From: Promicromonospora sukumoe
Lineage (GTDB): Bacteria > Actinomycetota > Actinomycetes > Actinomycetales > Cellulomonadaceae
Direction of reading: 5' to 3'
Assembly (NCBI RefSeq): GCF_014137995.1
Contig: NZ_JACGWV010000001.1
Location: 1,302,001 to 1,366,000 of the forward strand
Length of the DNA: 64,000 nt
Shown here piece by piece: positions 1-64,000 of the stretch. Both the position numbers and the translations under genes were made by a program. The notes beneath the pieces were generated by a model. That model searched no databases, was not told where the DNA came from, and was given only the letters and a program-made list of their open reading frames with translations. Position 1 is the stretch's first letter. Each line of letters opens with the position of its first letter.

Positions 1-641
1 TGCACCGGTTCCTGCCGCGCCTCGAGCCCCGGGCCCGCGTCGGCTACGGCTCGCTCCTCGCCTCCGTGCCGCGCACCTACGTGACGAGCGCGGCCGTCCG
101 GTGGCTCGGCCTCATGGGCGCCGCGGTGATGGCCACGTTCACGCTGTACTGGACCGGGCTGACCCTGCTGCTCTCGGCCGAGCCGTTCGGATTCTCGACC
201 ACCCGGATCGGCCTGCTCGGGCTGGTCGGCATCCTCGGCGCGCTCGCGGCGCAGCAGGTCGGGCGCCTGCACGACCGCGGCCTGGGCGTGCCCGCGATCG
301 GCGTCGGCCTCGTCCTGGCGATGGCGTCGTTCGTGGTCGCCGGCGTCGCGCCCGGCTCGATCGTGGCCGTCGTCGTCTCGGTCGCGCTGTACTCCGTCGG
401 CGTGCAGGCGGTGCAGATGCTCCTCCAGGCGCGCGTGCTTGCCGTCGACCCGTCGGCCCGCAGCCGCCTCAACACGGTGTTCGTCGTCGGCAACTTCGTC
501 GGCGGCACCGTGGGCTCCGCACTCGCCGGCCTCCTGTGGGGCGCCGGCGGCTGGCCGGTGATCATGACCGCCGCCGGCCTCCTGCTGCTTCCCGCGCTGC
601 TGATCTGGGCCGTCCAGCGCAGGCGCGCGTTCGCCGCATGA
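1..641 (+). CDS. MFS transporter, C-terminal part (5' end outside window)
   Basis: The reading frame is open from base 3, so the start codon lies left of the window. About 212 residues are visible. They form alternating hydrophobic helices (roughly six membrane spans) with short basic loops such as QQVGRLHDRG, the usual conserved loop of the second half of a major facilitator superfamily protein. The protein ends in a basic tail (QRRRAFAA). Substrate cannot be told from this half; a drug or metabolite exporter is the usual annotation for such proteins. The next gene follows 53 bp downstream on the same strand and could be co-transcribed. MFS membership is fairly secure; specificity is unknown. 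Confidence 0.8.
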   Translation, partial: HRFLPRLEPRARVGYGSLLASVPRTYVTSAAVRWLGLMGAAVMATFTLYWTGLTLLLSAEPFGFSTTRIGLLGLVGILGALAAQQVGRLHDRGLGVPAIGVGLVLAMASFVVAGVAPGSIVAVVVSVALYSVGVQAVQMLLQARVLAVDPSARSRLNTVFVVGNFVGGTVGSALAGLLWGAGGWPVIMTAAGLLLLPALLIWAVQRRRAFAA

Positions 642-694
642 CCGTTCCCCTTTCCCGAAGTACCGACAATCACGCAACCCACAAGGAGACAGAG

Positions 695-1144
695 ATGACC
701 ACCGATACGACAGTCGTCGGCCCGACCGGCCGACCCAGCAGCTCGACGGTCCTGACCGCCGTGAACGGCTTCTTCGACGCGCGGCTCGCCGGGGCCACAC
801 CCCAGGAGCTCGCGGAACGCTTCCACGAGGACGTCGACTGGTTCATCCAGGGCGACACCGGCACCGTGCCGTGGATCGGCCGCAAGGCCGGCCGGGCGGG
901 AGTCGCCGAGCACTTCGCCCAGCTCGCCGAGAGCATCCAGCCCGAGGGGTTCGCGGTCGACGTGACCATGGCGGACGGCAACCGTGCCCTCGTCGTGGGC
1001 ACCTTCAGCTCCCGGGTGGTCGCCACCGGGCGGCTCATCGACAGCGAGTACGTCTTCGACATCTCCGTCGACGACGCCGGTCTGATCACCCGCTACCACA
1101 TGCTCGAGGACAGCTGGGCCGTCTCGGAAGCGGCCCGCCCGTAA
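695..1144 (+). CDS. SnoaL/NTF2-like fold protein
   Basis: 149 residues. ATG 695 is chosen because AAGGAG (683-688) sits 6 bases upstream. After a short variable N-terminus the sequence has the cone-fold pattern of the nuclear transport factor 2/SnoaL superfamily: an N-terminal helix (NGFFDARLAG), HEDVDWFIQG, an amphipathic helix (GVAEHFAQL), then long beta strands (RALVVGTFSS, EYVFDISVDD). Members are small cytosolic proteins acting as isomerases, cyclases, dehydratases or binding proteins. No catalytic set is clear enough to name a reaction. It lies just after the MFS gene and is closed off by a very long hairpin shared with the convergent TetR gene. Confidence 0.75.
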   Translation: MTTDTTVVGPTGRPSSSTVLTAVNGFFDARLAGATPQELAERFHEDVDWFIQGDTGTVPWIGRKAGRAGVAEHFAQLAESIQPEGFAVDVTMADGNRALVVGTFSSRVVATGRLIDSEYVFDISVDDAGLITRYHMLEDSWAVSEAARP

Positions 1145-1173
1145 CCGTCCCCGACCCCCGCCGGCCTCGCCGG

Positions 1174-1243
1174 CCTCGTTGAGTGCTGGGTTTTCGCCCG
1201 TCCGACGCCGTTCGGGCGGGCGAAAACCCAGCACTCAACGAGG
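1174..1243. terminator. Long perfect inverted repeat, probable bidirectional terminator
   Basis: Arms 1174-1200 and 1217-1243 are perfect 27-base reverse complements. Another five pairs (one G.U) can form inside the 16-base spacer, giving about 32 paired positions. It lies between the stop of the SnoaL-like gene (1144) and the stop of the convergent TetR gene (1245), the position expected of a two-way terminator. There is no long T tract after it; U-less hairpins are common in actinobacteria. The stem is longer than termination needs. Confidence 0.8.
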
Positions 1244-1244
1244 G

Positions 1245-1853
1245 TCAGGGGGAGGGCCAGGTGTCTATGACGGCGTCGGCTACCTCCTGCAGCTCGGCGC
1301 GTGAGGCGCCGCTCGCGGCCTGGACGGCGATGCCGTTCCCCACGGTCATGACGAGGCGGGCGAGCTTCCGCGCGTCGGCGCCGGGCGGCAGGTCGCCCTC
1401 GTCGACGGCCCGTCGGAACCGCTCGTGCAGGTGGTGGAAGCCGTCGTCGCGCCAGGTGACCAGGGCGTCGTGCGCCGCCTGCCCGGAGTGGCCGGTGGCG
1501 AGCGCGCCCTGCACCGTCAGGCACCCCGGGGGTCCTCCGGGGCGCGTCGACGCCCGGACTGCGCCGGTGAGGAACTCGGTGGCGACCTCCCGGGCGGTCG
1601 GCTTCAGCAGCGCGCGCTCCGTGTAGGCGGCGGGGCCCTCGGCGTAGCGGTCCAGAGCCTTGCGGAAGAGCTGCTCCTTGTTGCCGAACGCCGCGTACAT
1701 GCTCGTGCGGCCGATGCCCATGGCGCCCTCGAGGTCGGACAGGCTGGCGCCCTCGTAGCCGTGCTCCCAGAAGTAGAGCATCGCGCGCTCCAGCGCCTCG
1801 TCGGTGTCGAACCCTCGCGGGCGGCCGAGCAGCGACTTCTCGGGTGCGGTCAT
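1245..1853 (-). CDS. TetR/AcrR family transcriptional regulator
   Basis: 202 residues. The N-terminal helix-turn-helix is clear at about residues 12-60 (DTDEALERAMLYFWEHGY, then ASLSDLEGAMGIGRTSMYAAF and GNKEQLFRKALDRY), followed by an all-helical ligand domain. Such proteins bind a palindrome as dimers and release it on binding a small ligand. ATG 1853 has no Shine-Dalgarno sequence, but a TACGCT -10-like box ends six bases upstream, so the message may be leaderless. It lies downstream of a second TetR gene on the same strand, 35 bp away. Target and ligand are unknown. Confidence 0.88.
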   Translation of the reverse strand: MTAPEKSLLGRPRGFDTDEALERAMLYFWEHGYEGASLSDLEGAMGIGRTSMYAAFGNKEQLFRKALDRYAEGPAAYTERALLKPTAREVATEFLTGAVRASTRPGGPPGCLTVQGALATGHSGQAAHDALVTWRDDGFHHLHERFRRAVDEGDLPPGADARKLARLVMTVGNGIAVQAASGASRAELQEVADAVIDTWPSP

Positions 1854-1891
1854 CCCGTCAGCGTAACTTTTTCAGGATCGGTCGGTACTCA
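1854..1891 (-). promoter_or_regulatory. Candidate leaderless promoter and operator of the TetR gene
   Basis: On the minus strand TACGCT (1865 down to 1860) ends six bases before ATG 1853, the spacing seen in leaderless actinobacterial genes. Upstream, ACCGACCGATCC (about 1885-1874) contains a repeated ACCGA element, a plausible TetR contact site. Promoter position is supported by spacing; the operator is a guess. Confidence 0.45.
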
Positions 1892-2518
1892 AGTCGCCGT
1901 GGCGGGCGCGGGTGGTGCCAGCAGCCGGTCCAGGAGCAGGAGCGCTGCCTCCATGTCGACGTCCCGGTCGAGCAGCCACTGCGTGGACAGCCCGTCCGCG
2001 GCCGCGAGGAGCAGGCAGGCCGCGGTGTCCAGCGGGACGTCGTCGCGCACCGTTCCGGCGGCGCGGGCGGCCTGGAGGAACGCCCCCACCTGACGCCGGA
2101 GGCGCGCGTACCGCTGCACGAAGTAGGCGTGGCTGCGCTGGTTGCCGGTCTCCAGCGCGTGCGCGGTCATGCTCCCCAGCAGCGCCGTCAGCCCCGGGAC
2201 CCGGGCGCTGTGCTGGGCCGAGCGCCGCACCAGCTCGGCCAGCGAGCCCTCCTCGATGTCCGCGTCGAAGCGCAGGTCGTGCTCGCGCAGCACCTCCAGG
2301 AAGAGCTGCTCGCGCGTGCCGAAGTGGTGCACGAGCACCGGGTGGGTCACCCCGATGGAGTCGGCGATGGCCCGCAGGGACGTGCTCTCGAACCCGAGCT
2401 CGTCGTACACGGCGAGCACCTGGTCGATGATCTGCCGCCGCCGCTCGACACCCTTGGCGTAGGGGCCGCGCCGGGCCGGGCGGCCAGGGCTGTTCGTCGC
2501 TCCCGCGTCGTCGTTCAC
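1889..2518 (-). CDS. TetR/AcrR family transcriptional regulator
   Basis: 209 residues. A basic N-terminal tail (PGRPARRGPYAKG) precedes the helix-turn-helix at about residues 25-70 (RRRQIIDQVLAVYDELGF, TSLRAIADSIGVTHPVLVHHF, GTREQLFLEVL). The remaining 130 residues are helical. The R-x-G-P-Y-A-K-G lead-in is typical of many actinobacterial TetR proteins. It is divergent from the FAD oxidoreductase starting at 2633, so the 114-bp gap probably holds an operator for one or both. Sequence relation to the downstream TetR gene is limited to the DNA-binding domain. Ligand unknown. Confidence 0.88.
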   Translation of the reverse strand: MNDDAGATNSPGRPARRGPYAKGVERRRQIIDQVLAVYDELGFESTSLRAIADSIGVTHPVLVHHFGTREQLFLEVLREHDLRFDADIEEGSLAELVRRSAQHSARVPGLTALLGSMTAHALETGNQRSHAYFVQRYARLRRQVGAFLQAARAAGTVRDDVPLDTAACLLLAAADGLSTQWLLDRDVDMEAALLLLDRLLAPPAPATAT

Positions 2519-2632
2519 CGTCGAATGTCTCCCCTGCGCTGGCCTGCCCGCTCTGCCCGATCCTACGTACGCTTGGCCGGGCGCCCGGAAAATCGTGTGC
2601 TCCCCGGGGGTGTTCCCCCTACGGTCGACGGC

Positions 2633-3694
2633 ATGACGACGTCGCGCGATGCGCCGGGCTCACCGGCCGGCACGGACCTGGTGGTCGTCGGCGCGGGCAT
2701 CGCCGGCGCCTCGATCGCCTACCAAGCCGCCCGGGCCGGAGCGGCGGTGACGCTGCTCGACGCCGGCCCGGCGGGCGGTGGCGTGACGGCGGACTCGTTC
2801 GCGTGGATCGGGTCGTCCGGCGTCAGCACCGGCGCGGCCGCCGGGCTGCGGGTGGCCTCGACCGACGAGTACCACCGGCTCGAGGCCGAGCTGCCGGGGC
2901 TGCCCGTCACCTGGTCCGGCTCGCTGCGCTGGAGCGCGGACGCCTCGGGTGCGGGGGAGAGCGCGCCGGAGCCCGGGCCCGGGCAGGAGATCCTGGACGC
3001 GGCGGCCGTGGCGGTGCGCGAGCAGAATCTCCGGCAGCCGCCACGGTGGGCCCTCTGGGCGCCCGGCGACGGCGCCGTCGACCCGGCGGGCGCGGCCGAG
3101 CGGCTGGTGGCGGGCGCGCGCGAGCACGGCGCGCGGGTGCACCTGGGGTCTCCTGTCACCGCCGTCCGGCAGGACGGCGCGGGCCGCGTCGTCGGCGTCG
3201 AGACCGCCGCCGGCTTCCACCCGGCCGCGACCGTGGTGCTCGCGGCCGGGACCGCGACGGCCGCCCTGGCCGCGCCGCTCGGGGTGAGCGTCCCGGTCGA
3301 GGCCTCGCCCGCGACGCTCCTGCGGTTCCGCGCCCCGGCGGGCCTGGTCCGCGGCGTGGTCAGCACCCCGGACTTCGACCTGCGGCAGGTCTCCTCCGAC
3401 CGGCTGATCGCCGCCGCCGACTCTCCGGAAGGAGCGCTCGCCGCCGTCCGGTCCACCTTCCGCGGCGCCGACGGCGTCGAGCTGCTGAGCGCGCGGGTCG
3501 CCGGGCGCCCGATGCCGGCCGACGGCGACCCGATCATCGGCCCGGTCGCCGAGGCCCCCGGCCTCTACCTCGCGGTGATGCACCCGGCGGTCACGCTCGC
3601 CGCGGTCGTCGGCCGGCTGGTCGCGCGCGAGCTGGTCGACGGCGCCGTCGAGCCGGCGCTCGCGGGCTGCCGCCCAGGCCGGTTCGGAGCCTGA
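2633..3694 (+). CDS. FAD-dependent oxidoreductase, DAO (amino-acid oxidase) family
   Basis: 353 residues. The N-terminal dinucleotide-binding motif VVVGAGIAGASIAYQAARAG (about residues 18-37) and the late FAD signature (PADGDPIIGPVAEAPGLYLAVMHPAVTL, about 303-330) place it in the glycine/D-amino-acid oxidase fold, like ThiO, DadA or sarcosine oxidase. Such enzymes oxidise an amine, passing electrons to oxygen or a carrier. The substrate cannot be assigned. ATG 2633 follows TACGGT (2620-2625) by seven bases with no ribosome-binding site, so translation is probably leaderless. A TetR gene diverges from it and a MarR gene converges. Confidence 0.85.
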   Translation: MTTSRDAPGSPAGTDLVVVGAGIAGASIAYQAARAGAAVTLLDAGPAGGGVTADSFAWIGSSGVSTGAAAGLRVASTDEYHRLEAELPGLPVTWSGSLRWSADASGAGESAPEPGPGQEILDAAAVAVREQNLRQPPRWALWAPGDGAVDPAGAAERLVAGAREHGARVHLGSPVTAVRQDGAGRVVGVETAAGFHPAATVVLAAGTATAALAAPLGVSVPVEASPATLLRFRAPAGLVRGVVSTPDFDLRQVSSDRLIAAADSPEGALAAVRSTFRGADGVELLSARVAGRPMPADGDPIIGPVAEAPGLYLAVMHPAVTLAAVVGRLVARELVDGAVEPALAGCRPGRFGA

Positions 3695-3704
3695 CCCGCA
3701 AGCC

Positions 3705-4127
3705 CTAGTGGGCGGCGAGCCGCTCCAGCAGCGCCGCGCTCCGGGCCAGCAGCACCTGCTCCTCGTCCGTGAGCTCGGCCTCGATGGCCCCGGCGAGCCA
3801 GCCCGCCCGGCGGCCGCGCTCGGCCTCGAGCGCGGCGCGGCCCGCGTCCGACAGCTCCACCAGCGACTTGCGGCCGTCCGTGGGGTGCGCGCGCCGCGTG
3901 ATCAGGTCCTGCTCCATCAAGAGCCCTACCACCCGGGCCATCGACTGCGGGCGTACGCGCTGGTCGGCGGCGAGGTCGCTGGTGGTCATGGCGCCGTCCC
4001 GGTCGAGGGCGCCGAGCACCGCGACCTGGCCGAGCGGGATGCGGTCCTCGTGCTTGACGCGCCGGGTGAGCTTGCCCATCGCGGTGCGCAGCTCTGCGGC
4101 GGTGGCGGCGGACTCCGGGGTGGGCAC
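3705..4127 (-). CDS. MarR family transcriptional regulator
   Basis: 140 residues, normal MarR length. The winged helix is visible at about residues 35-100: LGQVAVLGALDRDGAMTTSDLA, then RVRPQSMARVVGLL, then the wing ITRRAHPTDGRKSLVELSDAG with the diagnostic D-x-R. Terminal helices form the dimer interface. There is no redox cysteine of the OhrR type. The start is GTG 4127: on the minus strand TAAGAT ends five bases before it, suggesting a leaderless message. It diverges from enolase, and the 13-bp repeats between them are the likely binding sites, so it probably controls itself and eno. Confidence 0.88.
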   Translation of the reverse strand: MPTPESAATAAELRTAMGKLTRRVKHEDRIPLGQVAVLGALDRDGAMTTSDLAADQRVRPQSMARVVGLLMEQDLITRRAHPTDGRKSLVELSDAGRAALEAERGRRAGWLAGAIEAELTDEEQVLLARSAALLERLAAH

Positions 4128-4132
4128 AGGTC

Positions 4133-4206
4133 ATCTTAACTTTCGGTCGCCAGGAAAATTGTGCACCTAAACTGCACACCTAAACTGCACAGTCTTGCTG
4201 TATTGT
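4133..4206. promoter_or_regulatory. Divergent marR/eno promoter region with tandem 13-bp repeats
   Basis: ACCTAAACTGCAC occurs twice head to tail (4165-4177 and 4178-4190). The segment 4161-4177 is itself a dyad, GTGCA and TGCAC arms flanking seven bases, the size of a MarR box. A -10-like TATTGT (4201-4206) for the rightward gene follows, and a -10-like TAAGAT for the leftward marR gene lies at 4138-4133. The repeats therefore cover the upstream promoter elements of both genes. Confidence 0.6.
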
Positions 4207-4276
4207 TTGGCGCTGTCGGGCTCAGCGCCAGCGTCGTCGCAGCCGGGGCCCGCGCACGACAACGGGAAGGAATCCC

Positions 4277-5584
4277 ATGTCCGCACGAGCAACCGCCAGC
4301 GAGATCAGCGCCATCAAGACCGTCACCGCGCGCCGGATCCTCGACAGCCGGGGCAACCCCACGGTCGAGGTCGACGTCGTCCTGACGGACGGCTCCCTGG
4401 GGCGCGCGGCGGTCCCCTCCGGGGCCTCCACGGGCACCCGCGAGGCCGTGGAGCTGCGCGACGGCGACCCCGCGCGCTGGCACGGCAAGGGTGTGGACCG
4501 CGCGGTGGCCCACGTCAACGGCGAGATCGCGGCGGCGGTGCGCGGCCGGGACGCGGCGGACCAGGCGGGTCTCGACGCCGCACTGGTCGCCCTCGACGGC
4601 ACGACGACGAAGTCCCGGCTCGGCGCCAACTCGGTCCTCGGCGTCTCGCTCGCCACCGCGAAGGCCGCCGCCGCGGCCCGCCGTCAGCCCCTGTACCGGT
4701 ACCTCGGCGGCGACGGGGCCCACCTGCTGCCGCTGCCGATGACGAACATCGTCAACGGCGGCGCCCACGCCGACAACCCGCTGGACTTCCAGGAGTTCAT
4801 GATCGTGCCGGTGGGCGCGGACACCTTCGCCGAGGCCGTCCGCATGGGCAGCGAGGTCTTCCACACGCTGCGCCGCGACCTGCTCGCGGCCGGGCACTCC
4901 ACGGGCGTCGGCGACGAGGGCGGCTTCGCCCCCGCGCTGCGCACCGCGGAGGAGGCGCTCGACTTCGTCATGGCCGCCGTCGAGCGGTCCGGCTACCGGC
5001 CCGGCGCGGACATCGGGCTGGTCATGGACCCGGCGTCGTCGGAGTTCTTCCGCGACGGCGTCTACGACTACGCGGGCGAGGGCGTGCGGCGCGCGCCCGC
5101 CCAGCACGCCGACTACCTGGAAGGGCTGATCGACGCCTACCCGGTGCTCTCGATCGAGGACCCGATGGCCGAGGACGACCTGGACGGCTGGCGCGACCTC
5201 ACCGCCCGGGTCGGCGACCGCTGCCAGCTCACCGGCGACGACGTGTTCTGCACGAACGAGGCCCTGGTGCGCGAGGGCATCCGCACCGGCGTCGGCAACT
5301 CGGTGCTGGTCAAGGTGAACCAGATCGGCACGCTCACCGAGGTGCTCGCGACCGTGGGCGCCGCCCACGAGGCGGGCTGGACGGTCGTCATGTCGCACCG
5401 GTCGGGCGAGACGGAGGACACGACCATCGCGGACCTGGCGGTCGCGACCGGCTGCGGCCAGATCAAGACCGGCTCGCTCTCGCGCTCCGACCGCACCGCG
5501 AAGTACAACCAGCTCCTCCGGATCGAGGAGGAGCTGGGGGAGAGGGCGCGCTTCGCGGGGCGCTCCGCACTGCTCCGGGCGTGA
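4277..5584 (+). CDS. eno: Enolase (phosphopyruvate hydratase), probable second copy
   Basis: 435 residues, family-typical. It interconverts 2-phosphoglycerate and phosphoenolpyruvate in the cytosol. All catalytic elements are visible: SRGNPTVEV near the N-terminus, PSGASTG, acid/base Glu214 in [10 protein letters not shown], metal ligands Asp251, Glu294 and Asp321, Lys346 in [11 protein letters not shown], and the [10 protein letters not shown] loop. Some normally invariant flanking residues differ ([20 protein letters not shown]), which suggests a paralogue beside a housekeeping copy elsewhere. ATG 4277 follows a GGGAAGGAA ribosome site. It stands alone, divergent from marR, not in the usual eno-ftsB context, so conditional expression is likely. 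Confidence 0.93.
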
Positions 5585-5618
5585 GCGGGCGCCCGTCCTG
5601 ACCGGCCGGGCCCCGCGC

Positions 5619-6272
5619 TCAGGCCGCGGGGTCCGGGAGCTCGATCGCCAGCGCCGGCCGTGCGTCCGCGAACCCGGCGCGCAGCAGCGCGCACAGCTCG
5701 GCCCGGGTCGCCGTGCGCTCGGCGTCGGGGGCGGACTGCCAGCGGTCGACGGCCGTGCGGTGCACGGCGATCGTGGCGGCGCACACGACGCGGGCCAGCA
5801 GGTCGGCGTTCTCCTGGCCGGCCAGGCGTGCGGTGAGCGCGTCGAGGGTGCTCCGGGTGAAGCGTTCGCAGGTCAGGAGGGCGGCGGCGTCGACCGCCGG
5901 GGTGGCGTCGGTCAGGCGCGTGCTGAGCACGGCCAGCCGCTCCCACCCCGGCGGCATGCGCTCGACGGCGGCGACGAGCGCGTCGCACAGGATGTCGAGC
6001 AGGGGCCCGCCGCGGGTCAGCGTGGTGTCGAGGTCGGCGATCAGGGCGCGCCAGACGTCGTTGAGCGGCGTCAGGGCGAGGTCTTCCTTGCCCTCGAAGT
6101 AGCGGAAGAACGTGCGCCGGGAGACCTCGGCCCGGTCGCACAGCCAGTCCACCGTCACCCGGTCGTAGCCGAGCTCGCCGAACGCCGGCAGCGCGGTCTC
6201 CACCAGGAGCTGCCGGGTGCGGGCGATGCGCCGTGCGCGGAGGGTCCCGCGATGCGGTGCGTCGTCGTCCAT
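5619..6272 (-). CDS. TetR/AcrR family transcriptional regulator
   Basis: 217 residues from ATG 6272 (a GTG 24 bases further upstream is possible but lies inside the operator repeats). The helix-turn-helix spans about residues 12-60: RARRIARTRQLLVETALPAFGE, then VTVDWLCDRAEVSRRTFFRYFEGKEDL. The R-R-T-F-F-R-Y-F form is common in regulators of oxidoreductases and efflux. It diverges from an MDR-family reductase 52 bp away; four TGGCA repeats in the gap are probably its operator. It converges with eno. Confidence 0.88.
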   Translation of the reverse strand: MDDDAPHRGTLRARRIARTRQLLVETALPAFGELGYDRVTVDWLCDRAEVSRRTFFRYFEGKEDLALTPLNDVWRALIADLDTTLTRGGPLLDILCDALVAAVERMPPGWERLAVLSTRLTDATPAVDAAALLTCERFTRSTLDALTARLAGQENADLLARVVCAATIAVHRTAVDRWQSAPDAERTATRAELCALLRAGFADARPALAIELPDPAA

Positions 6273-6290
6273 GGGGCGACCATAGCAAAC

Positions 6291-6323
6291 TGGCACTCAC
6301 TGGCACTTGGCATACAGTGGCAC
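6291..6323. promoter_or_regulatory. Four phased TGGCA repeats overlapping the MDR gene promoter
   Basis: TGGCA begins at 6291, 6301, 6308 and 6318, three followed by C or CT, giving a 10-7-10 spacing that repeats one helical turn twice. TACAGT (6313-6318), a -10-like box, ends six bases before ATG 6325, so the repeats cover the promoter of the rightward gene. A direct-repeat operator for the adjacent TetR protein is the simplest reading. Confidence 0.55.
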
Positions 6324-6324
6324 C

Positions 6325-7245
6325 ATGCTCGCCTGGACCATTGACCACACGTCGGCCTCCCTGCTCGCCCTGCGGGAGGTGCCCGAACCCGTACCCGGCC
6401 CGCACGAGGCCGTCGTCGAGGTGCGGGCGTTCGCGCCCAACCACGGCGACCTGGAGGGGCTGGCCGGCCTGCCGGACGGGCACGTGCCCGGCTGGGACGC
6501 CGCGGGCGTGGTGGTCGCCGAGGCCGCCGACGGGACCGGCCCGCGCCGGGGCGAGACGGTCGTCTCGCTGGGGGCCGACGGCGCCTGGGCCGAGCGGCGT
6601 CTCGTGACCGCGGAGTCGGTCGGGCTCGCCCCGGCCGGCGCCGACCCGCGGGACATGAGCGTCGTGCCGGTCGCGGCCACGAGCGCGCTGCGCGGCCTGC
6701 GCCGGCTCGGCTCGGTGCTCGGCCGCCGGGTGCTCGTGCTGGGCGGCACCACCGCGGTCGGGCTGTTCGCCGTGCAGCTCGCGGCGCGCAGCGGCGCCCA
6801 CGTGGTGGCGACGACGCGGGACCCGGCCCGCCACGAGCTGCTCCTGCGGCTCGGTGCCCGCGAGGTCGTGGCCTCGCCGGCCGAGCTCGACGGCCCGGTG
6901 GCCGGGGGTCTCGACCTCGTGGGCGGGCCCGGGCTGGTCGAGGCCTTCGCGCGGCTGCGGCCCGGCGGCACGCTCGTCGCGCTCGGTCACGCCGCCGGCC
7001 AGGCCGAGACCTTCCCCTACGGCGCCCTGTTCGGCAACGACGCCCTGCACGACCGGTCGCTGACGACGTTCTTCCTGGGCGCGGAACCGGACCTCGGCCC
7101 GGACTTCGCCTGGCTCGCCGGCGAGATCCACGAGGAGCGGCTCGACCCGGTGGTCTCGGCCGTGCGGCCCTGGGACGAGCTGCCGGCGGCCTTCGCGGAC
7201 GGGAGCACCCGCGAGCCGGGCAAGACCGTGCTGACGCTCGGCTGA
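6325..7245 (+). CDS. MDR-family alcohol dehydrogenase / quinone-reductase-like protein
   Basis: 306 residues. The GroES-like N-terminal half carries VRAFAPNHGDLEGLAG and GHVPGWDAAGVVV. The Rossmann half starts at about residue 130 with RVLVLGGTTAVGLFAVQLAARSGAHVVATT. The zinc-binding cysteines of classical alcohol dehydrogenases are absent, so it belongs with zinc-independent NAD(P)H quinone oxidoreductase or enoyl-reductase types. It probably reduces a reactive carbonyl or quinone. The start is ATG 6325, likely leaderless. Its divergent TetR neighbour probably represses it until an electrophile or related ligand is present; that ligand is not evident. Confidence 0.85.
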   Translation: MLAWTIDHTSASLLALREVPEPVPGPHEAVVEVRAFAPNHGDLEGLAGLPDGHVPGWDAAGVVVAEAADGTGPRRGETVVSLGADGAWAERRLVTAESVGLAPAGADPRDMSVVPVAATSALRGLRRLGSVLGRRVLVLGGTTAVGLFAVQLAARSGAHVVATTRDPARHELLLRLGAREVVASPAELDGPVAGGLDLVGGPGLVEAFARLRPGGTLVALGHAAGQAETFPYGALFGNDALHDRSLTTFFLGAEPDLGPDFAWLAGEIHEERLDPVVSAVRPWDELPAAFADGSTREPGKTVLTLG

Positions 7246-7264
7246 GGACGCGGCCCGCCGGACG

Positions 7265-8134
7265 TCATCGGGCGAGGGTCGTCTCGAGGAAGTCGAGGAT
7301 CAGGGCGGAGACCTCGTCGAGGGCGGACTCGAGCAGGAAGTGCCCGCCGTCCAGCAGGGCGATCCGCGCGTCGGGCAGGTCCGTGGCGAAGGCCTTCGCG
7401 CCGGCGGGGCCGAAGATCTCGTCGTTCTCGCCCCACACGGCCAGCAGCGGGACCTGGGAGTCGCGGAAGTACTGCTGCAGCCGGGGGTACAGCGGCCGGT
7501 TCGTGCTGTAGTCCCGGAAGAGCCGGAGCTGGACCAGGTCGTTGCCCGGGCGGGACACCAGCGCGACGTCGTGCTCCCAGGTACCCGGGTCCACCAGCGT
7601 GGGGTCGGGCACGCCGTGCAGGTACTGCCACCGGATCGCCTCGCGGCTCAGGGCGAAGCGCACGGCGGACTCCGTCCGCTCGTCCTGCTGGTGCCCCCAC
7701 GCCCACACGTCCGTCCAGAAGCTCTCGACGAACCCCTCCTCGTAGGCGTTGCCGTTCTGGCTGACGATCGCGGTGATCGCGCCCGGGTTCGCCAGCGCGA
7801 GGCGCCAGCCGATCGGCGCGCCGTAGTCCTGGACGTAGATCGCGTACCGCGTGACGCCCAGGTTCGACAGGACCCCGGCGGTGATCCGCGCGAGCGCGTC
7901 GAACGTGTAGTCGAACTCGTCGACGCCGGGGGCGTCCGACAGGCCGAAGCCGAGGTGGTCGGGCGCCACGACGTGGTAGTGCTCGGCGAGCCGGGGGATC
8001 AGGGCGCGGAACATGTGCGAGCTCGTCGGGTAGCCGTGCAGCAGGACGACCGTGGGCGCGTCCGCCGGCCCCGCCTCGCGGTAGAAGATCCGGTGTCCGT
8101 CCACGTCGGTGAACCGGTGATGGATGGCGACCAT
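7265..8134 (-). CDS. Alpha/beta hydrolase, epoxide hydrolase/haloalkane dehalogenase-like
   Basis: 289 residues. The oxyanion segment VVLLHGYPTSSHMF lies near residue 35. The nucleophile elbow reads YVQDYGAPIGW, so the nucleophile is aspartate, as in epoxide hydrolases and dehalogenases, not serine. The acid is probably in GENDEIFGP and the base is His in DGGHFLLE. A helical cap (about residues 130-215) separates the two core parts. The product class is secure; epoxide hydrolase is more likely than dehalogenase because no clear halide-binding tryptophan pair can be assigned. It diverges from the CGNR regulator at 8219, which is its likely controller. Confidence 0.85.
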   Translation of the reverse strand: MVAIHHRFTDVDGHRIFYREAGPADAPTVVLLHGYPTSSHMFRALIPRLAEHYHVVAPDHLGFGLSDAPGVDEFDYTFDALARITAGVLSNLGVTRYAIYVQDYGAPIGWRLALANPGAITAIVSQNGNAYEEGFVESFWTDVWAWGHQQDERTESAVRFALSREAIRWQYLHGVPDPTLVDPGTWEHDVALVSRPGNDLVQLRLFRDYSTNRPLYPRLQQYFRDSQVPLLAVWGENDEIFGPAGAKAFATDLPDARIALLDGGHFLLESALDEVSALILDFLETTLAR

Positions 8135-8218
8135 GATGCTAACCCTCTCAGTAGGTTTGGTCTGGTTATAACAACATCGCCGGTGCTAACCTGTCAACAC
8201 CGATCAAGGAGGTTAGGG
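8135..8218. promoter_or_regulatory. Divergent hydrolase/CGNR regulator promoter with repeated GCTAACC sites
   Basis: GCTAACC occurs at 8138-8144 and 8185-8191 and its inverse core GGTTAG at 8211-8216. For the leftward hydrolase a -35-like TTGACA (8197-8192) sits 18 bases from TGTTAT (minus strand). AAGGAGG at 8206-8212 is the ribosome site of the CGNR gene. Repeats at both start regions suggest one regulator covering both genes. Confidence 0.55.
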
Positions 8219-8734
8219 ATGGACGTGGTCACCCGGGACGACGAGGACCTGCTGCTGGACCTGCTGAACACGGCGCCCGTCGTCGACGGCGAGCGGGTCG
8301 ACGAGCTCGCCGACCCCGAGGCCGCCGCGCGCTGGGCCGTGGCCCGCGACGGGGCAGGAACTGCCGACGAGGTCGCGGCGCTCCGGCGCGTCCGCGACGC
8401 GGTCGACGACGCCGTCCGCGACGGCTCGGGCCCGCAGGCGCTCGCGGCCGACGTCGAGCGGGTCGTGGTGCGACCCCGGGTGCGTGACGGCGCGGTGCGC
8501 TGGGAGCTGGAGGCGCCCGCGGGGGAGCGGCTCGCGGCGCGGGCGCTGCTCGCCTGGGTGGCGATCGGCGAGCGGCACCCGGGCCGGCTGCGGCCGTGCG
8601 CGAACCCCGAGTGCCGCCGCTTCCTGCTCGACCGCAGCAACGCCAACACCGCCCGCTGGTGCTCGATGGCGCTGTGCGGCAACCGGTTCAAGGCGCGGCG
8701 CCACTACCAGCGGGCGCGCGTCGCCGGGCAGTAG
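8219..8734 (+). CDS. CGNR zinc-finger domain transcriptional regulator (ABATE domain)
   Basis: 171 residues. The C-terminal zinc finger reads CANPECRRFLLDRSNANTARWC, then CGNR, with four cysteines and the eponymous Cys-Gly-Asn-Arg (about residues 125-158), ending in basic helix residues KARRHYQRAR. The N-terminal part starts LLLDLLNT, typical of the ABATE stress-response domain. The family is found mainly in actinobacteria and is thought to bind DNA. ATG 8219 has an excellent AAGGAGG. Divergence from the hydrolase and the shared repeats suggest local repression plus autoregulation. Confidence 0.87.
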   Translation: MDVVTRDDEDLLLDLLNTAPVVDGERVDELADPEAAARWAVARDGAGTADEVAALRRVRDAVDDAVRDGSGPQALAADVERVVVRPRVRDGAVRWELEAPAGERLAARALLAWVAIGERHPGRLRPCANPECRRFLLDRSNANTARWCSMALCGNRFKARRHYQRARVAGQ

Positions 8735-8743
8735 GTCGCTCGG

Positions 8744-8770
8744 CTATTTCTGTACCGATCGGAATAGAAT
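8744..8770 (+). promoter_or_regulatory. Promoter region of the SnoaL-like gene
   Basis: TAGAAT (8765-8770) is a good -10 box. CCGATCGG (8755-8762), a perfect 8-base palindrome, lies just upstream within the spacer, and imperfect CTATT/AATAG arms flank it. No good -35 is visible, which may imply an activator. Confidence 0.4.
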
Positions 8771-8840
8771 TCGGCGGGGCGGGGTTCGGACAAGAGCCAG
8801 AGACGGCCCCGGGATGCCGGGGCGACCGAGAGGGAGACCC

Positions 8841-9233
8841 ATGCCTGACTTCGACCCGCGCGAGTTCTACCACCGCTACATCGAGGCGCTGAACGCGCAC
8901 GACTTCGACCGGATGGACGAGTTCGTGCACGACGAGATCGTGATGCACAGCCGGCCGAGCTCGCGGGCAGAGCTGGTGGAGCAGCTGCACAGCATCAGCG
9001 GCCCGGTCCCCGACATGCACTGGGAGATCGACGAGATCCTGGTCAGCGGCGACTGGATCGGCGCCCGCGTGATCAACACCGGCACCCCGGTCCAGGAGTG
9101 GCTCGGGGTCGCGCCGACCGGCAAGGGGTTCGAGATCGCCGAGTACGGCATCTACACGGTCCGCGACGGACGGTTCTCGACCATGTCGGCGCTGCACGAC
9201 GAGGAGACGCTGCGCAAGCAGCTCGTCGGCTGA
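8841..9233 (+). CDS. SnoaL-like ester cyclase/NTF2-fold protein
   Basis: 130 residues. FYHRYIEALNAHDFDRMDEFVHDEIVMH is the standard opening of SnoaL-like polyketide cyclase-type proteins, followed by PDMHWEIDEILVSGDWIGARVINTGT and a second strand set (GKGFEIAEYGIYTVRDGRF). The conserved histidine and aspartate of the helix and first strand are present. The family folds as a small cone and either isomerises or hydrolyses small substrates or serves as a binding domain. ATG 8841 follows GAGGGAGA. It is separated from the CGNR gene by its own promoter and closed by a strong hairpin, so it is probably monocistronic. Confidence 0.8.
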   Translation: MPDFDPREFYHRYIEALNAHDFDRMDEFVHDEIVMHSRPSSRAELVEQLHSISGPVPDMHWEIDEILVSGDWIGARVINTGTPVQEWLGVAPTGKGFEIAEYGIYTVRDGRFSTMSALHDEETLRKQLVG

Positions 9234-9268
9234 GTCGGCGCGGGACCGGGTCGGACCCGGGCGGGACC

Positions 9269-9305
9269 GGAGGCCCGGGGCGCGAGATCGGCGCCCCGGG
9301 CCTCC
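9269..9305 (+). terminator. Rho-independent-type terminator hairpin
   Basis: Perfect 15-base arms (9269-9283 and 9291-9305) around a 7-base loop, almost all G+C, 35 bases after the SnoaL-like stop codon. Only a weak T-rich stretch follows. Confidence 0.8.
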
Positions 9306-9327
9306 TTCGTGTCCGCGAGTCCTGTTC

Positions 9328-9394
9328 TTGACGCTTCAAGTTCTGTGCGGGTATAAAGTGACGCGTCAGTTGAACTTGACGGGTCAAGTTCAAC
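9328..9394 (+). promoter_or_regulatory. Strong promoter with two related palindromic operators
   Basis: TTGACG (9328-9333) and TATAAA (9352-9357) are spaced by 18 bases, the best promoter in the window. A perfect dyad with 12-base arms (9369-9380 and 9383-9394) and a 2-base centre lies over the start of the transcript. A shorter version, CTTGA-CGCT-TCAAG (about 9327-9340), overlaps the -35. GACGCGTC lies between them. Two spaced copies of one motif point to repression by a dimeric protein; no regulator gene is adjacent. Confidence 0.7.
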
Positions 9395-9419
9395 CCATCA
9401 CGAACGGGAGCGACCCACC

Positions 9420-10511
9420 ATGACGAACGACCTCATCCGCGTCGGCATCATCGGCGCCGACGCCCGGGCGAGCTGGGCCGGTGCGGCCCACGTGCCTGCG
9501 CTGGCCGCGCAGCCCGGGATGGTGCTGGCGGCCGTCGCCACCCGGCGGGAGGAGAGCGCGCGGGAGGCGGCCCGGGTGTTCGGCGTCGACCGCTGGTTCG
9601 CCGACCCCTACGCGCTGATCCGCGACCCGGACATCGACCTGGTCACGGTGGCCGTCAAGGTCCCGGCGCACCGCGAGCTCGTGCTCGCCGCCCTCGCCGC
9701 GGGCAAGGCCGTCTACTCGGAGTCGCCGCTCGGGGCCACGGTCGAGGAGGCCGAGGAGATGGCGGCCGCCGCCGGCTCCCTGCACACGGCGATCGGGCTG
9801 CAGGGCCGGCACAACCCCGCGGTGCGTCGCGCGGCGGAGATCGTCGCCCAGGGCCGGATCGGCCGGCCGCTGTCGGCGCGGGTGACCGCCACGACGTTCG
9901 GCAACGGGCCCGAGTCGGTCAGCGCCTACGAGTACTTCGACAAGGCGGCCTCCGGGGCCGGCTTCCTGAACATCGCCGTCGGCCACGTGCTGGACGTGGT
10001 CGAGGCCGTGCTGGGCGACATCACGGAGATCGACGCGCGCACCGAGCTGATCTGGCCCGAGGTGGTGCTCGCGGACACCGGCGCGACCACCGCCCGTGAG
10101 GTCCCCGACCACGTCGACGCCGTGGTCGCCACCACGTCCGGCGCGCCGGTGAGCGTCCAGGTGCTGGCCGGCGTCCCGGTGCCGGACGCGCACTTCGTCC
10201 TGGAGGTCCGCGGGGCGGACGGCTGGCTCCGGCTGACCGGCGACCACCCGGCGGGCGTCCAGGTCGGCGACCTGACCCTGACCTCCAGCGTCGCCTTCGA
10301 CGCCCCCGACCGCCCGGTCGCCACCGGCACCGGCCCGGCCGCCGCCGAGGTCTGGGCCGGTGCCGCGATCAACGTCGGCGAGGTCTACGCGAGCCTCGCG
10401 CGCGACCTCGCCGACAGCACCCGGTACACCCCCGGGTTCGACCGCGCCGTGCACAACAGCCGCCTCGTGGCCCGGCTGGAGCAGGCGGCCCGCACGGGCG
10501 TCCGGCAGTAA
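9420..10511 (+). CDS. Gfo/Idh/MocA family oxidoreductase
   Basis: 363 residues. The Rossmann domain opens IRVGIIGADARASWAGAAHVPAL (an unusual insertion after the first glycines) and continues with DPDIDLVTVAVKVPAHRELVLAALAAGKAVYSE-P, where the usual EKP lysine is replaced (SESPLGAT). The C-terminal half has GGFLNI-like AGFLNIAVGHVLD. The form resembles Gal80-like members, in which the catalytic lysine is lost, so a sensor or altered dehydrogenase role is possible. It follows a strong, heavily palindromic promoter. Stop 10511 nearly touches the convergent CPBP gene. Substrate unknown. Confidence 0.82.
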   Translation: MTNDLIRVGIIGADARASWAGAAHVPALAAQPGMVLAAVATRREESAREAARVFGVDRWFADPYALIRDPDIDLVTVAVKVPAHRELVLAALAAGKAVYSESPLGATVEEAEEMAAAAGSLHTAIGLQGRHNPAVRRAAEIVAQGRIGRPLSARVTATTFGNGPESVSAYEYFDKAASGAGFLNIAVGHVLDVVEAVLGDITEIDARTELIWPEVVLADTGATTAREVPDHVDAVVATTSGAPVSVQVLAGVPVPDAHFVLEVRGADGWLRLTGDHPAGVQVGDLTLTSSVAFDAPDRPVATGTGPAAAEVWAGAAINVGEVYASLARDLADSTRYTPGFDRAVHNSRLVARLEQAARTGVRQ

Positions 10512-10518
10512 GCGGCGC

Positions 10519-11481
10519 TCAGGCGGCCGGCACCGGCACCGCCCGGGTCCCCGCGTCGTCGGCGGTGACGTCCTCGGGCGTCACCGCCGGCCCGCTGTGG
10601 CGCGTGCGGTACCAGACCACCGCGGCGACGGCCGCGTTGAGCGCGATCGGGATCAGGTAGATGACCGACCCGGCACCGGACGCGCGGTCCGTCGAGAGGT
10701 CCGACTGCAGCACGATCGCCAGGAGGAAGGCGAAGACGTTGCTGGAGGCGTGCAGCACGACGGCGGTCTCGATGCCGCCCGTGCGCCACGTGATCAGCGA
10801 CCACGAGACGCCGAGGGCCACGTAGTAGAGGTTGAGCCAGAGGTCGGTGGACAGGTGGATCGTCGCGAACAGCACCGCCGAGGTGAGCGTGCCGAGCACG
10901 AGCGCGGTCCGCGGGCCACGACCCCAGCTCGCGGCGACGCGGAAGACCAGGCCGCGGAAGCCGTACTCCTCGCCGGCGCTCTGCAGCGGCACGACCAGGA
11001 GCACGATCGCGAACATGAGCATGAGGTCGAGCGGCGTCCGGCTGGTCTGCTGGTAGGGCTGGAGCGCGGTGAACGCCGTCACGTAGACCACCCAGACCGG
11101 CACCAGGACCAGGACCGCCCGGCCGAGGGCGGCGGGCCGGAAGGCGGAGACCACGGAGTGCAGCGAGGCGCCCCGCACGCCGTACAGCCAGCGCTGCAGC
11201 AGCATGCTCCACGGGATCAGCAGCGCGACGGCGCCGAACGTGGCCGCCATGGCGGCCGGGGTGAGCTCCGTACCGCCCGTGACGATGCTGTCCCGGCCGA
11301 GCAGGCCGTCGACCAGCGCGCTGAGCTGCGCGAACAGCGCGGTGAAGGCGGCCAGCCCCAGGTTCAGCAGCGCGATGGCGAGGATGCCGCGGCCGATGCG
11401 GCGCTTCTCCCCGGCGAGCACCCGGTGGTAGGGGACGCCGGCGGGGACCGGACGGGGGTGACGTGGGCGGTTTCGAGTCAT
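10519..11481 (-). CDS. CPBP family intramembrane (CAAX-like) protease
   Basis: 320 residues with about eight hydrophobic membrane segments. The three Abi/CPBP motifs are present: motif 1 EEYGFRG (about residue 170), motif 2 FATIHLS (about 208), motif 3 HASSN (about 246). These supply the glutamates and histidines of the presumed metal site. Bacterial members act in membrane-protein processing, bacteriocin immunity or unknown roles; nothing nearby identifies a substrate. It starts at ATG 11481. The gene ends seven bases from the convergent Gfo/Idh stop, with no room for a terminator. Confidence 0.88.
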   Translation of the reverse strand: MTRNRPRHPRPVPAGVPYHRVLAGEKRRIGRGILAIALLNLGLAAFTALFAQLSALVDGLLGRDSIVTGGTELTPAAMAATFGAVALLIPWSMLLQRWLYGVRGASLHSVVSAFRPAALGRAVLVLVPVWVVYVTAFTALQPYQQTSRTPLDLMLMFAIVLLVVPLQSAGEEYGFRGLVFRVAASWGRGPRTALVLGTLTSAVLFATIHLSTDLWLNLYYVALGVSWSLITWRTGGIETAVVLHASSNVFAFLLAIVLQSDLSTDRASGAGSVIYLIPIALNAAVAAVVWYRTRHSGPAVTPEDVTADDAGTRAVPVPAA

Positions 11482-11549
11482 GCGTCCACGTTCGGGCAGT
11501 GGGCCGCGGCGCAGAAGTGTCGGTCAGTCACCCGTTCCTCAGCGACGCG

Positions 11550-11587
11550 CACGAGCGACGCATGACATGTGTCATGCGCCGCTCGTG
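11550..11587. terminator. Near-perfect 38-bp inverted repeat, probable terminator
   Basis: Arms 11550-11567 and 11570-11587 match with one mismatch. It lies 26 bases downstream of the S33-type peptidase gene (minus strand) and 68 bases before the CPBP start. Terminator is the first choice; the 2-base centre also suits a dimeric operator. Confidence 0.55.
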
Positions 11588-11612
11588 GTCGAGCTGGTCG
11601 TGCCGGCCGGGC

Positions 11613-13265
11613 CTACTCGCCCGCGGGGGCCGACGGCGGCCGGGTCGTGCCCGCCGGCACGGCCTCGCAGACGGTGCCGTCGTCGGGCAGCACGCCGTCG
11701 ACCAGGGCGGCGTCGACCGCCTCGTCGATGCACGGCCCGCTGGTGCGGTAGGAGGTGTGGCCCACGTCCGTGCGGGTGAGCAGCACGGAGTCCTCCAGGC
11801 GCTCGGTCATGGCCTGCGCCCAGTGGTACGGCGACACGTTGTCGACCTCGCCACCGACCACGAGGACCGGGGGAGCGCCCGCGCCGTCGAGCTCACCGGT
11901 GTACCGGTCCTCGTTCGCGGCCGGCCAGAACGCGCAGTTCAGCGCGCTGAACGCGGCCCGGCTGCCCAGGCGCTCGCCGCGATCGGCGATCTCGCGGGCG
12001 GCAGCCCGGTGCTCGCCCAGGTTCCGCAGGGCGGGCCAGTCGGCGCAGCGGACGGCGGTGTGGGGCTCCTGGAGCGTGGCGAACGGGCCGCCGAACGGCG
12101 CGACCGTCAGGTTCGCGACCATGAAGTGCAGGAACGTGCCATTGCCCTGCTGGGCGGCGAGCAGCCCCGCGGCGAGCTGGGGCCACAGCGTGCGGACGCC
12201 GGCCGCGGCCCGGACACCCTCCAGCGTCATGGCGCCGTCGAGCGTCCCGCCGGGGGTGAGGCCCTCGACCGGGGGAACCTGCAGCGGCTTCTCCTCCAGG
12301 TCGGCGATCAGGGTGTCGAAGGCGGCCTCGGGGTCGCCGTCGCCGAACGCGCACGCCTCCGTGCCCTCGGCACGGCACGTCTCGAACCAGAGGTCGAGCG
12401 TCTCCTCGTTGGACTTCGCGACGTCGTCCAGCAGGCGCAGCGGGTCGTTCTGCCACAGGTCGGTGTCGACGGGGGCGTCGATCACCATCTGGCGCACGCG
12501 CTCCGGGAACAGCGTGGCGTACATGGGGCCGACCACCGTGCCGTACGAGGCGCCGTAGAACGTGACCTGCTCCTCGCCGAGCGCGGCGCGGACCTGGTCC
12601 AGGTCACGGGCGACGTTGTCGGTGGACATGCTCGCCAGGAACGCGCGGTCCTGGTGCGTGGCGCAGCCCTTCGTGAAGGTGCGGGCGTCCTTGAGGAGCT
12701 GCCCGAACGGCTTGCCGCCGGGGATCGTGGGGTCGCGGTCCTCGGCGGCCTGCTCGGCGCGCTGCTCGTCGGTGAGGCACCGGACGGCGTCCGACTCGCC
12801 GACGCCGCGCGGGTCCATGCCGACGACGTCGAAGCGCGAGACGATGTCGGCCGAGAACGGGCCCGTCTCGCCGCTGGGGTCGATGGAGCGGACCATCTCG
12901 GAGGCGGGCACGCCCGGGCCGCCGGGGTTGACGAACAGGCTGCCGATGCGCCGGTCGGGGTCGGTGGCCCGGTGCCGCACCACGGAGAGCGCGACCTGCT
13001 CGCCGTCGGGCTCGGCGTACTCCAGCGGCACCTCGACGGTGGCGCAGTCCAGGTCCGGGCCGCACTCGGCCCAGTCGACCGGGTCGGGGGTGGGGGCCGG
13101 CGGCGTCGCGTCCGGCGTCGTCGGGACGGTGCTCGCGGCCGACGCCGTGATGGCCGCGCCGGGCCCGGCGGCGCACCCGCTGACGGCCAGCGAGACGACG
13201 GCGAGCACCGTGGCTGTCAGGAGGGCGGCGTGCGGTGGGCGGGTTCGTCGAGTGGGTGAAGGCAT
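11613..13265 (-). CDS. Secreted lipoprotein alpha/beta hydrolase, TAP-like (S33) peptidase
   Basis: 550 residues from ATG 13265, chosen because it gives a clean lipoprotein signal: basic start, hydrophobic core and lipobox VSGC at about residues 27-30. The core follows the tripeptidyl-aminopeptidase-like family seen in Streptomyces: SLFVNPGGPGVPAS (oxyanion), DVVGMDPRGVGESD, nucleophile elbow FYGASYGTVVG, acid in GGEVDNVSPY, and base His in DVGHTSY. It is probably anchored on the outer face of the membrane and trims peptides there. The cap region (about 230-420) is large, as in the family. No partner gene is evident. Confidence 0.88.
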   Translation of the reverse strand: MPSPTRRTRPPHAALLTATVLAVVSLAVSGCAAGPGAAITASAASTVPTTPDATPPAPTPDPVDWAECGPDLDCATVEVPLEYAEPDGEQVALSVVRHRATDPDRRIGSLFVNPGGPGVPASEMVRSIDPSGETGPFSADIVSRFDVVGMDPRGVGESDAVRCLTDEQRAEQAAEDRDPTIPGGKPFGQLLKDARTFTKGCATHQDRAFLASMSTDNVARDLDQVRAALGEEQVTFYGASYGTVVGPMYATLFPERVRQMVIDAPVDTDLWQNDPLRLLDDVAKSNEETLDLWFETCRAEGTEACAFGDGDPEAAFDTLIADLEEKPLQVPPVEGLTPGGTLDGAMTLEGVRAAAGVRTLWPQLAAGLLAAQQGNGTFLHFMVANLTVAPFGGPFATLQEPHTAVRCADWPALRNLGEHRAAAREIADRGERLGSRAAFSALNCAFWPAANEDRYTGELDGAGAPPVLVVGGEVDNVSPYHWAQAMTERLEDSVLLTRTDVGHTSYRTSGPCIDEAVDAALVDGVLPDDGTVCEAVPAGTTRPPSAPAGE

Positions 13266-13365
13266 GCGTTCGACCCTAGGAACGCCGTCCGGCCCGGACC
13301 ATCGGTCGATGGGTCCGGACCCGCCGACCAAAGTCGGAGCGGCGGGACCCGGCCGGTCCCGCCGG

Positions 13366-14112
13366 TCAGCCTGGCTGGTCGGGGGAGTCGAGCCTGGCGT
13401 CGTGCACGAGCAGCGCCACCTGGACCCGGTTGTTGAGGCCGAGCTTGGCCAGCACGGAGGACACGTGGGTCTTGACCGTGGTGACGCCGAGGAAGAAGTG
13501 CGCGGCGATCTCGGCGTTGGACCGCCCGGCCCCGATCTCGACGGCGATCTCCCGCTCGCGCTCCCCGAGCGCGTCCAGCCGACGGCGGGCCGTGGCGCGG
13601 CGGGAGTCCTGGTCCGACTCCGCGACCCGGGTGATGAGCCGGCGCGTCACCTCCGGCGAGAGCACCGGGCGCCCTTGGGCCGCGTGCCGGATCGCGAGGA
13701 CGAGCTCGTCCGGCGGCGTGTCCTTCAGCAGGAACCCCGCCGCCCCGGCCCGCAGGGCGCGCAGCACGTGGGCGTCGGCGTCGAAGGTGGTGAGCACGAC
13801 CACCTGCGGGGCGGCGGGCCGGCCGCGCAGCGTCTCGGTCGCCGTCAGGCCGTCGGTGCCGGGCATCCGGATGTCCATCAGCACGACGTCGGGGTGGTGG
13901 CGCCCGGCCAGCTCCACGGCCTCCGCGCCGTCCGCCGCCTCGGCCACGACGCGCAGGTCGGGGGCGCCGTTGAGCATCATCTTGAGGCCGAAGCGGACCA
14001 TGGGGTCGTCGTCGGCGATGAGGACGTCGACGACCGGCCCGCCGGGGGCGGAAGGCTCGGTCACGGGCAGGCCGGCGTCGGGCTGGTCGGCGTCAGGCAC
14101 GGGGTGGGTCAC
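13366..14112 (-). CDS. NarL/FixJ-type response regulator
   Basis: 248 residues. The receiver domain begins VDVLIADDDPMVRFG, with acidic pocket DDD, phospho-acceptor Asp in VVLMDIRMPGTDG, then VVVLTTF and LKD with the conserved lysine. The LuxR-type helix-turn-helix is C-terminal (LGEREREIAVEIGAGRSNAEIAAHFFLGVTTVKTHVSSVLAKLGLNNRVQVALLV). The start is GTG 14112, overlapping the kinase stop as GTGA (14109-14112), so translation is coupled to the kinase. A short, poorly conserved N-terminal extension of about 28 residues precedes the receiver. Targets are unknown. Confidence 0.9.
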   Translation of the reverse strand: MTHPVPDADQPDAGLPVTEPSAPGGPVVDVLIADDDPMVRFGLKMMLNGAPDLRVVAEAADGAEAVELAGRHHPDVVLMDIRMPGTDGLTATETLRGRPAAPQVVVLTTFDADAHVLRALRAGAAGFLLKDTPPDELVLAIRHAAQGRPVLSPEVTRRLITRVAESDQDSRRATARRRLDALGEREREIAVEIGAGRSNAEIAAHFFLGVTTVKTHVSSVLAKLGLNNRVQVALLVHDARLDSPDQPG

Positions 14113-15278
14113 GACGGCCAGGGTAGGCGTAGCCGGACGCGCCAGCCGCCCGAGCCCGTCGGCCCGTGGTCGAGCTCCCCGTCCACGAGCCGGGCGCGCT
14201 CGGCCAGCCCGGTCAGCCCGGCCCCGGCGCCCGCGCTGCCGGGATAGGCGGGCGGGCCCGACGTCGACGCGTTGGTCACCTCGGTCACGAGGTGGTCCCC
14301 GCGCCGCCCGCTGATCCGTACGACGACCGGGGCGCCGGGGGCGTGCTTGCGCGCGTTGGTCAGGCTCTCCTGGACCGCGCGGTAGACGGTGTGGCCCTGT
14401 GACTCCGAGACCTTCCCCGCGCCGGTGGTCAGCCCCGCCTCGTCCCGCAGCTCGACGGGCGTGCCGGCCTGGCGGGCCTCGTCGACGAGCTCGAGGACGT
14501 CCTCGACGGCCGGCACCGGCGACTCGCCCACGGGCGCGCGGAGCACGCCGATCACCTCGCGCAGGTCCTGGAGCGCGCGGTGCGCGTTCTCGCGGACCAC
14601 CTCGGCGGCCCGCGCGACGTCCTCGGCGGGCGCGTCGCGCGCGTACGTCAGGGCGCCCGCGTGCACGCTGAGCAGGGAGAGCCGGTGGCCCAGGGCGTCG
14701 TGCATGTCGCGGGCGAGGGTCTCGCGGGCCTCGGCCTCGGAGCGCTCCGCCCGCAGCCGCGCCTCGGTCTCGGCCGCCACGGCCCGTTCCCGCAGGGAGC
14801 GTACGAGCTCGCGCCGGCTGCGCACGGACAGCCCCCACGCCACGACGGCGAGGTGCCCCAGGGCGATGATCACGTACATCGTGACCGGGGGTACCCCCGG
14901 CTCGGGCCACAGGAGCTGGTGCGTGCTGAGCGCCGCGACGCTGGTCGCGCACACCGCCGCGGTGGCCCGCGGCGAGCGGTGCACGGCGACGGTGAACACG
15001 GCGACGATGGCGGCGCTGGAGACCGTCTCGGAGAGCGTGCTCAGCGCCCCCAGGACGAGGCCGAGCGCCACGGGGAAGCGGCGTCGCCACCACAGCGCGA
15101 CGCAGCCGAGCACCCCGACGACCACGTCCGCCGCCAGGAGCCAGGCCGGTCCGTTCACCTGGAGCGACCAGGAGACCAGCACCATCACGCCGGCGAACGC
15201 GATCAGCACGGCGTCGGTCACCCGGTCGCGCACCGTGTACCGGACGGTGCGCCCGGGGCTGGTCGTCGTGTCGCTCAT
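14109..15278 (-). CDS. Sensor histidine kinase, HisKA_3 (NarX/DesK-like)
   Basis: 389 residues. The N-terminal half has about five membrane helices without a large extracellular loop, so it probably senses a membrane or intramembrane state. A coiled linker (RRELVRSLRERAVAAETEARLRAERSEAEA) leads to the dimerisation motif LARDMHDALGHRLSLLSVHAGAL, whose histidine (about residue 190) is the phosphorylation site. The ATPase domain shows the N box VQESLTNARKHAPG and the G box GAGAGLTGLAERARLVDG. It is the first gene of a two-gene unit with the response regulator at 13366. The LacI gene follows 11 bases beyond its start, on the same strand. Confidence 0.9.
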   Translation of the reverse strand: MSDTTTSPGRTVRYTVRDRVTDAVLIAFAGVMVLVSWSLQVNGPAWLLAADVVVGVLGCVALWWRRRFPVALGLVLGALSTLSETVSSAAIVAVFTVAVHRSPRATAAVCATSVAALSTHQLLWPEPGVPPVTMYVIIALGHLAVVAWGLSVRSRRELVRSLRERAVAAETEARLRAERSEAEARETLARDMHDALGHRLSLLSVHAGALTYARDAPAEDVARAAEVVRENAHRALQDLREVIGVLRAPVGESPVPAVEDVLELVDEARQAGTPVELRDEAGLTTGAGKVSESQGHTVYRAVQESLTNARKHAPGAPVVVRISGRRGDHLVTEVTNASTSGPPAYPGSAGAGAGLTGLAERARLVDGELDHGPTGSGGWRVRLRLPWPS

Positions 15279-15288
15279 CGCCCAGAGC

Positions 15289-16329
15289 CTAGGCGGTGGG
15301 CGGGGTCGTGGGCGGGGGAGCGGCCGCGGGCGTGGCCGCGGGCGCGCGCGGCGCCGGGCCCGACGACTCGCGCAGCACCAGCCCGGTCGGCAGCCGGATC
15401 TGCTCGGCGTCCTGCGTGGCCCGCCCGGCGAACTGCTCGATCAGCAGCTCGACGGCCAGCCGCCCCGCGTGCGCGCCGGGCCCGCCGAGCGTCGTCAGCG
15501 ACGGGTGCACGAACTCGGAGGCGAAGATGTCGTCGAAGCCGACCACGCTGATGTCGTCCGGCACCGTGATGCCCCGCTGCGTCAGCCGGCGCACCACGCC
15601 GAACGCCAGCAGGTCGTTGTGCGCGACGATCGCCGTCGCGCCGGTGCGCAGCGCGCCGTCGGCCGCCGCGCCGCCGTTGGCGACGTTGGGCGTGTACGGG
15701 CCCACACGGTGCGCCGTCAGGCCGTGCTCCTCGGCGCCCGCGCTCAGCGCCGCCCAGCGCACGGCGCCCATCCAGGAGCCCGGCGGCCCGGCGCAGTAGG
15801 CGAAGCTCCGGTGACCCAGCGAGGCGAGGTGCTCCAGGATCTGCTGGCAGCCCGCGCCGACCGCGAGCGTGACGCTGGTCAGCCCGGCCAGCTCGCGGTT
15901 GAGCAGCACCACGCGGTGCTTCTCCGCGAGGGCGAGCAGCGCGTCGTCGGCGAGCCGGCTGGCCGCCAGGACGAACCCGTCCACGGTGGGGGACAGGTCG
16001 CGGACCTGGGTCTCCTCGATGCGCTGCGACTCCTCGGCGTTGACGATCACGAGCGTGACGTCGGACGCCTTGGCGCGTTGCTCGGCGCCGCGGATGAGCT
16101 CGAAGAAGTGCGGGTTGGTGATGTCGGACAGGACCATCGCGATGGTCCGGTGCCGCCCGCCCGGCAGCGCACGGTTCTGCGGGCTGTGCTCGTAGCCGAG
16201 CTCGGCGGCCGCGGCGAGCACCCGGCGCCGCGTCGCCTCGTTGACCCGGCCGGGCCGGTTGAAGGTGCGCGAGACCGTCGAGGCGGCCACGCCGGCCGCC
16301 TCGGCGACGTCGTAGATCGTGGGCTGCAC
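15289..16329 (-). CDS. LacI family transcriptional regulator
   Basis: 346 residues from GTG 16329, which places the HTH at the extreme N-terminus as usual (PTIYDVAEAAGVAASTVSRTFNRPGRVNEATRRRV). Upstream codons up to 16377 are open but unlikely. The periplasmic-binding-protein-like sensor domain follows from about residue 60 (RTIAMVLSDITNPHFFELIRGAE ... AIVAHNDLLAFGVVRRL ... SVVGFDDIFASEFVHPSLTT). A Pro/Ala-rich tail ends it. It diverges from the TRAP/shikimate operon, so that operon is the likely target, with shikimate, quinate or a derivative as the likely inducer. The latter is an inference. Confidence 0.9.
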   Translation of the reverse strand: MQPTIYDVAEAAGVAASTVSRTFNRPGRVNEATRRRVLAAAAELGYEHSPQNRALPGGRHRTIAMVLSDITNPHFFELIRGAEQRAKASDVTLVIVNAEESQRIEETQVRDLSPTVDGFVLAASRLADDALLALAEKHRVVLLNRELAGLTSVTLAVGAGCQQILEHLASLGHRSFAYCAGPPGSWMGAVRWAALSAGAEEHGLTAHRVGPYTPNVANGGAAADGALRTGATAIVAHNDLLAFGVVRRLTQRGITVPDDISVVGFDDIFASEFVHPSLTTLGGPGAHAGRLAVELLIEQFAGRATQDAEQIRLPTGLVLRESSGPAPRAPAATPAAAPPPTTPPTA

Positions 16330-16369
16330 CCGGGCATCTACGCATATGTCCGGCAACTTTGGCAACTGC

Positions 16370-16399
16370 TTGCGCAACTTGCCGGACGGTTTCTACTGT
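16370..16399 (+). promoter_or_regulatory. TRAP operon promoter with LacI-type operator
   Basis: TTGCGCAA (16370-16377) is a palindrome with the central CpG typical of LacI-family sites; its first six bases are also a plausible -35. TACTGT (16394-16399) lies 18 bases further as -10. A LacI protein bound here would block RNA polymerase. Confidence 0.5.
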
Positions 16400-16413
16400 C
16401 GCCGCAGCTACGA

Positions 16414-16464
16414 CGCCACACGCCGACGTGTGGCGGCGACCGCGGCGCACACGGACGTGCGCCG
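16414..16464 (+). other. Two tandem hairpins in the TRAP operon leader
   Basis: Two G+C-rich hairpins with identical geometry: arms 16414-16421/16428-16435 and 16443-16450/16457-16464, each 8 bp with a 6-base loop, separated by seven bases. They lie between the -10 box and the ribosome site (AAGGGG 16473-16478). They could be RNA structures or paired protein-binding dyads. Confidence 0.5.
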
Positions 16465-16487
16465 CCGGACGGAAGGGGCTCGTCCCG

Positions 16488-16508
16488 ATGTACGTGAACC
16501 ACGCATGA
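16488..16508 (+). CDS. Six-codon upstream reading frame (MYVNHA) coupled to dctQ
   Basis: ATG 16488 has AAGGGG nine bases upstream, a better-placed ribosome site than the one for the dctQ start at 16505, which has none. The frame reads Met-Tyr-Val-Asn-His-Ala and its TGA overlaps the dctQ ATG as ATGA (16505-16508). A translated leader that re-initiates at dctQ is the simplest explanation. It is short enough to be chance. Confidence 0.4.
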   Translation: MYVNHA

Positions 16509-17083
16509 AGCACGGCCTGAGACGACTCGTTGCTCTGCTCACCGGCGTGGAGCTCGCCATCGCGTGCCTGGCCACGGCCCTGATCTTCGTGCTTATCCTG
16601 TTCCAGGCGGCGCAGCGCTACCTGCCCGTGCCGCAGATCATCTGGGCGGGCGAGCTGTCGCAGTTCGGGCTGATCTGGCTGACGTTCGTCGCGGCCGGCG
16701 TGCTGGTCACCCGCAACGGCCACATCGCCATCCAGCTCATCGACAACGTGCCCGGCCCCCTCGTGGCGCGCGTGGTGCAGACGCTCGCCATGGTCCTGGT
16801 CGCGGTCATCTCCGCGGCCTTCACCTGGGCGTGCTGGGAGCTGGTGCACTCCGCGGGCTTCCTCACCTCGCCCGCGCTGCGGCTGCCGATGTCCTGGGTC
16901 TACGCGCTCGTGCTGGTCGGCCTGGTCAGCGCGACCGTCCGCGCGGCGGTCGGCGCGGTGCAGATCGCCTGCTACGGGCCGCCGCCGCCCGACCACGCGG
17001 GCCTCCACGACGAGCTGGGTCCGGGCGCGCTCGCCGCGCCCGCGGGCCCGCCGGCAGGCCCGGCCGAGAGCGAGGGCCCGTGA
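16505..17083 (+). CDS. TRAP transporter small permease (DctQ-type)
   Basis: 192 residues with four predicted membrane helices (about 10-32, 48-66, 85-107, 128-150) and the family core WAGELSQFGLIWLTFVAAGVLVTRNGHIAI, matching the E-x-x-R/F-x-x-x-W region of DctQ proteins. The C-terminal tail (about 35 residues) is Pro/Gly/Ala-rich and cytosolic. It pairs with the large permease to drive Na+-coupled uptake. Stop and next start overlap (TGATG, 17081-17085). The start at ATG 16505 lacks its own ribosome site and is probably reached by coupling from the six-codon leader frame. Confidence 0.88.
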   Translation: MKHGLRRLVALLTGVELAIACLATALIFVLILFQAAQRYLPVPQIIWAGELSQFGLIWLTFVAAGVLVTRNGHIAIQLIDNVPGPLVARVVQTLAMVLVAVISAAFTWACWELVHSAGFLTSPALRLPMSWVYALVLVGLVSATVRAAVGAVQIACYGPPPPDHAGLHDELGPGALAAPAGPPAGPAESEGP

Positions 17084-18357
17084 TGACCTCGCTGCTCCTG
17101 CTGATCACCATCATGGTGCTGCTGACCCTCCGCGTCCCGGTCGCGTTCTCGTTCCTCGGGCCCGGCCTGGGCTACCTGCTCGTCGAGGGCCAGTCGCTCG
17201 GCCTGCCGATGCGGCTGGTCGCCGACGCCACCGGCAACTTCGTGCTGCTGGCCATCCCGCTGTTCATCCTGCTCGGCGTGGTCGCCAACCACGCGGGCAT
17301 CGCGGACCGCCTGTTCGACTTCGCGCTCGCCCTGTTCGGCCGGGTGCGCGGCGGGCTCGGCTACGTGAGCGTCGGCGTCAGCCTCGGCTTCTCCTGGATG
17401 AGCGGCTCCGCCGTGGCCGACGCCGCCGCGCTGAGCAAGGTCGAGATCCCGCCGATGCTGCGCGCCGGCTACTCCCGGCGGTTCGGCCTCGGCGTCGTGG
17501 GTGCGTCCGCGCTCATCGCGCCGGTCATGCCGCCGAGCATCCCGGCCGTCATCTTCGCGGGCCTCGCGACCGTGTCCACGGGCGCGCTGTTCGCGGCGTC
17601 CGTGGTGCCGGCGCTCCTGATGGTCGTCGGCCTCTGCGTGGTGGTGTTCCTGCTGGTCCGGCGTCAGCCCAACATCCGGCACGTCGGGTTCTCATGGGGG
17701 CGCGTGGGCGAGACCGGCAAGCGGGTCGTGCTGCCGCTGGGGGCGCCCGTGGTCATCCTCGGCGGCATCCTGGGCGGCCTCTTCACGCCGACCGAGGCCG
17801 CCGCCGTCGGCGCCGCGTACATGATGGCGCTCGGCTTCGCCTACCGCCGGCTCAGCGTCCGGGACCTGCCCAAGATCTTCGTCGAGACCGCGCTGACCAC
17901 GGCCGCGATCATGCTGATCGTCTCGTCGGCCGCGCTGCTCGGGTACGTGCTGGCCCTGGAGCGGGTACCCCAGGCGCTGGCCGAGCTCGTGCTCGGGATC
18001 ACCGACGACGGCACGGTCTTCCTGCTGCTGGTGCTGCTCCTCATGCTGGTGCTCGGCACGGTCGGCGACGCGACCCCGATCCTCGTGCTCGTCGTGCCGA
18101 TCCTGATGCCGATCGCCACCGCCCTGGGCGTCGACCCGCTCGTGCTCGGCGTCGTGATGATCATCTCGCTGATGATCGGCCTGCTCACGCCCCCGGTCGG
18201 CACGGTCCTCTTCGTCCTCAGCTCGACCCAGAAGGTGCCGGTCGCCGAGGTCTTCTGGGGCACCCTCCCGTTCATGGTGCCGCTGACCCTGTGCTGCGTC
18301 CTGATCATCTTCTTCCCCGGCCTCGCCACCTGGCTGCCGGGCGTGCTCGGCCTCTGA
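17083..18357 (+). CDS. TRAP transporter large permease (DctM-type)
   Basis: 424 residues with about twelve hydrophobic segments. DctM landmarks are present: LLAIPLFILLGVVANHAGIADRLF, GLGYVSVGVSLGFSWMSGSAVADAAAL (the SGSA region linked to ion and substrate binding), VVGASALIAPVMPPSIPAVIF, and LFTPTEAAAVGAAY. It is the transport channel of the TRAP system, working with the small permease and the DctP-type lipoprotein. It sits second in an operon whose enzymes act on shikimate-type acids, which argues for quinate/shikimate as cargo. Confidence 0.92.
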   Translation: MTSLLLLITIMVLLTLRVPVAFSFLGPGLGYLLVEGQSLGLPMRLVADATGNFVLLAIPLFILLGVVANHAGIADRLFDFALALFGRVRGGLGYVSVGVSLGFSWMSGSAVADAAALSKVEIPPMLRAGYSRRFGLGVVGASALIAPVMPPSIPAVIFAGLATVSTGALFAASVVPALLMVVGLCVVVFLLVRRQPNIRHVGFSWGRVGETGKRVVLPLGAPVVILGGILGGLFTPTEAAAVGAAYMMALGFAYRRLSVRDLPKIFVETALTTAAIMLIVSSAALLGYVLALERVPQALAELVLGITDDGTVFLLLVLLLMLVLGTVGDATPILVLVVPILMPIATALGVDPLVLGVVMIISLMIGLLTPPVGTVLFVLSSTQKVPVAEVFWGTLPFMVPLTLCCVLIIFFPGLATWLPGVLGL

Positions 18358-18373
18358 CCCGAAAGGAACCCTC

Positions 18374-19393
18374 ATGAACGTTCGTCGCACCGCCGCCGCG
18401 AGCGCGGCCGTGGTCCTGCCCCTCGCCCTGCTCACCGCCTGCGGTGGCACCGGGCCCGACGACGCCGCCGGAGGCGGCGAGGTCGTGCTGACGCTCGCCC
18501 ACAGCTACACCGAGGACCAGCCGCAGCACGTCTGCGGCGCCCAGGTCATCAAGGAGGAGGCCGAGGCCGCCGACGTCGGGATCACCGTCGAGGTCTACCC
18601 CAACAGCCAGCTCGGCGGGGACGCCGACCGGATCGCGTCGGTGCAGGCCAGCGACGTGGACATCGACATCCAGGGCGCCTCGGCGCTCGCGGCCGTGTAC
18701 GAGCCGGCCGGCGTCGTGGACGCGGTCTACGTGTTCGACGACGCCGCGCACCTCGCCCGGTTCTTCGCCGACGGCTCGGCCGACCAGCTCGCGGCCGACT
18801 TCAAGGAGGCCTCCGGGGGCGTGTCGATCCTCGGCGCCTGGTCGGCCGGGGCCCGGCAGTTCACCGCGGACCGGCCCATCCGCGAGCCCGCGGACCTCGA
18901 CGGGCTGCGCATGCGGTTCCCGGGCTCCGCGCAGTACCTGCTCAACGCCCAGGCCCTGGGCGCGCAGGCCACGGAGGTCGCCTACGAGGAGCTGTACCTC
19001 GCCCTGCAGCAGGGGGTCGTCGACGGGCAGGAGAACCCGCTGACCAACATCCACGCCAGCAACCTCGTCGAGGTGCAGGAGTACCTGAGCATGTCCGACC
19101 ACGGGCAGAACTCGAACCTGATCGTGGCCGCGCCGTCGTACGACGCCGAGCTGGACGACGACCAGCGCGCCGCCCTGGACGCGGCCGTCGCGGCCGCCGT
19201 CGAACGCATGCCCGGCTGCGTGGACGAGGCCGAGCAGGAGATCCTCGACGCCTGGGCGCAGGAGGGCGCCGTCGAGATCGTCGACGACGTGGACCAGGAG
19301 GCGTTCGCGGAGCGGACCGACGCCTGGTTCCAGGAGAACCTGCAGGGCGACTCGCTCGTGGTCTACGAGGCCATCCGGGGCTCCGCGCAGTGA
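18374..19393 (+). CDS. TRAP transporter substrate-binding lipoprotein (DctP-type)
   Basis: 339 residues. A lipoprotein signal (MNVRRTAAASAAVV ... LTAC, Cys at about 23) anchors it outside the membrane, as needed in an organism without an outer membrane. Family features follow: LTLAHSYTEDQPQHVCG, EVYPNSQLGGDADRIASVQ, DLDGLRMRFPGSAQYLLNAQALGAQATEVAYEELYLALQQGVVDGQENPLTNI. The Arg in LRMRFPG normally binds the carboxylate of the ligand, consistent with an organic-acid substrate. AAAGGAA precedes ATG 18374. Its stop overlaps the next start as GTGA. Confidence 0.92.
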   Translation: MNVRRTAAASAAVVLPLALLTACGGTGPDDAAGGGEVVLTLAHSYTEDQPQHVCGAQVIKEEAEAADVGITVEVYPNSQLGGDADRIASVQASDVDIDIQGASALAAVYEPAGVVDAVYVFDDAAHLARFFADGSADQLAADFKEASGGVSILGAWSAGARQFTADRPIREPADLDGLRMRFPGSAQYLLNAQALGAQATEVAYEELYLALQQGVVDGQENPLTNIHASNLVEVQEYLSMSDHGQNSNLIVAAPSYDAELDDDQRAALDAAVAAAVERMPGCVDEAEQEILDAWAQEGAVEIVDDVDQEAFAERTDAWFQENLQGDSLVVYEAIRGSAQ

Positions 19394-20322
19394 CGCCGCG
19401 CGGCCGGGACGAGCGGCCCGGGCGCCGGTACCGGGTGGCGCTCCTGGGCAACGGCATCGGGGCCTCGCTGTCGCCCGCGCTGCACGTGGCGGAGGCGCGG
19501 CACCTCGGCCTCGACTACACCTACCGCACGGTCGACCTCCTCGGCCGGGCGCGGGTGGACCTGGGCGCGGAGCTCCGCCTGCTGGAGGACGCCGGGTACG
19601 CCGCCACCAACGTGACCCACCCCTACAAGCAGGCCGTCCTGGAGCACGTGACCGACCTCAGCCCCACCGCGCGGCGCCTCGGCTCCGCCAACCTGGTGCT
19701 GCTCGACGGCGGCCGCCGCACCGCGCACAACACCGACCAGCCGGGGTTCCGGGGCGCGCTCGCGGGGTTCCTCGGGGACGACGGCGCCCGGGGCACAGTT
19801 CTCCAGGTCGGCGCCGGGGGAGCGGGGCGCGCCACCGTCGCCGCCCTGCTCGACCTGGGGGTGGGCACCGTCGTCGTGCACGACGCCGACCCGGCGGCCG
19901 TCGCGACCCTGCTCGACCGGTTCACCGACGCCGTCGGCCCCCAGGGCTCCGGACCGCCCCGGCTGCTGGGCAGCGGCGGCCGGCTGGAGCACTGGCTGCC
20001 CCGGGCCGACGGCGTCGTGCACGTGACCCCGGTCGGCATGGCCGAGCACCCCGGGGTCGCGTTCGACGTCGGCCGGCTCGGCCCCGCGGCCTGGGTCGCC
20101 GAGGTGGTCTACCGGCCCCTGGAGACGGAGCTGCTGCGCCGCGCGCGGGCGCGCGGCCTGGCGACGCTCGACGGCGGCGGCATGGCCGTGGGCCAGGCCG
20201 TCGAGAGCCTGCGCCTCATCACCGGCCTCGAACCCGACGCCGCGCGCATGCACGCGCACTTCCGCCGGCTCGTCGCCGGCCCCGACACCTCAGCCGCACC
20301 CGACCCCCTGGAGGAGGCCTGA
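19390..20322 (+). CDS. Shikimate/quinate dehydrogenase (AroE family, catabolic type)
   Basis: 310 residues from GTG 19390. Motifs: GIGASLSPALH (substrate), NVTHPYKQAV with the catalytic lysine, HNTDQPGF with the partner aspartate, nucleotide loop VGAGGAGRA, and DGGGMAVGQAV with the conserved Gln. All active-site residues of the AroE fold are kept. Placement between a TRAP uptake system and a dehydroshikimate dehydratase argues that it works in the catabolic direction, oxidising shikimate (or quinate) with NAD+, like QsuD-type paralogues, not in aromatic biosynthesis. The cofactor loop was not used to decide NAD versus NADP. Confidence 0.88.
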   Translation: MTPRGRDERPGRRYRVALLGNGIGASLSPALHVAEARHLGLDYTYRTVDLLGRARVDLGAELRLLEDAGYAATNVTHPYKQAVLEHVTDLSPTARRLGSANLVLLDGGRRTAHNTDQPGFRGALAGFLGDDGARGTVLQVGAGGAGRATVAALLDLGVGTVVVHDADPAAVATLLDRFTDAVGPQGSGPPRLLGSGGRLEHWLPRADGVVHVTPVGMAEHPGVAFDVGRLGPAAWVAEVVYRPLETELLRRARARGLATLDGGGMAVGQAVESLRLITGLEPDAARMHAHFRRLVAGPDTSAAPDPLEEA

Positions 20323-20323
20323 C

Positions 20324-22249
20324 ATGCGCAGGTCCATCGCGACCGTCTGCCTCAGCGGCAGCCTGGAGGACAAGCTCCACGCCTGCGCCGACGCCGGGTT
20401 CGACGGCGTCGAGATCTTCGAGCCCGACCTCGTCGTCACCGACCGCAGCCCCGAGGAGATCCGGGCGCTCGCGGACCGGCTCGGCCTGAGCCTGGACCTG
20501 TACCAGCCGTTCCGCGACTTCGAGGGCGTGGGCCCCGGCCAGCTCGAGGACAACCTGCGCCGGGCCCGGGCGCGGTTCGAGACCATGCGGCGCCTCGGCG
20601 TCGGCACCGTGCTGGTGTGCAGCAACGTCGCGACCGCCACCACCGGCTCCGACGAGGTGGCGGCCGAGCAGCTGCGCCACCTGGGCGACCTCGCGGCGTC
20701 GTACGGCGTCCGCGTGGCCTACGAGGCGCTGGCCTGGGGCCGGTACGTGGACGACTACCGGCGCTCCTGGGAGATCGCGCGGCTCGCCGACCACGAGGCG
20801 GTCGGCGTGTGCCTGGACAGCTTTCACATCCTCTCGCGCGGGCACGACCCCGCCGGGATCGAGGAGATCCCGGGGGAGAAGATCTTCTTCGTCCAGCTCG
20901 CGGACGCCCCGGCGCTCACCATGGACGTGCTCTCCTGGAGCCGGCACCACCGGCTGTTCCCCGGCGAGGGGGCGTGGGACCTCGGGCGGTTCGTCACCCA
21001 CCTCGTCCGAGCGGGGTACACCGGGCCGCTGTCGCTGGAGGTCTTCAACGACGTCTTCCGGCAGACCGACACCCGGCGCACCGCCCGGCACGCCCTGCGC
21101 TCCCTCGTCTGGCTGGAGGATCGGGCGGCCCGGCTCCTGGCCGACGACGACGGCGCCGGCGACGGTTCCGCGGGCGAACGCGCAACGGCCGCCGGGGTCG
21201 CGCTCGACCGGATCGCCGACGTGGACGTGCCCACGGGCTACGACTACGTGGAGATCAAGGCCGAGGACACCGGCGAGGTCGAGGTGGTGCTCGACCAGCT
21301 CGGGCTGTCCTTCCGGGGCCAGCACCGGACCAAGCCGGTGCGCCTGTGGTCGTCGGGCGGCGCGCGGATCGTGCTCAACGAGCAGCACGCGCGGGACCTG
21401 AAACCGCACCTCGCGGGGATCGGCCTCGGCGTGGCCGACGCGGGCGCGGCGAGCGACCGGGCCAGGGCCCTGGCGGTGCGGGCGGCACCCCGCCGCACCC
21501 AGGCCGGGGAGGCCGACCTGGCCGGGTTCGTGGCGCCGAGCGGGCTCGAGGTGTTCCTGAACGACCGGCGCACCGAGACCGACGCCGGCCCGGAGCCCGC
21601 CTGGGCCGCCGAGTTCCACCGCGGCCGCCCGGGCGGCGCCGGCGAGATCGCCGGGATCGACCACGTCAACGTCTCGCACGGCTGGGACACCCACGACGAG
21701 GCGGTGCTCTTCTGGACCACCGTGCTCGGGCTGGAGCGGCCGACGGCGACCGAGGCCGCCGGCCCGCAGGGACTGGTCCGCAGCCAGGTGGTGCGCACGC
21801 GGGACGGCGCCGTGCGCATCTCCCTGAACGTCGGGCCCGTCGCCGTCTCCCACCCGCAGCACGTCGCCCTGGCCTGCACCGACATCTTCGAGGTCGCCCG
21901 CCGGGCGCAGGACCGCGGGCTGCGCAGGGTGCCGGTGCCCGACAACTACTACGACGACCTACGGGCCCGGTTCGGGCTCGACGACGCGACGCTGGACCGC
22001 CTGCGCGACCACCAGCTCATGTACGACCGCTCGGCGGCCGGCGAGTTCTGGCACTTCTACACGCCCCCGGTCGGGCGGGTGTGCTTCGAGGTGGTCCAGC
22101 GCGGCGGCGCCTACGACGTCTACGCCGGGGACAACACCCCGGTGCTCCTCGCGGCCCAGGACCGCCTGGACCGGGAGGCTGCCGGGGCTAGCGGGACGAC
22201 GCGTCGTCGTCCGCCGCCGGCGGGTCGTCCACCAGCCGCGGGTCCGTGA
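20324..22249 (+). CDS. quiC: 3-dehydroshikimate dehydratase, two-domain (QuiC-type)
   Basis: 641 residues. Residues about 1-275 are a sugar-phosphate-isomerase/AP-endonuclease-2 type TIM barrel (FDGVEIFEPDLV, VAYEALAWGRYVDDY, VGVCLDSFHIL, FFVQLADAP, GPLSLEVFND) carrying the metal ligands for dehydration of 3-dehydroshikimate to protocatechuate. Residues about 300-620 resemble 4-hydroxyphenylpyruvate dioxygenase, with the metal triad His (IDHVNVSH), His (HVALACTD) and Glu (VCFEVVQ). This fusion is the known QuiC1 layout. It is the last gene of the operon and starts one base after the dehydrogenase stop. Its last 62 bases, a Pro-rich tail, overlap the convergent gene. Confidence 0.88.
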   Translation: MRRSIATVCLSGSLEDKLHACADAGFDGVEIFEPDLVVTDRSPEEIRALADRLGLSLDLYQPFRDFEGVGPGQLEDNLRRARARFETMRRLGVGTVLVCSNVATATTGSDEVAAEQLRHLGDLAASYGVRVAYEALAWGRYVDDYRRSWEIARLADHEAVGVCLDSFHILSRGHDPAGIEEIPGEKIFFVQLADAPALTMDVLSWSRHHRLFPGEGAWDLGRFVTHLVRAGYTGPLSLEVFNDVFRQTDTRRTARHALRSLVWLEDRAARLLADDDGAGDGSAGERATAAGVALDRIADVDVPTGYDYVEIKAEDTGEVEVVLDQLGLSFRGQHRTKPVRLWSSGGARIVLNEQHARDLKPHLAGIGLGVADAGAASDRARALAVRAAPRRTQAGEADLAGFVAPSGLEVFLNDRRTETDAGPEPAWAAEFHRGRPGGAGEIAGIDHVNVSHGWDTHDEAVLFWTTVLGLERPTATEAAGPQGLVRSQVVRTRDGAVRISLNVGPVAVSHPQHVALACTDIFEVARRAQDRGLRRVPVPDNYYDDLRARFGLDDATLDRLRDHQLMYDRSAAGEFWHFYTPPVGRVCFEVVQRGGAYDVYAGDNTPVLLAAQDRLDREAAGASGTTRRRPPPAGRPPAAGP

Positions 22250-23156
22250 GCAGGCCGGGGATCAGCTCCGCCACCACCGGTCCGGGCACGTCGGGCAGCA
22301 GCTCGTCGGCCTCCAGCTCGGTCTCCAGCTGCTCCTCCAGCTGGTCGTGGCCGGCGACGGGCTCGGGCCGCTCGCCGGTCCCGATCCGCTCCAGGTAGGT
22401 GCGTCCCGCCGCCCGGACGGCCGCCACGACCTCGCCGGAGGTCAGGTCGCCCGGCGCACGGCCGAGCTGGGGCAGCACGGCCCGGCGCTCGGCCGCCGCG
22501 CGCAGGCTCGCCGCCTGCGACTCCGCCCGCTCCGGTCCCGCCGACAGGTTCTGCGCCATCCGCAGCGGCAGCACCTCCACCTCGATGCCCCGTTCGAGCG
22601 CGACCTGCTCGACGGCGGCCACCAGGGCCTCCTGGTAGGCCGCCTCGTCCCGCTGGGACAGGGCGTCGACCGCGTCCCGGTCGGCCATGGCCGACCGGGT
22701 CAGCGGGTGCTGGGGCCCGAACGTCTCGTGCAGCTCGCGGATCTGCTCGTCGAGCCGGCTGTACTCCGCCCAGCCGTCCACGCCGAACCGGGCCAGGACC
22801 TCGCCCGCGTCGACCCAGAGCTGGACCGCCGGGGCGGCATCGTTCCCGTCAGATCCGGCGTCGACCGTCTCGGCGTCCGCCGCGCGGTCCCCGGGCTCGA
22901 GCGTGCTGTGCAGCCGCAGCGTCAGCGCGATCTCGTCGGCGAGCTCGACGGCCAGCTCCAGGTCGGCGGTGACGTCCGGGACCAGCCCGTCCTCGACGTC
23001 CAGCCGGGTCGTGGTCGGCGCGGCCGTCGGCGCCTCCGCCCCGGTCAGGGACCTGCCGGCGTACGTCCTGCCCACGGGTCGCGTGGTGGTGGCGTCGTCG
23101 GCGGTGCTCGGGGCTGTCGGCTCGTCGTCGAGCCGGCGGGTGTCGCTCGTGGTCAT
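22188..23156 (-). CDS. Hypothetical acidic cytosolic protein
   Basis: 322 residues from ATG 23156, chosen for GGAGG seven bases upstream. No signal peptide or membrane segment. Residues 1-60 are Thr/Ala/Asp-rich and probably disordered; the middle is helical (LELAVELADEIALTLRL, EYSRLDEQIRELHETFGPQHPLTRSAMADRDAVDAL, EAAYQEALVAAVEQVALERGIEVEVLPLRMAQNL); the end is again acidic and Pro-rich. I do not recognise a family. The HETFGPQHPLTRSAM stretch recurs in tetratricopeptide-like proteins but no clear repeat is seen. It converges on quiC with a 62-base overlap. Confidence 0.6.
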   Translation of the reverse strand: MTTSDTRRLDDEPTAPSTADDATTTRPVGRTYAGRSLTGAEAPTAAPTTTRLDVEDGLVPDVTADLELAVELADEIALTLRLHSTLEPGDRAADAETVDAGSDGNDAAPAVQLWVDAGEVLARFGVDGWAEYSRLDEQIRELHETFGPQHPLTRSAMADRDAVDALSQRDEAAYQEALVAAVEQVALERGIEVEVLPLRMAQNLSAGPERAESQAASLRAAAERRAVLPQLGRAPGDLTSGEVVAAVRAAGRTYLERIGTGERPEPVAGHDQLEEQLETELEADELLPDVPGPVVAELIPGLLTDPRLVDDPPAADDDASSR

Positions 23157-23458
23157 CGGTGTTCCTCCGGTCGGCGTCATACGTCTCCCTGGGGTCCTGA
23201 CGAGGACGGGGCGGACGGACGCGTCGTACGCGAATGGTGCGCCTCGCCCTCCCGAGCCGGGGCGCGGTGCGTGCACCGTGCGAGCGGAGAGGGATGCGGA
23301 ACGGAGGCAGGCCGTCTGCTTGACCCGGGGGCAACAGTACCCTCACCGGTGCGCCGGGGTGACGAAAAATGCCGTGACCTCCCGGAACGCGCCCCGAAAA
23401 CGGGACACGCGCCAAAAAAATGTGCCAGGCGAACCCGTGTCCCGCCTAGGGTGAGTCG
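23157..23458. promoter_or_regulatory. Divergent promoter region, 302 bp
   Basis: No gene is visible. TAGGGT (23447-23452) ends six bases before ATG 23459, consistent with a leaderless start for the flavin-binding protein. CGGGACACG (23401-23409) and CGTGTCCCG (23436-23444) form a spaced 9-bp inverted repeat bracketing an A-run, a candidate operator. The rest is G+C-rich without clear signals. Confidence 0.4.
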
Positions 23459-23977
23459 ATGCGCGAGACACCCGACGAGCTGAACCGGCTCCAGACCCTC
23501 CTCGATGCCTCCCTCTCCCGCTCGACGACCCATCTGCGGTCCATCGTCGACGAGCACACGATGACCGCCGAACAGGTCACCCAGGTGCTGACCGGCATGT
23601 GCACCCTCGCCCTGTCCACGGTCACCGCCACGGGCGAACCGCGGATCAGCGGTGCGGACGGGCACTTCCTGCACGGCGAGTGGTACTTCGGCACCGCGCG
23701 CAGCGCCGCCAAGGCGCGGCACCTCACCGCGCGTCCCGCGGCGAGCGTCGCGCACATGCGCGGCGAGGACCTCGGCGTGTTCGCGCACGGCACGGTCGAG
23801 GTGCTCAACCCCGAGGGCGGCGAGCCCTCCGACCGCTGGCCGGAGGCGCTCGCCTACCTCAAGGAGTTCTACGGCGACGACGCGTTCGACTGGGACCGGG
23901 ACGTGGTCTACTTCCGGCTCCGTCCGCACTGGATGACGGTCTACGCGCCGGACGTCGCCAAGCTCCTGGCCGCCTGA
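23459..23977 (+). CDS. Pyridoxamine 5'-phosphate oxidase-fold flavin-binding protein
   Basis: 172 residues. An N-terminal helical part (residues 1-45) precedes the split-barrel: MCTLALSTVTATGEPRISGADGHFLHGEWYFGTARSAAKARHLTARPAASVAHMRGEDLGVFAHGTVEVL. This is the usual order of strands in PNPOx-like, FMN- or F420-binding proteins of actinobacteria. Members reduce or bind small cofactors and xenobiotics; the specific reaction is unknown. The start ATG 23459 is probably leaderless. It stands alone, divergent from a hypothetical gene and convergent with the pentapeptide protein. Confidence 0.82.
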   Translation: MRETPDELNRLQTLLDASLSRSTTHLRSIVDEHTMTAEQVTQVLTGMCTLALSTVTATGEPRISGADGHFLHGEWYFGTARSAAKARHLTARPAASVAHMRGEDLGVFAHGTVEVLNPEGGEPSDRWPEALAYLKEFYGDDAFDWDRDVVYFRLRPHWMTVYAPDVAKLLAA

Positions 23978-23997
23978 CGACGCCCGGCCCGCCGCCG

Positions 23998-25056
23998 CTA
24001 GGCCTCGGACCGGGCGATGTCGCCCCGGGTCCAGTCGGGGAGCAGGTCGTCGTAGAACGCGCTGACGTCGTCGGCCGGCGTGTCCTGCGGCGACTGCCCG
24101 GAGAAGCCGCCCGGGCACCCGGGGGCCGGCATCTTCCAGACGCCGCCGGCGACGAGCTGCGTGCCGACCTGCGGGAACCGGTCGAAGTCGCAGCGCTCGC
24201 CGTACTCTCCGCACTGGACGCGGCCGCCGTCGGGCAGGTCGGAGTAGGAGGAGACCTGCTGCAGGTCGCCCCCGCGGCGGGCCTGGTCGAACCCCGTGTC
24301 GCAGTCGATGGCCGTCCAGTCGCCCGAGGCGTCCTCGGCGGACGCGCCGACCTGGAGGCCGGTCATCGAGACCCGGCTGAGGGTGAACGCCGAGGCCGCC
24401 TCCGGGTCGGCCTCGACCCGGACGCCGTCGAGGCTCGTGTCCACGAAGGACGTGTCACCCTCTGGCGACCGGAACATCGACCCGAACAGCACCGCGCCGT
24501 CGAAGGTCGCGCCGTCGAGGTTGCCGCCGATCGACGCCGCCGGCGCGAAGAGGTTGACGGCCGACACCCCTTCGAGCGAACCGTCCACGAGGAGCGCGCC
24601 GGTGAGGTTGGCGCCGTCGAGGCGCGCGCCCGTCAGGTCCGCCCCGGTGAAGTCGGCGCACGTCTCCACGCTGTTCCGCGCCCAGCCGCCCGTGGCCTCG
24701 TAGTGGACCGGGCAGCCCAGGTCCATCCCCGACAGGTCGGCGTCGCGCAGGTTCATCCCGCGGAACGGCTTCACGCCGTCGGGGGCGTCGCGGATCGTCT
24801 CGCGGATGAACTGCACGTTGGCCAGCACCTGGTCGCGTTCGGCGCGCTCGGTCTCGACGGCCTGGGTCTGCTGCTCGCGCCGGTCGTCGATCCACGCCTG
24901 GTAGCCCGCCAGCAGCAGGCCGACGACGAGGCTGGACACCACGCCGATCGCCACGTCGATGACCCACCGCCGGTCGGGTCGCGGCTCGGCCGGCTCGGAC
25001 GGCGGTGCGAACGAGGGCTCCGGACGCGGCGGAGCCTCCTCGAGAACTGTTCCCAT
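23998..25056 (-). CDS. Membrane-anchored pentapeptide-repeat protein
   Basis: 352 residues from ATG 25056; a TTG three codons earlier (25065) is an alternative, and neither is ideally spaced from the GGAGG upstream. A Pro-rich cytosolic N-terminus leads to one membrane helix (about 30-52, VIDVAIGVVSSLVVGLLLAG), then a charged coiled stretch (RREQQTQAVETERAERDQV). Pentapeptide repeats A(D/N)LxG run from about residue 95 to 170 (NLRDADLSGMDLG, ADFTGADLTGARLDGANLTGALL). The C-terminal region holds five cysteines and is not recognised. The repeats form a right-handed beta-helix; role unknown. It diverges from the MBL hydrolase gene. Confidence 0.78.
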   Translation of the reverse strand: MGTVLEEAPPRPEPSFAPPSEPAEPRPDRRWVIDVAIGVVSSLVVGLLLAGYQAWIDDRREQQTQAVETERAERDQVLANVQFIRETIRDAPDGVKPFRGMNLRDADLSGMDLGCPVHYEATGGWARNSVETCADFTGADLTGARLDGANLTGALLVDGSLEGVSAVNLFAPAASIGGNLDGATFDGAVLFGSMFRSPEGDTSFVDTSLDGVRVEADPEAASAFTLSRVSMTGLQVGASAEDASGDWTAIDCDTGFDQARRGGDLQQVSSYSDLPDGGRVQCGEYGERCDFDRFPQVGTQLVAGGVWKMPAPGCPGGFSGQSPQDTPADDVSAFYDDLLPDWTRGDIARSEA

Positions 25057-25156
25057 GTCGTGCAAGAACCTCCATCAGATCGAACAAAGCCGACATAGTG
25101 TGACGAAACGCCCGACGGTGCGCAACGAAATCCGGTCCGTGTGCTTGGGTCGGTGC

Positions 25157-25951
25157 ATGGCACGGTGGATCGAGGTCGCCGACGGCGTCCTGGTGCGGCG
25201 CTACCAGGAGCTGGACCTGTCGCTCGGGCTGATTGTGGGCGGCACGTCGTGCCTGGTCGTGGACACCGGCGGCGACGCCGGGCAGGGCGCCGAGCTCGCC
25301 GCGGCGGTGCGCGAGGTGACGCCGCTGCCGTGGCAGGTGGTGCTCACCCACTCCCACTTCGACCACAGCTTCGGCACCGAGGCCTTCGTGCCGTGCGCCG
25401 TCTGGGCGCAGCGCGGGTGCCGGGCCGACCTGGTGGCGACCGGGGCGCAGCAGCGCGAGGTGTGGGCGCGGTTCTACCGCGAGCGCGGCGAGCCCGACGT
25501 CGGCGACCGGGTCGCGGCCGTCCGGCCCGTGCTGCCCGACCACCTGGTCGACGACCGGGCGGAGCTGGACCTCGGCGGCCGGAGCGTCGTCCTGCGCCAC
25601 TTCGGGCCTGCGCACTCCGACCACGACCTGGTGGTGCACGTCCCGGACGCCTCGGTGGTGTTCGCGGGCGACCTCGTGGAGCACGGCGCGCCGCCCCAGT
25701 TCGACGACGCCCAGCCCCAGGGCTGGCCGACGGCGCTGGACGGCGTGCTCGGGCTGGACGCCGCGACCGTCCTGCCGGGCCACGGCGCCCCGGTGGACCG
25801 CGGCTTCGTCCGGGCCCAGCGCGACGAGCTGGCGCTCGTCGCCGAGCTGTGCCGGGAGGTCGCCTCCGGAGTGCTTACCGCGGAGCAGGCCGTGGCGCGC
25901 TCGCCCTACCCGGAGGAGCCCACACGGGCCGCGCTCGCGCGGATATCATGA
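25157..25951 (+). CDS. MBL-fold metallo-hydrolase
   Basis: 264 residues. The metal site is complete: HSHFDHSFG (HxHxDH, about residues 67-72), His in FGPAHSDHDLVVHV, Asp in VVFAGDLVEH, and His in VLPGHGAPVD. The arrangement is that of class B glyoxalase/beta-lactamase-like hydrolases. There is no signal peptide, so it is cytosolic. ATG 25157 has no ribosome site. Its TGA (25949-25951) overlaps an ATG at 25948, and the cNMP/TrxR-like gene follows within 26 bases, so the two are probably co-transcribed and may share a redox or detoxification role. Confidence 0.85.
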   Translation: MARWIEVADGVLVRRYQELDLSLGLIVGGTSCLVVDTGGDAGQGAELAAAVREVTPLPWQVVLTHSHFDHSFGTEAFVPCAVWAQRGCRADLVATGAQQREVWARFYRERGEPDVGDRVAAVRPVLPDHLVDDRAELDLGGRSVVLRHFGPAHSDHDLVVHVPDASVVFAGDLVEHGAPPQFDDAQPQGWPTALDGVLGLDAATVLPGHGAPVDRGFVRAQRDELALVAELCREVASGVLTAEQAVARSPYPEEPTRAALARIS

Positions 25952-25977
25952 ACCAGCCCGTCTGGAGGAGGCCGCAG

Positions 25978-27627
25978 ATGACGACCACGGACCTGAGCTT
26001 CACCGATCCGGAGCTCGACCCGCAGCTCACCGACGCCCAGTGGGAGAAGCTGATCGCCCACGCGACGCCGCGTGACGTGGACCGGGGCGACTACGTCTTC
26101 CGGTCCGGCGAGCGCGACTACCCGATGGTGCTGGTCGAGTCCGGCGAGGTCGAGGTGGTGCGGGACGCGCTGCGCTGGATCGGCGAGGAGGTCGTGGCGA
26201 CCATGGGACCCCGCTCGTTCGCGGGCGAGCTGGGGCTGCTCAACGGGCAGAGCGCGTTCCTGTCGGCCCGGGCGACGGGCCCCGGCCGCGTCTGGTGCCT
26301 CGCGCGCCCGGACCTGCGGCGCATCCTGGCCCAGGAGGACGAGCTCGGCGACGCGATCCTGCACGCGCTGTGGGCCCGCCGGGAGCTGCTGCGGCGCGGC
26401 CCGGCGGCGCTGACCCTCAAGTTCGTCGGCTACGAGGCGTCGGCGGAGTTCCTCGCGCTGCGCCGCTTCGCCGAGCGGCTCGACCTGGTGCACACCGCCG
26501 TCCCGATGCCCCCGGACGGCTCCCTGTCGCACCCCCTGCACGACTACGCCCCCGAGGACCTGCCCATCGCGTTCGTCCAGGGCGAGCCGATCGTGCGGGC
26601 AACGCCAGGCGTCATCGCCGACCAGCTCGGGCTGAGCTACGAGGCCACCGACGACGACGTCGTGGACCTCGTCGTGATCGGCGGCGGGCCGGCCGGCCTG
26701 GCGGCGTCGATCTACGCCGCCTCGGAGGGGCTGAGCACGCTGCTGCTGGAGGCCATCGCGCCGGGCGGGCAGGCGGCGTCGACCTCCCGGATCGAGAACT
26801 TCCTCGGGTTCCCGTTCGGGGTGAGCGGCGGTGCCCTCATCGGCCAGGCGACGCTGCAGGCCATCAAGTTCGGGGTGCGCGTGTGCGCGCCGTGCGAGAC
26901 GGCGGCGCTGCGCCCAGCCGGCGACGAGCTGGAGCTGACGCTCACCGACGGCCGCACCATCCGCGCCCGCTCCGCGATCGTCGCGTCCGGGGCGGCCTAC
27001 CGGCGGCTGCGCCTGGAGCGCTGGGAGGACTTCGAGGGGGCCGGCATCCACTACGCGGCGACCCCGCTGGAGCTCAAGCAGGTCACCGAGTCGCCCGTGG
27101 TCGTCGTCGGCGGGGCGAACTCCGCCGGCCAGGCCGCCCTGTACCTCGCGGCGAACGGCTGCCCCGTGCACCTCGTCGTCCGCGGCACGGACCTCGGCGC
27201 GCGGATGTCGTCCTACCTGGTCGACCGCCTCATCGAGGACCCCCGCATCCAGGTGCACCGCAGCTCGAACATCGTGGGGCTGGACGGCAACGGGCACCTG
27301 GAGTCCGTGTCGATCGACACGGCCGGCCCCGTCGAGGCGCGGGGCCTGTTCTGCTTCATCGGGGCCGAGCCCGCGACGTCGTGGGTCCAGGCGCTCGACC
27401 GGGACCAGGCGGGCTTCATCCGCACCGGGGTCGACGTCTCGCCGGAGGCGCTCGCCGGGTGGGAGCCGCTCGGCCGCGGCCCGCTCCCGTTCGAGACGTC
27501 CGTGCCGCGGGTCTTCGCCGTCGGCGACGTGCGCCGGGGCTCGATGAAGCGCGTCGCGGCCGCCGTCGGCGAGGGGTCGAGCGCCGTCGCCTCGGTGCAC
27601 CAGGTGCTCGGGGTTCCGGTCGCCTGA
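25978..27627 (+). CDS. Cyclic-nucleotide-binding domain fused to thioredoxin-reductase-like flavoprotein lacking the usual CxxC
   Basis: 549 residues from ATG 25978 (GGAGGAGG at 25964-25971, six bases upstream; ATG 25948 overlaps the previous stop but lacks such a site). Residues about 15-135 are a cNMP-binding beta-barrel (GDYVFRSGERDYPMVLVESGEVEVV, FAGELGLLNGQSAFLSARA). After a linker the TrxR fold begins: VVIGGGPAGLAASIYAASEGL at 232, ENFLGFPFGVSGG, NADPH motif VVVGGANSAGQAALYLA at about 376, and VFAVGDVRRGSMKRVAAAVGEGS near the end. Where reductases have YCATCD, this protein has YAATPL (Ala360, Pro363). A different CxxC, Cys303-Ala-Pro-Cys306, is present. FAD and NADPH binding look intact. 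Confidence 0.85.
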   Translation: MTTTDLSFTDPELDPQLTDAQWEKLIAHATPRDVDRGDYVFRSGERDYPMVLVESGEVEVVRDALRWIGEEVVATMGPRSFAGELGLLNGQSAFLSARATGPGRVWCLARPDLRRILAQEDELGDAILHALWARRELLRRGPAALTLKFVGYEASAEFLALRRFAERLDLVHTAVPMPPDGSLSHPLHDYAPEDLPIAFVQGEPIVRATPGVIADQLGLSYEATDDDVVDLVVIGGGPAGLAASIYAASEGLSTLLLEAIAPGGQAASTSRIENFLGFPFGVSGGALIGQATLQAIKFGVRVCAPCETAALRPAGDELELTLTDGRTIRARSAIVASGAAYRRLRLERWEDFEGAGIHYAATPLELKQVTESPVVVVGGANSAGQAALYLAANGCPVHLVVRGTDLGARMSSYLVDRLIEDPRIQVHRSSNIVGLDGNGHLESVSIDTAGPVEARGLFCFIGAEPATSWVQALDRDQAGFIRTGVDVSPEALAGWEPLGRGPLPFETSVPRVFAVGDVRRGSMKRVAAAVGEGSSAVASVHQVLGVPVA

Positions 27628-27709
27628 TCCTTCCCCTGACGGGCCGGGGGCCGAGCCGGGGTCTGGCAGAACCTCCCACCCGGCCCGCCGCCGTCGTACC
27701 GTCGGGAGC

Positions 27710-28591
27710 ATGGACGACCGAGCCGAGGTGCGCGAGTTCCTCATGTCCCGCCGCGCGCGCGTGACGCCCCAGCAGGCGGGCGTCGAGACGTACGGCGACC
27801 TCCGCCGGGTGGCGGGTCTGCGCCGCGAGGAGGTCGCCCGGCTGGCCGGCGTGAGCATCGACTACTACACGCGCCTGGAGCGCGGGAACCTGCGCGGCGT
27901 GTCCGACGCCGTGCTGGAGTCGGTCGCGCGCGCCCTGCTGCTCGACGCCGCCGAGCGCGACCACCTGTTCGACCTGGCGCGCACGGCCAACCCCGTGGGG
28001 CTGCGGCCGCGCCGGCAGCAGGGCGACACACCCGTGCGGCCGGAGCTGCAGTACCTGCTGGACGCGATCACCACGGCCCCGGCCTTCGTCGGGAACAACC
28101 GTATGGACCTGGTGGCGGCCAACGCGCTGGGCCTGGCGATGTACTCGCCGCTCCTGGAGGACCCGGCCCGGCCGGTGAACTTCTCGCGGCACATCTTCCT
28201 GGACCCCGCGGCGCACGACTTCTACCCGGACTGGGAGCGGGCGGCGTGGACCAACGTCACGATCCTGCGCCGGGAGGCGGGCCGCAGCCCGCGCGACAAG
28301 CGGCTGCAGGCGCTGGTGGGCGAGCTGTCCACGCGGAGCGAGGAGTTCCGCGCGCTGTGGGCGGCGCACGACGTGCGCCGGCACTACGCGGGGCAGAAGA
28401 CGTTCCGGCACCCCGTGGTCGGGGAGCTGGAGCTGCACTACCAGACGCTCGAGCTCCACGGGGACCCGGGCCTGTCGATGACCACCTACCTGGCGACGCC
28501 GGGGTCACCCACCGAGGACTCGCTGCGCCTGCTCGCCTCGTGGGCCGCCACCGACGACGCCGCGCGCGTCGTCCGGCTCTCCGCGTCCTGA
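27710..28591 (+). CDS. MmyB-like HTH (XRE) transcriptional regulator
   Basis: 293 residues. The N-terminal HTH (FLMSRRARVTPQQAGV, LRREEVARLAGVSIDYYTRLERGN, about residues 10-60) is the form of the MmyB family. The C-terminal PAS-like ligand domain follows (PAFVGNNRMDLVAANALGLAMYSPLL, VNFSRHIFLDP, LVGELSTRSEEFRALWAAHDVRRHYAGQKTFRHPVVGELEL); in MmyB itself this domain binds fatty acid. ATG 27710 follows TACCGT by seven bases, so it is probably leaderless. Its end overlaps the convergent MFS gene by 106 bp. A paralogue lies at 41713-42615. Confidence 0.9.
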   Translation: MDDRAEVREFLMSRRARVTPQQAGVETYGDLRRVAGLRREEVARLAGVSIDYYTRLERGNLRGVSDAVLESVARALLLDAAERDHLFDLARTANPVGLRPRRQQGDTPVRPELQYLLDAITTAPAFVGNNRMDLVAANALGLAMYSPLLEDPARPVNFSRHIFLDPAAHDFYPDWERAAWTNVTILRREAGRSPRDKRLQALVGELSTRSEEFRALWAAHDVRRHYAGQKTFRHPVVGELELHYQTLELHGDPGLSMTTYLATPGSPTEDSLRLLASWAATDDAARVVRLSAS

Positions 28592-29808
28592 CGGTCGTCG
28601 TCCCGCGGGCCGGGCACGGTGCTCGGGCCGGGCCGGCGGGCGAGGGCCCGCCGGGCGAGCAGCAGGTACGCGCCCAGCGCGAGGGCGACCGAGGCCGTGG
28701 TGACGACGCCCAGGGGCAGGATCGTGGCCGCCCCCGCGACGCCGACCAGGGGCGCGGTGACCCCGCCGAAGCCGAACCGGACCATGCCGAGCAGCGACGA
28801 CGCCGTGCCGGCGAGCCGGGGGTACCCGACCAGGGCGAGCGTGGTCGCGGGCGGTGACGTGAGGGCGACGCCGCTGGCCAGCGCCAGGAGCGAGACGACC
28901 ACCACCCACAGCGGGACGGCGGTCAGGCCCGCGCCCAGGAGCCCGAGGGCGCCGGCGCCCGCCACGGCGATGCCGATGCCGAGGGTGCCGGGCACGCTCC
29001 AGCGCTCGGCGGCACGCCCGCCGAGGAAGCCGAAGAGCATGAACCCGGCCGAGTTGAGGCCGAACGCGAGGGCGTAGCCCTGCGGCGAGAGCCCGTAGAT
29101 GCCCTGCAGCACGAAGGTGGCGCCCGACAGGTAGGCGAACAGCGCCGCGTACAGGAAGCCCTGGTTCAGCACCGCGCCCAGGAACACGCGGTCGGCCAGG
29201 AGCACCCGGAAGTCGCGCCCGGTCTGCGCGAAGCCGCCCGTGGTGCGCCGCGCGGCGGGCAGGGTCTCGGGGAAGGCCGTTGCGGTGATCACGAGGAGCA
29301 CCGCGCCGACGGCGGCGAGCAGCACGAACAGGCCGCGCCAGTCGGTCACGGCGCTGAGCTGACCGCCCAGCAGCGGCCCGACGATCGCGGCGAGCCCGCC
29401 CGTCACCGTCAGGCGCCCGTAGAACCGGATCAGCGCGCCGCCGGAGAACACGTCGCGCCCGGCGGCCTGGGCGATCACGATGCCGACCCCGCCGGCCAGG
29501 CCCTGCACCAGCCGGGCGGCGATCAGGAGCTCCACGGTCGGGCTCGCCGCGCACAGCGCCGACGTCACGACGTAGGCCACGACCCCGACCAGCAGGACGC
29601 CGCGGCGGCCGAACCGGTCCGACAGCGGCCCCGCGACGAGCTGCCCGAGGGCGAGGCCGACCAGGCAGGCGGTCACGGTGAACTGTGCGACGGACGTCGC
29701 CGCGCCGAGCTCGGCCGTCAGCGCGGGCAGGGCGGGTAGGTACAGGTCCATGGAGATGGGCCCGAACACGGTCAGCAGCAGGAGCAGCGCGGGCAGGAAG
29801 CGGGACAT
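28486..29808 (-). CDS. MFS multidrug transporter, Bcr/CflA-type
   Basis: 440 residues, twelve membrane segments. The start SRFLPALLLLLTVFGPISMDLYLPALPAL and the loop GPLSDRFGRRGVLL are the Bcr/CflA signature. The helix 5 motif is VGPLLGGQLSAVTDWRGLFVL. It would export drugs or metabolites by proton antiport. The cytosolic tail beyond about residue 395 is polar and unlike the family; these codons are antisense to the end of the MmyB-like gene, so the overlap extends the protein. It diverges from an FMN reductase gene. Confidence 0.9.
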   Translation of the reverse strand: MSRFLPALLLLLTVFGPISMDLYLPALPALTAELGAATSVAQFTVTACLVGLALGQLVAGPLSDRFGRRGVLLVGVVAYVVTSALCAASPTVELLIAARLVQGLAGGVGIVIAQAAGRDVFSGGALIRFYGRLTVTGGLAAIVGPLLGGQLSAVTDWRGLFVLLAAVGAVLLVITATAFPETLPAARRTTGGFAQTGRDFRVLLADRVFLGAVLNQGFLYAALFAYLSGATFVLQGIYGLSPQGYALAFGLNSAGFMLFGFLGGRAAERWSVPGTLGIGIAVAGAGALGLLGAGLTAVPLWVVVVSLLALASGVALTSPPATTLALVGYPRLAGTASSLLGMVRFGFGGVTAPLVGVAGAATILPLGVVTTASVALALGAYLLLARRALARRPGPSTVPGPRDDDRQDAESRTTRAASSVAAHEASRRSESSVGDPGVAR

Positions 29809-29963
29809 GCCCCCACCCTCGCCGCCCGGACGACGCCGTGGGAGTCCCTGCCGGAACCCCCTTCGACGGCCGCTGCCGCGCGGGTTCGCGGGTGCGGGAG
29901 CACAGTGGAGGGGTCGGTCCGCCGACGGTCGGCGTCGGCGGGCGACCGAGCACGGGAGACGTC

Positions 29964-30563
29964 ATGACGTACCAGATCGGCTACCTCGTGGGCAGCCTGG
30001 CCAAGGGATCGATCAACCGCACGCTCGCGCGTGCGCTCGTCGCGTCGGCGCCGCCGGACCTCGAGTTCACGGAGGTCCCCATCGGGAACCTCCCGCTGTA
30101 CAGCTGGGACTACGACGCCGACTTCCCGCCGGAGGGCCGCGCGTTCAAGCGGGCCCTGGAGGCGTCCGACGGGCTGCTGTTCGTCTCGCCGGAGTACAAC
30201 CGGTCGATCCCGGGCGCGCTGAAGAACGCGATCGACTGGGGCTCGCGGCCCTGGGGCCAGAACTCCTTCGCGCGCAGGCCCACCGGCATCATCGGGGCGT
30301 CGCCGGGCGGCATCGGCACGGCGGTGATGCAGTCCTCGATGCGCGGCGTGCTGAGCTTTCTCGACGCGCCGCAGCTCAACTCGCCCGAGGCCTACATCAC
30401 CTACGTGGCCGACGACTTCGGCCCCGACGGCACGGTCACCAACGAGACGACCGCCCGGTTCCTGCGGCACTACATGGACGAGTACTGCGCGTTCGTGCAG
30501 CGCGTGCTCGCCGCCAACGCCCCGGGGCACATCGGCGACGACGACCCGGCGTCGACGAAGTAG
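29964..30563 (+). CDS. NADPH-dependent FMN reductase (ChrR/ArsH-like flavodoxin fold)
   Basis: 199 residues from ATG 29964. The FMN phosphate loop is GSLAKGSINRTLARAL (about residues 9-24); further motifs are LPLYSWDYDADFPPEG, LLFVSPEYNRSIPGALKNAIDWGSRPWG and IIGASPGGIGTAVMQSSMR. This is the NADPH-dependent FMN reductase family, cytosolic, which reduces quinones, azo dyes or metal ions by two-electron transfer. It diverges from the Bcr/CflA exporter, with 155 bp between the starts. The pair may form a detoxification unit under the nearby MmyB-like regulator; that link is only positional. Confidence 0.88.
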   Translation: MTYQIGYLVGSLAKGSINRTLARALVASAPPDLEFTEVPIGNLPLYSWDYDADFPPEGRAFKRALEASDGLLFVSPEYNRSIPGALKNAIDWGSRPWGQNSFARRPTGIIGASPGGIGTAVMQSSMRGVLSFLDAPQLNSPEAYITYVADDFGPDGTVTNETTARFLRHYMDEYCAFVQRVLAANAPGHIGDDDPASTK

Positions 30564-30592
30564 GCCGACGCCGGGCCGACGTACCGCCGCGG

Positions 30593-31888
30593 TCAGCGCC
30601 GGGTCTTCGCCATCCACTCCCAGATGTGCTTGCGGCCGTGCCGCGGGTCGTTGCGGGCCACGTAGATCCACGACCAGTGCCCGGGGTAGGTGTTCCCGTC
30701 CCACGTGACGTTCTCGTACAGGCTCAGGATCGAGCCGTCGATGCGCTCGTGCGCGTAGACGGTGTTGTCCTCGGCGTCCAGCGTCGTGTCGTCGGCCGAC
30801 GCCACGAGCCACGTCGGCGTCGTCATCGCGGCGAGCTCGTCGTCCGAGATGAAGTAGCCCCCCGAGCCGTCGCGGGGGCCGATGCCGCAGCAGATCGGCG
30901 TCGACGTCGCGAACGTCCCCGCGTACTCGGCCACCATCTTCAGCGACATGTACCCGCCGTTCGAGCAGCCGACGACGTGCACCCGGCTCGCGTCGATCCG
31001 GTGTGCCGCCGCGACCTCCTCGATCGCCTCCAGGACCATCGGCGCGAAGCCGTCGCCGTCCTGCATCCACGCCGACGTCGCCTGCGGCGCCAGCACGTAC
31101 GCGCCGCCGAACAGGTCCTGCGCCTCCGGCGTCGCGAAACCGAGCGCGCCCCGGTTGGCCCGCAGCGTCGCCTCGTTGTCGTAGTAGTCGTACCCGCCCG
31201 TGCGCAGGCCGCCCTCGCCGCCGCCGTGCAGCCACACGACGAGCGCGACGCCGCGCCGGCCGCCCTTGCGCTCGTGCCGGCGGTCCGGGGAGAACAGCCT
31301 GTAGTTCAGGCCCGACGCCGTCGCGTGGTACGTGAACGCGTCCACCTCCGGGTCCGACAGCCGCCCCTGGCGGAACGCGTCCAGCACGACCTGGCCCCCG
31401 CCCCGCGCCCGCAGCGGCTCCACCTGCGTGACCGTGTGGTCCAGCTCCAGGAGCACGTTGCGGCCGAACGCGCCCATGTACTGCAGCGTCCCGGCGCCGT
31501 TCACCCCGAACCCGTGCTCCAGCCCCAGGTCGATCTCGCCGCGGCGTGTCCAGGCCGCCCCGGTGACCACCCGGTCCTGCTCGTAGGCGACCTGACCCGT
31601 GAGCGGGTTGGTCGCGGTGACGTGCACGGCGAACGTCGCCGCCGTCAGCGACGACCGCTCGACCCGGCCCAGCGCCGACGACGACAGCACGAGCGAGGTG
31701 ACCTGCTCGCCGCCGTCGAGCACCTCGGCGACCGGGGTCACCAGCGTGCCGCGCTGCCCGTGCCCGGTGGTGGAGGTGGTGGCCGCGGCGCCGGTGGCGC
31801 TCGCGGCGGGTGCGCCCAGCAGGGCCGAGGCGCCGACGGCGGCAGCGCCGGAGACGAGCACGGTGCGACGGGAGATCGGGGTGGGCAT
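30593..31888 (-). CDS. Tat-exported esterase, PHB-depolymerase/feruloyl-esterase-like
   Basis: 431 residues from ATG 31888 (AAGGAG just upstream). The signal is twin-arginine: PTPISRRTVLVSGAAAVGASALLG followed by an APAASA cleavage site. Residues about 40-170 form an all-beta N-terminal domain; the esterase core follows, with oxyanion region VVWLHGGGEGG, nucleophile elbow VVGCSNGGYMS, acid region VASADDTTLD and a late histidine (TYPGHWSWIYV or the preceding strand). The layout matches exported depolymerase or acetyl-xylan/feruloyl esterase proteins with a leading beta domain. Substrate undetermined. It converges on the FMN reductase gene. Confidence 0.82.
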   Translation of the reverse strand: MPTPISRRTVLVSGAAAVGASALLGAPAASATGAAATTSTTGHGQRGTLVTPVAEVLDGGEQVTSLVLSSSALGRVERSSLTAATFAVHVTATNPLTGQVAYEQDRVVTGAAWTRRGEIDLGLEHGFGVNGAGTLQYMGAFGRNVLLELDHTVTQVEPLRARGGGQVVLDAFRQGRLSDPEVDAFTYHATASGLNYRLFSPDRRHERKGGRRGVALVVWLHGGGEGGLRTGGYDYYDNEATLRANRGALGFATPEAQDLFGGAYVLAPQATSAWMQDGDGFAPMVLEAIEEVAAAHRIDASRVHVVGCSNGGYMSLKMVAEYAGTFATSTPICCGIGPRDGSGGYFISDDELAAMTTPTWLVASADDTTLDAEDNTVYAHERIDGSILSLYENVTWDGNTYPGHWSWIYVARNDPRHGRKHIWEWMAKTRR

Positions 31889-32108
31889 GGCGGAACTCCT
31901 TTGTCCGGGGCCAAGGTGCCGGGGGAGCGCCGTGGGGCGCACCGCCGACTCCCGGAGGCTAGTTATCACCCTCCGCGCACGTCAACGGACTGTTTTCGCG
32001 GACCGCGCCAGAACCGGACAACCTGATCCGAGTGTTCGCCCGTCCGAAGAATGTATTTCCGGACCCGCAAACAATAGATTTCCGAGATCGGCGTCACAGA
32101 GCGGTTTC

Positions 32109-32138
32109 TTGCTTTGTCGGAATTACCTCCGGTAATTT
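32109..32138 (+). promoter_or_regulatory. Promoter with AATTACC/GGTAATT dyad before the riboswitch
   Basis: TTGCTT (32109-32114) and TAATTT (32133-32138) are spaced by 18 bases and would start the transcript at the 5' edge of the riboswitch. A perfect dyad (32121-32127 and 32131-32137, 3-base centre) covers the -10, so a protein repressor may add to RNA control. The rest of the gap from 31889 to 32108 is noticeably less G+C-rich than its surroundings, and I see no gene in it. Confidence 0.55.
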
Positions 32139-32142
32139 GCTC

Positions 32143-32300
32143 CAAGCGAAGGGGAGTAGCCCGGCAGGCCCATGGCCTGCAGCGATGGTCGACACGCTGG
32201 TGCACTGCACCCGGTCATCGCGCCGATTCAAAAGACCGGTGGGCGAGACCTTCGACCAGTCCGTACATGGCTGGTCGAAGTCATGCCCTCATGCGCTTCG
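32143..32300 (+). promoter_or_regulatory. yybP-ykoY manganese riboswitch
   Basis: The aptamer hallmarks occur in order: GGGGAGTAGC (32151-32160, loop L1), GTCGACA (32188-32194) and GGGCGAGACC (32241-32250, loop L3). The helices also form: outer stem AAGCG (32144-32148) with CGCTT (32294-32298), hairpin 32164-32170/32174-32180, stem 32182-32187/32217-32222, and a perfect 10-bp hairpin 32250-32259/32271-32280. This family binds Mn2+ by docking L1 and L3. It lies directly before a cation antiporter; the ribosome site (GAGAGG about 32314) is 3' of the outer stem, so translational control is plausible. Confidence 0.93.
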
Positions 32301-32328
32301 GCCGGCACGTGACCGAGAGGTATTCGTC

Positions 32329-33639
32329 ATGTCGCTCGCCCTGCAGTCCTCGTCCGCGGCCGCGCCGCCCGGCCCGCGCACCCTGTGGCGCTCGGCCCTG
32401 ATCGCCCTCGTCTTCGTGGTGCCCGCCGTCGTCCTGCGGTTCTCGGGTGCCGACGCGCCCGCCCTGGTGCAGCTCGCCGTCTACGGCGCCGCCGTCGTCG
32501 CCGCGAGCTTCGTGCTGGCGTGGGCGGCGGAGGCCGCCCAGGTCGACGTCTCCGGCGGTCTCGCCATCGCCGTCCTGGCCCTGATCGCCGTGCTGCCCGA
32601 GTACGCCGTCGACCTGTACTACGCGTACACCGCGGGCAGCAACCCCGAGTACGTGCAGTACGCCGCCGCGAACATGACCGGCTCCAATCGGCTCCTGCTC
32701 GGCCTCGGCTGGCCGCTGGTGGTCATCGTCGCGCTGTACGTCGCCACGAAGGCGACCGGCCGTCCCGTCCGCGCGCTCGCGCTGGAGCCGGGCAACCGCA
32801 CCGAGCTCGGGTTCCTGCTCATCGCCGGCCTGGTCGCGTTCGTCATCCCCGCCACCGGTCACATCCACCTCGTGCTCGGCCTCGCGCTGATCGCCTGGTT
32901 CGGGTTCTACATGTACAAGCTGACCCGGGGCGGCGCCGAGGAGCCCGACCTGATCGGCACCGCCGCCGCGATCGGCGCCCTGCCGCGGCGCGCGCGGCGC
33001 ACCGTCGTCGTCGTGCTCTTCGTGCTGGCGGCCGGCATCATCCTGGTCAGCGCCAAGCCGTTCGCCGAGTCGCTGGTCACCTCGGGCTCCGCGCTCGGCA
33101 TCGACGAGTTCCTGCTGGTGCAGTGGCTCGCACCGCTCGCCTCGGAGGCGCCGGAGTTCATCGTCGCGGTCCTGTTCGCCTCCCGGGGCAAGGGCACCGC
33201 CGCGATCGCGACCCTCATCTCCTCCAAGATCAACCAGTGGACCCTGCTGGTCGGCTCGCTGCCGATCGCCTACCTGCTCGGCGGCGGCTCGGCCAGCCTG
33301 GTGCTCGACGCCCGCCAGGTCGAGGAGGTGCTGCTCACCGCGACGCAGACGCTCATGGGCATCGCCATCCTGCTCACCCTGCGGTTCCACCGCTGGGCGG
33401 CCTGGGCGCTGCTCGCGCTGTTCGCGGTCCAGTTCCCGCTGACCTCCACGAGCGGGCGGCTGGTCCTGTCGGGGGTCTACCTGGTCATCGCCCTGGTGGT
33501 GGCGTTCCGCTACCGGCGCGAGCTGCTGCCGACGCTGCGGGCGCCGTTCCGGTCGGACTCGGACTCGGAGGACGACGACGATGCCGGGGCCGACGACGGG
33601 GCCGCTGCCGCTGTCGGTGCCGCCGACGGGGCCCGCTGA
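32329..33639 (+). CDS. CaCA-superfamily cation (Ca2+/Mn2+):H+ antiporter
   Basis: 436 residues, eleven or so membrane helices in two related halves. The alpha repeats are visible: first ALIAVLPEYAVDLYYAYTAGSN (acidic site Glu in LPEYAVD, near residue 90) and second WLAPLASEAPEFIVAVLFASRGKGTAAIATLISSKINQW (Glu in SEAPEF). This is the calcium/cation antiporter fold. The C-terminal tail (about 410-436) is Asp/Ser-rich. With a yybP-ykoY riboswitch in its leader, manganese efflux is the likely role, or calcium efflux with manganese control. ATG 32329 is nine or so bases after GAGAGG. Confidence 0.9.
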   Translation: MSLALQSSSAAAPPGPRTLWRSALIALVFVVPAVVLRFSGADAPALVQLAVYGAAVVAASFVLAWAAEAAQVDVSGGLAIAVLALIAVLPEYAVDLYYAYTAGSNPEYVQYAAANMTGSNRLLLGLGWPLVVIVALYVATKATGRPVRALALEPGNRTELGFLLIAGLVAFVIPATGHIHLVLGLALIAWFGFYMYKLTRGGAEEPDLIGTAAAIGALPRRARRTVVVVLFVLAAGIILVSAKPFAESLVTSGSALGIDEFLLVQWLAPLASEAPEFIVAVLFASRGKGTAAIATLISSKINQWTLLVGSLPIAYLLGGGSASLVLDARQVEEVLLTATQTLMGIAILLTLRFHRWAAWALLALFAVQFPLTSTSGRLVLSGVYLVIALVVAFRYRRELLPTLRAPFRSDSDSEDDDDAGADDGAAAAVGAADGAR

Positions 33640-33641
33640 CC

Positions 33642-34454
33642 TCAGCCCGCGAGCGCGGCCGCGACGGCCTGCCGCAGGCTGGTCGGCGGCCGGCCGAGCA
33701 GGTGGTGGAGGTCGTCGGTCTGGCGCTCCAGGGCGCCGGCGCGGGCCAGCCCCATCAGGAAGCCCATCGGGCCGGGCACGTCCCCGGCCTGGTGGGCGAC
33801 CGGCCGGCCCGTGGCGCGGGCGAGCTCCTCGGCGAGCTGCGGGTACGTCCACAGCGGCCCGGTCAGGTCGTACGACCGGCCCGCGTGGCCGTCGTCGGTC
33901 AGGACGGCGGCGGCCGCGGCCGCCAGGTCCGCCCGCGAGGCGGTGTTCAGGCCGCGGCCGCCGGTCGCGCTGACGAGCCGGCCGGAGTCGACGGCGGAAC
34001 GGAGCCCGGCGTTGACGAAGGCGTCCGAGTAGAACGGGTGGCGCAGGACCGTGTGCCCCGGCCCGCTCGCGACGAGCGCCCGTTCCGTGGCGTGGTGGGC
34101 GGCGTTCATGCCGTCGCCCGCCCGGTCGGCGCCCAGGAAGCTCGTATAGACGATCCTCTCGACCCCAGCCGCGTCGGCCGCCTCGATCGCCGCCAGGTGC
34201 TGCGCCGTCCGGCGGGCGGTGTCCAGCTCGGGGGAGGAGATGAGCAGCAGCCGGTCGGCGCCGTCGAACGCGTCGCCCAGGCTCGCGGCGTCGTCGTAGT
34301 CGCCGCGGCGCACCTGGACGCCCTGGGCCGCGAGGTCGGCCGCGCGGCCTGGGTCGCGGACGGCGGCCACGACCTGGCCGGCGGGAACCGCGGCGAGCAG
34401 CTCGGCGACGACGAGCCGCCCGAGGGCGCCGGAAGCGGCGGAGACAACGATCAA
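33642..34454 (-). CDS. NAD(P)-binding reductase, NmrA/QOR2-type atypical SDR
   Basis: 270 residues from TTG 34454, chosen because GGAG lies seven bases upstream and the protein then begins at the nucleotide-binding strand (IVVSAASGALGRLVVAELL). Other features: VVAAVRDPGRAADLAAQGVQVRRGDYDDAASL, DRLLLISSPELDTARRTAQHLAAIEAADAAGVERIVYTSFLG, AAHHATERALVASG. This is the atypical short-chain dehydrogenase group including quinone oxidoreductase QorB and NmrA-like redox sensors. It starts at the edge of a tandem duplication and ends two bases after the antiporter stop (convergent). Confidence 0.85.
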   Translation of the reverse strand: MIVVSAASGALGRLVVAELLAAVPAGQVVAAVRDPGRAADLAAQGVQVRRGDYDDAASLGDAFDGADRLLLISSPELDTARRTAQHLAAIEAADAAGVERIVYTSFLGADRAGDGMNAAHHATERALVASGPGHTVLRHPFYSDAFVNAGLRSAVDSGRLVSATGGRGLNTASRADLAAAAAAVLTDDGHAGRSYDLTGPLWTYPQLAEELARATGRPVAHQAGDVPGPMGFLMGLARAGALERQTDDLHHLLGRPPTSLRQAVAAALAG

Positions 34455-34554
34455 CGGGGTGCTCCAGGGTCGGGCGGAAACGGCTGGCCTGCGATGACGA
34501 CCATCAGCGGGGTGTCCCAGGGACGGGCCGAACGGCCGGCCTGCGATGACGACG
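34450..34554. repeat. Imperfect tandem duplication of about 52 bp
   Basis: 34450-34502 and 34503-34554 align with a handful of substitutions and one single-base length difference; both end GGCCTGCGATGACGAC. The first copy contains the TTG start region of the SDR gene, so the duplication copied the 5' leader, including its start codon neighbourhood, upstream. No function is needed to explain it. Confidence 0.75.
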
Positions 34555-34616
34555 TCAGGGAACACCCGGGCGGGCCTGCGGGGCCAGGGATTTTCGCCGT
34601 GGGACCTGGGCGGGGG

Positions 34617-34688
34617 CTCTCCTTCGAGACCGAAGTTTCTTCGCTCTCAGCCGCCGCAAAGCGAAGAAACTTAGGTCTCGAAGGAGAG
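34617..34688. terminator. 29-bp long hairpin, probable terminator
   Basis: Arms 34617-34645 and 34660-34688 match with one mismatch around a 14-base loop. It lies between the nitronate monooxygenase gene (stop 34831) and the SDR gene, both leftward, so it would end transcripts of the former after they pass the minisatellite. The stem is A+T-richer than its surroundings and contains GAAGTTTCTTCG, itself a small palindrome. Confidence 0.65.
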
Positions 34689-34695
34689 TTGCGGC

Positions 34696-34830
34696 GGCCG
34701 GGTTGGGAGCGGCCGGGTTGGGATCGGCTGGGTTGGGGCCGGGCGGGTTGGGGCCGGCCGGGTTGGGGCCGGACGGGTTGGGAGCGGGCGGGTTGGGATC
34801 AGCCGGGTTGGGAGCGGGACGGGCGGGTTG
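34696..34830. repeat. 15-bp minisatellite (GGGTTGGG core, eight regular copies)
   Basis: The core GGGTTGGG recurs at 34700, 34715, 34730, 34745, 34760, 34775, 34790 and 34805, exactly 15 bases apart, each followed by a variable seven-base segment; a shifted partial copy is at 34825. The array ends immediately at the stop codon of the nitronate monooxygenase gene (34831). The unit is a multiple of three, so any frame through it encodes a 5-residue repeat (for example Pro-Thr-Arg-Pro-x on the minus strand), but no gene start supports translation. Runs of three G in register could form a four-stranded G structure. Confidence 0.85.
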
Positions 34831-35850
34831 TCAGAGGGTCGCGGTGAGCGCGCGGACGACGTCGGCGGTTGGTCCCGTCGTCGCCTGCCGGTAGCCGGTG
34901 CCTGCCCAGAGGTGCAGCCGCTCGGCGTCGCCGGCCGCGGCGGCCCGGCGGCGCAGGTCGCGGGTGAGGTGGTGGACCGCGGGGTAGCCGACGGGCGCGG
35001 CGTCGTCGTGCCGGTCGACGAACCCGTTGCGCACCGCGCGCGCCGGCCGCCCGGTGAAGGCCCGGGTGACCACGGTGCCGCGGTCCGACGTCGCGAGCGC
35101 CGCCTGGTAGGTCGCGGACGCGCCCGACTCGTCGGTGCGCAGCAGCAGCGTGCCCACCGCGACGGCCTCGGCCCCGGCGGCGAGCAGGTCCCGCACGGCG
35201 TCGGGCCCGTCGACGCCGCCCGCCGCCACGACCGGCAGCCCGACGGCGGACGTGACCGCCCGGACCACCGCCGACGTCGGCGCGTCCGCGATCCGGCGGT
35301 CCGGGTCCCACGTGGCGCTGTGCCCGCCGGCCGCCGGGCCCTGCACCACGAGCCCGTCGACGCCGCCGTCCCGGGCCGCCGCTGCCTCCTCGGGGGTGGT
35401 CACCGAGGCGAGCACCACGGTGCCGGCCCGGCGCAGGGCGCGGACGTCGGCCGCGGAGGGCAAGCCGAACGTGAACGACACGACCGGCACCGGGTCCTCG
35501 ACCAGGAGTCGGAGCTTGTCGGCCCAGCGGTCGTCGTCCTCGACGGGCTCGGCCGCCAGCGCGACGTCCAGGGCGGCCGCCTCGGGCGCGATCCGCCGGG
35601 CGTAGGCGGCGAACGCGTCCCGGTCCAGGGCCGCCGGACCGGGGACGAAGAGGTTGACGCCGAACGGGCGGCCCCACGCGCGGGCGGCGGCGACGTCGTC
35701 GGCGAGCCGGTCCGGCGTGAGGTAGCCGCCCGGGAGGAACGCGAAGGCGCCGGCGCGGGTCGCGGCGGACGCGAGCGCGGCCGTCGTCGGGCCGCCCGCC
35801 ATGGGTGCCGCGGCGATCGGGAGGTCGCTGCCCAGCAGGGTGGTCGTCAC
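34831..35850 (-). CDS. Nitronate monooxygenase-family flavoprotein (NPD)
   Basis: 339 residues. TIM-barrel features of the 2-nitropropane dioxygenase family: PIAAAPMAGGPTTAALASAATRAGAFAFLPGGYLTPDRL, VNLFVPGP, VVSFTFGLPSAADV, VDGLVVQGPAAGGHSAT with the family's conserved histidine, and VVAAGGVDGPDAVRDLLAAGAEAVAVGTLLLRTDESG for FMN phosphate binding. It oxidises alkyl nitronates and related propionate-3-nitronate toxins using FMN and oxygen. The cytosolic enzyme starts at ATG 35850. Its stop codon abuts the 15-bp minisatellite, so the array may derive from or shape its 3' end. Confidence 0.9.
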   Translation of the reverse strand: MTTTLLGSDLPIAAAPMAGGPTTAALASAATRAGAFAFLPGGYLTPDRLADDVAAARAWGRPFGVNLFVPGPAALDRDAFAAYARRIAPEAAALDVALAAEPVEDDDRWADKLRLLVEDPVPVVSFTFGLPSAADVRALRRAGTVVLASVTTPEEAAAARDGGVDGLVVQGPAAGGHSATWDPDRRIADAPTSAVVRAVTSAVGLPVVAAGGVDGPDAVRDLLAAGAEAVAVGTLLLRTDESGASATYQAALATSDRGTVVTRAFTGRPARAVRNGFVDRHDDAAPVGYPAVHHLTRDLRRRAAAAGDAERLHLWAGTGYRQATTGPTADVVRALTATL

Positions 35851-35956
35851 GTCGTTGCTCCGTCCGGACGGTCGTGGAAGACCTCAGCGTAGATCTCCGC
35901 GCGGGCCGGCCCGCGTCCACGTGACCGATCTCCCACCAGGGTCGGAGGGGGTGTGT

Positions 35957-36030
35957 CCCTGGTCGTGGTTCGGGCCGCGCGGAAGATCCGACCGGCGGCA
36001 GATGCCCTGGTCACGGGCGAAAAGCAGACT
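35957..36030 (+). promoter_or_regulatory. Promoter module shared with the downstream two-component system
   Basis: CCCTGGTC (35957-35964) is followed 25 bases later by a 25-base segment (35982-36006) ending CGGCAGATGCC, 21 of 25 bases identical to 37500-37524 before the histidine kinase, where CCCTGGTC also lies 25 bases upstream. A poor -10-like CAGACT falls at 36025-36030. The equal spacing suggests one regulator acting on both. Confidence 0.6.
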
Positions 36031-36080
36031 CCTGGTGGCCGGTTCGAGATCCGGGCCGGCCGTCGAGAGAAGGGCTCCAC

Positions 36081-37358
36081 ATGAAGCACACCCGAGCGCT
36101 CTGGGCCACGGCGGCGTCGGTCGCCGTGGTCGGCAGCGCCGTCGTCCCGAGCTTCGCCGCGGACGCGGCCTACCCGACCGAACCCGGCACCCCCGGCACG
36201 CCCGGCCCGGCCTGCGCCTGGTCGGCGGCGGTCGGGCCCGACGGCTGGAACCTCTTCTACCCGGAGGGCAGCGCCAACTACTGGATCCAGCCGTACGTGG
36301 TCTCGGACGGCACCACCCTCGAGATCGAGGGCACCTACCCGGACTCCCGCTACCTGCAGATGGCGACCTACCAGCAGGAGGGCGGCTGGTTCACCACCGA
36401 CGACGGCGTGGACTCGTGGCTCACGGACCACGAGCTCGTGCCCGACGAGGGCAGCGCCAACCCGTTCGCCCAGGAGGGCGCGGAGCCGGGCGGCTCGTTC
36501 AGCCTCACCGTCAGTACCGACGTCGAGCCCGGCACGCCGAACACCCTGCCGATGGCGCCCGACGCCGCGCCGGAGGGCTCGGTCGGCTACCTGATCTACC
36601 GCGTCTACAGCCCGGCCGGCGACGACTTCTCCGCCATCGACCTCCCCGAGGTCAGCGTGGTGACCGACGGCGTGTCCACGGCGCTGCCCACGTGCGGGCC
36701 GGACGACATCTCCGACGAGGTGCCGGACGAGATCCTCGACCTCGTCGGCGACGACCTGACGGACACCTGGACCACCGAGTTCTCCCGGCAGCCGGTCGAG
36801 GGCCTCTTCCCGAACGCCGACACGGGCTACGTCGAGCGCACCTACGAGCCGTCCAAGAAGAAGGACGAGGTGCTCGTGGTCCAGGGCAAGGCACCGGTGC
36901 AGACGGGCGGCAACACCCCTGAGGTGTGGCCGGGCGACGGCGTCGACACGCGGTTCTGGTCGATCTGCATGGGCCTGACCGACGTGCCCTACGAGTCCAT
37001 CACCGTCGAGCAGCCGGACGGCACCAACGAGCTGGGCTGCGCCTCGGACGACCAGACCGCGGTGGACGAGGACGGCTACTACACCTACGTGGTGGGCACC
37101 GAGGACCAGCGCGAGCGGATCGAGGCGATCCCGGGCGCGACGTTCCTGCCGCTGTCCGCCGAGCAGCCGCGCGCCGACCACGTGCTGGTGCTGCGCAACA
37201 TGCTCCCCGTCGACGGCTTCGAGGAGTCCGTGGTGAACGTGCCGGAGGGCAGCGACGCGGCTGCGACCGCGGAGATCATGGGCGACTACTACCCGGAGAG
37301 CGACACCTGCACGATCAAGCAGCTCGAGAAGAAGGGCGCCGAGGCCTGCCTCCGGTGA
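36081..37358 (+). CDS. Secreted protein of unknown family
   Basis: 425 residues. A Sec signal (KHTRALWATAASVAVVGSAVVPSFAADA) should be cut after about residue 27. The mature part is acidic and rich in aromatic and Gly/Pro residues, with beta-type segments (NLFYPEGSANYWIQPYVVSDGTTLEIEGTYPDSRYLQMATYQQ, GSVGYLIYRVYSP, RFWSICMGLTDVPYESITV, DHVLVLRNMLPV). Five cysteines could form disulphides. The order resembles proteins annotated with DUF1254/DUF1214-like domains, but I am not confident. AAGGG precedes ATG 36081. It is closed by a strong terminator and shares an upstream module with the two-component genes that follow. Confidence 0.7.
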   Translation: MKHTRALWATAASVAVVGSAVVPSFAADAAYPTEPGTPGTPGPACAWSAAVGPDGWNLFYPEGSANYWIQPYVVSDGTTLEIEGTYPDSRYLQMATYQQEGGWFTTDDGVDSWLTDHELVPDEGSANPFAQEGAEPGGSFSLTVSTDVEPGTPNTLPMAPDAAPEGSVGYLIYRVYSPAGDDFSAIDLPEVSVVTDGVSTALPTCGPDDISDEVPDEILDLVGDDLTDTWTTEFSRQPVEGLFPNADTGYVERTYEPSKKKDEVLVVQGKAPVQTGGNTPEVWPGDGVDTRFWSICMGLTDVPYESITVEQPDGTNELGCASDDQTAVDEDGYYTYVVGTEDQRERIEAIPGATFLPLSAEQPRADHVLVLRNMLPVDGFEESVVNVPEGSDAAATAEIMGDYYPESDTCTIKQLEKKGAEACLR

Positions 37359-37397
37359 CCCGTACCCGCACCCGTTCCCGCTTCTGCTGAGCGGGGC

Positions 37398-37436
37398 CCG
37401 CGGCCCGTCGACCCACCCCGGGTCGGCGGGCCGCGG
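37398..37436 (+). terminator. Terminator hairpin after the secreted protein
   Basis: Seventeen-base arms (37398-37414 and 37420-37436) with one G.U pair and a 5-base loop, 40 bases past the stop codon. No T tract. Confidence 0.78.
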
Positions 37437-37465
37437 TGCTGTCGCGGGCGGGCGACGACGGCCCG

Positions 37466-37549
37466 CGTCTACGACCCTGGTCATAGACGGTTGGGGGCCG
37501 AAGACCTGACCCACGGCAGATGCCGGCCCCTGCGGCGTCCGCCTAGGTT
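37466..37549 (+). promoter_or_regulatory. Two-component operon promoter with 24-bp dyad
   Basis: A dyad with 11-base arms (37466-37476 and 37479-37489, one mismatch) around CT is centred on CCCTGGTC. The segment 37500-37524 matches the one before the secreted protein gene. TAGGTT (37544-37549) ends seven bases before GTG 37557, implying a leaderless kinase message. The dyad is a good candidate for a dimeric NarL-type regulator, so autoregulation is likely. Confidence 0.6.
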
Positions 37550-37556
37550 GGTCGAC

Positions 37557-38798
37557 GTGGAATTCACCCCGGCGGCCGACCCGCCGCAGCGTCCCGGCAT
37601 CGACCGCCTGCGCAGGGCGCGCCTGCTGCACGACCGGACCGGTCGCGTCGTCCAGGTCGCGACCCCCGCGGCCGTCGTCGTCGTGTTCGCCGCCTCGCTG
37701 GAGGCCGACCCCCGGCCGGGCCTGACCGGCACGAACCTGCTGGTCCTCGGCGCGCTGTCGGTGTTCGTCCTGGCCTGCGGCGTCGCGCTGTACGGCACCG
37801 CCGTGCGGCGGCTGCGGCTGGTCGCCGCGGCGCTCGCCCTGGTCGCGGCGCTGACGCTGTCGTTCGTGCAGACCGCGGGCGTCGGCATGCTCGGGGTCGG
37901 GGTGGCGGGCTGTGTGCTGCTCGGCCTGGTCTCCCCGCGGCTCGGGCGGATCGCGGTGCCGTGCGCCGTCGTGCTGGTCGTCGCCACCTCGCTGCTGCAC
38001 CCGCCGGTGTTCTCCCGGACGTTCCTGAGCATCCTCGCCGTCGGCGTGGTCGTCGTGCTCATCACCGTGGCCCAGCGGATGCGGGCCGCCGTCGACGAGG
38101 CCGAGCACCTGCTGGTGGCGACCGAGCGCAGCCGCCGCGCCGAGCAGGAGGCCGCGGTGCTGCACGAGCGTCAGCAGCTCGCCCGCGAGATGCACGACGT
38201 GCTCGCGCACTCGCTGTCCGGGCTCGCGCTCCAGCTCGAGGGCGCGCGGCTGCTGGCCGCCGACCGGAACACCGACCCGGCCGTGGTCGCGGTGATCGAG
38301 CGGGCGCAGTCGCTGACCCGGTCGGGCCTCGACGAGGCGCGCCGCGCGATCGGCCTGCTGCGCGACGACGACCTGCCCGGCTCGGACCGCCTCGGCGACC
38401 TGGTCCGGACCTTCACCGAGGACACCGGCATCCCGTGCGTCCTGCGGGTCGACGGCGAGCGGCGTCCGCTGCCCGCCACCGCGGAGCTCACGCTCTACCG
38501 CGTGACCCAGGAGGCGCTGACCAACGTGGTGCGGCACGCCGACGCCGGCCGGGTGGACGTCGACCTGCGCTACGGGCCCGAGCACGTGCGGCTGCGCGTG
38601 GCCGACCGGCCGGACGACGGCGCTCCGGACGGCGGCGCATCGCGACCCGGCTCGGCGACGTCGGCGGCGACCGTCCCGGCCGAGCCGGGCGGCCACGGCC
38701 TGACCGGCATGCGCGAGCGGGCGGCGCTGCTGGGCGGCACGCTCACGGCGCGCCCCGCGGACAACGGGTTCGTCGTCGAGCTGGAGGTGCCGGCATGA
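37557..38798 (+). CDS. Sensor histidine kinase, HisKA_3 (NarX/DesK-like)
   Basis: 413 residues from GTG 37557. About five membrane helices occupy residues 30-175 with no sizeable external loop. A cytosolic linker (RMRAAVDEAEHLLVATERSRRAEQEAAVLHERQQ) precedes the phosphorylation motif LAREMHDVLAHSLSGLALQLEGARLL. The ATPase domain has the N box TQEALTNVVRHADAG and the G box GGHGLTGMRERAALLGG, separated by a low-complexity insert (DGAPDGGASRPGS). It is followed by its regulator with an ATGA overlap. The signal sensed is unknown; the shared upstream module links it to the secreted protein at 36081. Confidence 0.9.
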   Translation: MEFTPAADPPQRPGIDRLRRARLLHDRTGRVVQVATPAAVVVVFAASLEADPRPGLTGTNLLVLGALSVFVLACGVALYGTAVRRLRLVAAALALVAALTLSFVQTAGVGMLGVGVAGCVLLGLVSPRLGRIAVPCAVVLVVATSLLHPPVFSRTFLSILAVGVVVVLITVAQRMRAAVDEAEHLLVATERSRRAEQEAAVLHERQQLAREMHDVLAHSLSGLALQLEGARLLAADRNTDPAVVAVIERAQSLTRSGLDEARRAIGLLRDDDLPGSDRLGDLVRTFTEDTGIPCVLRVDGERRPLPATAELTLYRVTQEALTNVVRHADAGRVDVDLRYGPEHVRLRVADRPDDGAPDGGASRPGSATSAATVPAEPGGHGLTGMRERAALLGGTLTARPADNGFVVELEVPA

Positions 38799-39511
38799 CG
38801 GCGCAGGACCGCGCCCCGGTGCGCGTGCTCACGGCCGACGACCAGAAGGTGGTGCGCGAGGGGCTCGCGCTGCTGCTCGGCCTCCTCCCGGGCGTCGAGG
38901 TCGTGGGCGCCGCGGAGGACGGCGAGCAGGCTGTGCGCCTCGTCGCGGAGCTGGCGCCCGACGTCGTGCTCATGGACCTGCGCATGCCGCGCTGCGACGG
39001 GGTCGAGGCGACCCGGCGCATCGTCGCCTCGGGCGCGACCACGAAGGTGCTGGTGCTGACCACGTTCGCGGACGACCGGTCGGTGATCGGCGCGCTCCAG
39101 GCGGGGGCCGCGGGCTACCTGACCAAGGACGCGGGCGCCGACGAGATCCGCTCGGCGCTGTTCCGGGTGGTCGACGGCGACGCGGCGCTCGACCCCGCCG
39201 TGCAGCGCCACCTCGTGGCGGCGATCTCCCGGCAGCCGCCGCCGCCCGGTAGCGAGCCGCCGCCCGCCCCGTTCAGCGTGCCCCCGAGCGTGCTGACGCC
39301 GCGCGAGTCCGAGGTGCTGCGGCTGATCGCCCTCGGGCAGAGCAACGCCGAGATCGCGGCCGAGCTCGTCATCAGCGAGGGGACCGTCAAGAGCCACATC
39401 ACGCACATCCTCACCAAGATCGAGGCGCGCGACCGGGCGCACGCCGTCAGCTACGCCTTCCGCACCGGGCTGCTCGATCCCGGAACCCCGATGAACCCGG
39501 AACACCGATGA
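38795..39511 (+). CDS. NarL/FixJ-type response regulator
   Basis: 238 residues from ATG 38795, overlapping the kinase stop by four bases (ATGA). Receiver domain: VRVLTADDQKVVREGLALLL, phospho-acceptor in VVLMDLRMPRCDG, VLVLTTF, and lysine in YLTKDAGADE. A Pro-rich linker (RQPPPPGSEPPPAPFSVPPS) leads to the LuxR HTH (LTPRESEVLRLIALGQSNAEIAAELVISEGTVKSHITHILTKIEARDRAHAVSYA). It forms an operon with the kinase. Likely targets are its own promoter and that of the secreted protein at 36081. The last codons are a run of GGAAC-CCGATGAA-type repeats. Confidence 0.9.
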   Translation: MTAQDRAPVRVLTADDQKVVREGLALLLGLLPGVEVVGAAEDGEQAVRLVAELAPDVVLMDLRMPRCDGVEATRRIVASGATTKVLVLTTFADDRSVIGALQAGAAGYLTKDAGADEIRSALFRVVDGDAALDPAVQRHLVAAISRQPPPPGSEPPPAPFSVPPSVLTPRESEVLRLIALGQSNAEIAAELVISEGTVKSHITHILTKIEARDRAHAVSYAFRTGLLDPGTPMNPEHR

Positions 39512-39524
39512 ACCAGGAGAACCG

Positions 39525-40664
39525 ATGAAGCAGAAGCTCACGCTCGACCGCCGCGGGTTCCTCCGCTCGGCGGCCGCACTGGCCGGAGCCACCGCCGCGA
39601 CGACGGCCGCTGCCGCCGTCCCGGCCGCTGCCGCCGTCCCGGCGGCAGCCGGCACGGCCGGCGCACGCGCCGCCGCCACGAGCACCCCGATCCGGGGCAA
39701 GGGCACCGAGCTGGTCCTGCTCGGCACCGCCGCGGGGCCGGTGCCGATGAAGGGCCGGGTGGGCATCTCCAGCGCGCTGGTGGTCGACGGCCGCGCCTAC
39801 CTGGTCGACGTCGGGCACGGCGCGTTCGACCAGCTCGGCCGCGCGGGCGTGGAGCCGGACAGCCTGGACAGCATCTTCGTGACCCATATGCACTCCGACC
39901 ACCTCGCGGACCTCTGGACGCTGTTCTGGCTGCGGTTCGGCGGGGTCAACCCGCTGACCCACGCCGTGGACGTCTACGGCCCGGGGTCGGCCGGGGCGCT
40001 GCCGGAGCCGTCGTCGGGCGAGGAGACGCCGGTGATCAGCCCGGACAACCCGACCCCGGGGCTGTCCGACTTCATCAGCACCTCGATGGCGGCGGCGGCC
40101 TACGACCTCAACCTCCGGATGCGCGACGAGAACTGGCCCGACCCCCGGGACCTGGTGCGCGCCCACGACATCGAGGTGCCCGGCGTCGGCGCCGACCCGC
40201 TGACGAACGTCGCCCCACCGATGGAGCCCTTCCCGGTCATGTCCGACGACCGGGTCTCCGTGACCGCGATCCTGGTCCAGCACCCGCCGGTCTTCCCGTC
40301 GTTCGCGTTCCGGTTCGACACCGAGCACGGCTCCGTGGTGTTCAGCGGGGACACGACCATCACGGAGAACGTGGTGACCCTGGCGCGCGGCGCGGACGTG
40401 CTGGTGCACGAGGCCATCGACCTCGACGTCGTCGAGCGGTACGGGAACCTGACCGAGGAGCAGCTCCAGCACCACCGCGCGGGCCACGCCGACGTCCGCG
40501 CGCTCGGCGCGCACGCGCAGCGGGCCGGCGTGCCCAGGCTGGTGCTGTCCCACCTGGCGCCCGGCACCGTGGCGCTGCCCGACGAGAGCTGGCGGCTCAA
40601 GGCGAGCCGGGGCTTCGACGGCGAGGTCGTGGTGGGCACCGACCTGATGCGCCTCGACGTCTGA
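39525..40664 (+). CDS. Tat-exported MBL-fold metallo-hydrolase
   Basis: 379 residues. Twin-arginine signal LDRRGFLRSAAALAGATAA, with an internally repeated Ala-Val-Pro segment, then a mature enzyme from about residue 50. Metal motifs: HMHSDHLADLW (HxHxDH, about residues 121-126), Asp in VVFSGDTTITE, His in HHRAGHADVRALG, and His in LVLSHLAPGT. This matches RNase Z/arylsulfatase-like MBL hydrolases that act outside the cell. AGGAGA precedes ATG 39525, 13 bases after the response regulator stop, so it could be the third gene of that operon. Substrate unknown. Confidence 0.85.
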   Translation: MKQKLTLDRRGFLRSAAALAGATAATTAAAAVPAAAAVPAAAGTAGARAAATSTPIRGKGTELVLLGTAAGPVPMKGRVGISSALVVDGRAYLVDVGHGAFDQLGRAGVEPDSLDSIFVTHMHSDHLADLWTLFWLRFGGVNPLTHAVDVYGPGSAGALPEPSSGEETPVISPDNPTPGLSDFISTSMAAAAYDLNLRMRDENWPDPRDLVRAHDIEVPGVGADPLTNVAPPMEPFPVMSDDRVSVTAILVQHPPVFPSFAFRFDTEHGSVVFSGDTTITENVVTLARGADVLVHEAIDLDVVERYGNLTEEQLQHHRAGHADVRALGAHAQRAGVPRLVLSHLAPGTVALPDESWRLKASRGFDGEVVVGTDLMRLDV

Positions 40665-40769
40665 CCCCGCGTCCGGGAACTGCCCGGGTGAAGTGGTCCC
40701 GGACCCCTCCTGCGGGCCGCCCGCCGCCGCTACGGTGGGGGCCCTCGGGCGCCTGATCGGGAGGGCAGT

Positions 40770-41726
40770 GTGCGGGCCGTCATCCAGGACCGGTACGGGA
40801 GTGCCGACGATGTGGAGGTCGCGGACCTCCCTGAACCCGTCCCGGCGGACGACGAGGTGCTGGTCCGGGTCCGCGCCGTCTCCCTGAACGGGTCGGACCG
40901 CGAGAACCTCACCGGCAGCCCCGGCTACGCGCGGCTCGGCGGGCTGCGTCGGCCGCGGCACCCGGTGCCCGGGTCGGACGTGGCGGGCACCGTCGTGGCG
41001 GTGGGCACCTCCGTCACCGAGTACGCGCCCGGCGACGACGTGTTCGGGGAGCTGGCCGGCTACCGCGGCGGGCTGGCCGAGTACGTCGCGACGTCGCCCC
41101 GGCTGCTGGCCCGCAAGCCGCCCGCGCTGCCCTTCGCGGAGGCCGCTGCGATCCCGCAGGCCGGGGGCATCGCCCTGCGGGCCACCCGTGGCCTGCGGCC
41201 GGGCGACCAGGTGCTGGTCAACGGGGCCGGGGGAGCGGGCGGCGCGTTCGTGATCGGCCTCGCCCGGCACCTCGGCGCCCGGGTGACGGCCGTGGACCGC
41301 GCCGACAAGTCCGGCCACCTGCTGCGGGCCGGCGCCGACGACACCATCGCGTTCGAGCGCAGCGACTGGGCCGACCAGCGCGACCGGTACGACCGGGTCG
41401 TGGACCTCGTGGCGCACCGCTCGCCGTACCGGGTGCACGGGGCGCTGCGGCCCGGCGGGTCCTACCTCATGGTGGGCGGCCGCACCCGCGTGCTGCTGGG
41501 GACGGCGGTCGCCGGCCCGGTGCTGCGCCGGCTCACCGGCAAGCGGGTCGGCGTGCTGATGGTGCCCCAGTCCCGCGCGGACCTGGAGGAGGTCACCGCC
41601 CTGGTGACCGCGGGCGCCGTCGGGCCCGTGATCGACGAGGTGTACCCGCTGGAGGAGGCGCCCACCGCGCTCGCCCGGCTGGCGGCCGGGGACAGCCTCG
41701 GCAAGCTCGTGGTCACGGTGCCCTGA
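40770..41726 (+). CDS. MDR-family NAD(P)-dependent quinone oxidoreductase-like protein
   Basis: 318 residues from GTG 40770 (GGGAGGG upstream; TACGGT at 40731-40736 is a probable -10). GroES-like part: VSLNGSDRENLTGSPGYARLGGLRRPRHPVPGSDVAGTVVAVG, EYAPGDDVFGELAGYRGGLAEYV. Rossmann part: ATRGLRPGDQVLVNGAGGAGGAFVIGLARHLGARVTAVDRADK. Zinc ligands are lacking. It resembles the reticulon-4-interacting/quinone oxidoreductase group. It converges on the MmyB-like regulator with a 14-base overlap. A second, more distant MDR protein is at 6325. Confidence 0.87.
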   Translation: MRAVIQDRYGSADDVEVADLPEPVPADDEVLVRVRAVSLNGSDRENLTGSPGYARLGGLRRPRHPVPGSDVAGTVVAVGTSVTEYAPGDDVFGELAGYRGGLAEYVATSPRLLARKPPALPFAEAAAIPQAGGIALRATRGLRPGDQVLVNGAGGAGGAFVIGLARHLGARVTAVDRADKSGHLLRAGADDTIAFERSDWADQRDRYDRVVDLVAHRSPYRVHGALRPGGSYLMVGGRTRVLLGTAVAGPVLRRLTGKRVGVLMVPQSRADLEEVTALVTAGAVGPVIDEVYPLEEAPTALARLAAGDSLGKLVVTVP

Positions 41727-42615
41727 CGGCGCCGCGCTCCTGCTCCCGGGTCGCGGCCCAGGAGGCCAGCACCTTGAGCCCGTCCTCCGACGCCGAGCCC
41801 GGCACCGCGGTGTAGACGTTGAGCTGCAGGCCCGGCTCCGCGGGCAGCAGCAGCGCCTCGTAGTCGAGCTCCAGCGTGCCGACCGCGGGGTGGTGGAACA
41901 CCTTGGTGCCGGTGCGGTGGTAGCGCACGTCGTGCGAGGCCCACATGCGGCGGAAGTCCTCGCTGCGCGTGGACAGCTCGCCGACCAGGGCGGTCAGCGA
42001 CTTGTCGTAGGGGTTGCGGCCCGCCTCGGCGCGCAGGATCGCGACGGCGTCGTGCGCCATGCGGTCGGCCTTCTCGCCCCAGAACGCCCGCGCTGCCACC
42101 GGGTCGAGGAAGTGGAACCGGGCGCTGTTGACCGGCTTGTTCGCGATCCGTTCGGGGGAGTCGTACAGGGGCGCGTACAGCGCCCGCCCCAGCACGTTGG
42201 CGCCGAGCACGTCGAGGCGGCCGTTGCGGACGAACGCGGGCGCGTTCTCCATCGAGTCCAGGATGCGCTGGAAGACGGGCCGCAGCGTGGGCGCCGGCGC
42301 GCTCCTCGCCCGCGACCGCGCGGCGCCCGAGGCGTTGGTCGCCCGGGACAGGTCGAACAGGTGGCCGCGCTCGGCGTCGTCGAGCTGGAGCGCGTCCGCC
42401 AGGGCCTCCAGCACCTCCTCGGAGACGCCGCCCAGGTTCCCGCGCTCCATCCGCGTGTAGTAGTCGACGCTCACGCCCGAGAGCATCGCCACCTCCTCGC
42501 GGCGCAGCCCCGGCACGCGCCGGTGCCCACCGTACGCGGGCAGCCCGGCCTGCTCGGGGGTGATGCGTGCCCGGCGGGTGGCCAGGAACTCGCGGGTCTC
42601 CGCCTTCAGGTCCAT
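41713..42615 (-). CDS. MmyB-like HTH (XRE) transcriptional regulator
   Basis: 300 residues. HTH: REFLATRRARITPEQAGL, LRREEVAMLSGVSVDYYTRMERGN. The ligand domain is closely similar in order to the protein at 27710 (APAFVRNGRLDVLGANVLGRALYAPL, NSARFHFLDP, LVGELSTRSEDFRRMWASHDVRYHRTGTKVFHHPAVGTLELDYEAL), so the two are paralogues. MmyB-type domains bind fatty acids. It diverges from a DHA2 exporter 102 bp away, the usual regulator/exporter arrangement, so it likely represses that exporter. Confidence 0.9.
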   Translation of the reverse strand: MDLKAETREFLATRRARITPEQAGLPAYGGHRRVPGLRREEVAMLSGVSVDYYTRMERGNLGGVSEEVLEALADALQLDDAERGHLFDLSRATNASGAARSRARSAPAPTLRPVFQRILDSMENAPAFVRNGRLDVLGANVLGRALYAPLYDSPERIANKPVNSARFHFLDPVAARAFWGEKADRMAHDAVAILRAEAGRNPYDKSLTALVGELSTRSEDFRRMWASHDVRYHRTGTKVFHHPAVGTLELDYEALLLPAEPGLQLNVYTAVPGSASEDGLKVLASWAATREQERGAVRAP

Positions 42616-42647
42616 GCCTTCGACAGTACGTCCGGCGGGCCCGGCAA

Positions 42648-42685
42648 GGGAGGTACTGGCGTTACCGGGGACACCCCGTACTCCC
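42648..42685. promoter_or_regulatory. Candidate operator between the MmyB regulator and DHA2 exporter
   Basis: GGTA (42652-42655) and TACC (42663-42666) form a short dyad with seven bases between. A wider pair GGGAGGTAC (42648-42656) and GTACTCCC (42678-42685) flanks it. Both lie in the 102-bp divergent gap. The symmetry is imperfect. Confidence 0.35.
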
Positions 42686-42717
42686 TCGGACGGCGCGGAC
42701 GGCGTGTGCTGGAGGAC

Positions 42718-44109
42718 ATGACCAGCACCTCCACCACTGCCGCACCGCCCGAGGCGCCCGCCGCGCCGGCGCCGGGCCGGTCCGGCGCGATCCTCGCGCT
42801 CGTCCTCGTCGGCTACTTCATGGTGATCCTCGACAACTCGATCGTCATCACCGGCCTGCCGCACATCCGGGCCGAGCTCGGCCTCGACGCCGGCGGCACC
42901 GCCTGGGTGCAGGACGCCTACCTGCTGACCTTCGGCGGGCTGCTGCTGCTCGGCGCCCGCGCCGGCGACCTCCTGGGCCGACGGCGGACGTTCGTGCTCG
43001 GGCTCGTGCTGTTCGCCCTGGCCTCGGTCGCCGTCGGCCTCGCGCCCACCGGCGCCTGGCTCATCGGGGCGCGCGCCGTCCAGGGCCTCGGGGCGGCGGT
43101 GCTCGCCCCGGCCACGCTCGCGCTGCTCACCGCCACCTTCCCCGAGGGCCCCGAGCGGGTCCGCGCGACGGCGGCCTACGGCGCGGTGGCCGGCATCGGC
43201 GCCAGCGTCGGCCTCGTCGCGGGCGGGCTGCTCGCCGACCTGCTCACCTGGCGCGCCGGCTTCCTGATCAACCTGCCCGTCGGCGCCGTCATGCTCGTCG
43301 CCGGGCTCCGGCTGCTGCCGCAGACGCCGCGCACCCCCGGGCGGTTCGACGTCCCCGGCGCGCTGCTCGCCACCGCGGGCCCGGCCGCGCTCGTCTACGG
43401 GTTCGTCGAGGCCGGCGACGCGGGCTGGGCCTCGCCCGTCACGATCGCCTTCCTCACGCTCGGCGCCCTGCTGCTCGGGGCGCTCGTCGCGACCGAGCGC
43501 CGCACGGCGCAGCCCGTGCTGCCGCTCGGCTTGTTCGCCGACCGGGAACGCGTCGGCGCCTACGTCGCCCGGGGCCTGTTCATCGGCGCGATGATGAGCT
43601 TCTTCCTCTTCACCAGCCAGTACCTGCAGGACGAGCGCGGCTGGTCGGCGCTCGCGGCCGGGGTCGCCTACTTCCCGATGACGGTCGTGAACTTCGCCGT
43701 CGCGCTCGCCGTCCCGCGCCTGCGGCGCCGGGTCAGTGGTCCGGCGCTCCTGGTCGCCGGCCTGGTGCTCGCCGTCGTCGGCCTGGGCTGGCTCGGCCTG
43801 GTCCAGGACTCCACCTCGTACCTCGCCGGGATCGCGCTGCCCATGGTGCTGGTCGGCGCCGGGCAGGGCCTCGCGTTCGGGCCGCTGACCGCCTCCGGCA
43901 TCGCGCGCGTCACCCCGGACCGGGCGGGAGCCGCCTCCGGCGTCGTCAACTCGGTGCACCAGCTCGGCGGCGCGCTCGGTACCAGCCTGGTCCTCGCCGT
44001 CTCGGCCACCTACCCCGGCGCGATGCTGGTGGGCGCCGCACTGCTGGCGGGCGCGCTCGTCGCGGCGCTCGCGCTGGTGCTGCCGGGGTCCCGGCAGGGC
44101 CGGGCCTAG
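42718..44109 (+). CDS. MFS transporter, DHA2 (14-TMS) drug exporter type
   Basis: 463 residues with fourteen membrane helices. The family opening is ILALVLVGYFMVILDNSIVITGLPHIRAELG, with DHA2 motif D1 (LDNSIV), then GARAGDLLGRRRTFVLGL (motif A) and motif C in helix 5 (GIGASVGLVAGGLLADLLTWRAGFLINLPVG). It should export hydrophobic drugs or metabolites by proton antiport. GGAGG lies unusually close to ATG 42718. The neighbouring MmyB-like gene is its probable regulator. Confidence 0.9.
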   Translation: MTSTSTTAAPPEAPAAPAPGRSGAILALVLVGYFMVILDNSIVITGLPHIRAELGLDAGGTAWVQDAYLLTFGGLLLLGARAGDLLGRRRTFVLGLVLFALASVAVGLAPTGAWLIGARAVQGLGAAVLAPATLALLTATFPEGPERVRATAAYGAVAGIGASVGLVAGGLLADLLTWRAGFLINLPVGAVMLVAGLRLLPQTPRTPGRFDVPGALLATAGPAALVYGFVEAGDAGWASPVTIAFLTLGALLLGALVATERRTAQPVLPLGLFADRERVGAYVARGLFIGAMMSFFLFTSQYLQDERGWSALAAGVAYFPMTVVNFAVALAVPRLRRRVSGPALLVAGLVLAVVGLGWLGLVQDSTSYLAGIALPMVLVGAGQGLAFGPLTASGIARVTPDRAGAASGVVNSVHQLGGALGTSLVLAVSATYPGAMLVGAALLAGALVAALALVLPGSRQGRA

Positions 44110-44118
44110 AGCTGGGAA

Positions 44119-44135
44119 GGGCCTGGAGCAGGCCC
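44119..44135. terminator. Small hairpin between convergent genes
   Basis: GGGCCTG and CAGGCCC form a 7-bp stem with a 3-base loop, midway between the exporter stop (44109) and the leftward gene's stop (44140). Confidence 0.4.
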
Positions 44136-44139
44136 GCGC

Positions 44140-44619
44140 CTACATCAGGTCCGCGCTGGAGAGGTCCTCGACCCCGGTCGGCTCGGTCCCCTCGAAGAGC
44201 ACGCCGATCCCGTACGGGTCGGCCAGTCCCAGGCTCGACTCCGCGAACCGCAGCAGCCAGGTCCCGTCGTCCCAGACCACCGCCTCGGGCTCCTCGAACG
44301 GCGGATCGGGGGCGGCCAGGGCCGCGCGCTCGGTGTCGTCCAGGCCGAACTCCGGCTCGGCGAGCCGCTCCCGCAGGTACGCGGCGCCCGCGTCCGCGAG
44401 CTCGGCGAACCGCTCCAGAACGACGGCGGCCAGGTCGAGCGCGGGCTCTCCCGGCGCGGCGGCCGGCTCCACGACGACGCTCACGGGCGGGGGATCGTCG
44501 ACGTCGCCCGGCCCGTCGGAACGCGCCGCCCAGCACGCGATCGACTCCGGCGACTCGATCCGGACGAACGTCGTGCCGGCGATCTCCAGCCGCTCGGGCA
44601 CCTCGGCAGCCGTGCTCAC
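44140..44619 (-). CDS. Small hypothetical protein coupled to phzF
   Basis: 159 residues from GTG 44619, overlapping the phzF stop as GTGA (44616-44619), so translation is coupled. No signal or membrane helix. It is strongly acidic; segments include LEIAGTTFVRIESPESIACWAARSDG, LAAVVLERFAELADAGAAYLRERL, and WDDGTWLLRFAESSLGLADPYGIGVLFEGTEPTGVEDLSS. The middle resembles small proteins annotated as DUFs with a W-x-x-x-x-W-L-L-R-F pattern, but I do not recognise a named family. The overlap suggests a function with the PhzF-like isomerase. Confidence 0.6.
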   Translation of the reverse strand: MSTAAEVPERLEIAGTTFVRIESPESIACWAARSDGPGDVDDPPPVSVVVEPAAAPGEPALDLAAVVLERFAELADAGAAYLRERLAEPEFGLDDTERAALAAPDPPFEEPEAVVWDDGTWLLRFAESSLGLADPYGIGVLFEGTEPTGVEDLSSADLM

Positions 44620-45536
44620 AGGTGGAGCGTCCCCTCGGCGGCGACGGTCCCGCTGCCGGTGATCGTGACGACCGGCCCGGCGGCGCCCAGCGTGATCAGG
44701 CTGGGCCTCCCGAGCGCGCGCCCCTGCTCGACGACGATCCGGGCCGGGTCGCGGACGAGCCCGTCGCGGGCCAGGACGGCGGCGAGGGGCCCGGCGGCGG
44801 TGCCCGTCGCCGGGTCCTCGGCGATCCCCACGGTCGGGTTGAAGAACCGCGCGTAGGCGCTGATGCCGCCCTCGACGTCGGTGGTGTACACGTAGCAGCC
44901 CTCGGCCCCGGCGTCGGCGAGCAGCGCCCGCAGCGCGGCGGTGTCCGGCTGGACGGCGTCGACAGCCTTGATGCTCCGCACGGGCACGAGCAGGTGCTCG
45001 GCCCCGGTGGAGACCACCTCCGCGCCGCCGCCCGCACCGCCGACGTCGTCCACCCCCAGGCCGAGGACGGCGGCCAGCGCCGCGCGGTCCTCGACGCGGC
45101 CCAGGAACCGCGGGGCCGACTGCTCCATCGTGACCTGGACGCCGGACGAGGGCCGCTCGGAGACCCGCGCGCGCAGCGAGACCCCCACGTTCAGCAGCGC
45201 GTCGCCGATCTGCTGCACGAACGTGTCCCGGGTGGGGTCCAGCCGGCCGGCCAGGGCCAGCCAGATCCAGGCGCCCATCGCGTTGTGGCCCGCGCCGTAG
45301 ACCTCGACGCCCGCGGGCGTGAAGGAGCGCAGCCGGTGGTCCGCGCCGTCGCCGTCGGGGCTGACCAGGAAGGTCGTCTCGGACTGGTTGAACTCCCGGG
45401 CGACCGCCCGCATGGTCTCGATCGGCAGCACGTCCGCGTCGGGGACCAGGGCGAGCGGGTTGCCGGTCAGCGGCGTGGCCGCGAACACGTCCACCCAGTA
45501 GAACGGAACGTCCACGATCGGCTCCATTGTCGTCAT
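44616..45536 (-). CDS. PhzF-family isomerase
   Basis: 306 residues, two related beta-barrel halves. Motifs: VDVFAATPLTGNPLALV, NQSETTFLV with the catalytic Glu of PhzF, GAGHNAMGAW, and EDPATGTAAGPLAAVL. PhzF in phenazine synthesis isomerises dihydro-hydroxyanthranilate, but most family members are orphans of unknown substrate. No phenazine genes are near. The AGHNAMG loop departs from the more common CGHATLA, which suggests a different substrate. It starts at ATG 45536 and is followed by a coupled small gene. Confidence 0.88.
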   Translation of the reverse strand: MTTMEPIVDVPFYWVDVFAATPLTGNPLALVPDADVLPIETMRAVAREFNQSETTFLVSPDGDGADHRLRSFTPAGVEVYGAGHNAMGAWIWLALAGRLDPTRDTFVQQIGDALLNVGVSLRARVSERPSSGVQVTMEQSAPRFLGRVEDRAALAAVLGLGVDDVGGAGGGAEVVSTGAEHLLVPVRSIKAVDAVQPDTAALRALLADAGAEGCYVYTTDVEGGISAYARFFNPTVGIAEDPATGTAAGPLAAVLARDGLVRDPARIVVEQGRALGRPSLITLGAAGPVVTITGSGTVAAEGTLHL

Positions 45537-45588
45537 CGGTCAAGGCCTCCGGAAGCGTAGCGGCGGGAGGCGCCCGCCGTCCTGCCTC

Positions 45589-46464
45589 TCAGCGCGGCTG
45601 GTCGTGCTGGTTCTCGCGCCGGTACGCGGCCGGCGGCATGCCGCAGGCCGCGCCGAACGCGGTGTAGAACCGGCTGACGGAGCTGAACCCCGACTCGGCG
45701 GCGACGTCGGGGACCGGCAGCGCCGTGGTGACCAGCAGGCGGCGGGCCTCGGCGAGCCGGCACCGGGTCAGGTAGTCGACGATCGTGGTGCGCACGACCT
45801 TGCGGAACTGCGCCATGGCGTAGTTGGGGTGCAGCCGCACGGTGCGGGCGACGTCGGCGACGGTGAGCGGCTCGCGGAAGTTCTCGGCGACGTGCCGCAC
45901 CATGGTCAGCACCTGCTGGAGGGTCGGGTCGCCGCTCGTGACCTGCTGCACGGGCTGTCCGGGCGTGGCGAGCTGCCCCGGCGTGGCCAGCGCGAGCCGG
46001 CGCACCCGGGCCTCGACCTCCAGCATCGCGATGCGGCGCGGCTCCGGCCGGTCGCCGGACAGGTCCTGCGCCCACTGCGCGAAGTTCGCCGGGTCACCCG
46101 CCAGCGCGGCCGACGGCGGGGCGATCAGCGGCGTGCCCGCCAGCAGGCGCCCGACCAGCGCGTCGGGCAGCCCCCAGCCGAGGAACGTCGCGAACGGCAC
46201 GTGCACCCAGTACGCGCGGGTCGCCGTGCTGGCGATGAGCTGGTGCGGCACCGCCGCCCAGAACGCCGCGACGGACCCGGGGCCGATCTCGACCGGCTCC
46301 CCGCCGAACAGGTAGAGCATCGTGCCGCCCTCGGCGACGAGGTTGATCTCCAGGTCGTCGTGCTGGTGCGCGGTGCCCATGAGCTCCGGGCGGCCGGACC
46401 AGCTCAGCAGGGCCGGGGGCTGGATCTCGATCTGCTGTGCCGCTTGAGGTGCCATGGGTGCCAT
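45589..46464 (-). CDS. AraC family transcriptional regulator
   Basis: 291 residues. The N-terminal cupin-like sensor (about 10-150; GTAHQHDDLEINLVAEGGTMLYLFGGEPVEIGPGSVAAFWAAVPHQLI) carries the histidines expected for ligand binding. The C-terminal double HTH follows (FREPLTVADVARTVRLHPNYAMAQFRKVV, VDYLTRCRLAEARRLLVTTALPVPDVAAESGFSSVSRFYTAFGAACGMPPAAYRR). Between them lies a short Gly/Pro/Gln repeat (TPGQLATPGQPVQQV). It diverges from the Gfo/Idh gene 140 bp away, a common arrangement for sugar or polyol catabolic control. The inducer is probably a carbohydrate. Confidence 0.92.
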   Translation of the reverse strand: MAPMAPQAAQQIEIQPPALLSWSGRPELMGTAHQHDDLEINLVAEGGTMLYLFGGEPVEIGPGSVAAFWAAVPHQLIASTATRAYWVHVPFATFLGWGLPDALVGRLLAGTPLIAPPSAALAGDPANFAQWAQDLSGDRPEPRRIAMLEVEARVRRLALATPGQLATPGQPVQQVTSGDPTLQQVLTMVRHVAENFREPLTVADVARTVRLHPNYAMAQFRKVVRTTIVDYLTRCRLAEARRLLVTTALPVPDVAAESGFSSVSRFYTAFGAACGMPPAAYRRENQHDQPR

Positions 46465-46604
46465 CTGAGAATCCGGGAAGAACCCGCTCCGATCGATGAA
46501 GAGTTCGCCGATCGTAGGACCGTAGTGTCGGGGCCGTCAACGCGGCCGCCGGCCGCCGTCATCCCTGTGGCCGCGCCGTCGCGGCCGTACGACAAGGAGC
46601 CCCC

Positions 46605-47801
46605 GTGTTCTCACTCGGCATCGTCGGAGCCGGCCAGTTCGCCGGTCAGTTCGCCAAGCTCTGGCGCCTGCACCCCGGGGTCGGCGACATCGTCGTCACC
46701 GACCTCCTGCCCGAGCGGGCGCAGCGGCTCGCCGACGAGTACGACCTCGCCGGGACCGTCCCGTCCTTCGAGGACCTGCTCGCCTCCGACGTCGACGCCA
46801 TCGCGATCTTCACGCAGCGCTGGACGCACGGGCCGCTGGTGGTCCAGGCGCTGCGCGCCGGCAAGCACGTGTACTCCTCGGTGCCGATGGCGATCTCCGA
46901 GGAGGAGATCCGGGCCATCGTCGAGGCGGTCCGGGAGACCGGGCTGACCTACATGATGGGCGAGACCAGCCACTACAACCCGGCCACCGTGCACGCCCGC
47001 GAGCAGGCCGCCAAGGGCGCCTTCGGGCGGCTGTTCTACGCCGAGGGCGACTACCTGCACGACATGGACCTCGGCTTCTACGACGCCTACCGGTACAGCG
47101 GCGGCGAGGGCTGGAAGGCCACCGCGAGCTACCCGCCGCTGATGTACCCCACGCACTCCCTGGGCGGCATCCTCGGCGCCTGGCAGACGCACGCGACCAG
47201 CGTCTCGGCCATCGGCGTGCTCGACGACCGCGGCGACGGCGTGTTCGACAAGGACGTCAGCCAGTTCGACAACGACTTCTCCAACGCCACGGCGCTGTTC
47301 GAGGCCGCGGGCGGCGGCGCGTTCCGGATCAACGAGTTCCGCCGGGTCGGCTTCCCGTCGCACATCCGCGAGTCCCGGTTCCGGTTCTTCGGCACCGAGG
47401 CCAGCATGGAGCAGCTCGTGAACGTGAGCCTCTGGCAGGACAAGGAGGAGGTCACCGACCTCACCGAGCACCTGCGGCCCAAGCCCACGCTCTCGCCCGA
47501 CGACCCGTCCCTGGAGCACGTCTCGCCCGCGCTGCGGGACGCCTTCACCTCGGGCTCGGCGCCGGTGCACGACCGCTCGCGGCTGCCCAAGGAGTTCGCG
47601 AACGTGTCCAACGGCCACGAGGGCAGCCACCACTTCCTGGCCGACGACTTCGTCACGGCCGTCACGACCGGCGCCCTGCCGCCCGTGAACGCCTGGGTCG
47701 CGGCGCGGTACACGCTGCCCGGCATCGTCGCGCACCACTCCGCGCTCAAGGGCGGCGTCCGGCTGGACATCCCCGACCTCGGGGACGCGCCGGAGGCCTG
47801 A
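46605..47801 (+). CDS. Gfo/Idh/MocA family oxidoreductase
   Basis: 398 residues from GTG 46605 (AAGGAG upstream). Rossmann domain: LGIVGAGQFAGQFAKLW, then DVDAIAIFTQRWTHGPLVVQALRAGKHVYSSVPMAIS, where the canonical EKP is replaced by SVP, so the usual catalytic lysine position is altered. It continues with MMGETSHYNPATVHAREQAAKGAFGRLFYAEGDYLHD and a His-containing site (YPTHSLGGILG), as in sugar-oxidising members. The likely substrate is a sugar or inositol derivative with NAD(P). AraC diverges from it and probably activates it. A hairpin terminator follows. Confidence 0.85.
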   Translation: MFSLGIVGAGQFAGQFAKLWRLHPGVGDIVVTDLLPERAQRLADEYDLAGTVPSFEDLLASDVDAIAIFTQRWTHGPLVVQALRAGKHVYSSVPMAISEEEIRAIVEAVRETGLTYMMGETSHYNPATVHAREQAAKGAFGRLFYAEGDYLHDMDLGFYDAYRYSGGEGWKATASYPPLMYPTHSLGGILGAWQTHATSVSAIGVLDDRGDGVFDKDVSQFDNDFSNATALFEAAGGGAFRINEFRRVGFPSHIRESRFRFFGTEASMEQLVNVSLWQDKEEVTDLTEHLRPKPTLSPDDPSLEHVSPALRDAFTSGSAPVHDRSRLPKEFANVSNGHEGSHHFLADDFVTAVTTGALPPVNAWVAARYTLPGIVAHHSALKGGVRLDIPDLGDAPEA

Positions 47802-47839
47802 CGGCGGGGGAGCGGGCACCGGGCACGCCGCGGGCACTC

Positions 47840-47867
47840 GGGAGCGGGCGCCGCGGCGTCCGCTCCC
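47840..47867 (+). terminator. Near-perfect 28-bp palindrome, terminator
   Basis: Arms 47840-47852 and 47855-47867 pair with one G.U; allowing for the turn the stem is about 11 bp. It sits 38 bases after the Gfo/Idh stop and 25 bases before the next start. Confidence 0.6.
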
Positions 47868-47892
47868 AGCCCGGGGTGGGAGACTCTGGGGC

Positions 47893-49491
47893 GTGACGCA
47901 GGCAGCACTGACCGCACGGACCGGTCCCGTCGACCGGGCGGCCCTCCTGGACCCCCCGCTCCTGCCGCTGTGGGCGGCGGTCCCCGTGGCCGCCGCGGCG
48001 GGCCTGGCGCTCGACGGCGCCTTCCCCTCCCTCGGGTGGTGGCCGCTCGCGTTCGTCGCGGTGACCCTCTCCCTGCTCACGTTCATCGGCCGGCGGGCGT
48101 GGGGCGCCGTCCTGGTGGGCGCGGTCTTCGGGGCGACCTTCTTCTTCCCGCACGTCTCGTGGTCCTCGCGGTTCCTCGGCGACGACCCGCTGGGCTGGGT
48201 GCCCTGGGTCGCGCTCGCCGCCGTGCAGACCCTGTTCCTCGCGGCCCTGTCCCCGCTGATCACGCTGGCCTACCGGTGGGTGCCGCGCTGGCGTGCCACC
48301 GGCCCCGTGCGGCTGGTCGTGCTGCCCCTGCTCGTCGCGGGCACCTGGATGACGCGCGAGCTCGCGATGGGCTCCTGGCCGTACGGCGGCTTCCCGTGGG
48401 GGCGCCTCGGCATGAGCCAGTCCGCGAGCCCGATCGCGCCCGTCGCGTCGTGGCTGGGTGTGTCCGGCCTGGGCTTCGCCATGGTGCTGCTGTGCGCCAT
48501 GGTGATCGAGCTGCTGCGGAGCAGCCGGCGCGGGGCCGACGCCGCCGTCCGGCGTCGGGCCTGGATCGCGGCCCTGCCCGCCGTGGCCCTCGCCGCCCTC
48601 CTGCTCGTCACGCCCCAGTTCCCCACGGCCGACGCCGGCACCCTGCGCGTCGGCGCCGCCCAGGGGGACGGCCCCGCCGCGTTCTCCGACGAGCGGACGT
48701 CCGGCGACCTGCTGCGCTCCCAGCTCGCGGCCTCCGCGCCCCTGACCGACGACCAGGTCGACCTCGTCGTCTGGCCCGAGGGCGGCGTGGACAGCGACCC
48801 GCTCGCCGACGCCGGCACCGCCTGGGCGCTCGGCGACGCCGCCCGCAGGTACGGCGCCCCGCTGCTCGTCAACGCCGCGTCGTCGGACGGCGACCTCACC
48901 TACAACCGGTCGTTCCTCTGGACCGAGGACGGCGCCACCGCCACCCACAGCAAGCGGCACCCCGTCCCGTTCGGCGAGTACGTGCCGGACCGGTGGCTGT
49001 ACGGCGCCATCGTCCCCAGCCTCGTCAACCTGCTCGGCCGCGAGTACACGCCCGGCACCGACGTGCCCGCCGTGGACACCGGCGACGCCGTCGTCGGCCT
49101 CGCCATCTGCTTCGACGTCGTGTTCGACGACGTGATCCGCGAGGGCATCGACAACGGCGCCCAGGCCTTCATGTTCCAGACGAACAACGCCGACTTCCGC
49201 GGCACCGACGAGAACCTGCAGCAGACCGCGTTCGCCCGCATGCGCGCCATCGAGACCGGCCGCTCCGTGGTCAACCTCTCGACCACGGGCACCAGCCAGG
49301 TCTTCGGGCCCGACGGCGCCGCCGGCCCCGCCCTGCCCGCCGACGAACCCGGGCTCATCGTCACCGACGTCGAGCTGCGCGACGGCGTCACCGCCGGAGT
49401 CGCACTCGGGCCGTGGCTCCAGGTGCTGATCGCCGGCGGCACGCTGCTCGCCCTCGTGGCGCTCGCGGTCGCCGTGCGGCGCCGCGCCTGA
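47893..49491 (+). CDS. lnt: Apolipoprotein N-acyltransferase
   Basis: 532 residues from GTG 47893. Six to eight membrane helices (residues 25-245) precede a nitrilase-like catalytic domain and a last membrane helix (about 505-527). The nitrilase triad is present: Glu296 in VVWPEGG, Lys354 in HSKRHPVPFGEYVP and Cys406 in LAICFDVVF. The enzyme adds the third acyl chain to lipoproteins outside the membrane. High-G+C Gram-positives are known to encode functional Lnt, and this window encodes at least three lipoproteins. No ppm1/dolichol-phosphate-mannose synthase partner, adjacent in mycobacteria, is seen here. Confidence 0.93.
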   Translation: MTQAALTARTGPVDRAALLDPPLLPLWAAVPVAAAAGLALDGAFPSLGWWPLAFVAVTLSLLTFIGRRAWGAVLVGAVFGATFFFPHVSWSSRFLGDDPLGWVPWVALAAVQTLFLAALSPLITLAYRWVPRWRATGPVRLVVLPLLVAGTWMTRELAMGSWPYGGFPWGRLGMSQSASPIAPVASWLGVSGLGFAMVLLCAMVIELLRSSRRGADAAVRRRAWIAALPAVALAALLLVTPQFPTADAGTLRVGAAQGDGPAAFSDERTSGDLLRSQLAASAPLTDDQVDLVVWPEGGVDSDPLADAGTAWALGDAARRYGAPLLVNAASSDGDLTYNRSFLWTEDGATATHSKRHPVPFGEYVPDRWLYGAIVPSLVNLLGREYTPGTDVPAVDTGDAVVGLAICFDVVFDDVIREGIDNGAQAFMFQTNNADFRGTDENLQQTAFARMRAIETGRSVVNLSTTGTSQVFGPDGAAGPALPADEPGLIVTDVELRDGVTAGVALGPWLQVLIAGGTLLALVALAVAVRRRA

Positions 49492-49522
49492 CCCCGGCGG
49501 GCCGGGCGCGGCGCCGTCGGGC

Positions 49523-50506
49523 TCAGCTCGTCCGGGCCACCGCGATGTTGGTGTTCCCGCGCTGCCCGGCCTCGTAGAACATGTAGAGGCGGCCGCCCTC
49601 CTCGGCGAAGCTCGGGGCCGCGGCGCGCGTGGCCTGCGGCTCCGTGTACAGCACCCCGAGGTGGTTCTCGCGGTCGAAGCTCGTGCCGACGTCGGCCACG
49701 TGCATGCTGCCGGAGCCGCCGTGGTAGACCACGTGGCCGCCGCCGTTGCGCCCCCAGTAGTGGGCGCCGGAGAGCTGGCCGCCCTCGCCCGCGGCCGGCG
49801 AGATCAGCGGCTGCGGCTTGAACTGCCAGCCCGAGGTGAGCCGGTTGGACCAGCCGATGAAGATCTTGCGGGTCCCGGCCTGCGCGCCCATGAACAGCAT
49901 GATCTGGGTGTCGGACTTCGTGGGGTGCGGGAACACCCGCGCGTAGGACGTCTCGGTGACGTTCGAGGGCAGCATCGCGGTGGTCAGCACGGTGGCCTCG
50001 TAGGTGAAGCTGCGCCCGTCGGCCGACGACGCCACCCGGGTGGTCGTGTTCTCCCCGTGGAAGTACAGGTAGAGCCGGTTGTCCGCGGCGTTCCAGACCG
50101 CGTGCGGGCTGGAGACGTGGCTCACCGAGTAGTGCGGCGACCAGGTGCGGGAGATGACGGGGTTGCCCGAGTACTCGCGCCACGGGCCGTCGAGGGAGTC
50201 GGCGTAGGCCAGGCAGATGCCGCCGGGCGCGTCGTGCGGCGCGTAGTACATGTACCAGTTGCCCAGCGGGTTCTGGACCTTGCCGGCGACGTTGCGGATC
50301 GACGGGAAGATGAGCTCGTTGGTCGGGTTGTAGGCCAGGGCCGACTTGTTCAGCGCGGCGCCGACCCGGTGGAACGTGGGGAAGCCCGGTATCGCCGCGG
50401 CCGCGTGGGGCGGCGCCGCGACGCCGAGGGCGGCGGCCGAGCCGAGCACCGCCGAGCCCAGGAGCAGGCTGCGCCGGTCCAGCACGAGCTTTCGGTCCGA
50501 ATCCAT
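49523..50506 (-). CDS. Exported five-bladed beta-propeller protein, GH43-like
   Basis: 327 residues from ATG 50506, giving a twin-arginine signal (VLDRRSLLLGSAVLGSAAALG) cut near AAPPHAAAA. The mature part shows propeller blades with recurring patterns: NPLGNWYMYYAPHDAPGGICLAYADSLDGPWREY, SSPHAVWNAADNRLYLYFHGENTTTRVASSADGRSFTYE, RKIFIGWSNRLTSGWQFKP, GGRLYMFYEAGQRGNTNIAVA. This is the pattern of glycoside hydrolase family 43/117-like proteins. A full acid-base set cannot be assigned by eye. It diverges from the EEP-type exported protein; both probably act on extracellular material. Confidence 0.7.
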   Translation of the reverse strand: MDSDRKLVLDRRSLLLGSAVLGSAAALGVAAPPHAAAAIPGFPTFHRVGAALNKSALAYNPTNELIFPSIRNVAGKVQNPLGNWYMYYAPHDAPGGICLAYADSLDGPWREYSGNPVISRTWSPHYSVSHVSSPHAVWNAADNRLYLYFHGENTTTRVASSADGRSFTYEATVLTTAMLPSNVTETSYARVFPHPTKSDTQIMLFMGAQAGTRKIFIGWSNRLTSGWQFKPQPLISPAAGEGGQLSGAHYWGRNGGGHVVYHGGSGSMHVADVGTSFDRENHLGVLYTEPQATRAAAPSFAEEGGRLYMFYEAGQRGNTNIAVARTS

Positions 50507-50726
50507 GGTGACTCCGCTCAGGCCCGGGGGTCGCCGCGCTCCGGTGCGCGGCGGCGCGGATGCCGCCCGGGCCGTTCGGGGTCGAATCTCCGGCCTGGGC
50601 GGTGCGGGGGTCAAGGTGATGATGCGACCTATCAGCCCGGGGCACGTTCACCTTCCGGCCACGGCCCGGCCACGCGTCCGCCGTAGGGTCCCGGCCGGAC
50701 CCATTTCCGAGCAGGGGAGAACACCG

Positions 50727-52118
50727 ATGTCATCCGCACCCGTACGCCCTCGACGCCTGCTGGCGGCCGTCGCCGTGGGCGCGACGCTCGCCGCGCTGGC
50801 CGTCGCGCCATCGGCCACCGCAGCCGTCCCGACCGCCGAGCCCAAGCCCGAGGTGGACGGCGTCAGCGAGCTCAACGTGCTCACGTTCAACGTGTGGCAC
50901 GGCGGCACCCAGATCGACGACGGCGCCCGCGAGATCGCCGACGTCCTGCTGGAGACCGACGCCGACGTGACGTTCCTGCCCGAGCAGGGGGACTCCCCGC
51001 GGCAGGTCGCCGCGCTGCTCGGCTACGACCACGTGATCGCTACCGACACCGGCATCGTCTCGCGGTACCCGATCCTGGAGACCAGCACGGTGGACCGCTG
51101 GTGGACCAAGGCCGTGCTCGACGTGAACGGCACTGAGGTCGTGGCCTACGGCGGGCACCTGGAGTACCGCTGGTACGCGACCTACCTGCCGCGCGGCTAC
51201 GGCGGCGCCGTCCAGGGCGACTGGCCCGACGGCTGGGACACGTGGGACAAGCTGCCGGGCGGCCCGGTCACCGATGTGGACGCGATCCTGGAGGCCAACC
51301 GGCAGTCCGGCCGTCCGGCCACGGCCGCGGCCCTCGTCGAGGACATCGCCGCGGAGCGCGCGGCGGGCCGCATCGCCGTCGTCGGCGGGGACTTCAACGA
51401 GCCGTCCGTGCAGGACTGGACCGAGGAGACCGCCGACCTGCAGGACCACAACGGTCTTGTGATCCCGTGGCAGTCCACGCAGATCCTGCTCGACGGCGGG
51501 CTGGTCGACGCGTTCCGCGAGGTCCACCCCGACCCGGTCGCCAATCCGGGCGTGACCTGGCCGTCCGACAACCCGCTGTTCCCGACGACGGACCTCACCT
51601 GGGCTCCCGAGGTCGACGAGCGCGACCGGATCGACTACGTCTTCGTCACGCCCGACGAGCGGGTCTCGATCGACGACGCCGCCGTCGTGGGCCCGCAGTC
51701 GACGATCGTGCGCAACGAGCGGGTCGACGACGACAGCGCCGACGAGATCCTGACGCCGGACGCCGTCTGGCCGTCCGACCACAAGGCCGTGCTCGCCTCG
51801 TTCAGCGTGTGCGACGACGGCTGCGCGCCCGCCGTCCCCGCCTGGGACGCGTCGGCCGTCTACACCGCCGGCGACGAGATCTCCTACGAGGGCTCGACCT
51901 GGCGCGCCGCCTGGTGGACGCGGGGCCAGGAGCCCGGCGCCGCCTACGGCCCGTGGCAGCAGATCGTGGAGCGGGACGGCGTGGCGCGCTGGACGCCGTC
52001 CCGCATCTTCGAGGCCGGCTCGGTGGCCGTGCACGACGGCCAGGCGTACGAGGCGAAGTGGTGGACCCGCAACGAGAAGCCGGGCACGCCGTGGGGGCCG
52101 TGGAAGGCCCAGGGGTAA
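50727..52118 (+). CDS. Secreted endonuclease/exonuclease/phosphatase-family protein with two C-terminal carbohydrate-binding modules
   Basis: 463 residues. Sec signal, then EEP fold: LNVLTFNVWHGG, DVTFLPEQGDSPRQVAALLGYDHVIA, VVAYGGHLEYRWYATYLP, IAVVGGDFNEPSVQDW, RIDYVFVTPDE, WPSDHKAVLASF, with the Asn, Glu, Asp-x-Asn and Ser-Asp-His residues of the metal-dependent phosphoesterase site. Two CBM5/12-like modules follow (about residues 372-410 and 420-463): AWDASAVYTAGDEISYEGSTWRAAWWTRGQEPG and IFEAGSVAVHDGQAYEAKWWTRNEKPG, each with the WWT-R-x-E-P-G core of chitin/cellulose-binding domains. It probably cleaves phosphoesters (nucleic acid, phospholipid or inositol phosphate) while bound to a polysaccharide. 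Confidence 0.88.
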   Translation: MSSAPVRPRRLLAAVAVGATLAALAVAPSATAAVPTAEPKPEVDGVSELNVLTFNVWHGGTQIDDGAREIADVLLETDADVTFLPEQGDSPRQVAALLGYDHVIATDTGIVSRYPILETSTVDRWWTKAVLDVNGTEVVAYGGHLEYRWYATYLPRGYGGAVQGDWPDGWDTWDKLPGGPVTDVDAILEANRQSGRPATAAALVEDIAAERAAGRIAVVGGDFNEPSVQDWTEETADLQDHNGLVIPWQSTQILLDGGLVDAFREVHPDPVANPGVTWPSDNPLFPTTDLTWAPEVDERDRIDYVFVTPDERVSIDDAAVVGPQSTIVRNERVDDDSADEILTPDAVWPSDHKAVLASFSVCDDGCAPAVPAWDASAVYTAGDEISYEGSTWRAAWWTRGQEPGAAYGPWQQIVERDGVARWTPSRIFEAGSVAVHDGQAYEAKWWTRNEKPGTPWGPWKAQG

Positions 52119-52140
52119 CCGCACCAGTCAGAAGCTCGCG

Positions 52141-52188
52141 ACGTGTCAGACGCCCAGGTCCCTCGGGGGACCTGGGCGTCTGACACGT
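52141..52188. terminator. 22-bp perfect hairpin with TCGG loop
   Basis: Arms 52141-52162 and 52167-52188 are perfect reverse complements around TCGG (52163-52166), 22 bases after the stop of the EEP-type gene. A short T/G stretch follows. It is the most perfect hairpin in the window. Confidence 0.85.
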
Positions 52189-52216
52189 TTGGGGGCCTGG
52201 CTGGATTCGCGACAAA

Positions 52217-52247
52217 ATTGTCAACAAGATTGTTGATGGACTACGGT
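52217..52247 (+). promoter_or_regulatory. galD operon promoter with GntR-type operator
   Basis: TTGTCA (52219-52224) and TACGGT (52242-52247) are spaced by 17 bases. TCAACAA (52221-52227) and TTGTTGA (52230-52236) form a perfect dyad over the -35 and spacer. ATTGTCAACAA (52217-52227) matches, inverted, the ATTGTTGACAAT before the GntR gene at 57576. Confidence 0.7.
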
Positions 52248-52278
52248 GCCGGGACACGCCTCACAGAGGAGGAGCGCA

Positions 52279-53493
52279 GTGACCGCCACCGATGGCCCGT
52301 CCTACCGTCGTGCCCGCACCGCGGGCTCGCAGACCGCGGTGCCCGCGCTCGTCATGCGCGGCGGCACGTCGCGGGGCCTGTTCCTCGACGCCCGCACCCT
52401 GCCCGCCGACGCCGCCGCCCGCGACGCCGTGCTGCTCGCAGCGATGGGCTCGCCCGACCCCCGCCAGATCGACGGACTGGGCGGCGCGCACCCCCTGACC
52501 AGCAAGGTCGGGATCGTGGCGCCCGGGTCCGGCGACGTCGACGTGGAGTGGACGTTCGCCCAGCTCCAGCCCGACTCCGACGTCGTGGACACCACGCCGA
52601 ACTGCGGCAACATGCTCGCCGCGGTGCTCCCGTTCGCGATCGAGACCGGCCTCCTCGTGCCCGACGGCGAGACCACCACCGCCCGGGTGCTGACGCGCAA
52701 CACCGGCGCGGTCGCGGACATCACCGTCTCCACACCGCGCGGGCCCGACGGCGCCCGGTACGTCGAGTACGCCGGTGACGCCCGGATCGACGGCGTGCCC
52801 GGCACGGCCGCGCCCGTGCGCATCGCGTTCCTCGACACCGCCGGCTCCGTGGCCGGCAGCCTGCTGCCCACCGGGAGCGTGCGCGACACCGTCGCCGTCC
52901 CGGTCCTCGGCGACGTCGAGGTGACCCTGATCGACAACGGCCAGCCGCTCGTGATCGTGCGGGCCGACCGCCTCGGCGCGCGCGGCGACGAGACCCCGGC
53001 CGAGATCGACGCCGACGCCGGCCTGCGCGACCGCGTCGAGCGCCTGCGCCTCGTCTGCGGCCGGGTCATGGGGCTCGGCGACGTCACCGCGAAGAACTAC
53101 CCCAAGATGACGCTCGTCTCCGCGCCCCGGGCGGGCGGGAGCATCGCCACCCGCTCGCTCATCCCGCGCGTGGCGCACCAGTCCATCGGCGTGCTCGCCG
53201 CTGTCACCGTCGCGACGGCGTGCGTGCTGCCCGGGAGCGTGGCGCACGAGGTCGCCGTCGTGCCCGACGGCGCCCACGAGGTCACCGTCTCCGTCGAGCA
53301 CCCCTCGGGAGAGTTCTCCGTCTCGCTCGCGCTGGACGCCGGCGACCCGCCCGCCGTCGTCGGCTCCGCGCTCCTGCGCACCGCCCGCCTGCTCATGGCG
53401 GGAGAGGTGCTGGTGCCGCGCGCGGTCTGGGACCCGACCACCGAACCGACCGAAGACCAGCCCGAGGACCAGAACGAGGAGGCCACCGCGTGA
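52279..53493 (+). CDS. galD: 4-oxalomesaconate tautomerase (GalD, PrpF family)
   Basis: 404 residues from GTG 52279 (AGAGGAGG upstream). PrpF/diaminopimelate-epimerase-like fold: VMRGGTSRGLFLDARTLP, GLGGAHPLTSKVGIV, TPNCGNMLAAVLPFAIE with the active-site cysteine, ARVLTRNTG, and VAHQSIGVLAAVTVATA. In gallate and 4,5-cleavage pathways GalD converts the keto form of 4-oxalomesaconate into the enol substrate of the hydratase. It starts a tightly packed operon with hydratase, aldolase and lactonase genes, which makes this assignment stronger than PrpF (methylcitrate). The tail TEPTEDQPEDQNEE is acidic. Confidence 0.88.
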   Translation: MTATDGPSYRRARTAGSQTAVPALVMRGGTSRGLFLDARTLPADAAARDAVLLAAMGSPDPRQIDGLGGAHPLTSKVGIVAPGSGDVDVEWTFAQLQPDSDVVDTTPNCGNMLAAVLPFAIETGLLVPDGETTTARVLTRNTGAVADITVSTPRGPDGARYVEYAGDARIDGVPGTAAPVRIAFLDTAGSVAGSLLPTGSVRDTVAVPVLGDVEVTLIDNGQPLVIVRADRLGARGDETPAEIDADAGLRDRVERLRLVCGRVMGLGDVTAKNYPKMTLVSAPRAGGSIATRSLIPRVAHQSIGVLAAVTVATACVLPGSVAHEVAVVPDGAHEVTVSVEHPSGEFSVSLALDAGDPPAVVGSALLRTARLLMAGEVLVPRAVWDPTTEPTEDQPEDQNEEATA

Positions 53494-54536
53494 TCATCGA
53501 CGTGCACGGCCACTACACGACCGCCCCCGAACCGCTCGGCGCCTGGCGCGACGCCCAGGTCGCCGCCCTGGCCGACCCGGGCCTGGCCCCCGACCCGGCA
53601 GGCCCCCGCATCAGCGACGACCAGATCCGCGAGACCCTCCAGGCGCACCAGCTCCGGCAGATGGATGACCGCGGCATCGACGTCACCGTCTTCTCGCCCC
53701 GCGCGTCGTTCATGGCGCACCACGTCGGGGACCTCGCGACGTCGACCGCGTGGGCGCGGATCTGCAACGACCTGTGCGCCCGCGTGGCGGGGCTCTTCCC
53801 GGACCGGTTCGCGCCCGGTGCCATGCTGCCGCAGTCGCCCGGCGCCGACCCGGCGACGTCGGTCCCCGAGATCGAGCGGGCCGTCACCGAGCTGGGCGCC
53901 GTCACCGTGAACCTCAACCCCGACCCGTCGGGCGGGCACTGGACGGCGCCGCCCCTGACCGACCGGTCCTGGTACCCCGTCTACGAGAAGCTGGTCGAGC
54001 TCGACGTGCCCGCCATGGTGCACGTCTCCACGAGCTGCAACCCCGCCTTCCACACCACCGGCGCCCACTACCTCAACGCTGACACCACGGTGTTCATGCA
54101 GCTGCTGCAGGGCGACCTGTTCGCCGACTTCCCGGACCTGCGGCTCGTGATCCCGCACGGCGGGGGAGCGGTGCCCTACCACTGGGGCCGGTTCCGCGGC
54201 CTCGCCCAGGCCCTGGGCAAGCCGGAGCCCGAGGAGATGCTCGGCACCAACGTCTTCTTCGACACCTGCGTCTACCACCAGCCCGGCGCCGACCTGCTGC
54301 TCGACGTGATCCCGCGCGACGGCGTCCTGTTCGCCTCGGAGATGATCGGCGCCGTGCGCGGCGTCGACCCGCGCACCGGCCACCACTTCGACGACACGCG
54401 CCGCTACGTCGAGTCCCACGCCGCGACCCGGGGCCTGGACGACGACGCCGTGCGCGCCCTGTTCGAGACCAACGCCCGCCGTGTCTACCCGCTGCTCGAC
54501 CGGCGCCTGACCGAGAGGGGGCTGACCCGTGCCTGA
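53490..54536 (+). CDS. ligJ: 4-oxalomesaconate hydratase (LigJ-type amidohydrolase)
   Basis: 348 residues from GTG 53490, overlapping the galD stop as GTGA. Amidohydrolase-2 fold: [12 protein letters not shown] (HxH metal site), [86 protein letters not shown], and [25 protein letters not shown] near the end, all as in LigJ. It adds water to 4-oxalomesaconate to give 4-carboxy-4-hydroxy-2-oxoadipate. It works in the cytosol between GalD and the aldolase and overlaps the next gene by eight bases. Confidence 0.9.
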
Positions 54537-55212
54537 GCTCGGAGTCGTCCACACGAACATCGACCGCGCCGACCCGGCCGCCGTCGAGGCGCTGTCGCGG
54601 TTCGGCGTCGCCACGGTCCACGAGGCCCTGGGCCGCCTCGGCCTGATGCGGCCGTACCTGCGCCCCGTCTACGAGGGCGCCGCGATGTGCGGCACCGCGG
54701 TGACCGTGCTGCTCCAGCCCGGCGACAACTGGATGCTGCACGTCGCCGCCGAGCAGGTGCGGCCCGGCGACGTCGTCGTGGCCGCCTGCACCACCGAGAG
54801 CGAGGACGGGTTCTTCGGCGACCTGCTCGCCACCTCGATGCAGGCGCGCGGCGCCCGCGGCCTGGTGATCGACGGCGGCTGCCGCGACGTCGACACCCTG
54901 CGCGCCATGGACTTCCCGGTGTTCTCCCGCGCGATCAACGCCAGGGGCACCGTCAAGGCCACGCTCGGCTCGGTCAATGTGCCGGTCGTCTGCGCCAACG
55001 CCCTGGTCACCCCGGGCGACGTGGTCGTGGCGGACGCCGACGGCGTCGTCGTCGTGCCCGCCGCCCGGGCCGCCGAGGTGGCCGAGGCCGCCCGCCGGCG
55101 CGAGGACAACGAGACCGCCAAGCGGGAGCGGTTCGCCGCAGGCGAGCTGGGGCTGGACCTCTACGACATGCGACCGCGGCTGGCCGAGCTCGGCCTGACC
55201 TACACGGACTGA
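54529..55212 (+). CDS. ligK: 4-carboxy-4-hydroxy-2-oxoadipate aldolase (LigK/GalC, RraA-like)
   Basis: 227 residues from GTG 54529. RraA-type fold: [86 protein letters not shown] (Arg and Asp of the aldolase site), [25 protein letters not shown]. This divalent-metal aldolase splits 4-carboxy-4-hydroxy-2-oxoadipate into pyruvate and oxaloacetate. RraA itself, the RNase E inhibitor, is shorter and lacks the last helical part ([24 protein letters not shown]), which here matches the aldolases. It ends the pathway encoded in this operon. Confidence 0.9.
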
Positions 55213-55234
55213 TCCCCACCCACAAGGACCCACC

Positions 55235-56149
55235 ATGACCGACAAGGACGTCACCCCCGGCTGGCTGCACTGGTACCAGGGGCCGACCAGGCCCACCTTC
55301 ACGCTGCCCGACGGCGCCGTGGACGCGCACTGCCACGTGTTCGGCCCCGCCGACCAGTTCCCCTTCGCGCCCGAGCGCAAGTACACGCCCGTCGACGCCT
55401 CCGCCCAGCAGCTCTTCGACCTGCGCGACCACCTGGGCGTGGACCGCAACGTCATCGTGCAGGCCACGTGCCACGGCGCGGACAACAGCGCCCTGGTCGA
55501 CGCCCTGGAGCGCTCCGAGGGACGGGCCCGCGGCGTGGCGACCGTCCGCGCCGACATCACGGACGAGGAGCTGCGCCGCCTGCACGACGCCGGGGTGCGC
55601 GGCGTCCGCTTCAACTTCGTGCGCCGGCTGGTCGACGCCGTACCCACGGCGGCGCTGGAGACGATCGCGGCGCGGATCGCCCCGCTGGGCTGGCACGTCG
55701 TCGTCTACTTCGAGGCCGCCGACTTGCCGGACCTGAAGGACTTCTTCGCGACCCTTCCGGTGCCCCTGGTCGTGGACCACATGGGCCGCCCCGACGTCAC
55801 GAAGGACCCCGACGGGCCGGAGTTCGCGGAGTTCCTCGACTTCGTGGCCGCGAACGACGTGTGGGTCAAGGTCTCCTGCCCGGAGCGCCTCACCGTCACC
55901 GGACCGGCCGCCCTGGACGGCGAGCGCCACGCGTACACCGACGTCGTGCCGTTCGCCCGCAGGGTCGTCGAGCGCTTCCCCGACCGCGTGCTGTGGGGCA
56001 CCGACTGGCCCCACCCCAACCTCAAGGACCACATGCCCGACGACGGGCTGCTCGTGGACCACATCCCGCACGTCGCCCCCACCCCCGAGCTGCGGCAGGC
56101 CCTGCTCGTGGACAACCCCCGCCGCCTGTACTGGCCGACGGAGGCCTGA
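55235..56149 (+). CDS. ligI: 2-pyrone-4,6-dicarboxylate lactonase (LigI)
   Basis: 304 residues. Amidohydrolase family: VDAHCHVFGPADQFPFAPERKYTP (HxH), RNVIVQATCHGADNSALVDAL, GVRGVRFNFVRRLVD, VVDHMGRPDVTKD, WVKVSCPERLTVTG, and WGTDWPHPNLKDHMPDDGLLVD with the catalytic Asp. LigI opens the lactone ring of 2-pyrone-4,6-dicarboxylate and is metal-independent or weakly metal-dependent despite the fold. AAGGA precedes ATG 55235. Its presence beside GalD, LigJ and LigK makes the operon complete from 2-pyrone-4,6-dicarboxylate onward. Confidence 0.92.
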   Translation: MTDKDVTPGWLHWYQGPTRPTFTLPDGAVDAHCHVFGPADQFPFAPERKYTPVDASAQQLFDLRDHLGVDRNVIVQATCHGADNSALVDALERSEGRARGVATVRADITDEELRRLHDAGVRGVRFNFVRRLVDAVPTAALETIAARIAPLGWHVVVYFEAADLPDLKDFFATLPVPLVVDHMGRPDVTKDPDGPEFAEFLDFVAANDVWVKVSCPERLTVTGPAALDGERHAYTDVVPFARRVVERFPDRVLWGTDWPHPNLKDHMPDDGLLVDHIPHVAPTPELRQALLVDNPRRLYWPTEA

Positions 56150-56192
56150 GCACCCCGGGCGACGACGCCCGAGGAAACAGAAGGAGACCCCC

Positions 56193-57566
56193 TTGCACAC
56201 CCGGACCAACGCGGCCAACCGGATCGACCGGCTGCCGATCTCGAGGTTCCACAAGACGACGATGGTCGCCCTGGCCTTCACCTACTTCTTCGAGTTCGCG
56301 GACATCAACACGTTCGCGATCACCGCCCCCGTGATCCGCGAGCAGTGGGGCGCGAGCGTCAACCACGTGGCGTACGTGACGTCCCTGTCGTTCGTCGGCA
56401 TGTTCATCGGGTCGATCGTGGCCGGCGGGCTCGCCGACCGGCTCGGCCGCAAGCGCACGCTGGTGGCGACCACGGTCTGGTTCTCGGTGTGGTCGTTCGC
56501 GACGATCTTCGCCTGGGACATCTTCTCGATGGGCCTGTTCCGCGTGATGACCAGCGCGGGCCTGTCCGCGATGACGGTCGTGGCCGTGGTCTACATCAAC
56601 GAGCTCTTCCCGAAGGCCGTGCGCGGCAAGTACCAGGCGTACGTGATCATGATCGGCATCTGCGGCACGCCCGCCACCAACCTCATCGCCTCGTTCGTGG
56701 TGCCGATCAACGAGTGGTCCTGGCGGCTGGTCTACCTGTGGGGCTCGCTCGGCGTGCTGTTCCTGTTCTTCGTGCGCAAGCTCGCCGAGTCGCCGCAGTG
56801 GCTGGAGTCCCGGGGCCGGCACGACGAGGCCGACGCGGTGCTCCGGGACATGGAGGCGCAGGCGGTCGCGCAGCACGGCGCCCTGCCCGACGCCGCCGTC
56901 CCCGTCGAGACCGGACCCGCCACCCGGGCCGGGCTGGCGATGCTCAAGGACAAGAAGTTCCTCTACCCGACGCTCCTGCTGTCGGTGCTGTGGATCACCC
57001 AGACCATCGGCTTCTTCGGGTTCTCGTCCTGGGCGCCCACGCTGCTGGCCGCCGAGGGCATCAGCGTCGAGGACTCCATCTTCTTCGTCGCGCTGACCAC
57101 CGTGGGCGCGCCGCTGGGCTCGTTCCTCGCGGCGCAGGTGACCGACCGGTTCGAACGCAAGTGGTGCCTGGTGGTGTTCGCCCTGGTCATCGCCGGGTCG
57201 GGGCTCCTGTACGGGCTGACGTTCACGCCGGTGCTGATCGTCGTGTTCGGGTTCCTGGTCAACCTGTTCGAGCGCGGCTACACGGCCCTGGCCTACGCGT
57301 ACTCGCCCGAGCTGTACGACACCAAGGGACGTTCGCTCGGCACGTCGATCTCGTACGGGCTGGGGCGGCTGTCCAACGCCGTCGGGCCGCTGATCATCGC
57401 CGGCCTGTACAGCGGGCACGGCTACCAGACCGTCTTCTACTTCATCGCGGGCACCTGGGTGGTGGGCGCCGTGGCCCTGGCGATCTTCGGTCCGGCCACG
57501 CGCCGGGCGCGGCTGGCGGCGGCTGCGTCGGCGGCGTCGGCGCCGGAGGTGGACGCCAGCCGTTAA
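56193..57566 (+). CDS. MFS transporter, probable importer of an aromatic-derived dicarboxylate
   Basis: 457 residues from TTG 56193 (GAAGGAGA upstream). Twelve helices: TTMVALAFTYFFEFADINTFAITAPVI, GGLADRLGRKRTLVATT (motif A), a second-half loop QVTDRFERKW, and LAYAYSPELYDTKGRSLGTSISYGLGRLSNAVGPLI, as in sugar-porter/aromatic-acid symporter subfamilies (SP/AAHS-like), not drug exporters. Asp in the first helix (FADIN) matches the acid-symport position of AAHS proteins. As the operon's only transporter its cargo is probably 2-pyrone-4,6-dicarboxylate, protocatechuate or gallate; which one is open. Confidence 0.85.
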   Translation: MHTRTNAANRIDRLPISRFHKTTMVALAFTYFFEFADINTFAITAPVIREQWGASVNHVAYVTSLSFVGMFIGSIVAGGLADRLGRKRTLVATTVWFSVWSFATIFAWDIFSMGLFRVMTSAGLSAMTVVAVVYINELFPKAVRGKYQAYVIMIGICGTPATNLIASFVVPINEWSWRLVYLWGSLGVLFLFFVRKLAESPQWLESRGRHDEADAVLRDMEAQAVAQHGALPDAAVPVETGPATRAGLAMLKDKKFLYPTLLLSVLWITQTIGFFGFSSWAPTLLAAEGISVEDSIFFVALTTVGAPLGSFLAAQVTDRFERKWCLVVFALVIAGSGLLYGLTFTPVLIVVFGFLVNLFERGYTALAYAYSPELYDTKGRSLGTSISYGLGRLSNAVGPLIIAGLYSGHGYQTVFYFIAGTWVVGAVALAIFGPATRRARLAAAASAASAPEVDASR

Positions 57567-57575
57567 GGTGCTCAT

Positions 57576-57587
57576 ATTGTTGACAAT
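57576..57587 (+). promoter_or_regulatory. GntR operator before its own gene
   Basis: ATTGTTGACAAT, arms ATTGT/ACAAT around TG, lies ten bases after the MFS stop and 46 before the GntR start; it repeats the operator motif at 52217-52227 in inverted orientation. The contained TTGACA may also be a -35. Confidence 0.6.
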
Positions 57588-57632
57588 CGCTGCGCGCCCG
57601 GGGGTGGCGGGCGACGACGTGAGAGGGACGTG

Positions 57633-58259
57633 ATGGTGGACGACGCCCAGGTGCGGGACGAGCTGCGAGCGGCGATCCTGCGGGGTGACTTCGCGCCACG
57701 TCAGCGGCTCGTCGAGGCCGACCTCTGTGAGCAGTTCGGCGCGCGCCGGTTCGCGGTGCGCGCCGCCCTGCAGGACCTCGTGGCCGAGGGGCTCGTCGAG
57801 CGCCAGCAGAACCGGGGGGCGCGCATCCGCGAGATCAGCCTGGCCGAGGCGATCGAGATCAGCGAGATCCGCCGCGTCGTCGAGGGGCTGGTGGCCGCTC
57901 GGGCGGCCGAGCGGCTCACCGCCGCCGACGCGAAGCGGCTCTCCGGGATCGGCCGCCGCATGCGCCAGGCGGTCGACGGCGGCGAGGCGGCCGTGTACAG
58001 CGACCTCAACGCCGAGCTGCACGCGACGCTGCGCGAGATCGCCGGGCACGAGACCGCCGACCGGATCGTGGCGCAGCTCCACGGTCAGATGGTGCGCCAC
58101 CAGTTCGCGCTCTCGCGCGTCCCCGGCCGGTCGGCGGTCTCGCTGGCTCAGCACGAGGCGGTCATCGCCGCCGTCGTCGCGCGCGACCCCGAGGCGGCCG
58201 AGGCCGCGATGCGGGCCCACATCACCTCCGTCATCGAGGTGCTGCGCTCGCTGGCCTGA
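57633..58259 (+). CDS. GntR family transcriptional regulator (FadR-like, FCD domain)
   Basis: 208 residues from ATG 57633 (GTG 57630 is one codon earlier; GAGAGGGA lies upstream). Winged helix: VRDELRAAILRGDFAPRQRLVEADLCEQFGARRFAVRAALQDLVAEGLVERQQNRGARI. FCD domain: EAIEISEIRRVVEGLVAARAAERLT, YSDLNAELHATLREIAGHETADRIVAQL with the metal-binding Asp/His, and SRVPGRSAVSLAQHEAVIAAVVARDPEAAEAAMRAHI. It probably binds the ATTGTCAACAA-type sites here and at 52217, controlling the operon in response to 2-pyrone-4,6-dicarboxylate or an intermediate. It overlaps the convergent doxX gene by 29 bases. Confidence 0.9.
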   Translation: MVDDAQVRDELRAAILRGDFAPRQRLVEADLCEQFGARRFAVRAALQDLVAEGLVERQQNRGARIREISLAEAIEISEIRRVVEGLVAARAAERLTAADAKRLSGIGRRMRQAVDGGEAAVYSDLNAELHATLREIAGHETADRIVAQLHGQMVRHQFALSRVPGRSAVSLAQHEAVIAAVVARDPEAAEAAMRAHITSVIEVLRSLA

Positions 58260-58698
58260 GCCGCCTCACCAGCGTGCCCACCGCGACGCGGGAGGCGAGC
58301 GCCGGCCACGCGACCAGCACGACGGCGAGGGCGACCATCACCGGGTACGCCGCCGTGAGCTGGTCGGCCGACCAGTAGCTCAGCAGGGTCGCGACGCTCG
58401 CGAGCGCGACCGGCAGCGTCAGCACCCCGGCGACCAGCGCGACGCCGAGGCCCACCTCCAGCAGCGGCATCAGCACGCCGAACAGCCCGGACGCCGGGCC
58501 CAGCACGTTCTCCGCGAAGACCTGGAAGTAGCCGGGCACCCGGCTGCTCGCCGCCGCGCCGTCGGCCACGAGCCGGATGTCGGCGTCGCCGAACCCGGCC
58601 CGGTACTTGATCAGGCCCTCGTTGATCCAGAGCAGGCCGAGCGCGACCCGCGCCGCCGTCGTCAGCACGACGGCGGCGCGGTGCAGGCCGCTGGTCAT
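58231..58698 (-). CDS. DoxX-family membrane protein
   Basis: 155 residues, four membrane helices (about 10-30, 68-92, 95-115, 118-137). The DoxX opening LTTAARVALGLLWINEGLIKYRAGFGD and the loop LFGVLMPLLEVGLGVALVAG are family-typical. DoxX proteins are integral subunits linked to quinones, thiosulfate oxidation or redox-stress complexes. It overlaps the DM13 lipoprotein gene as ATGA (58695-58698), so the two are coupled: an extracytoplasmic electron-transfer-type domain beside a quinone-type membrane protein. Its end overlaps the GntR gene on the opposite strand. Confidence 0.83.
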   Translation of the reverse strand: MTSGLHRAAVVLTTAARVALGLLWINEGLIKYRAGFGDADIRLVADGAAASSRVPGYFQVFAENVLGPASGLFGVLMPLLEVGLGVALVAGVLTLPVALASVATLLSYWSADQLTAAYPVMVALAVVLVAWPALASRVAVGTLVRRLRPASAAPR

Positions 58699-59165
58699 GC
58701 CAGGGCCGCGGCGCCGAAGACGGCCTTGGCCTTGTCGCAGTGGATGACGACGGTGTCGTAGCCCGCCACGTCCACGCCGTCCAGGGCGAAGGTCTGGGAC
58801 GCCTCGTCGAAGGCGACGACGTCGATCTCCGTGCCCGCGGCGACCGCCGCTTCGTCGGTGCCGTTGGTGAGGTAGACGTGCAGGTCGGGGCCCTCGTCGG
58901 AGGAGTAGCCCGACAGGACGACCTCGGTGCCGCTCACCTCGACGGTGCCCGCGACCGACTTGTCGTTCAGGCCCTCGAAGGTGCCGGTGCGGGGGTCGGC
59001 GGCCATGTCGTCGCCCATGTCCTCCGCCATGTCCTCGGACTGCTCCTGCGACGACGCGGTCTGGTCCGACATCGCGTCCCCCGCCCCGTCATCGGCGGTG
59101 CCGCAGGCGGTGAGCAGCAGGGTGGCGGTCAGGATCGTGGCTCCGGCGAGCGCTGTCTTGCGCAT
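58695..59165 (-). CDS. DM13-domain lipoprotein
   Basis: 156 residues from ATG 59165, which gives a lipoprotein signal (RKTALAGATILTATLLLTAC, Cys at about 21). An acidic, Met-containing linker (AMSDQTASSQEQSEDMAEDMGDDMAAD) follows, then the DM13 fold (about 62-156): GTFEGLNDKSVAGTVEVSGTEVVLSGYSSDEGPDLHVYLTN, TFALDGVDVAGYDTVVIHCDKAKAVFGAAAL. The conserved cysteine of DM13 (IHCDKAK) is present. The domain is predicted to carry out electron transfer or hydroxylation outside the cell. It is coupled to doxX and diverges from an OmpR-type two-component system 145 bp away. Confidence 0.9.
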   Translation of the reverse strand: MRKTALAGATILTATLLLTACGTADDGAGDAMSDQTASSQEQSEDMAEDMGDDMAADPRTGTFEGLNDKSVAGTVEVSGTEVVLSGYSSDEGPDLHVYLTNGTDEAAVAAGTEIDVVAFDEASQTFALDGVDVAGYDTVVIHCDKAKAVFGAAALA

Positions 59166-59297
59166 GGGAAGTGGCCTCTCGGTCGGGTTCGACGTCGCCG
59201 GCGGACGTGCCGGCGACGTCGTCGAACCTAGGCAGGGCGGCTCCGGGGACGCGGGAGTCTTGCAGACGCGTAAGAACTCGGCGGGGCCTCGCGCGGT

Positions 59298-59303
59298 TAC
59301 GCT
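59298..59303 (+). promoter_or_regulatory. -10 box of the OmpR-type two-component operon
   Basis: TACGCT ends seven bases before ATG 59311, with no ribosome site, indicating a leaderless message. The 145-bp gap to the DM13 gene also contains GTCGCCGGC (about 59189) and GCCGGCGAC (about 59211), an inverted repeat that may be an operator. Confidence 0.5.
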
Positions 59304-59310
59304 GCCGGGC

Positions 59311-60009
59311 ATGGGAGCACGTGTCGAGGTGATGGTCGTGGAGGACGACGAGACCGTCCTGGGCGTGGTCTCCGACTACCTGGGCGGACGCGGCTACGCC
59401 GTCACGGCGCTGCGCGACGGGCTCGTGGCCCGGGACGCGCTGCGCACGGCGCGCCCCGACGTGCTGGTGCTGGACCGGATGCTGCCCGGCGTCAGCGGGG
59501 ACGAGCTGTGCCGCCAGGTCCGGGCGACGGCCCCGCGGACGCCGATCATCATGCTCACGGCCCTGGACACCGTGGAACAGCGGATCGACGGGCTGGAGCA
59601 CGGCGCCGACGACTACGTCGCCAAGCCGTTCGCGCTGCGGGAGCTCCAGCTCCGGATCGACGCCCTGGTCCGGCGCAGCCGCGCGGTGCACGTCTCGCCG
59701 GCGCCGTTCAGCCTCGGGCCGTTCCGGGTCGACGCCGCGCACCGCCGCATCTGGGCGGACGGCGCCGAGATGACGCTCACGGCCCGGGAGTACGAGCTGT
59801 TCCTCTTCCTGCTGCAGAACCCGGACCGCACCCTGACCAGGGACGACATCCTGCACGGGGTGTGGGGGTGGAGCTTTGGCGAGGTGTCCACGGTGACGGT
59901 GCACGTGCGGCGGCTGCGCGAGAAGATCGAGCCCGAGCCGCGCTACCCGCGCTACCTGCTCACCGAGTGGGGCCGCGGCTACCGCTTCACCGTGGGGGCC
60001 GCCGCATGA
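59311..60009 (+). CDS. OmpR/PhoB-type response regulator
   Basis: 232 residues. Receiver: EVMVVEDDETVLGVVSDYLGGRGYAV, phospho-acceptor in VLVLDRMLPGVSGDELC, IIMLTALDTVEQRIDGLEHGADDYVAKPFALREL with the lysine. Winged helix: FSLGPFRVDAAHRRIWADGAEMTLTAREYELFLFLLQNPDRTLTRDDILHGVWGW and TVTVHVRRLREKIEPEPRYPRYLLTEWGRGYRF. It overlaps the kinase start as ATGA. Divergence from the DM13/DoxX pair suggests that pair is a target. Confidence 0.93.
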   Translation: MGARVEVMVVEDDETVLGVVSDYLGGRGYAVTALRDGLVARDALRTARPDVLVLDRMLPGVSGDELCRQVRATAPRTPIIMLTALDTVEQRIDGLEHGADDYVAKPFALRELQLRIDALVRRSRAVHVSPAPFSLGPFRVDAAHRRIWADGAEMTLTAREYELFLFLLQNPDRTLTRDDILHGVWGWSFGEVSTVTVHVRRLREKIEPEPRYPRYLLTEWGRGYRFTVGAAA

Positions 60010-61148
60010 TGCTCACCCTGGCCGACCTGCTGCTCATCCTCGCGACCGCCGCGGTCTGCACGGCGGCGACCACGCTGCTCGCGCTCCTGGTGCTGCGCCG
60101 CCGCCGGCAGCGCTCGGTCACCGAGCCGTTCGTGGTCCTGGTGGTCGCCGCGATCGGGTCCGTCGTCTGCTCGACCGTCGCCATCGCCGCGCTGATGTAC
60201 CTCTCGCTGCACGACCTGCAGGTGATGCTGTGGGTGGTCGGGCTGTCCGCGCTGCTGAGCCTGACCGCGACGCTGCTCACCGCGCGTGCCGTGAGCCGGT
60301 CGTTCGCCGGCCTGGGGGAGGCGGTCGAGCGCGTCGGCCGCGGCGCCGTCGTCGGGCCGGAGGCCTACGCGGGGCGGGAGCTCGCCGACCTGTCCGCCCA
60401 GCTCGCCGTGGCCTCGGAGCGCCTCGCCGCCGCCCGCGCGGAGATCGAGCAGCTCGACGCCGCGCGGCGGCAGTTCTTCGCCTGGATCTCGCACGACCTG
60501 CGCACCCCGCTGACCGGCGTCAGCGCGCTGGCGGAAGCCCTGGACGACGGCGCCGTCGCCGACCCGGCCGACTACGTGCGGCGCATCCGGGCGCAGGTCG
60601 GGACCATGAACCGGCTGGTCGACGACCTGTTCGAGCTGTCCCAGATCCAGAGCGGCGCGCTCCGGCTGCGCCCGCAGGACATCGAGCTGCTGGATGTCGT
60701 GTCCGACGCCGTGGCCGACGTCCACCAGCTCGCCGTCGCCAAGGAGATCCGCATCGAGCACGCGGGGGTCGAGGGCCGGATGCTGCGGGCCGACCCGCAC
60801 GAGCTGACCCGGGTGGTCGTCAACCTGCTGACCAACAGCATCCGGCACGCCCCGCACGCGTCCGAGATCCTGGTCTCCGCCGACCAGGCCGACGGCCGGC
60901 TGGTGCTCTCCGTGCTCGACCAGGGCAGCGGGGTCGACAGCGAGGACCTCACGCGGATGTTCGAGGTGGGCTGGCGGGCCAGCGCGGCACGTACGCCCGA
61001 CGCGGTGCCGGCCGCCGGTTCGCCCGGCGCGGGGCTCGGCCTGGCGATCGTGCGCGGCATCGTCCGGGCGCACGGGGGCGACGTGCGGGCGGCCCACGTC
61101 CCCCAGGGCTTCCGGCTGGACGTCGCGCTGCCGGCCCCGGCGGCCTAG
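60006..61148 (+). CDS. Sensor histidine kinase (HisKA type)
   Basis: 380 residues. Two membrane regions (about 5-30 and 42-90, the latter two helices close together) with no large external loop. A HAMP-like segment and coiled stretch follow (FAGLGEAVERVGRGAVVGPEAYAGRELADLSAQLAVASERLAAARAEIEQLDAARRQF). Phosphorylation motif WISHDLRTPLTGVSALAEAL; N box NLLTNSIRHAP; D/G boxes VLDQGSGV and GAGLGLAIVRGIVRAHGGDV. It forms an operon with the OmpR-type regulator. With DM13 and DoxX divergent, an envelope redox signal is plausible but unproven. Confidence 0.92.
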   Translation: MMLTLADLLLILATAAVCTAATTLLALLVLRRRRQRSVTEPFVVLVVAAIGSVVCSTVAIAALMYLSLHDLQVMLWVVGLSALLSLTATLLTARAVSRSFAGLGEAVERVGRGAVVGPEAYAGRELADLSAQLAVASERLAAARAEIEQLDAARRQFFAWISHDLRTPLTGVSALAEALDDGAVADPADYVRRIRAQVGTMNRLVDDLFELSQIQSGALRLRPQDIELLDVVSDAVADVHQLAVAKEIRIEHAGVEGRMLRADPHELTRVVVNLLTNSIRHAPHASEILVSADQADGRLVLSVLDQGSGVDSEDLTRMFEVGWRASAARTPDAVPAAGSPGAGLGLAIVRGIVRAHGGDVRAAHVPQGFRLDVALPAPAA

Positions 61149-61164
61149 TCGGCCTGAACGGCTC

Positions 61165-61178
61165 TCGTATCGATACGA
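61165..61178 (+). promoter_or_regulatory. Perfect 14-bp palindrome before the LLM flavoprotein gene
   Basis: TCGTATCGATACGA is perfectly symmetric, 21 bases before ATG 61200 and 16 after the kinase stop. Size and sequence resemble TetR-family operators; no TetR gene is adjacent. Confidence 0.5.
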
Positions 61179-61199
61179 TCGTTCTGGTAGAACTGCGCC

Positions 61200-62129
61200 A
61201 TGACCTCTCCGCAGATCGGTGTCGTCCTCCCGCGCGACCTGCCCGCCGCCCAGGTGCTGCCGTACGCGCGCGCCGCCGAGCGGCTCGGCTTCGACGAGCT
61301 CTGGGTCGTCGAGGACCTGGGCTACCGCGGCGGCCTGGTGCAGGCGGCCGCCGTGCTGGGCGCCACCGAGCGCCTCCGCGTCGGCATCGGCATCCTGCCC
61401 GCCGCCGTGCGCAACCCCGCGTTCGCGGCCATGGAGATCGCCACGCTGGAGCAGCTCCACCCTGGCCGTACCGACGTCGGCGTCGGGCACGGGATGCCGG
61501 GCTGGATGCGGCAGGCGGGGGCCTGGCCCGAGCGGCCGCTGACCTTCCTCGCGGAGTACGTGACCACGCTCCGGACGCTGCTGGGCGGCGGGGATTCCGG
61601 CGAGGTGCGGCTCGATTCCTCGGCCGTGCCCGACACCGTGCCGCCGCTGCTGCTCGGCGTGCGCGGCCCGCGGTCGCTGGCGGCGTCCGGCCGGGTCGCC
61701 GACGGCACCGTGCTCGCCGAGCCCGTCGGCCCGGAGTACGCGGCGGCCGCCCTGGACGCGGTCGCGCCGCAGGGCGAGCACCGGCTGGTGGCCTACAACA
61801 TCGGGGCCGTCGACGACGACGCGGCGGCCGCCCTGCGCACCGCCCGTCCCGGCCTGGAGTGGATCGGCGAGCCGGACTGGGCGCCGCACGTCGCGCCCCT
61901 GCCGTTCGCGGAGGAGTTCGCGGCGTTGCGAGCCACGTCCGCCACGCGCGCGGATTTCGTCGAGCGCCTGCCCGACGAGTGGGTCGCGCGCCTCGCGCTC
62001 GCCGGCACGCCCGACCAGGTCCGGGCGCGTATCGACGAGCTCGGCCGCGCCGGCGTCACGTCCAGCGTCTTCATCCCCGCCGGGCCGGACCCGCTGGCGG
62101 CGCTCGACGCGTTGGCCCGCGTGCTGTGA
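61200..62129 (+). CDS. LLM-class flavin-dependent oxidoreductase
   Basis: 309 residues. Luciferase-like TIM barrel: IGVVLPRDLPAAQVLPYARAAERLGFDELWVVEDLGYRGGLVQAAAVLGATERLRVGIGILPAAVRNPAFAAMEIATLEQLHPGRTDVGVGHGMPGWMRQAG, VPPLLLGVRGPRSLAASGRVADGTVLAE, and a late ALAGTPDQVRARIDELGRAGVTSSVFIPAG. Many actinobacterial members use F420 instead of FMN; the pattern FDELWVVEDLGYRGG fits either. It is followed by an MFS gene with a GTGA overlap (62126-62129) and preceded by a palindromic operator, so the pair is likely one regulated unit. Confidence 0.88.
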   Translation: MTSPQIGVVLPRDLPAAQVLPYARAAERLGFDELWVVEDLGYRGGLVQAAAVLGATERLRVGIGILPAAVRNPAFAAMEIATLEQLHPGRTDVGVGHGMPGWMRQAGAWPERPLTFLAEYVTTLRTLLGGGDSGEVRLDSSAVPDTVPPLLLGVRGPRSLAASGRVADGTVLAEPVGPEYAAAALDAVAPQGEHRLVAYNIGAVDDDAAAALRTARPGLEWIGEPDWAPHVAPLPFAEEFAALRATSATRADFVERLPDEWVARLALAGTPDQVRARIDELGRAGVTSSVFIPAGPDPLAALDALARVL

Positions 62130-63349
62130 CCGCGCACCTCGTGCCGTCGGCCCAGCGCCGTCGGGCCGCGCTGTTCGCGTCGTTCTTCCTGACCGGGCTC
62201 TCCATGGCGACCTGGGTCTCCCGCACGCCCGCCATCCGCGACGCGACCGGTTCGACCACGGCCGAGATGGGGCTCATCATCGCGGGCCTGTCGGCGGGCT
62301 CGATGGTGGGCATCGCCGTGGCCGGCACCCTGGTGGCCCGGCGCGGGGCCCGGTTCGTCGTGCTGTGGGGCATGGTCGCGATCGTGACCGGCGTCGCCGT
62401 GGTGGCGGTCGGCACCGCGGTCGGCGAGGGCTGGCTTGTCGCGGTCGGCCTCGCGTCGTTCGGGTACGGCATGGGCTCGGGCGAGATCGGCCAGAACGTC
62501 GAGGGCGTCGACGTCGAACGGGCGCTGGCGCGCACCGTGGTGCCGAGCCTGCACGGCTCCTACAGCCTCGGTGTCTGCGTGGGCGGGCTCGTCGGCCTGG
62601 GGGCGAGCGCCGGTGGTTTTCCGGTGCTCGCGCACCTGCTGGTGGTCGCCGGGCTGACCGCCGTCGCCACGGTGTGGCTTGTGGCCAACCTGGCGCACGG
62701 TGTGGGTCTGGAGGACGGCGCCGCGGACGCCGGACAGCACCGCCGTCCCCTCGGCGAGACCGTCGGTGCGTTCCTCGCGGTCTGGCGTGAGCCGCGCACC
62801 CTGGCCATCGGCGTGATCGTGCTGGGCATGGCCCTGGCCGAGGGCTCGGCGAACGACTGGCTGCCGCTGATCATGGTCGACGGCTTCGAGCTCTCTGCCG
62901 CGACGGCGGCGCTGATCTACTCGTTCTTCGGCCTGTCGATGGCGGTCGGACGGTTCAGCGGGGGCTACTTCCTGGACCGGTTCGGGCGGGCGCCCGTCAT
63001 GGTGGTCAGCGCCCTGCTGGCGATCGTCGGCATCGGCCTGGTGGCGCTCGCGCCGACGGCGGTGCTCGGCGCGGTGGGCGTGCTGTTCTGGGGGATCGGC
63101 GCCTCGCTGGGCTTCCCGGTGGCGCTCTCGGCGGCCGGCGACGACCCGCTGAACGCCGCCCGCCGCGTCAGCGCCGTCGCCACCGCCGGGTACACGGCGT
63201 TCCTGGTGGGGCCGCCCCTGCTCGGCTTCATCGGCGAGCACTTCACGCTGCGGCTCGCGATCCTGCTGGTCATGGTGCTGGTCGCGGTCTCGGCGTGCTT
63301 CTCCCGCGCGGTCACCCCGCCGGCGGGTGTGGTGGTCCGCCCGTCCTAA
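62126..63349 (+). CDS. MFS transporter (YbjJ-like)
   Basis: 407 residues from GTG 62126, coupled to the LLM gene. Twelve helices: ALFASFFLTGLSMATWVSRTPAIRDATGSTTAEMGLIIAGLSAGSMVGIAVAGTLVARRGAR, SFGYGMGSGEIGQNVEGVDVERALARTVVPSLHGSYSLGVCVGGLVG, and GRFSGGYFLDRFGRAPVMVV. The W-x-S-R-x-P-x-I-R start and the internal helix 4-5 sequence resemble YbjJ and fucose-permease-like MFS proteins. Transport direction and substrate are unknown. It overlaps the convergent HNH gene by four bases. Confidence 0.87.
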   Translation: MTAHLVPSAQRRRAALFASFFLTGLSMATWVSRTPAIRDATGSTTAEMGLIIAGLSAGSMVGIAVAGTLVARRGARFVVLWGMVAIVTGVAVVAVGTAVGEGWLVAVGLASFGYGMGSGEIGQNVEGVDVERALARTVVPSLHGSYSLGVCVGGLVGLGASAGGFPVLAHLLVVAGLTAVATVWLVANLAHGVGLEDGAADAGQHRRPLGETVGAFLAVWREPRTLAIGVIVLGMALAEGSANDWLPLIMVDGFELSAATAALIYSFFGLSMAVGRFSGGYFLDRFGRAPVMVVSALLAIVGIGLVALAPTAVLGAVGVLFWGIGASLGFPVALSAAGDDPLNAARRVSAVATAGYTAFLVGPPLLGFIGEHFTLRLAILLVMVLVAVSACFSRAVTPPAGVVVRPS

Positions 63350-64000
63350 CTGGGGTGGGTCCAGGAGAGGTCGGGCCGACGTCTTTGGGCGCGGGCTCGA
63401 CCAGGGCGTGTTCGACGAGGTGGCGGGCTCGGCCTGTAGGCGATCGCGCCATGGTCGGGACGGGTCTGGCAGCCGATCGAATAGCGGCTGCGCGGGGTAC
63501 GACCGGGTGCGGGGCTGGTCATGCCGGCCGCCGGGGTCCACGGAGGTGCTGTGACGCGGTCGCGGTCTGGCGTCGCACTCTGGCCGTCACTGGACGCGGC
63601 CGCGCTTCGGTCGGGGGCTGTATCGACGCCTCGGCCTGTCTGGCCGGTGACCAGCGTGCCGCCGGGCGCCGCTCCGGAGGAGTCCGCACCGCGGACCGGT
63701 GCCATGACGCTTGCCCCGACCGGTGTCGGTGGTGTGGGCGAGACCGAGACATAGGTGTGCCCCGTCGGCATGACCGTCTCGACCGCGTGGCGGCCGTCGA
63801 GCTGGGTTGTCTTCTGCCGCCACCCCGGTGCCTGCTTGGCATGGTTGCAGCGCGCGCACAGGCCTTGGCCGTTGTCGAGGCTGGTGGGGCCGCCGTCGGC
63901 GTGCGGGGTGATGTGGTCTGTGTGTCGGATGGGGGCGTCGCACCAGGTGGTGGCGCAGATGCCCTGCTCTCTGGCGCGCAGCAACGCGGCCAAACCTTGC
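63346..64000 (-). CDS. HNH-domain protein (DUF222-type), C-terminal part
   Basis: The frame is open to the right edge, so the N-terminus is outside the window; about 218 residues are visible. The HNH motif is clear: LLRAREQGICATTWCDAPIRHTDHITPHADGGPTSLDNGQGLCARCNHAKQAPGW, with HTDH, N in DNGQ, H in NHAK and three paired cysteines for zinc. Such proteins, with an N-terminal DUF222 domain, are numerous in actinobacterial genomes; function is unproven. The remaining about 150 residues are low-complexity Pro/Thr/Ser/Arg and unlike the family, perhaps disordered. The last four bases overlap the MFS gene. Confidence 0.82.
   Translation of the reverse strand, partial: QGLAALLRAREQGICATTWCDAPIRHTDHITPHADGGPTSLDNGQGLCARCNHAKQAPGWRQKTTQLDGRHAVETVMPTGHTYVSVSPTPPTPVGASVMAPVRGADSSGAAPGGTLVTGQTGRGVDTAPDRSAAASSDGQSATPDRDRVTAPPWTPAAGMTSPAPGRTPRSRYSIGCQTRPDHGAIAYRPSPPPRRTRPGRARAQRRRPDLSWTHPS

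Follow-up and report, generated by a model that had tools for sequence, protein, structure and literature searches.

Organization of the gene cluster

Within the window, the 64,000-nucleotide stretch of DNA analysed here from Promicromonospora sukumoe, a soil-type actinobacterium, six genes lie on a single strand between positions 52218 and 58259 in the order galD-ligJ-ligK-ligI-MFS-gntR, and read as one operon. All six reading frames are intact in the window. The galD and ligJ frames overlap by 4 bp and those of ligJ and ligK by 8 bp, and intergenic gaps of 22, 43 and 63 bp precede ligI, the MFS gene and gntR, respectively. This arrangement bears out the preliminary description of a six-gene set with a single MFS transporter and a single GntR regulator.

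The first gene, galD (52279..53493, + strand), starts with a GTG codon preceded by GAGGAGG and encodes a 4-oxalomesaconate (OMA) tautomerase, which scores above the NCBIfam equivalog cut-off for this enzyme (NF033377, 471.6 vs 440) and matches the LigU structures 6p3j, 6p3h and 6p3k. It is followed by ligJ (53490..54536, + strand), encoding a 4-oxalomesaconate (KCH) hydratase of the amidohydrolase family (PF04909) with matches to 2gwg (532.6 bits) and 6dxq/6dwv (482.1 bits). The product of ligK (54529..55212, + strand), a 4-carboxy-4-hydroxy-2-oxoadipate (CHA) aldolase/oxaloacetate decarboxylase, likewise exceeds its NCBIfam equivalog cut-off (TIGR02798, 394.4 vs 304.5) and matches 3noj (265.8 bits). 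For ligI (55235..56149, + strand), none of the NCBIfam models names the gene above its cut-off. Its assignment as a 2-pyrone-4,6-dicarboxylate (PDC) hydrolase comes from homology to the solved PDC hydrolase 4d8l (344.8 bits), in an alignment that spans residues 11-303 and retains the metal and catalytic motifs, with HCH, DHMGRP and GTDWPHPN aligned. These family and structure matches confirm that GalD, LigJ, LigK and LigI together cover every step from PDC to pyruvate and oxaloacetate, as had been proposed.

The MFS transporter

The fifth gene (56193..57566, + strand) encodes an MFS transporter that is, judging from family profiles and its pairing with ligI, a putative PDC importer. The protein scores 203.5 against the aromatic acid/H+ symport model TIGR00895, under the cut-off of 418.55, and is therefore a relative of this type whose membership is not proven. 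The earlier label of an acid-symport type transporter accordingly stands as to relationship and falls as to proven family membership. It shares its superfamily and a predicted all-helical fold (AlphaFold2 model, mean pLDDT 81.6) with the aromatic acid/H+ symporters PcaK, PmdK and MhpT. Unlike these, it lies under the family cut-offs, and in TM1 its E34-F-A-D37 aligns to the D-G-F-D of PmdK (25% identical overall), giving ExxD in place of DGxD, presumably the signature of the symporter family. Both E34 and D37 are invariant across 22 aligned MFS sequences, the window's own among them. No close relative was found among solved structures, nor a close relative that has been characterised, and a plasmid search returned just 31-42% identical relatives in 6 records.

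The pairing with ligI is reciprocal. In 394 sampled Actinomycetes, a less biased count than the named ligI loci described below (at most five candidates per genome were scored in one search and at most four in the other), the MFS was matched in 4 genomes, every time adjoining ligI. As it was matched only there, even where galD and ligK lie elsewhere, its substrate appears to be tied to that of LigI.

The GntR regulator and its candidate operators

The last gene, gntR (57630..58259, + strand), encodes a GntR/FCD-type regulator with both expected domains, the PF00392 HTH (57.4 bits) and the PF07729 effector domain (90.0 bits). A candidate operator, the TTGTYRACAA palindrome TTGTCAACAA, lies at 52218..52227 (+ strand), 61 bp upstream of galD. 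A second candidate, its reverse complement TTGTTGACAA, lies at 57577..57586 (+ strand), 53 bp upstream of gntR, and includes TTGACA. From these positions GntR probably represses both the operon and its own gene.

Exact TTGTYRACAA occurs at 3 sites in the 6.5-Mb genome, 2 of them at the operon, vs 0 for the reversed control. With up to two mismatches, the motif shows no enrichment in the window (8 matches vs 4.23 expected, a count attained by 8 of 100 shuffles), and the looser pattern TTGTNNACAA gives 7 genomic sites vs 4 for the reversed control, the 4 extra sites not fitting TTGTYRACAA. The third exact copy (C1:1965189) lies between a different GntR/FCD gene and a GH39 glycosidase gene followed by ABC transporter genes. 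Because this copy adjoins a GH39/ABC cluster, control of a distant dioxygenase through an exact operator copy was rejected; by the standard set in the preliminary description, a dioxygenase and a dehydrogenase controlled from this operator at another place in the genome would have spoken against its reading, and the exact copies revealed none. Across genomes, the scan covered 12 compact loci together with L037, L050, L056, L065, L068, L074, L078 and L134-L136, and TTGTYRACAA precedes galD in 12 of the 12 compact loci.

Search for PDC-forming enzymes

The absence of a dioxygenase or LigC, noted earlier for the window, extends to the whole genome. The host assembly (6.5 Mb in 4 contigs, 98.81% complete) contains 0 matches to PF02900 (LigB-fold), 0 to PF07746 (LigA) and 0 to PF19858 (LigC), whereas all three profiles find matches in each of the 10 control genomes of the ligABC type, which were taken from the 57 ligA-linked loci described below and searched genome-wide. 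A LigB-type dioxygenase or a LigC elsewhere in the genome was rejected on the PF02900 and PF19858 results; at 98.81% completeness a missing gene is possible.

A VOC dioxygenase family adjoins galD/ligK in other genomes (G107, G027, G002 and L037). The sole match to this family in the host at E 1e-10 reaches 129.9 bits, vs 459-688 bits within the family, and is HpaD (430.6 bits vs the HpaD cut-off of 321.4). Its neighbours are HpaE (650.1 vs 638.35), HpaH (352.1 vs 351.5) and an HpaI-like gene under its cut-off, and a VOC ring-cleavage enzyme of the galD/ligK-linked family was rejected for the host on this basis. Further, a pair of neighbouring genes of the intradiol dioxygenase family (C1:2441919-2442795) is probably PcaGH, which would give protocatechuate another route.

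Distribution and neighbourhoods of ligI

Comparison of ligI neighbourhoods, as proposed in the preliminary description, gave a sharp split. Among 80 named ligI loci, the best 80 of at least 581 confirmed relatives, so that the proportions are not population frequencies, 21 have the MFS adjoining ligI without ligABC in the flanks, 57 have ligA without such an MFS, and 2 end at a contig edge. The MFS-linked LigI sequences form a single clade (support 99/99), and the neighbourhood counts therefore reflect one origin rather than many events. Comparison of 20 loci showed no further neighbour gene that recurs in more than one genus.

Twelve genomes were seen to carry the compact cassette; one of them, sister genome G077, has an in-frame deletion of ligI, and in another the contig is cut. 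With its operator the cassette also occurs in Nocardioides, Streptomyces, Arthrobacter and a further genus of the host family, and its genes are 89-97% identical in the two genomes of the same genus. Its distribution is patchy: of 200 genomes from the host family, 7 contain the GalD family.

Members of the same LigI clade also occur in relatives whose pathway genes are scattered. A VOC dioxygenase of the galD/ligK-linked family is present in 13 of 17 such genomes, and LigA gives a strong match in 4 of 14 and a weak one in two more (74.1 and 46.9 bits); LigI in these relatives may therefore serve an internal route. At L037, ligK-galD is followed by the VOC gene, not far from ligJ-ligI-MFS, and TTGTYRACAA lies ahead of ligJ, gntR and ligK. 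Among the 12 compact-cassette genomes, G200 also has the VOC enzyme, G203 has a weak LigA match (46.9 bits), and six have some LigB-fold protein (98-148 bits). The genome-wide search for LigA, LigB and LigC covered genomes other than G430, G354, G456, G619, G518 and G258; G128 is 83% complete.

Probable uptake and use of extracellular PDC

The operon most probably provides self-contained uptake and use of extracellular PDC (probability about 0.78), a reading drawn from the gene identities, the lack of a match to a known PDC-making enzyme in the genome, the conservation of the operator and the pairing of ligI with the MFS gene. This favours the earlier suggestion that the module may take up free PDC rather than serve an internal aromatic pathway. 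We infer that PDC is the transported substrate and that it moves inwards; the same holds for the repressive action of GntR, its effector and the external origin of the PDC. In the proposed mechanism, the MFS transporter would import PDC, probably with protons, and LigI would open its lactone to 4-oxalomesaconate. GalD would tautomerise this acid, LigJ would then hydrate it, and LigK would cleave the LigJ product to pyruvate and oxaloacetate. GntR would repress from the sites ahead of galD and gntR and release on binding PDC or a downstream acid. The external PDC might come from Rosoideae plant litter or from PDC-releasing bacteria.

Alternatively, the operon could form the lower part of an internal pathway for aromatic compounds (gallate, 3-O-methylgallate or protocatechuate 4,5-cleavage). 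The ring-cleavage gene would then belong to a type not yet recognised or be absent from the assembled sequence, and the MFS would import the aromatic acid. The frequency of VOC dioxygenase or LigAB-like proteins in the scattered relatives, and the operator-bearing VOC locus L037, are in keeping with this. However, the host genome lacks a LigB-fold, LigA or LigC match, its lone VOC match is HpaD, and protocatechuate is probably handled by the intradiol pair, making an internal pathway unlikely here. More doubtful still is an export role for the MFS, with PDC or a pathway acid as its cargo, or the import of another substrate such as a PDC ester or another pyrone, with the operon serving detoxification or another lactone. 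While sequence fixes neither direction nor substrate and the protein falls under the curated aromatic acid family cut-offs, export would be pointless for an operon whose enzymes lead all the way to pyruvate and oxaloacetate, and matches only beside ligI, including at loci with galD and ligK elsewhere, argue against another substrate. The patchy distribution and the ligI deletion in G077 could further suggest a decaying ligABC operon remnant with no present function, but the intact frames, the recurrence of the same compact cassette and operator in other genera and the high gene identity in the two same-genus genomes make this barely credible.

Extending uptake and use of free PDC beyond the host is more tentative. 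We give somewhat less than an even chance to the view that the cassette is an actinobacterial six-gene unit moving between genera and dedicated to free PDC mainly from Rosoideae. Its MFS clade, to which no function has been assigned, would then consist of dedicated PDC importers, and its GntR would be a switch that recognises TTGTYRACAA. Such a unit would have had a single origin, in a ligI lineage that shed ligABC and acquired the MFS.

PDC as a possible nutrient

PDC is known from plants of the rose family and from the breakdown of lignin, and is usually regarded as an intermediate inside cells and as a building block for polymers. We know of no earlier candidate PDC importer, and the open-access titles and abstract beginnings among the matches listed, with most subscription papers falling outside, describe neither such a cassette nor a PDC importer. 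An extract of one report gives PDC contents of 0.1-2% in eleven Rosoideae genera and 10.4-17.5 mg/g in strawberry leaf, where its biological origin is said to be unsettled (PMC9415522). If the cassette uses PDC as a nutrient, it would supply the first known candidate PDC importer, a possible PDC sensor in GntR and its operator, and a set of organisms that may degrade a compound reported at such levels in Rosoideae (PMC9415522, extract). The question of which organisms consume plant PDC thereby becomes directly testable.

Relation to known pathways

The gal operons of Pseudomonas putida (galTAP and galBCD; PMC12314914, extract) share with the cluster the GalD and GalC/LigK steps and a transporter; unlike them, the window has no GalA, LigJ replaces GalB, LigI is present, and a GntR/FCD regulator replaces the LysR-type GalR. 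In Pseudomonas sp. NGC7, the route from syringate through mgaABC leads into the same lower acids, and in that strain the PDC hydrolase gene is reported, in the same extract, to be absent and PDC not to be converted (PMC12314914). The window, in contrast, has LigI and no mgaAB-like genes. The protocatechuate 4,5-cleavage operons lig of Sphingobium SYK-6 and pmd of Comamonas have the LigI, LigJ, LigK and GalD/LigU chemistry in common with the cluster, whose genome differs in having no ligA, ligB or ligC match, a different MFS and a GntR/FCD regulator. LigJ, LigK and LigI of Comamonas testosteroni (L062) are 66-73% identical to those of the window, with 73% for LigI, which adjoins ligABC there.

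A candidate operon for the use of 2-pyrone-4,6-dicarboxylate

The operon attributed to 2-pyrone-4,6-dicarboxylate (PDC) use comprises six closely spaced plus-strand genes (window 52218-58259), and its enzymes all belong to known kinds. The products of galD (52279-53493) and ligK (54529-55212) score over curated equivalog cut-offs and match the LigU structures and structure 3noj, respectively; that of ligJ (53490-54536) aligns with 4-oxalomesaconate hydratases of known structure at 482-533 bits. LigI (55235-56149) matches the solved PDC hydrolase 4d8l in an alignment spanning residues 11-303, with HCH, DHMGRP and GTDWPHPN aligned. With these four identified, all enzymes for converting PDC to pyruvate and oxaloacetate are present; judged by homology, the lower pathway from PDC is complete in the operon. 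An MFS transporter gene (56193-57566) and the GntR/FCD regulator gene gntR (57630-58259) follow.

The transporter is related to the aromatic acid/H+ symporters and falls under their cut-off in a profile search (203.5 versus 418.55). While the Comamonas-type symporter PmdK carries DGxD, the window protein has E34xxD37 at the aligned position, and E34 and D37 are invariant (22/22 aligned sequences). It is 94-96% identical to Promicromonospora homologues; its relatives, among the matches listed (120 of 630, E 1e-40), carry unspecific annotations, for example 'MFS transporter' and 'putative metabolite:H+ symporter'. The protein is considered a candidate PDC importer.

Upstream enzymes

The preliminary description reported neither a ring-cleavage dioxygenase nor a LigC-type dehydrogenase in the window, and this extends to the genome. 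Searches of the whole assembly (6.5 Mb, 4 contigs, 98.81% complete) with PF02900 (LigB fold), PF07746 (LigA) and PF19858 (LigC C-terminal domain) gave 0 matches each. The searches work, because all three matched in 10/10 control genomes with the protocatechuate 4,5-cleavage genes ligABC, PF02900 at 271-310 bits. At 98.81% completeness, no known route to PDC was found by these profiles.

A second possible ring-cleavage family is that of VOC proteins adjoining galD and ligK in three other genomes (G107, G027, G002). Its sole match in P. sukumoe (129.9 bits) was rejected, being HpaD of homoprotocatechuate metabolism (430.6 versus cut-off 321.4), which adjoins HpaE and HpaH. Downstream of the PDC operon by roughly 43-48 kb, at about 1403.5-1408.5 kb of contig C1, lie the hpa genes together with a GntR-type gene (locus L151, 5535-10464). 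A QuiC-like protein with HPPD-like VOC domains (window 20324-22249) was likewise set aside and taken instead for a dehydroshikimate dehydratase. Together with a LacI-type gene, TRAP transporter genes and a shikimate dehydrogenase (294.7 versus cut-off 235), this protein (499.6, under cut-off 1200) occupies window 15289-22249, probably an operon leading from quinate/shikimate to protocatechuate. Two neighbouring PF00775 genes (C1:2441919-2442795) presumably encode PcaGH; given this adjacent pair, protocatechuate probably undergoes ortho cleavage.

Distribution and origin

The comparison of ligI-MFS neighbourhoods proposed in the preliminary description revealed two types of locus. Loci were collected by a contig scan with the window LigI, and the best 80 of 581 confirmed relatives, some with short flanks, were compared: in 21, an MFS gene (product 67-84% identical to the window's) directly follows ligI with no ligA, ligB or ligC in the flanks, in 57 ligA is present and no MFS of this kind was found, and the remaining two (L042, L068) are cut off by the contig end. 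In a LigI phylogeny inferred by maximum likelihood (89 proteins, midpoint root, 200 bootstrap trees), the 27 MFS-linked rows, the window included, and L042 form one clade (support 99/99; 100% of the 200 bootstrap trees), beside which this rooting places five ligABC-linked rows, four from Streptomyces or Kitasatospora. As they form one clade, the simplest reading is that MFS-linked LigI would have arisen once, by loss of ligABC and gain of the MFS gene.

Sampling was less biased in a set of 394 Actinomycetes genomes, seven of which have a LigI match (E 1e-30), four of MFS type (G000, the window's genome; G354, G430, G456) and three of ligABC type (G619, G518, G258). A separate MFS search (E 1e-100) returned the same four of 394, each adjoining ligI, and none without a PDC hydrolase; within the sample, the transporter accompanies the hydrolase.

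The compact cassette galD-ligJ-ligK-ligI-MFS with gntR was observed in 12 genomes (G000, G077, G128, G003, G200-G205, G209, G221); the G209 contig is cut after ligI (L042), and gntR was not found in the flank of G203 (L016). LigC (PF19858) is found in 0/12, and LigA in G203 only, as a weak match (46.9 bits) next to a LigB-fold protein scoring 114.6 bits. Each of G201-G205 and G209 has one or two proteins of the LigB fold at 98-148 bits, versus 271-310 for true LigB; by eye, that of G201, the only one read, adjoins a flavin-type monooxygenase. G200 has two VOC-family proteins, and five of the 12 (G000, G077, G128, G003, G221) have no LigB fold, LigA, LigC or VOC family. Among 20 loci compared, the non-cassette genes that recurred in at least three were a response regulator, found in three Streptomyces loci, and genes common to the three loci from the window's genus. 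In a congeneric locus (L132, G077:C1 10306-11754), an in-frame ligI deletion leaves a single 482-aa LigK-MFS frame; the loss may be genuine or an artefact of assembly.

Scattered relatives

Scattered forms, with ligJ-ligI-MFS or ligI-MFS and the other genes elsewhere, occur in Amycolatopsis, Streptomyces, Nocardia, Rhodococcus and Pseudonocardia. VOC proteins score at least 459 bits in 13 of 17 such genomes tested, position beside galD/ligK being checked in L037 only. VOC genes that neighbour galD and ligK and have a GntR gene in the vicinity lie in L135 (7961-8938), L136 (8185-9159), L134 (7973-8992) and L037 (17770-18726), the last scoring 314.8 against a catechol 2,3-dioxygenase cut-off of 320.2; in L135 and L136 a PIG-L protein, possibly a GalB-type hydratase, accompanies them. 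Known gallate dioxygenases have the LigB fold; the VOC family may be a ring-cleavage enzyme of another fold yielding 4-oxalomesaconate. LigA exceeds 100 bits in 4/14 scattered-form genomes and is weaker in 2/14. In G217 (L139 5154-11730) a LigAB-like pair adjoins an alpha/beta hydrolase, a LigM O-demethylase (903.5 versus 580), a PIG-L protein and LigK, without LigC, a set reminiscent of the mgaABC route in Pseudomonas NGC7 outlined in PMC12314914. LigAB-like pairs also occur in L137, L138 and L140, in L137 with a hydrolase and a folate-binding demethylase-type protein.

Regulation

The palindrome TTGTYRACAA lies 61 bp upstream of galD (TTGTCAACAA) and 53 bp upstream of gntR (TTGTTGACAA). The genome has three sites and none for the reversed control; with two mismatches allowed, the window is not enriched. 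The preliminary description named a dioxygenase and dehydrogenase sharing this operator elsewhere as a refuting finding; the third exact site (C1 near 1965189, in L004 8390-15230) is instead flanked by a second GntR/FCD gene on one side and, on the other, by a GH39 gene that ABC transporter genes follow. This site may reflect cross-talk with the PDC-operon regulator or belong to the neighbouring one. The palindrome precedes galD in 12/12 compact loci (window, L013, L014, L015, L016, L017, L021, L042, L092, L131, L132, L133). It stands before ligJ, gntR and ligK in scattered Amycolatopsis loci (L037, L050, L074, L078) and before ligJ, ligI and gntR in Pseudonocardia L065; none was found at the ligI-pathway or gntR genes checked in Rhodococcus L056 and Rhodopseudomonas L068. 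The gntR-proximal site includes TTGACA, so repression fits, and GntR is likely a repressor.

Proposed mechanism and alternatives

The MFS protein would import PDC from outside, LigI would hydrolyse it, GalD, LigJ and LigK would complete degradation of the product, and GntR would repress until a pathway acid binds. What homology and gene position support is the full lower pathway, the transporter next to it, the regulator, the pair of operators and the lack of matches to known upstream enzymes; to the reading as an import-and-use operon under GntR control we assign a probability of 0.78. An internal pathway fed by an unrecognised upstream enzyme is unlikely for the window's genome. In the scattered relatives, LigI may also serve an internal route because VOC or LigAB-like proteins are present there; this weakens a clade-wide claim of PDC uptake, not that for the window genome. 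Export, or another substrate, is compatible with the transporter's sub-threshold score, and we consider it distinctly improbable next to a transporter so consistently adjoining ligI. That the operon is a remnant is very improbable.

A cassette that lacks ring cleavage, a clade of candidate PDC importers and the associated regulon appear new, none being found among the titles and abstract openings listed in searches of an open-access library. The earlier suggestion was that other organisms could release PDC, and both plant and bacterial PDC have been reported; that P. sukumoe meets PDC-bearing material is a surmise. PDC is reported in Geum and Sibbaldianthe (PMC10304466, citing Wilkes and Glasl 2001), and PMC9415522 describes the question of its biological source in strawberry leaves as not settled. 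Bacteria can leave PDC, since an mgaC mutant of NGC7 makes it from syringate at 95% molar yield (PMC12314914).
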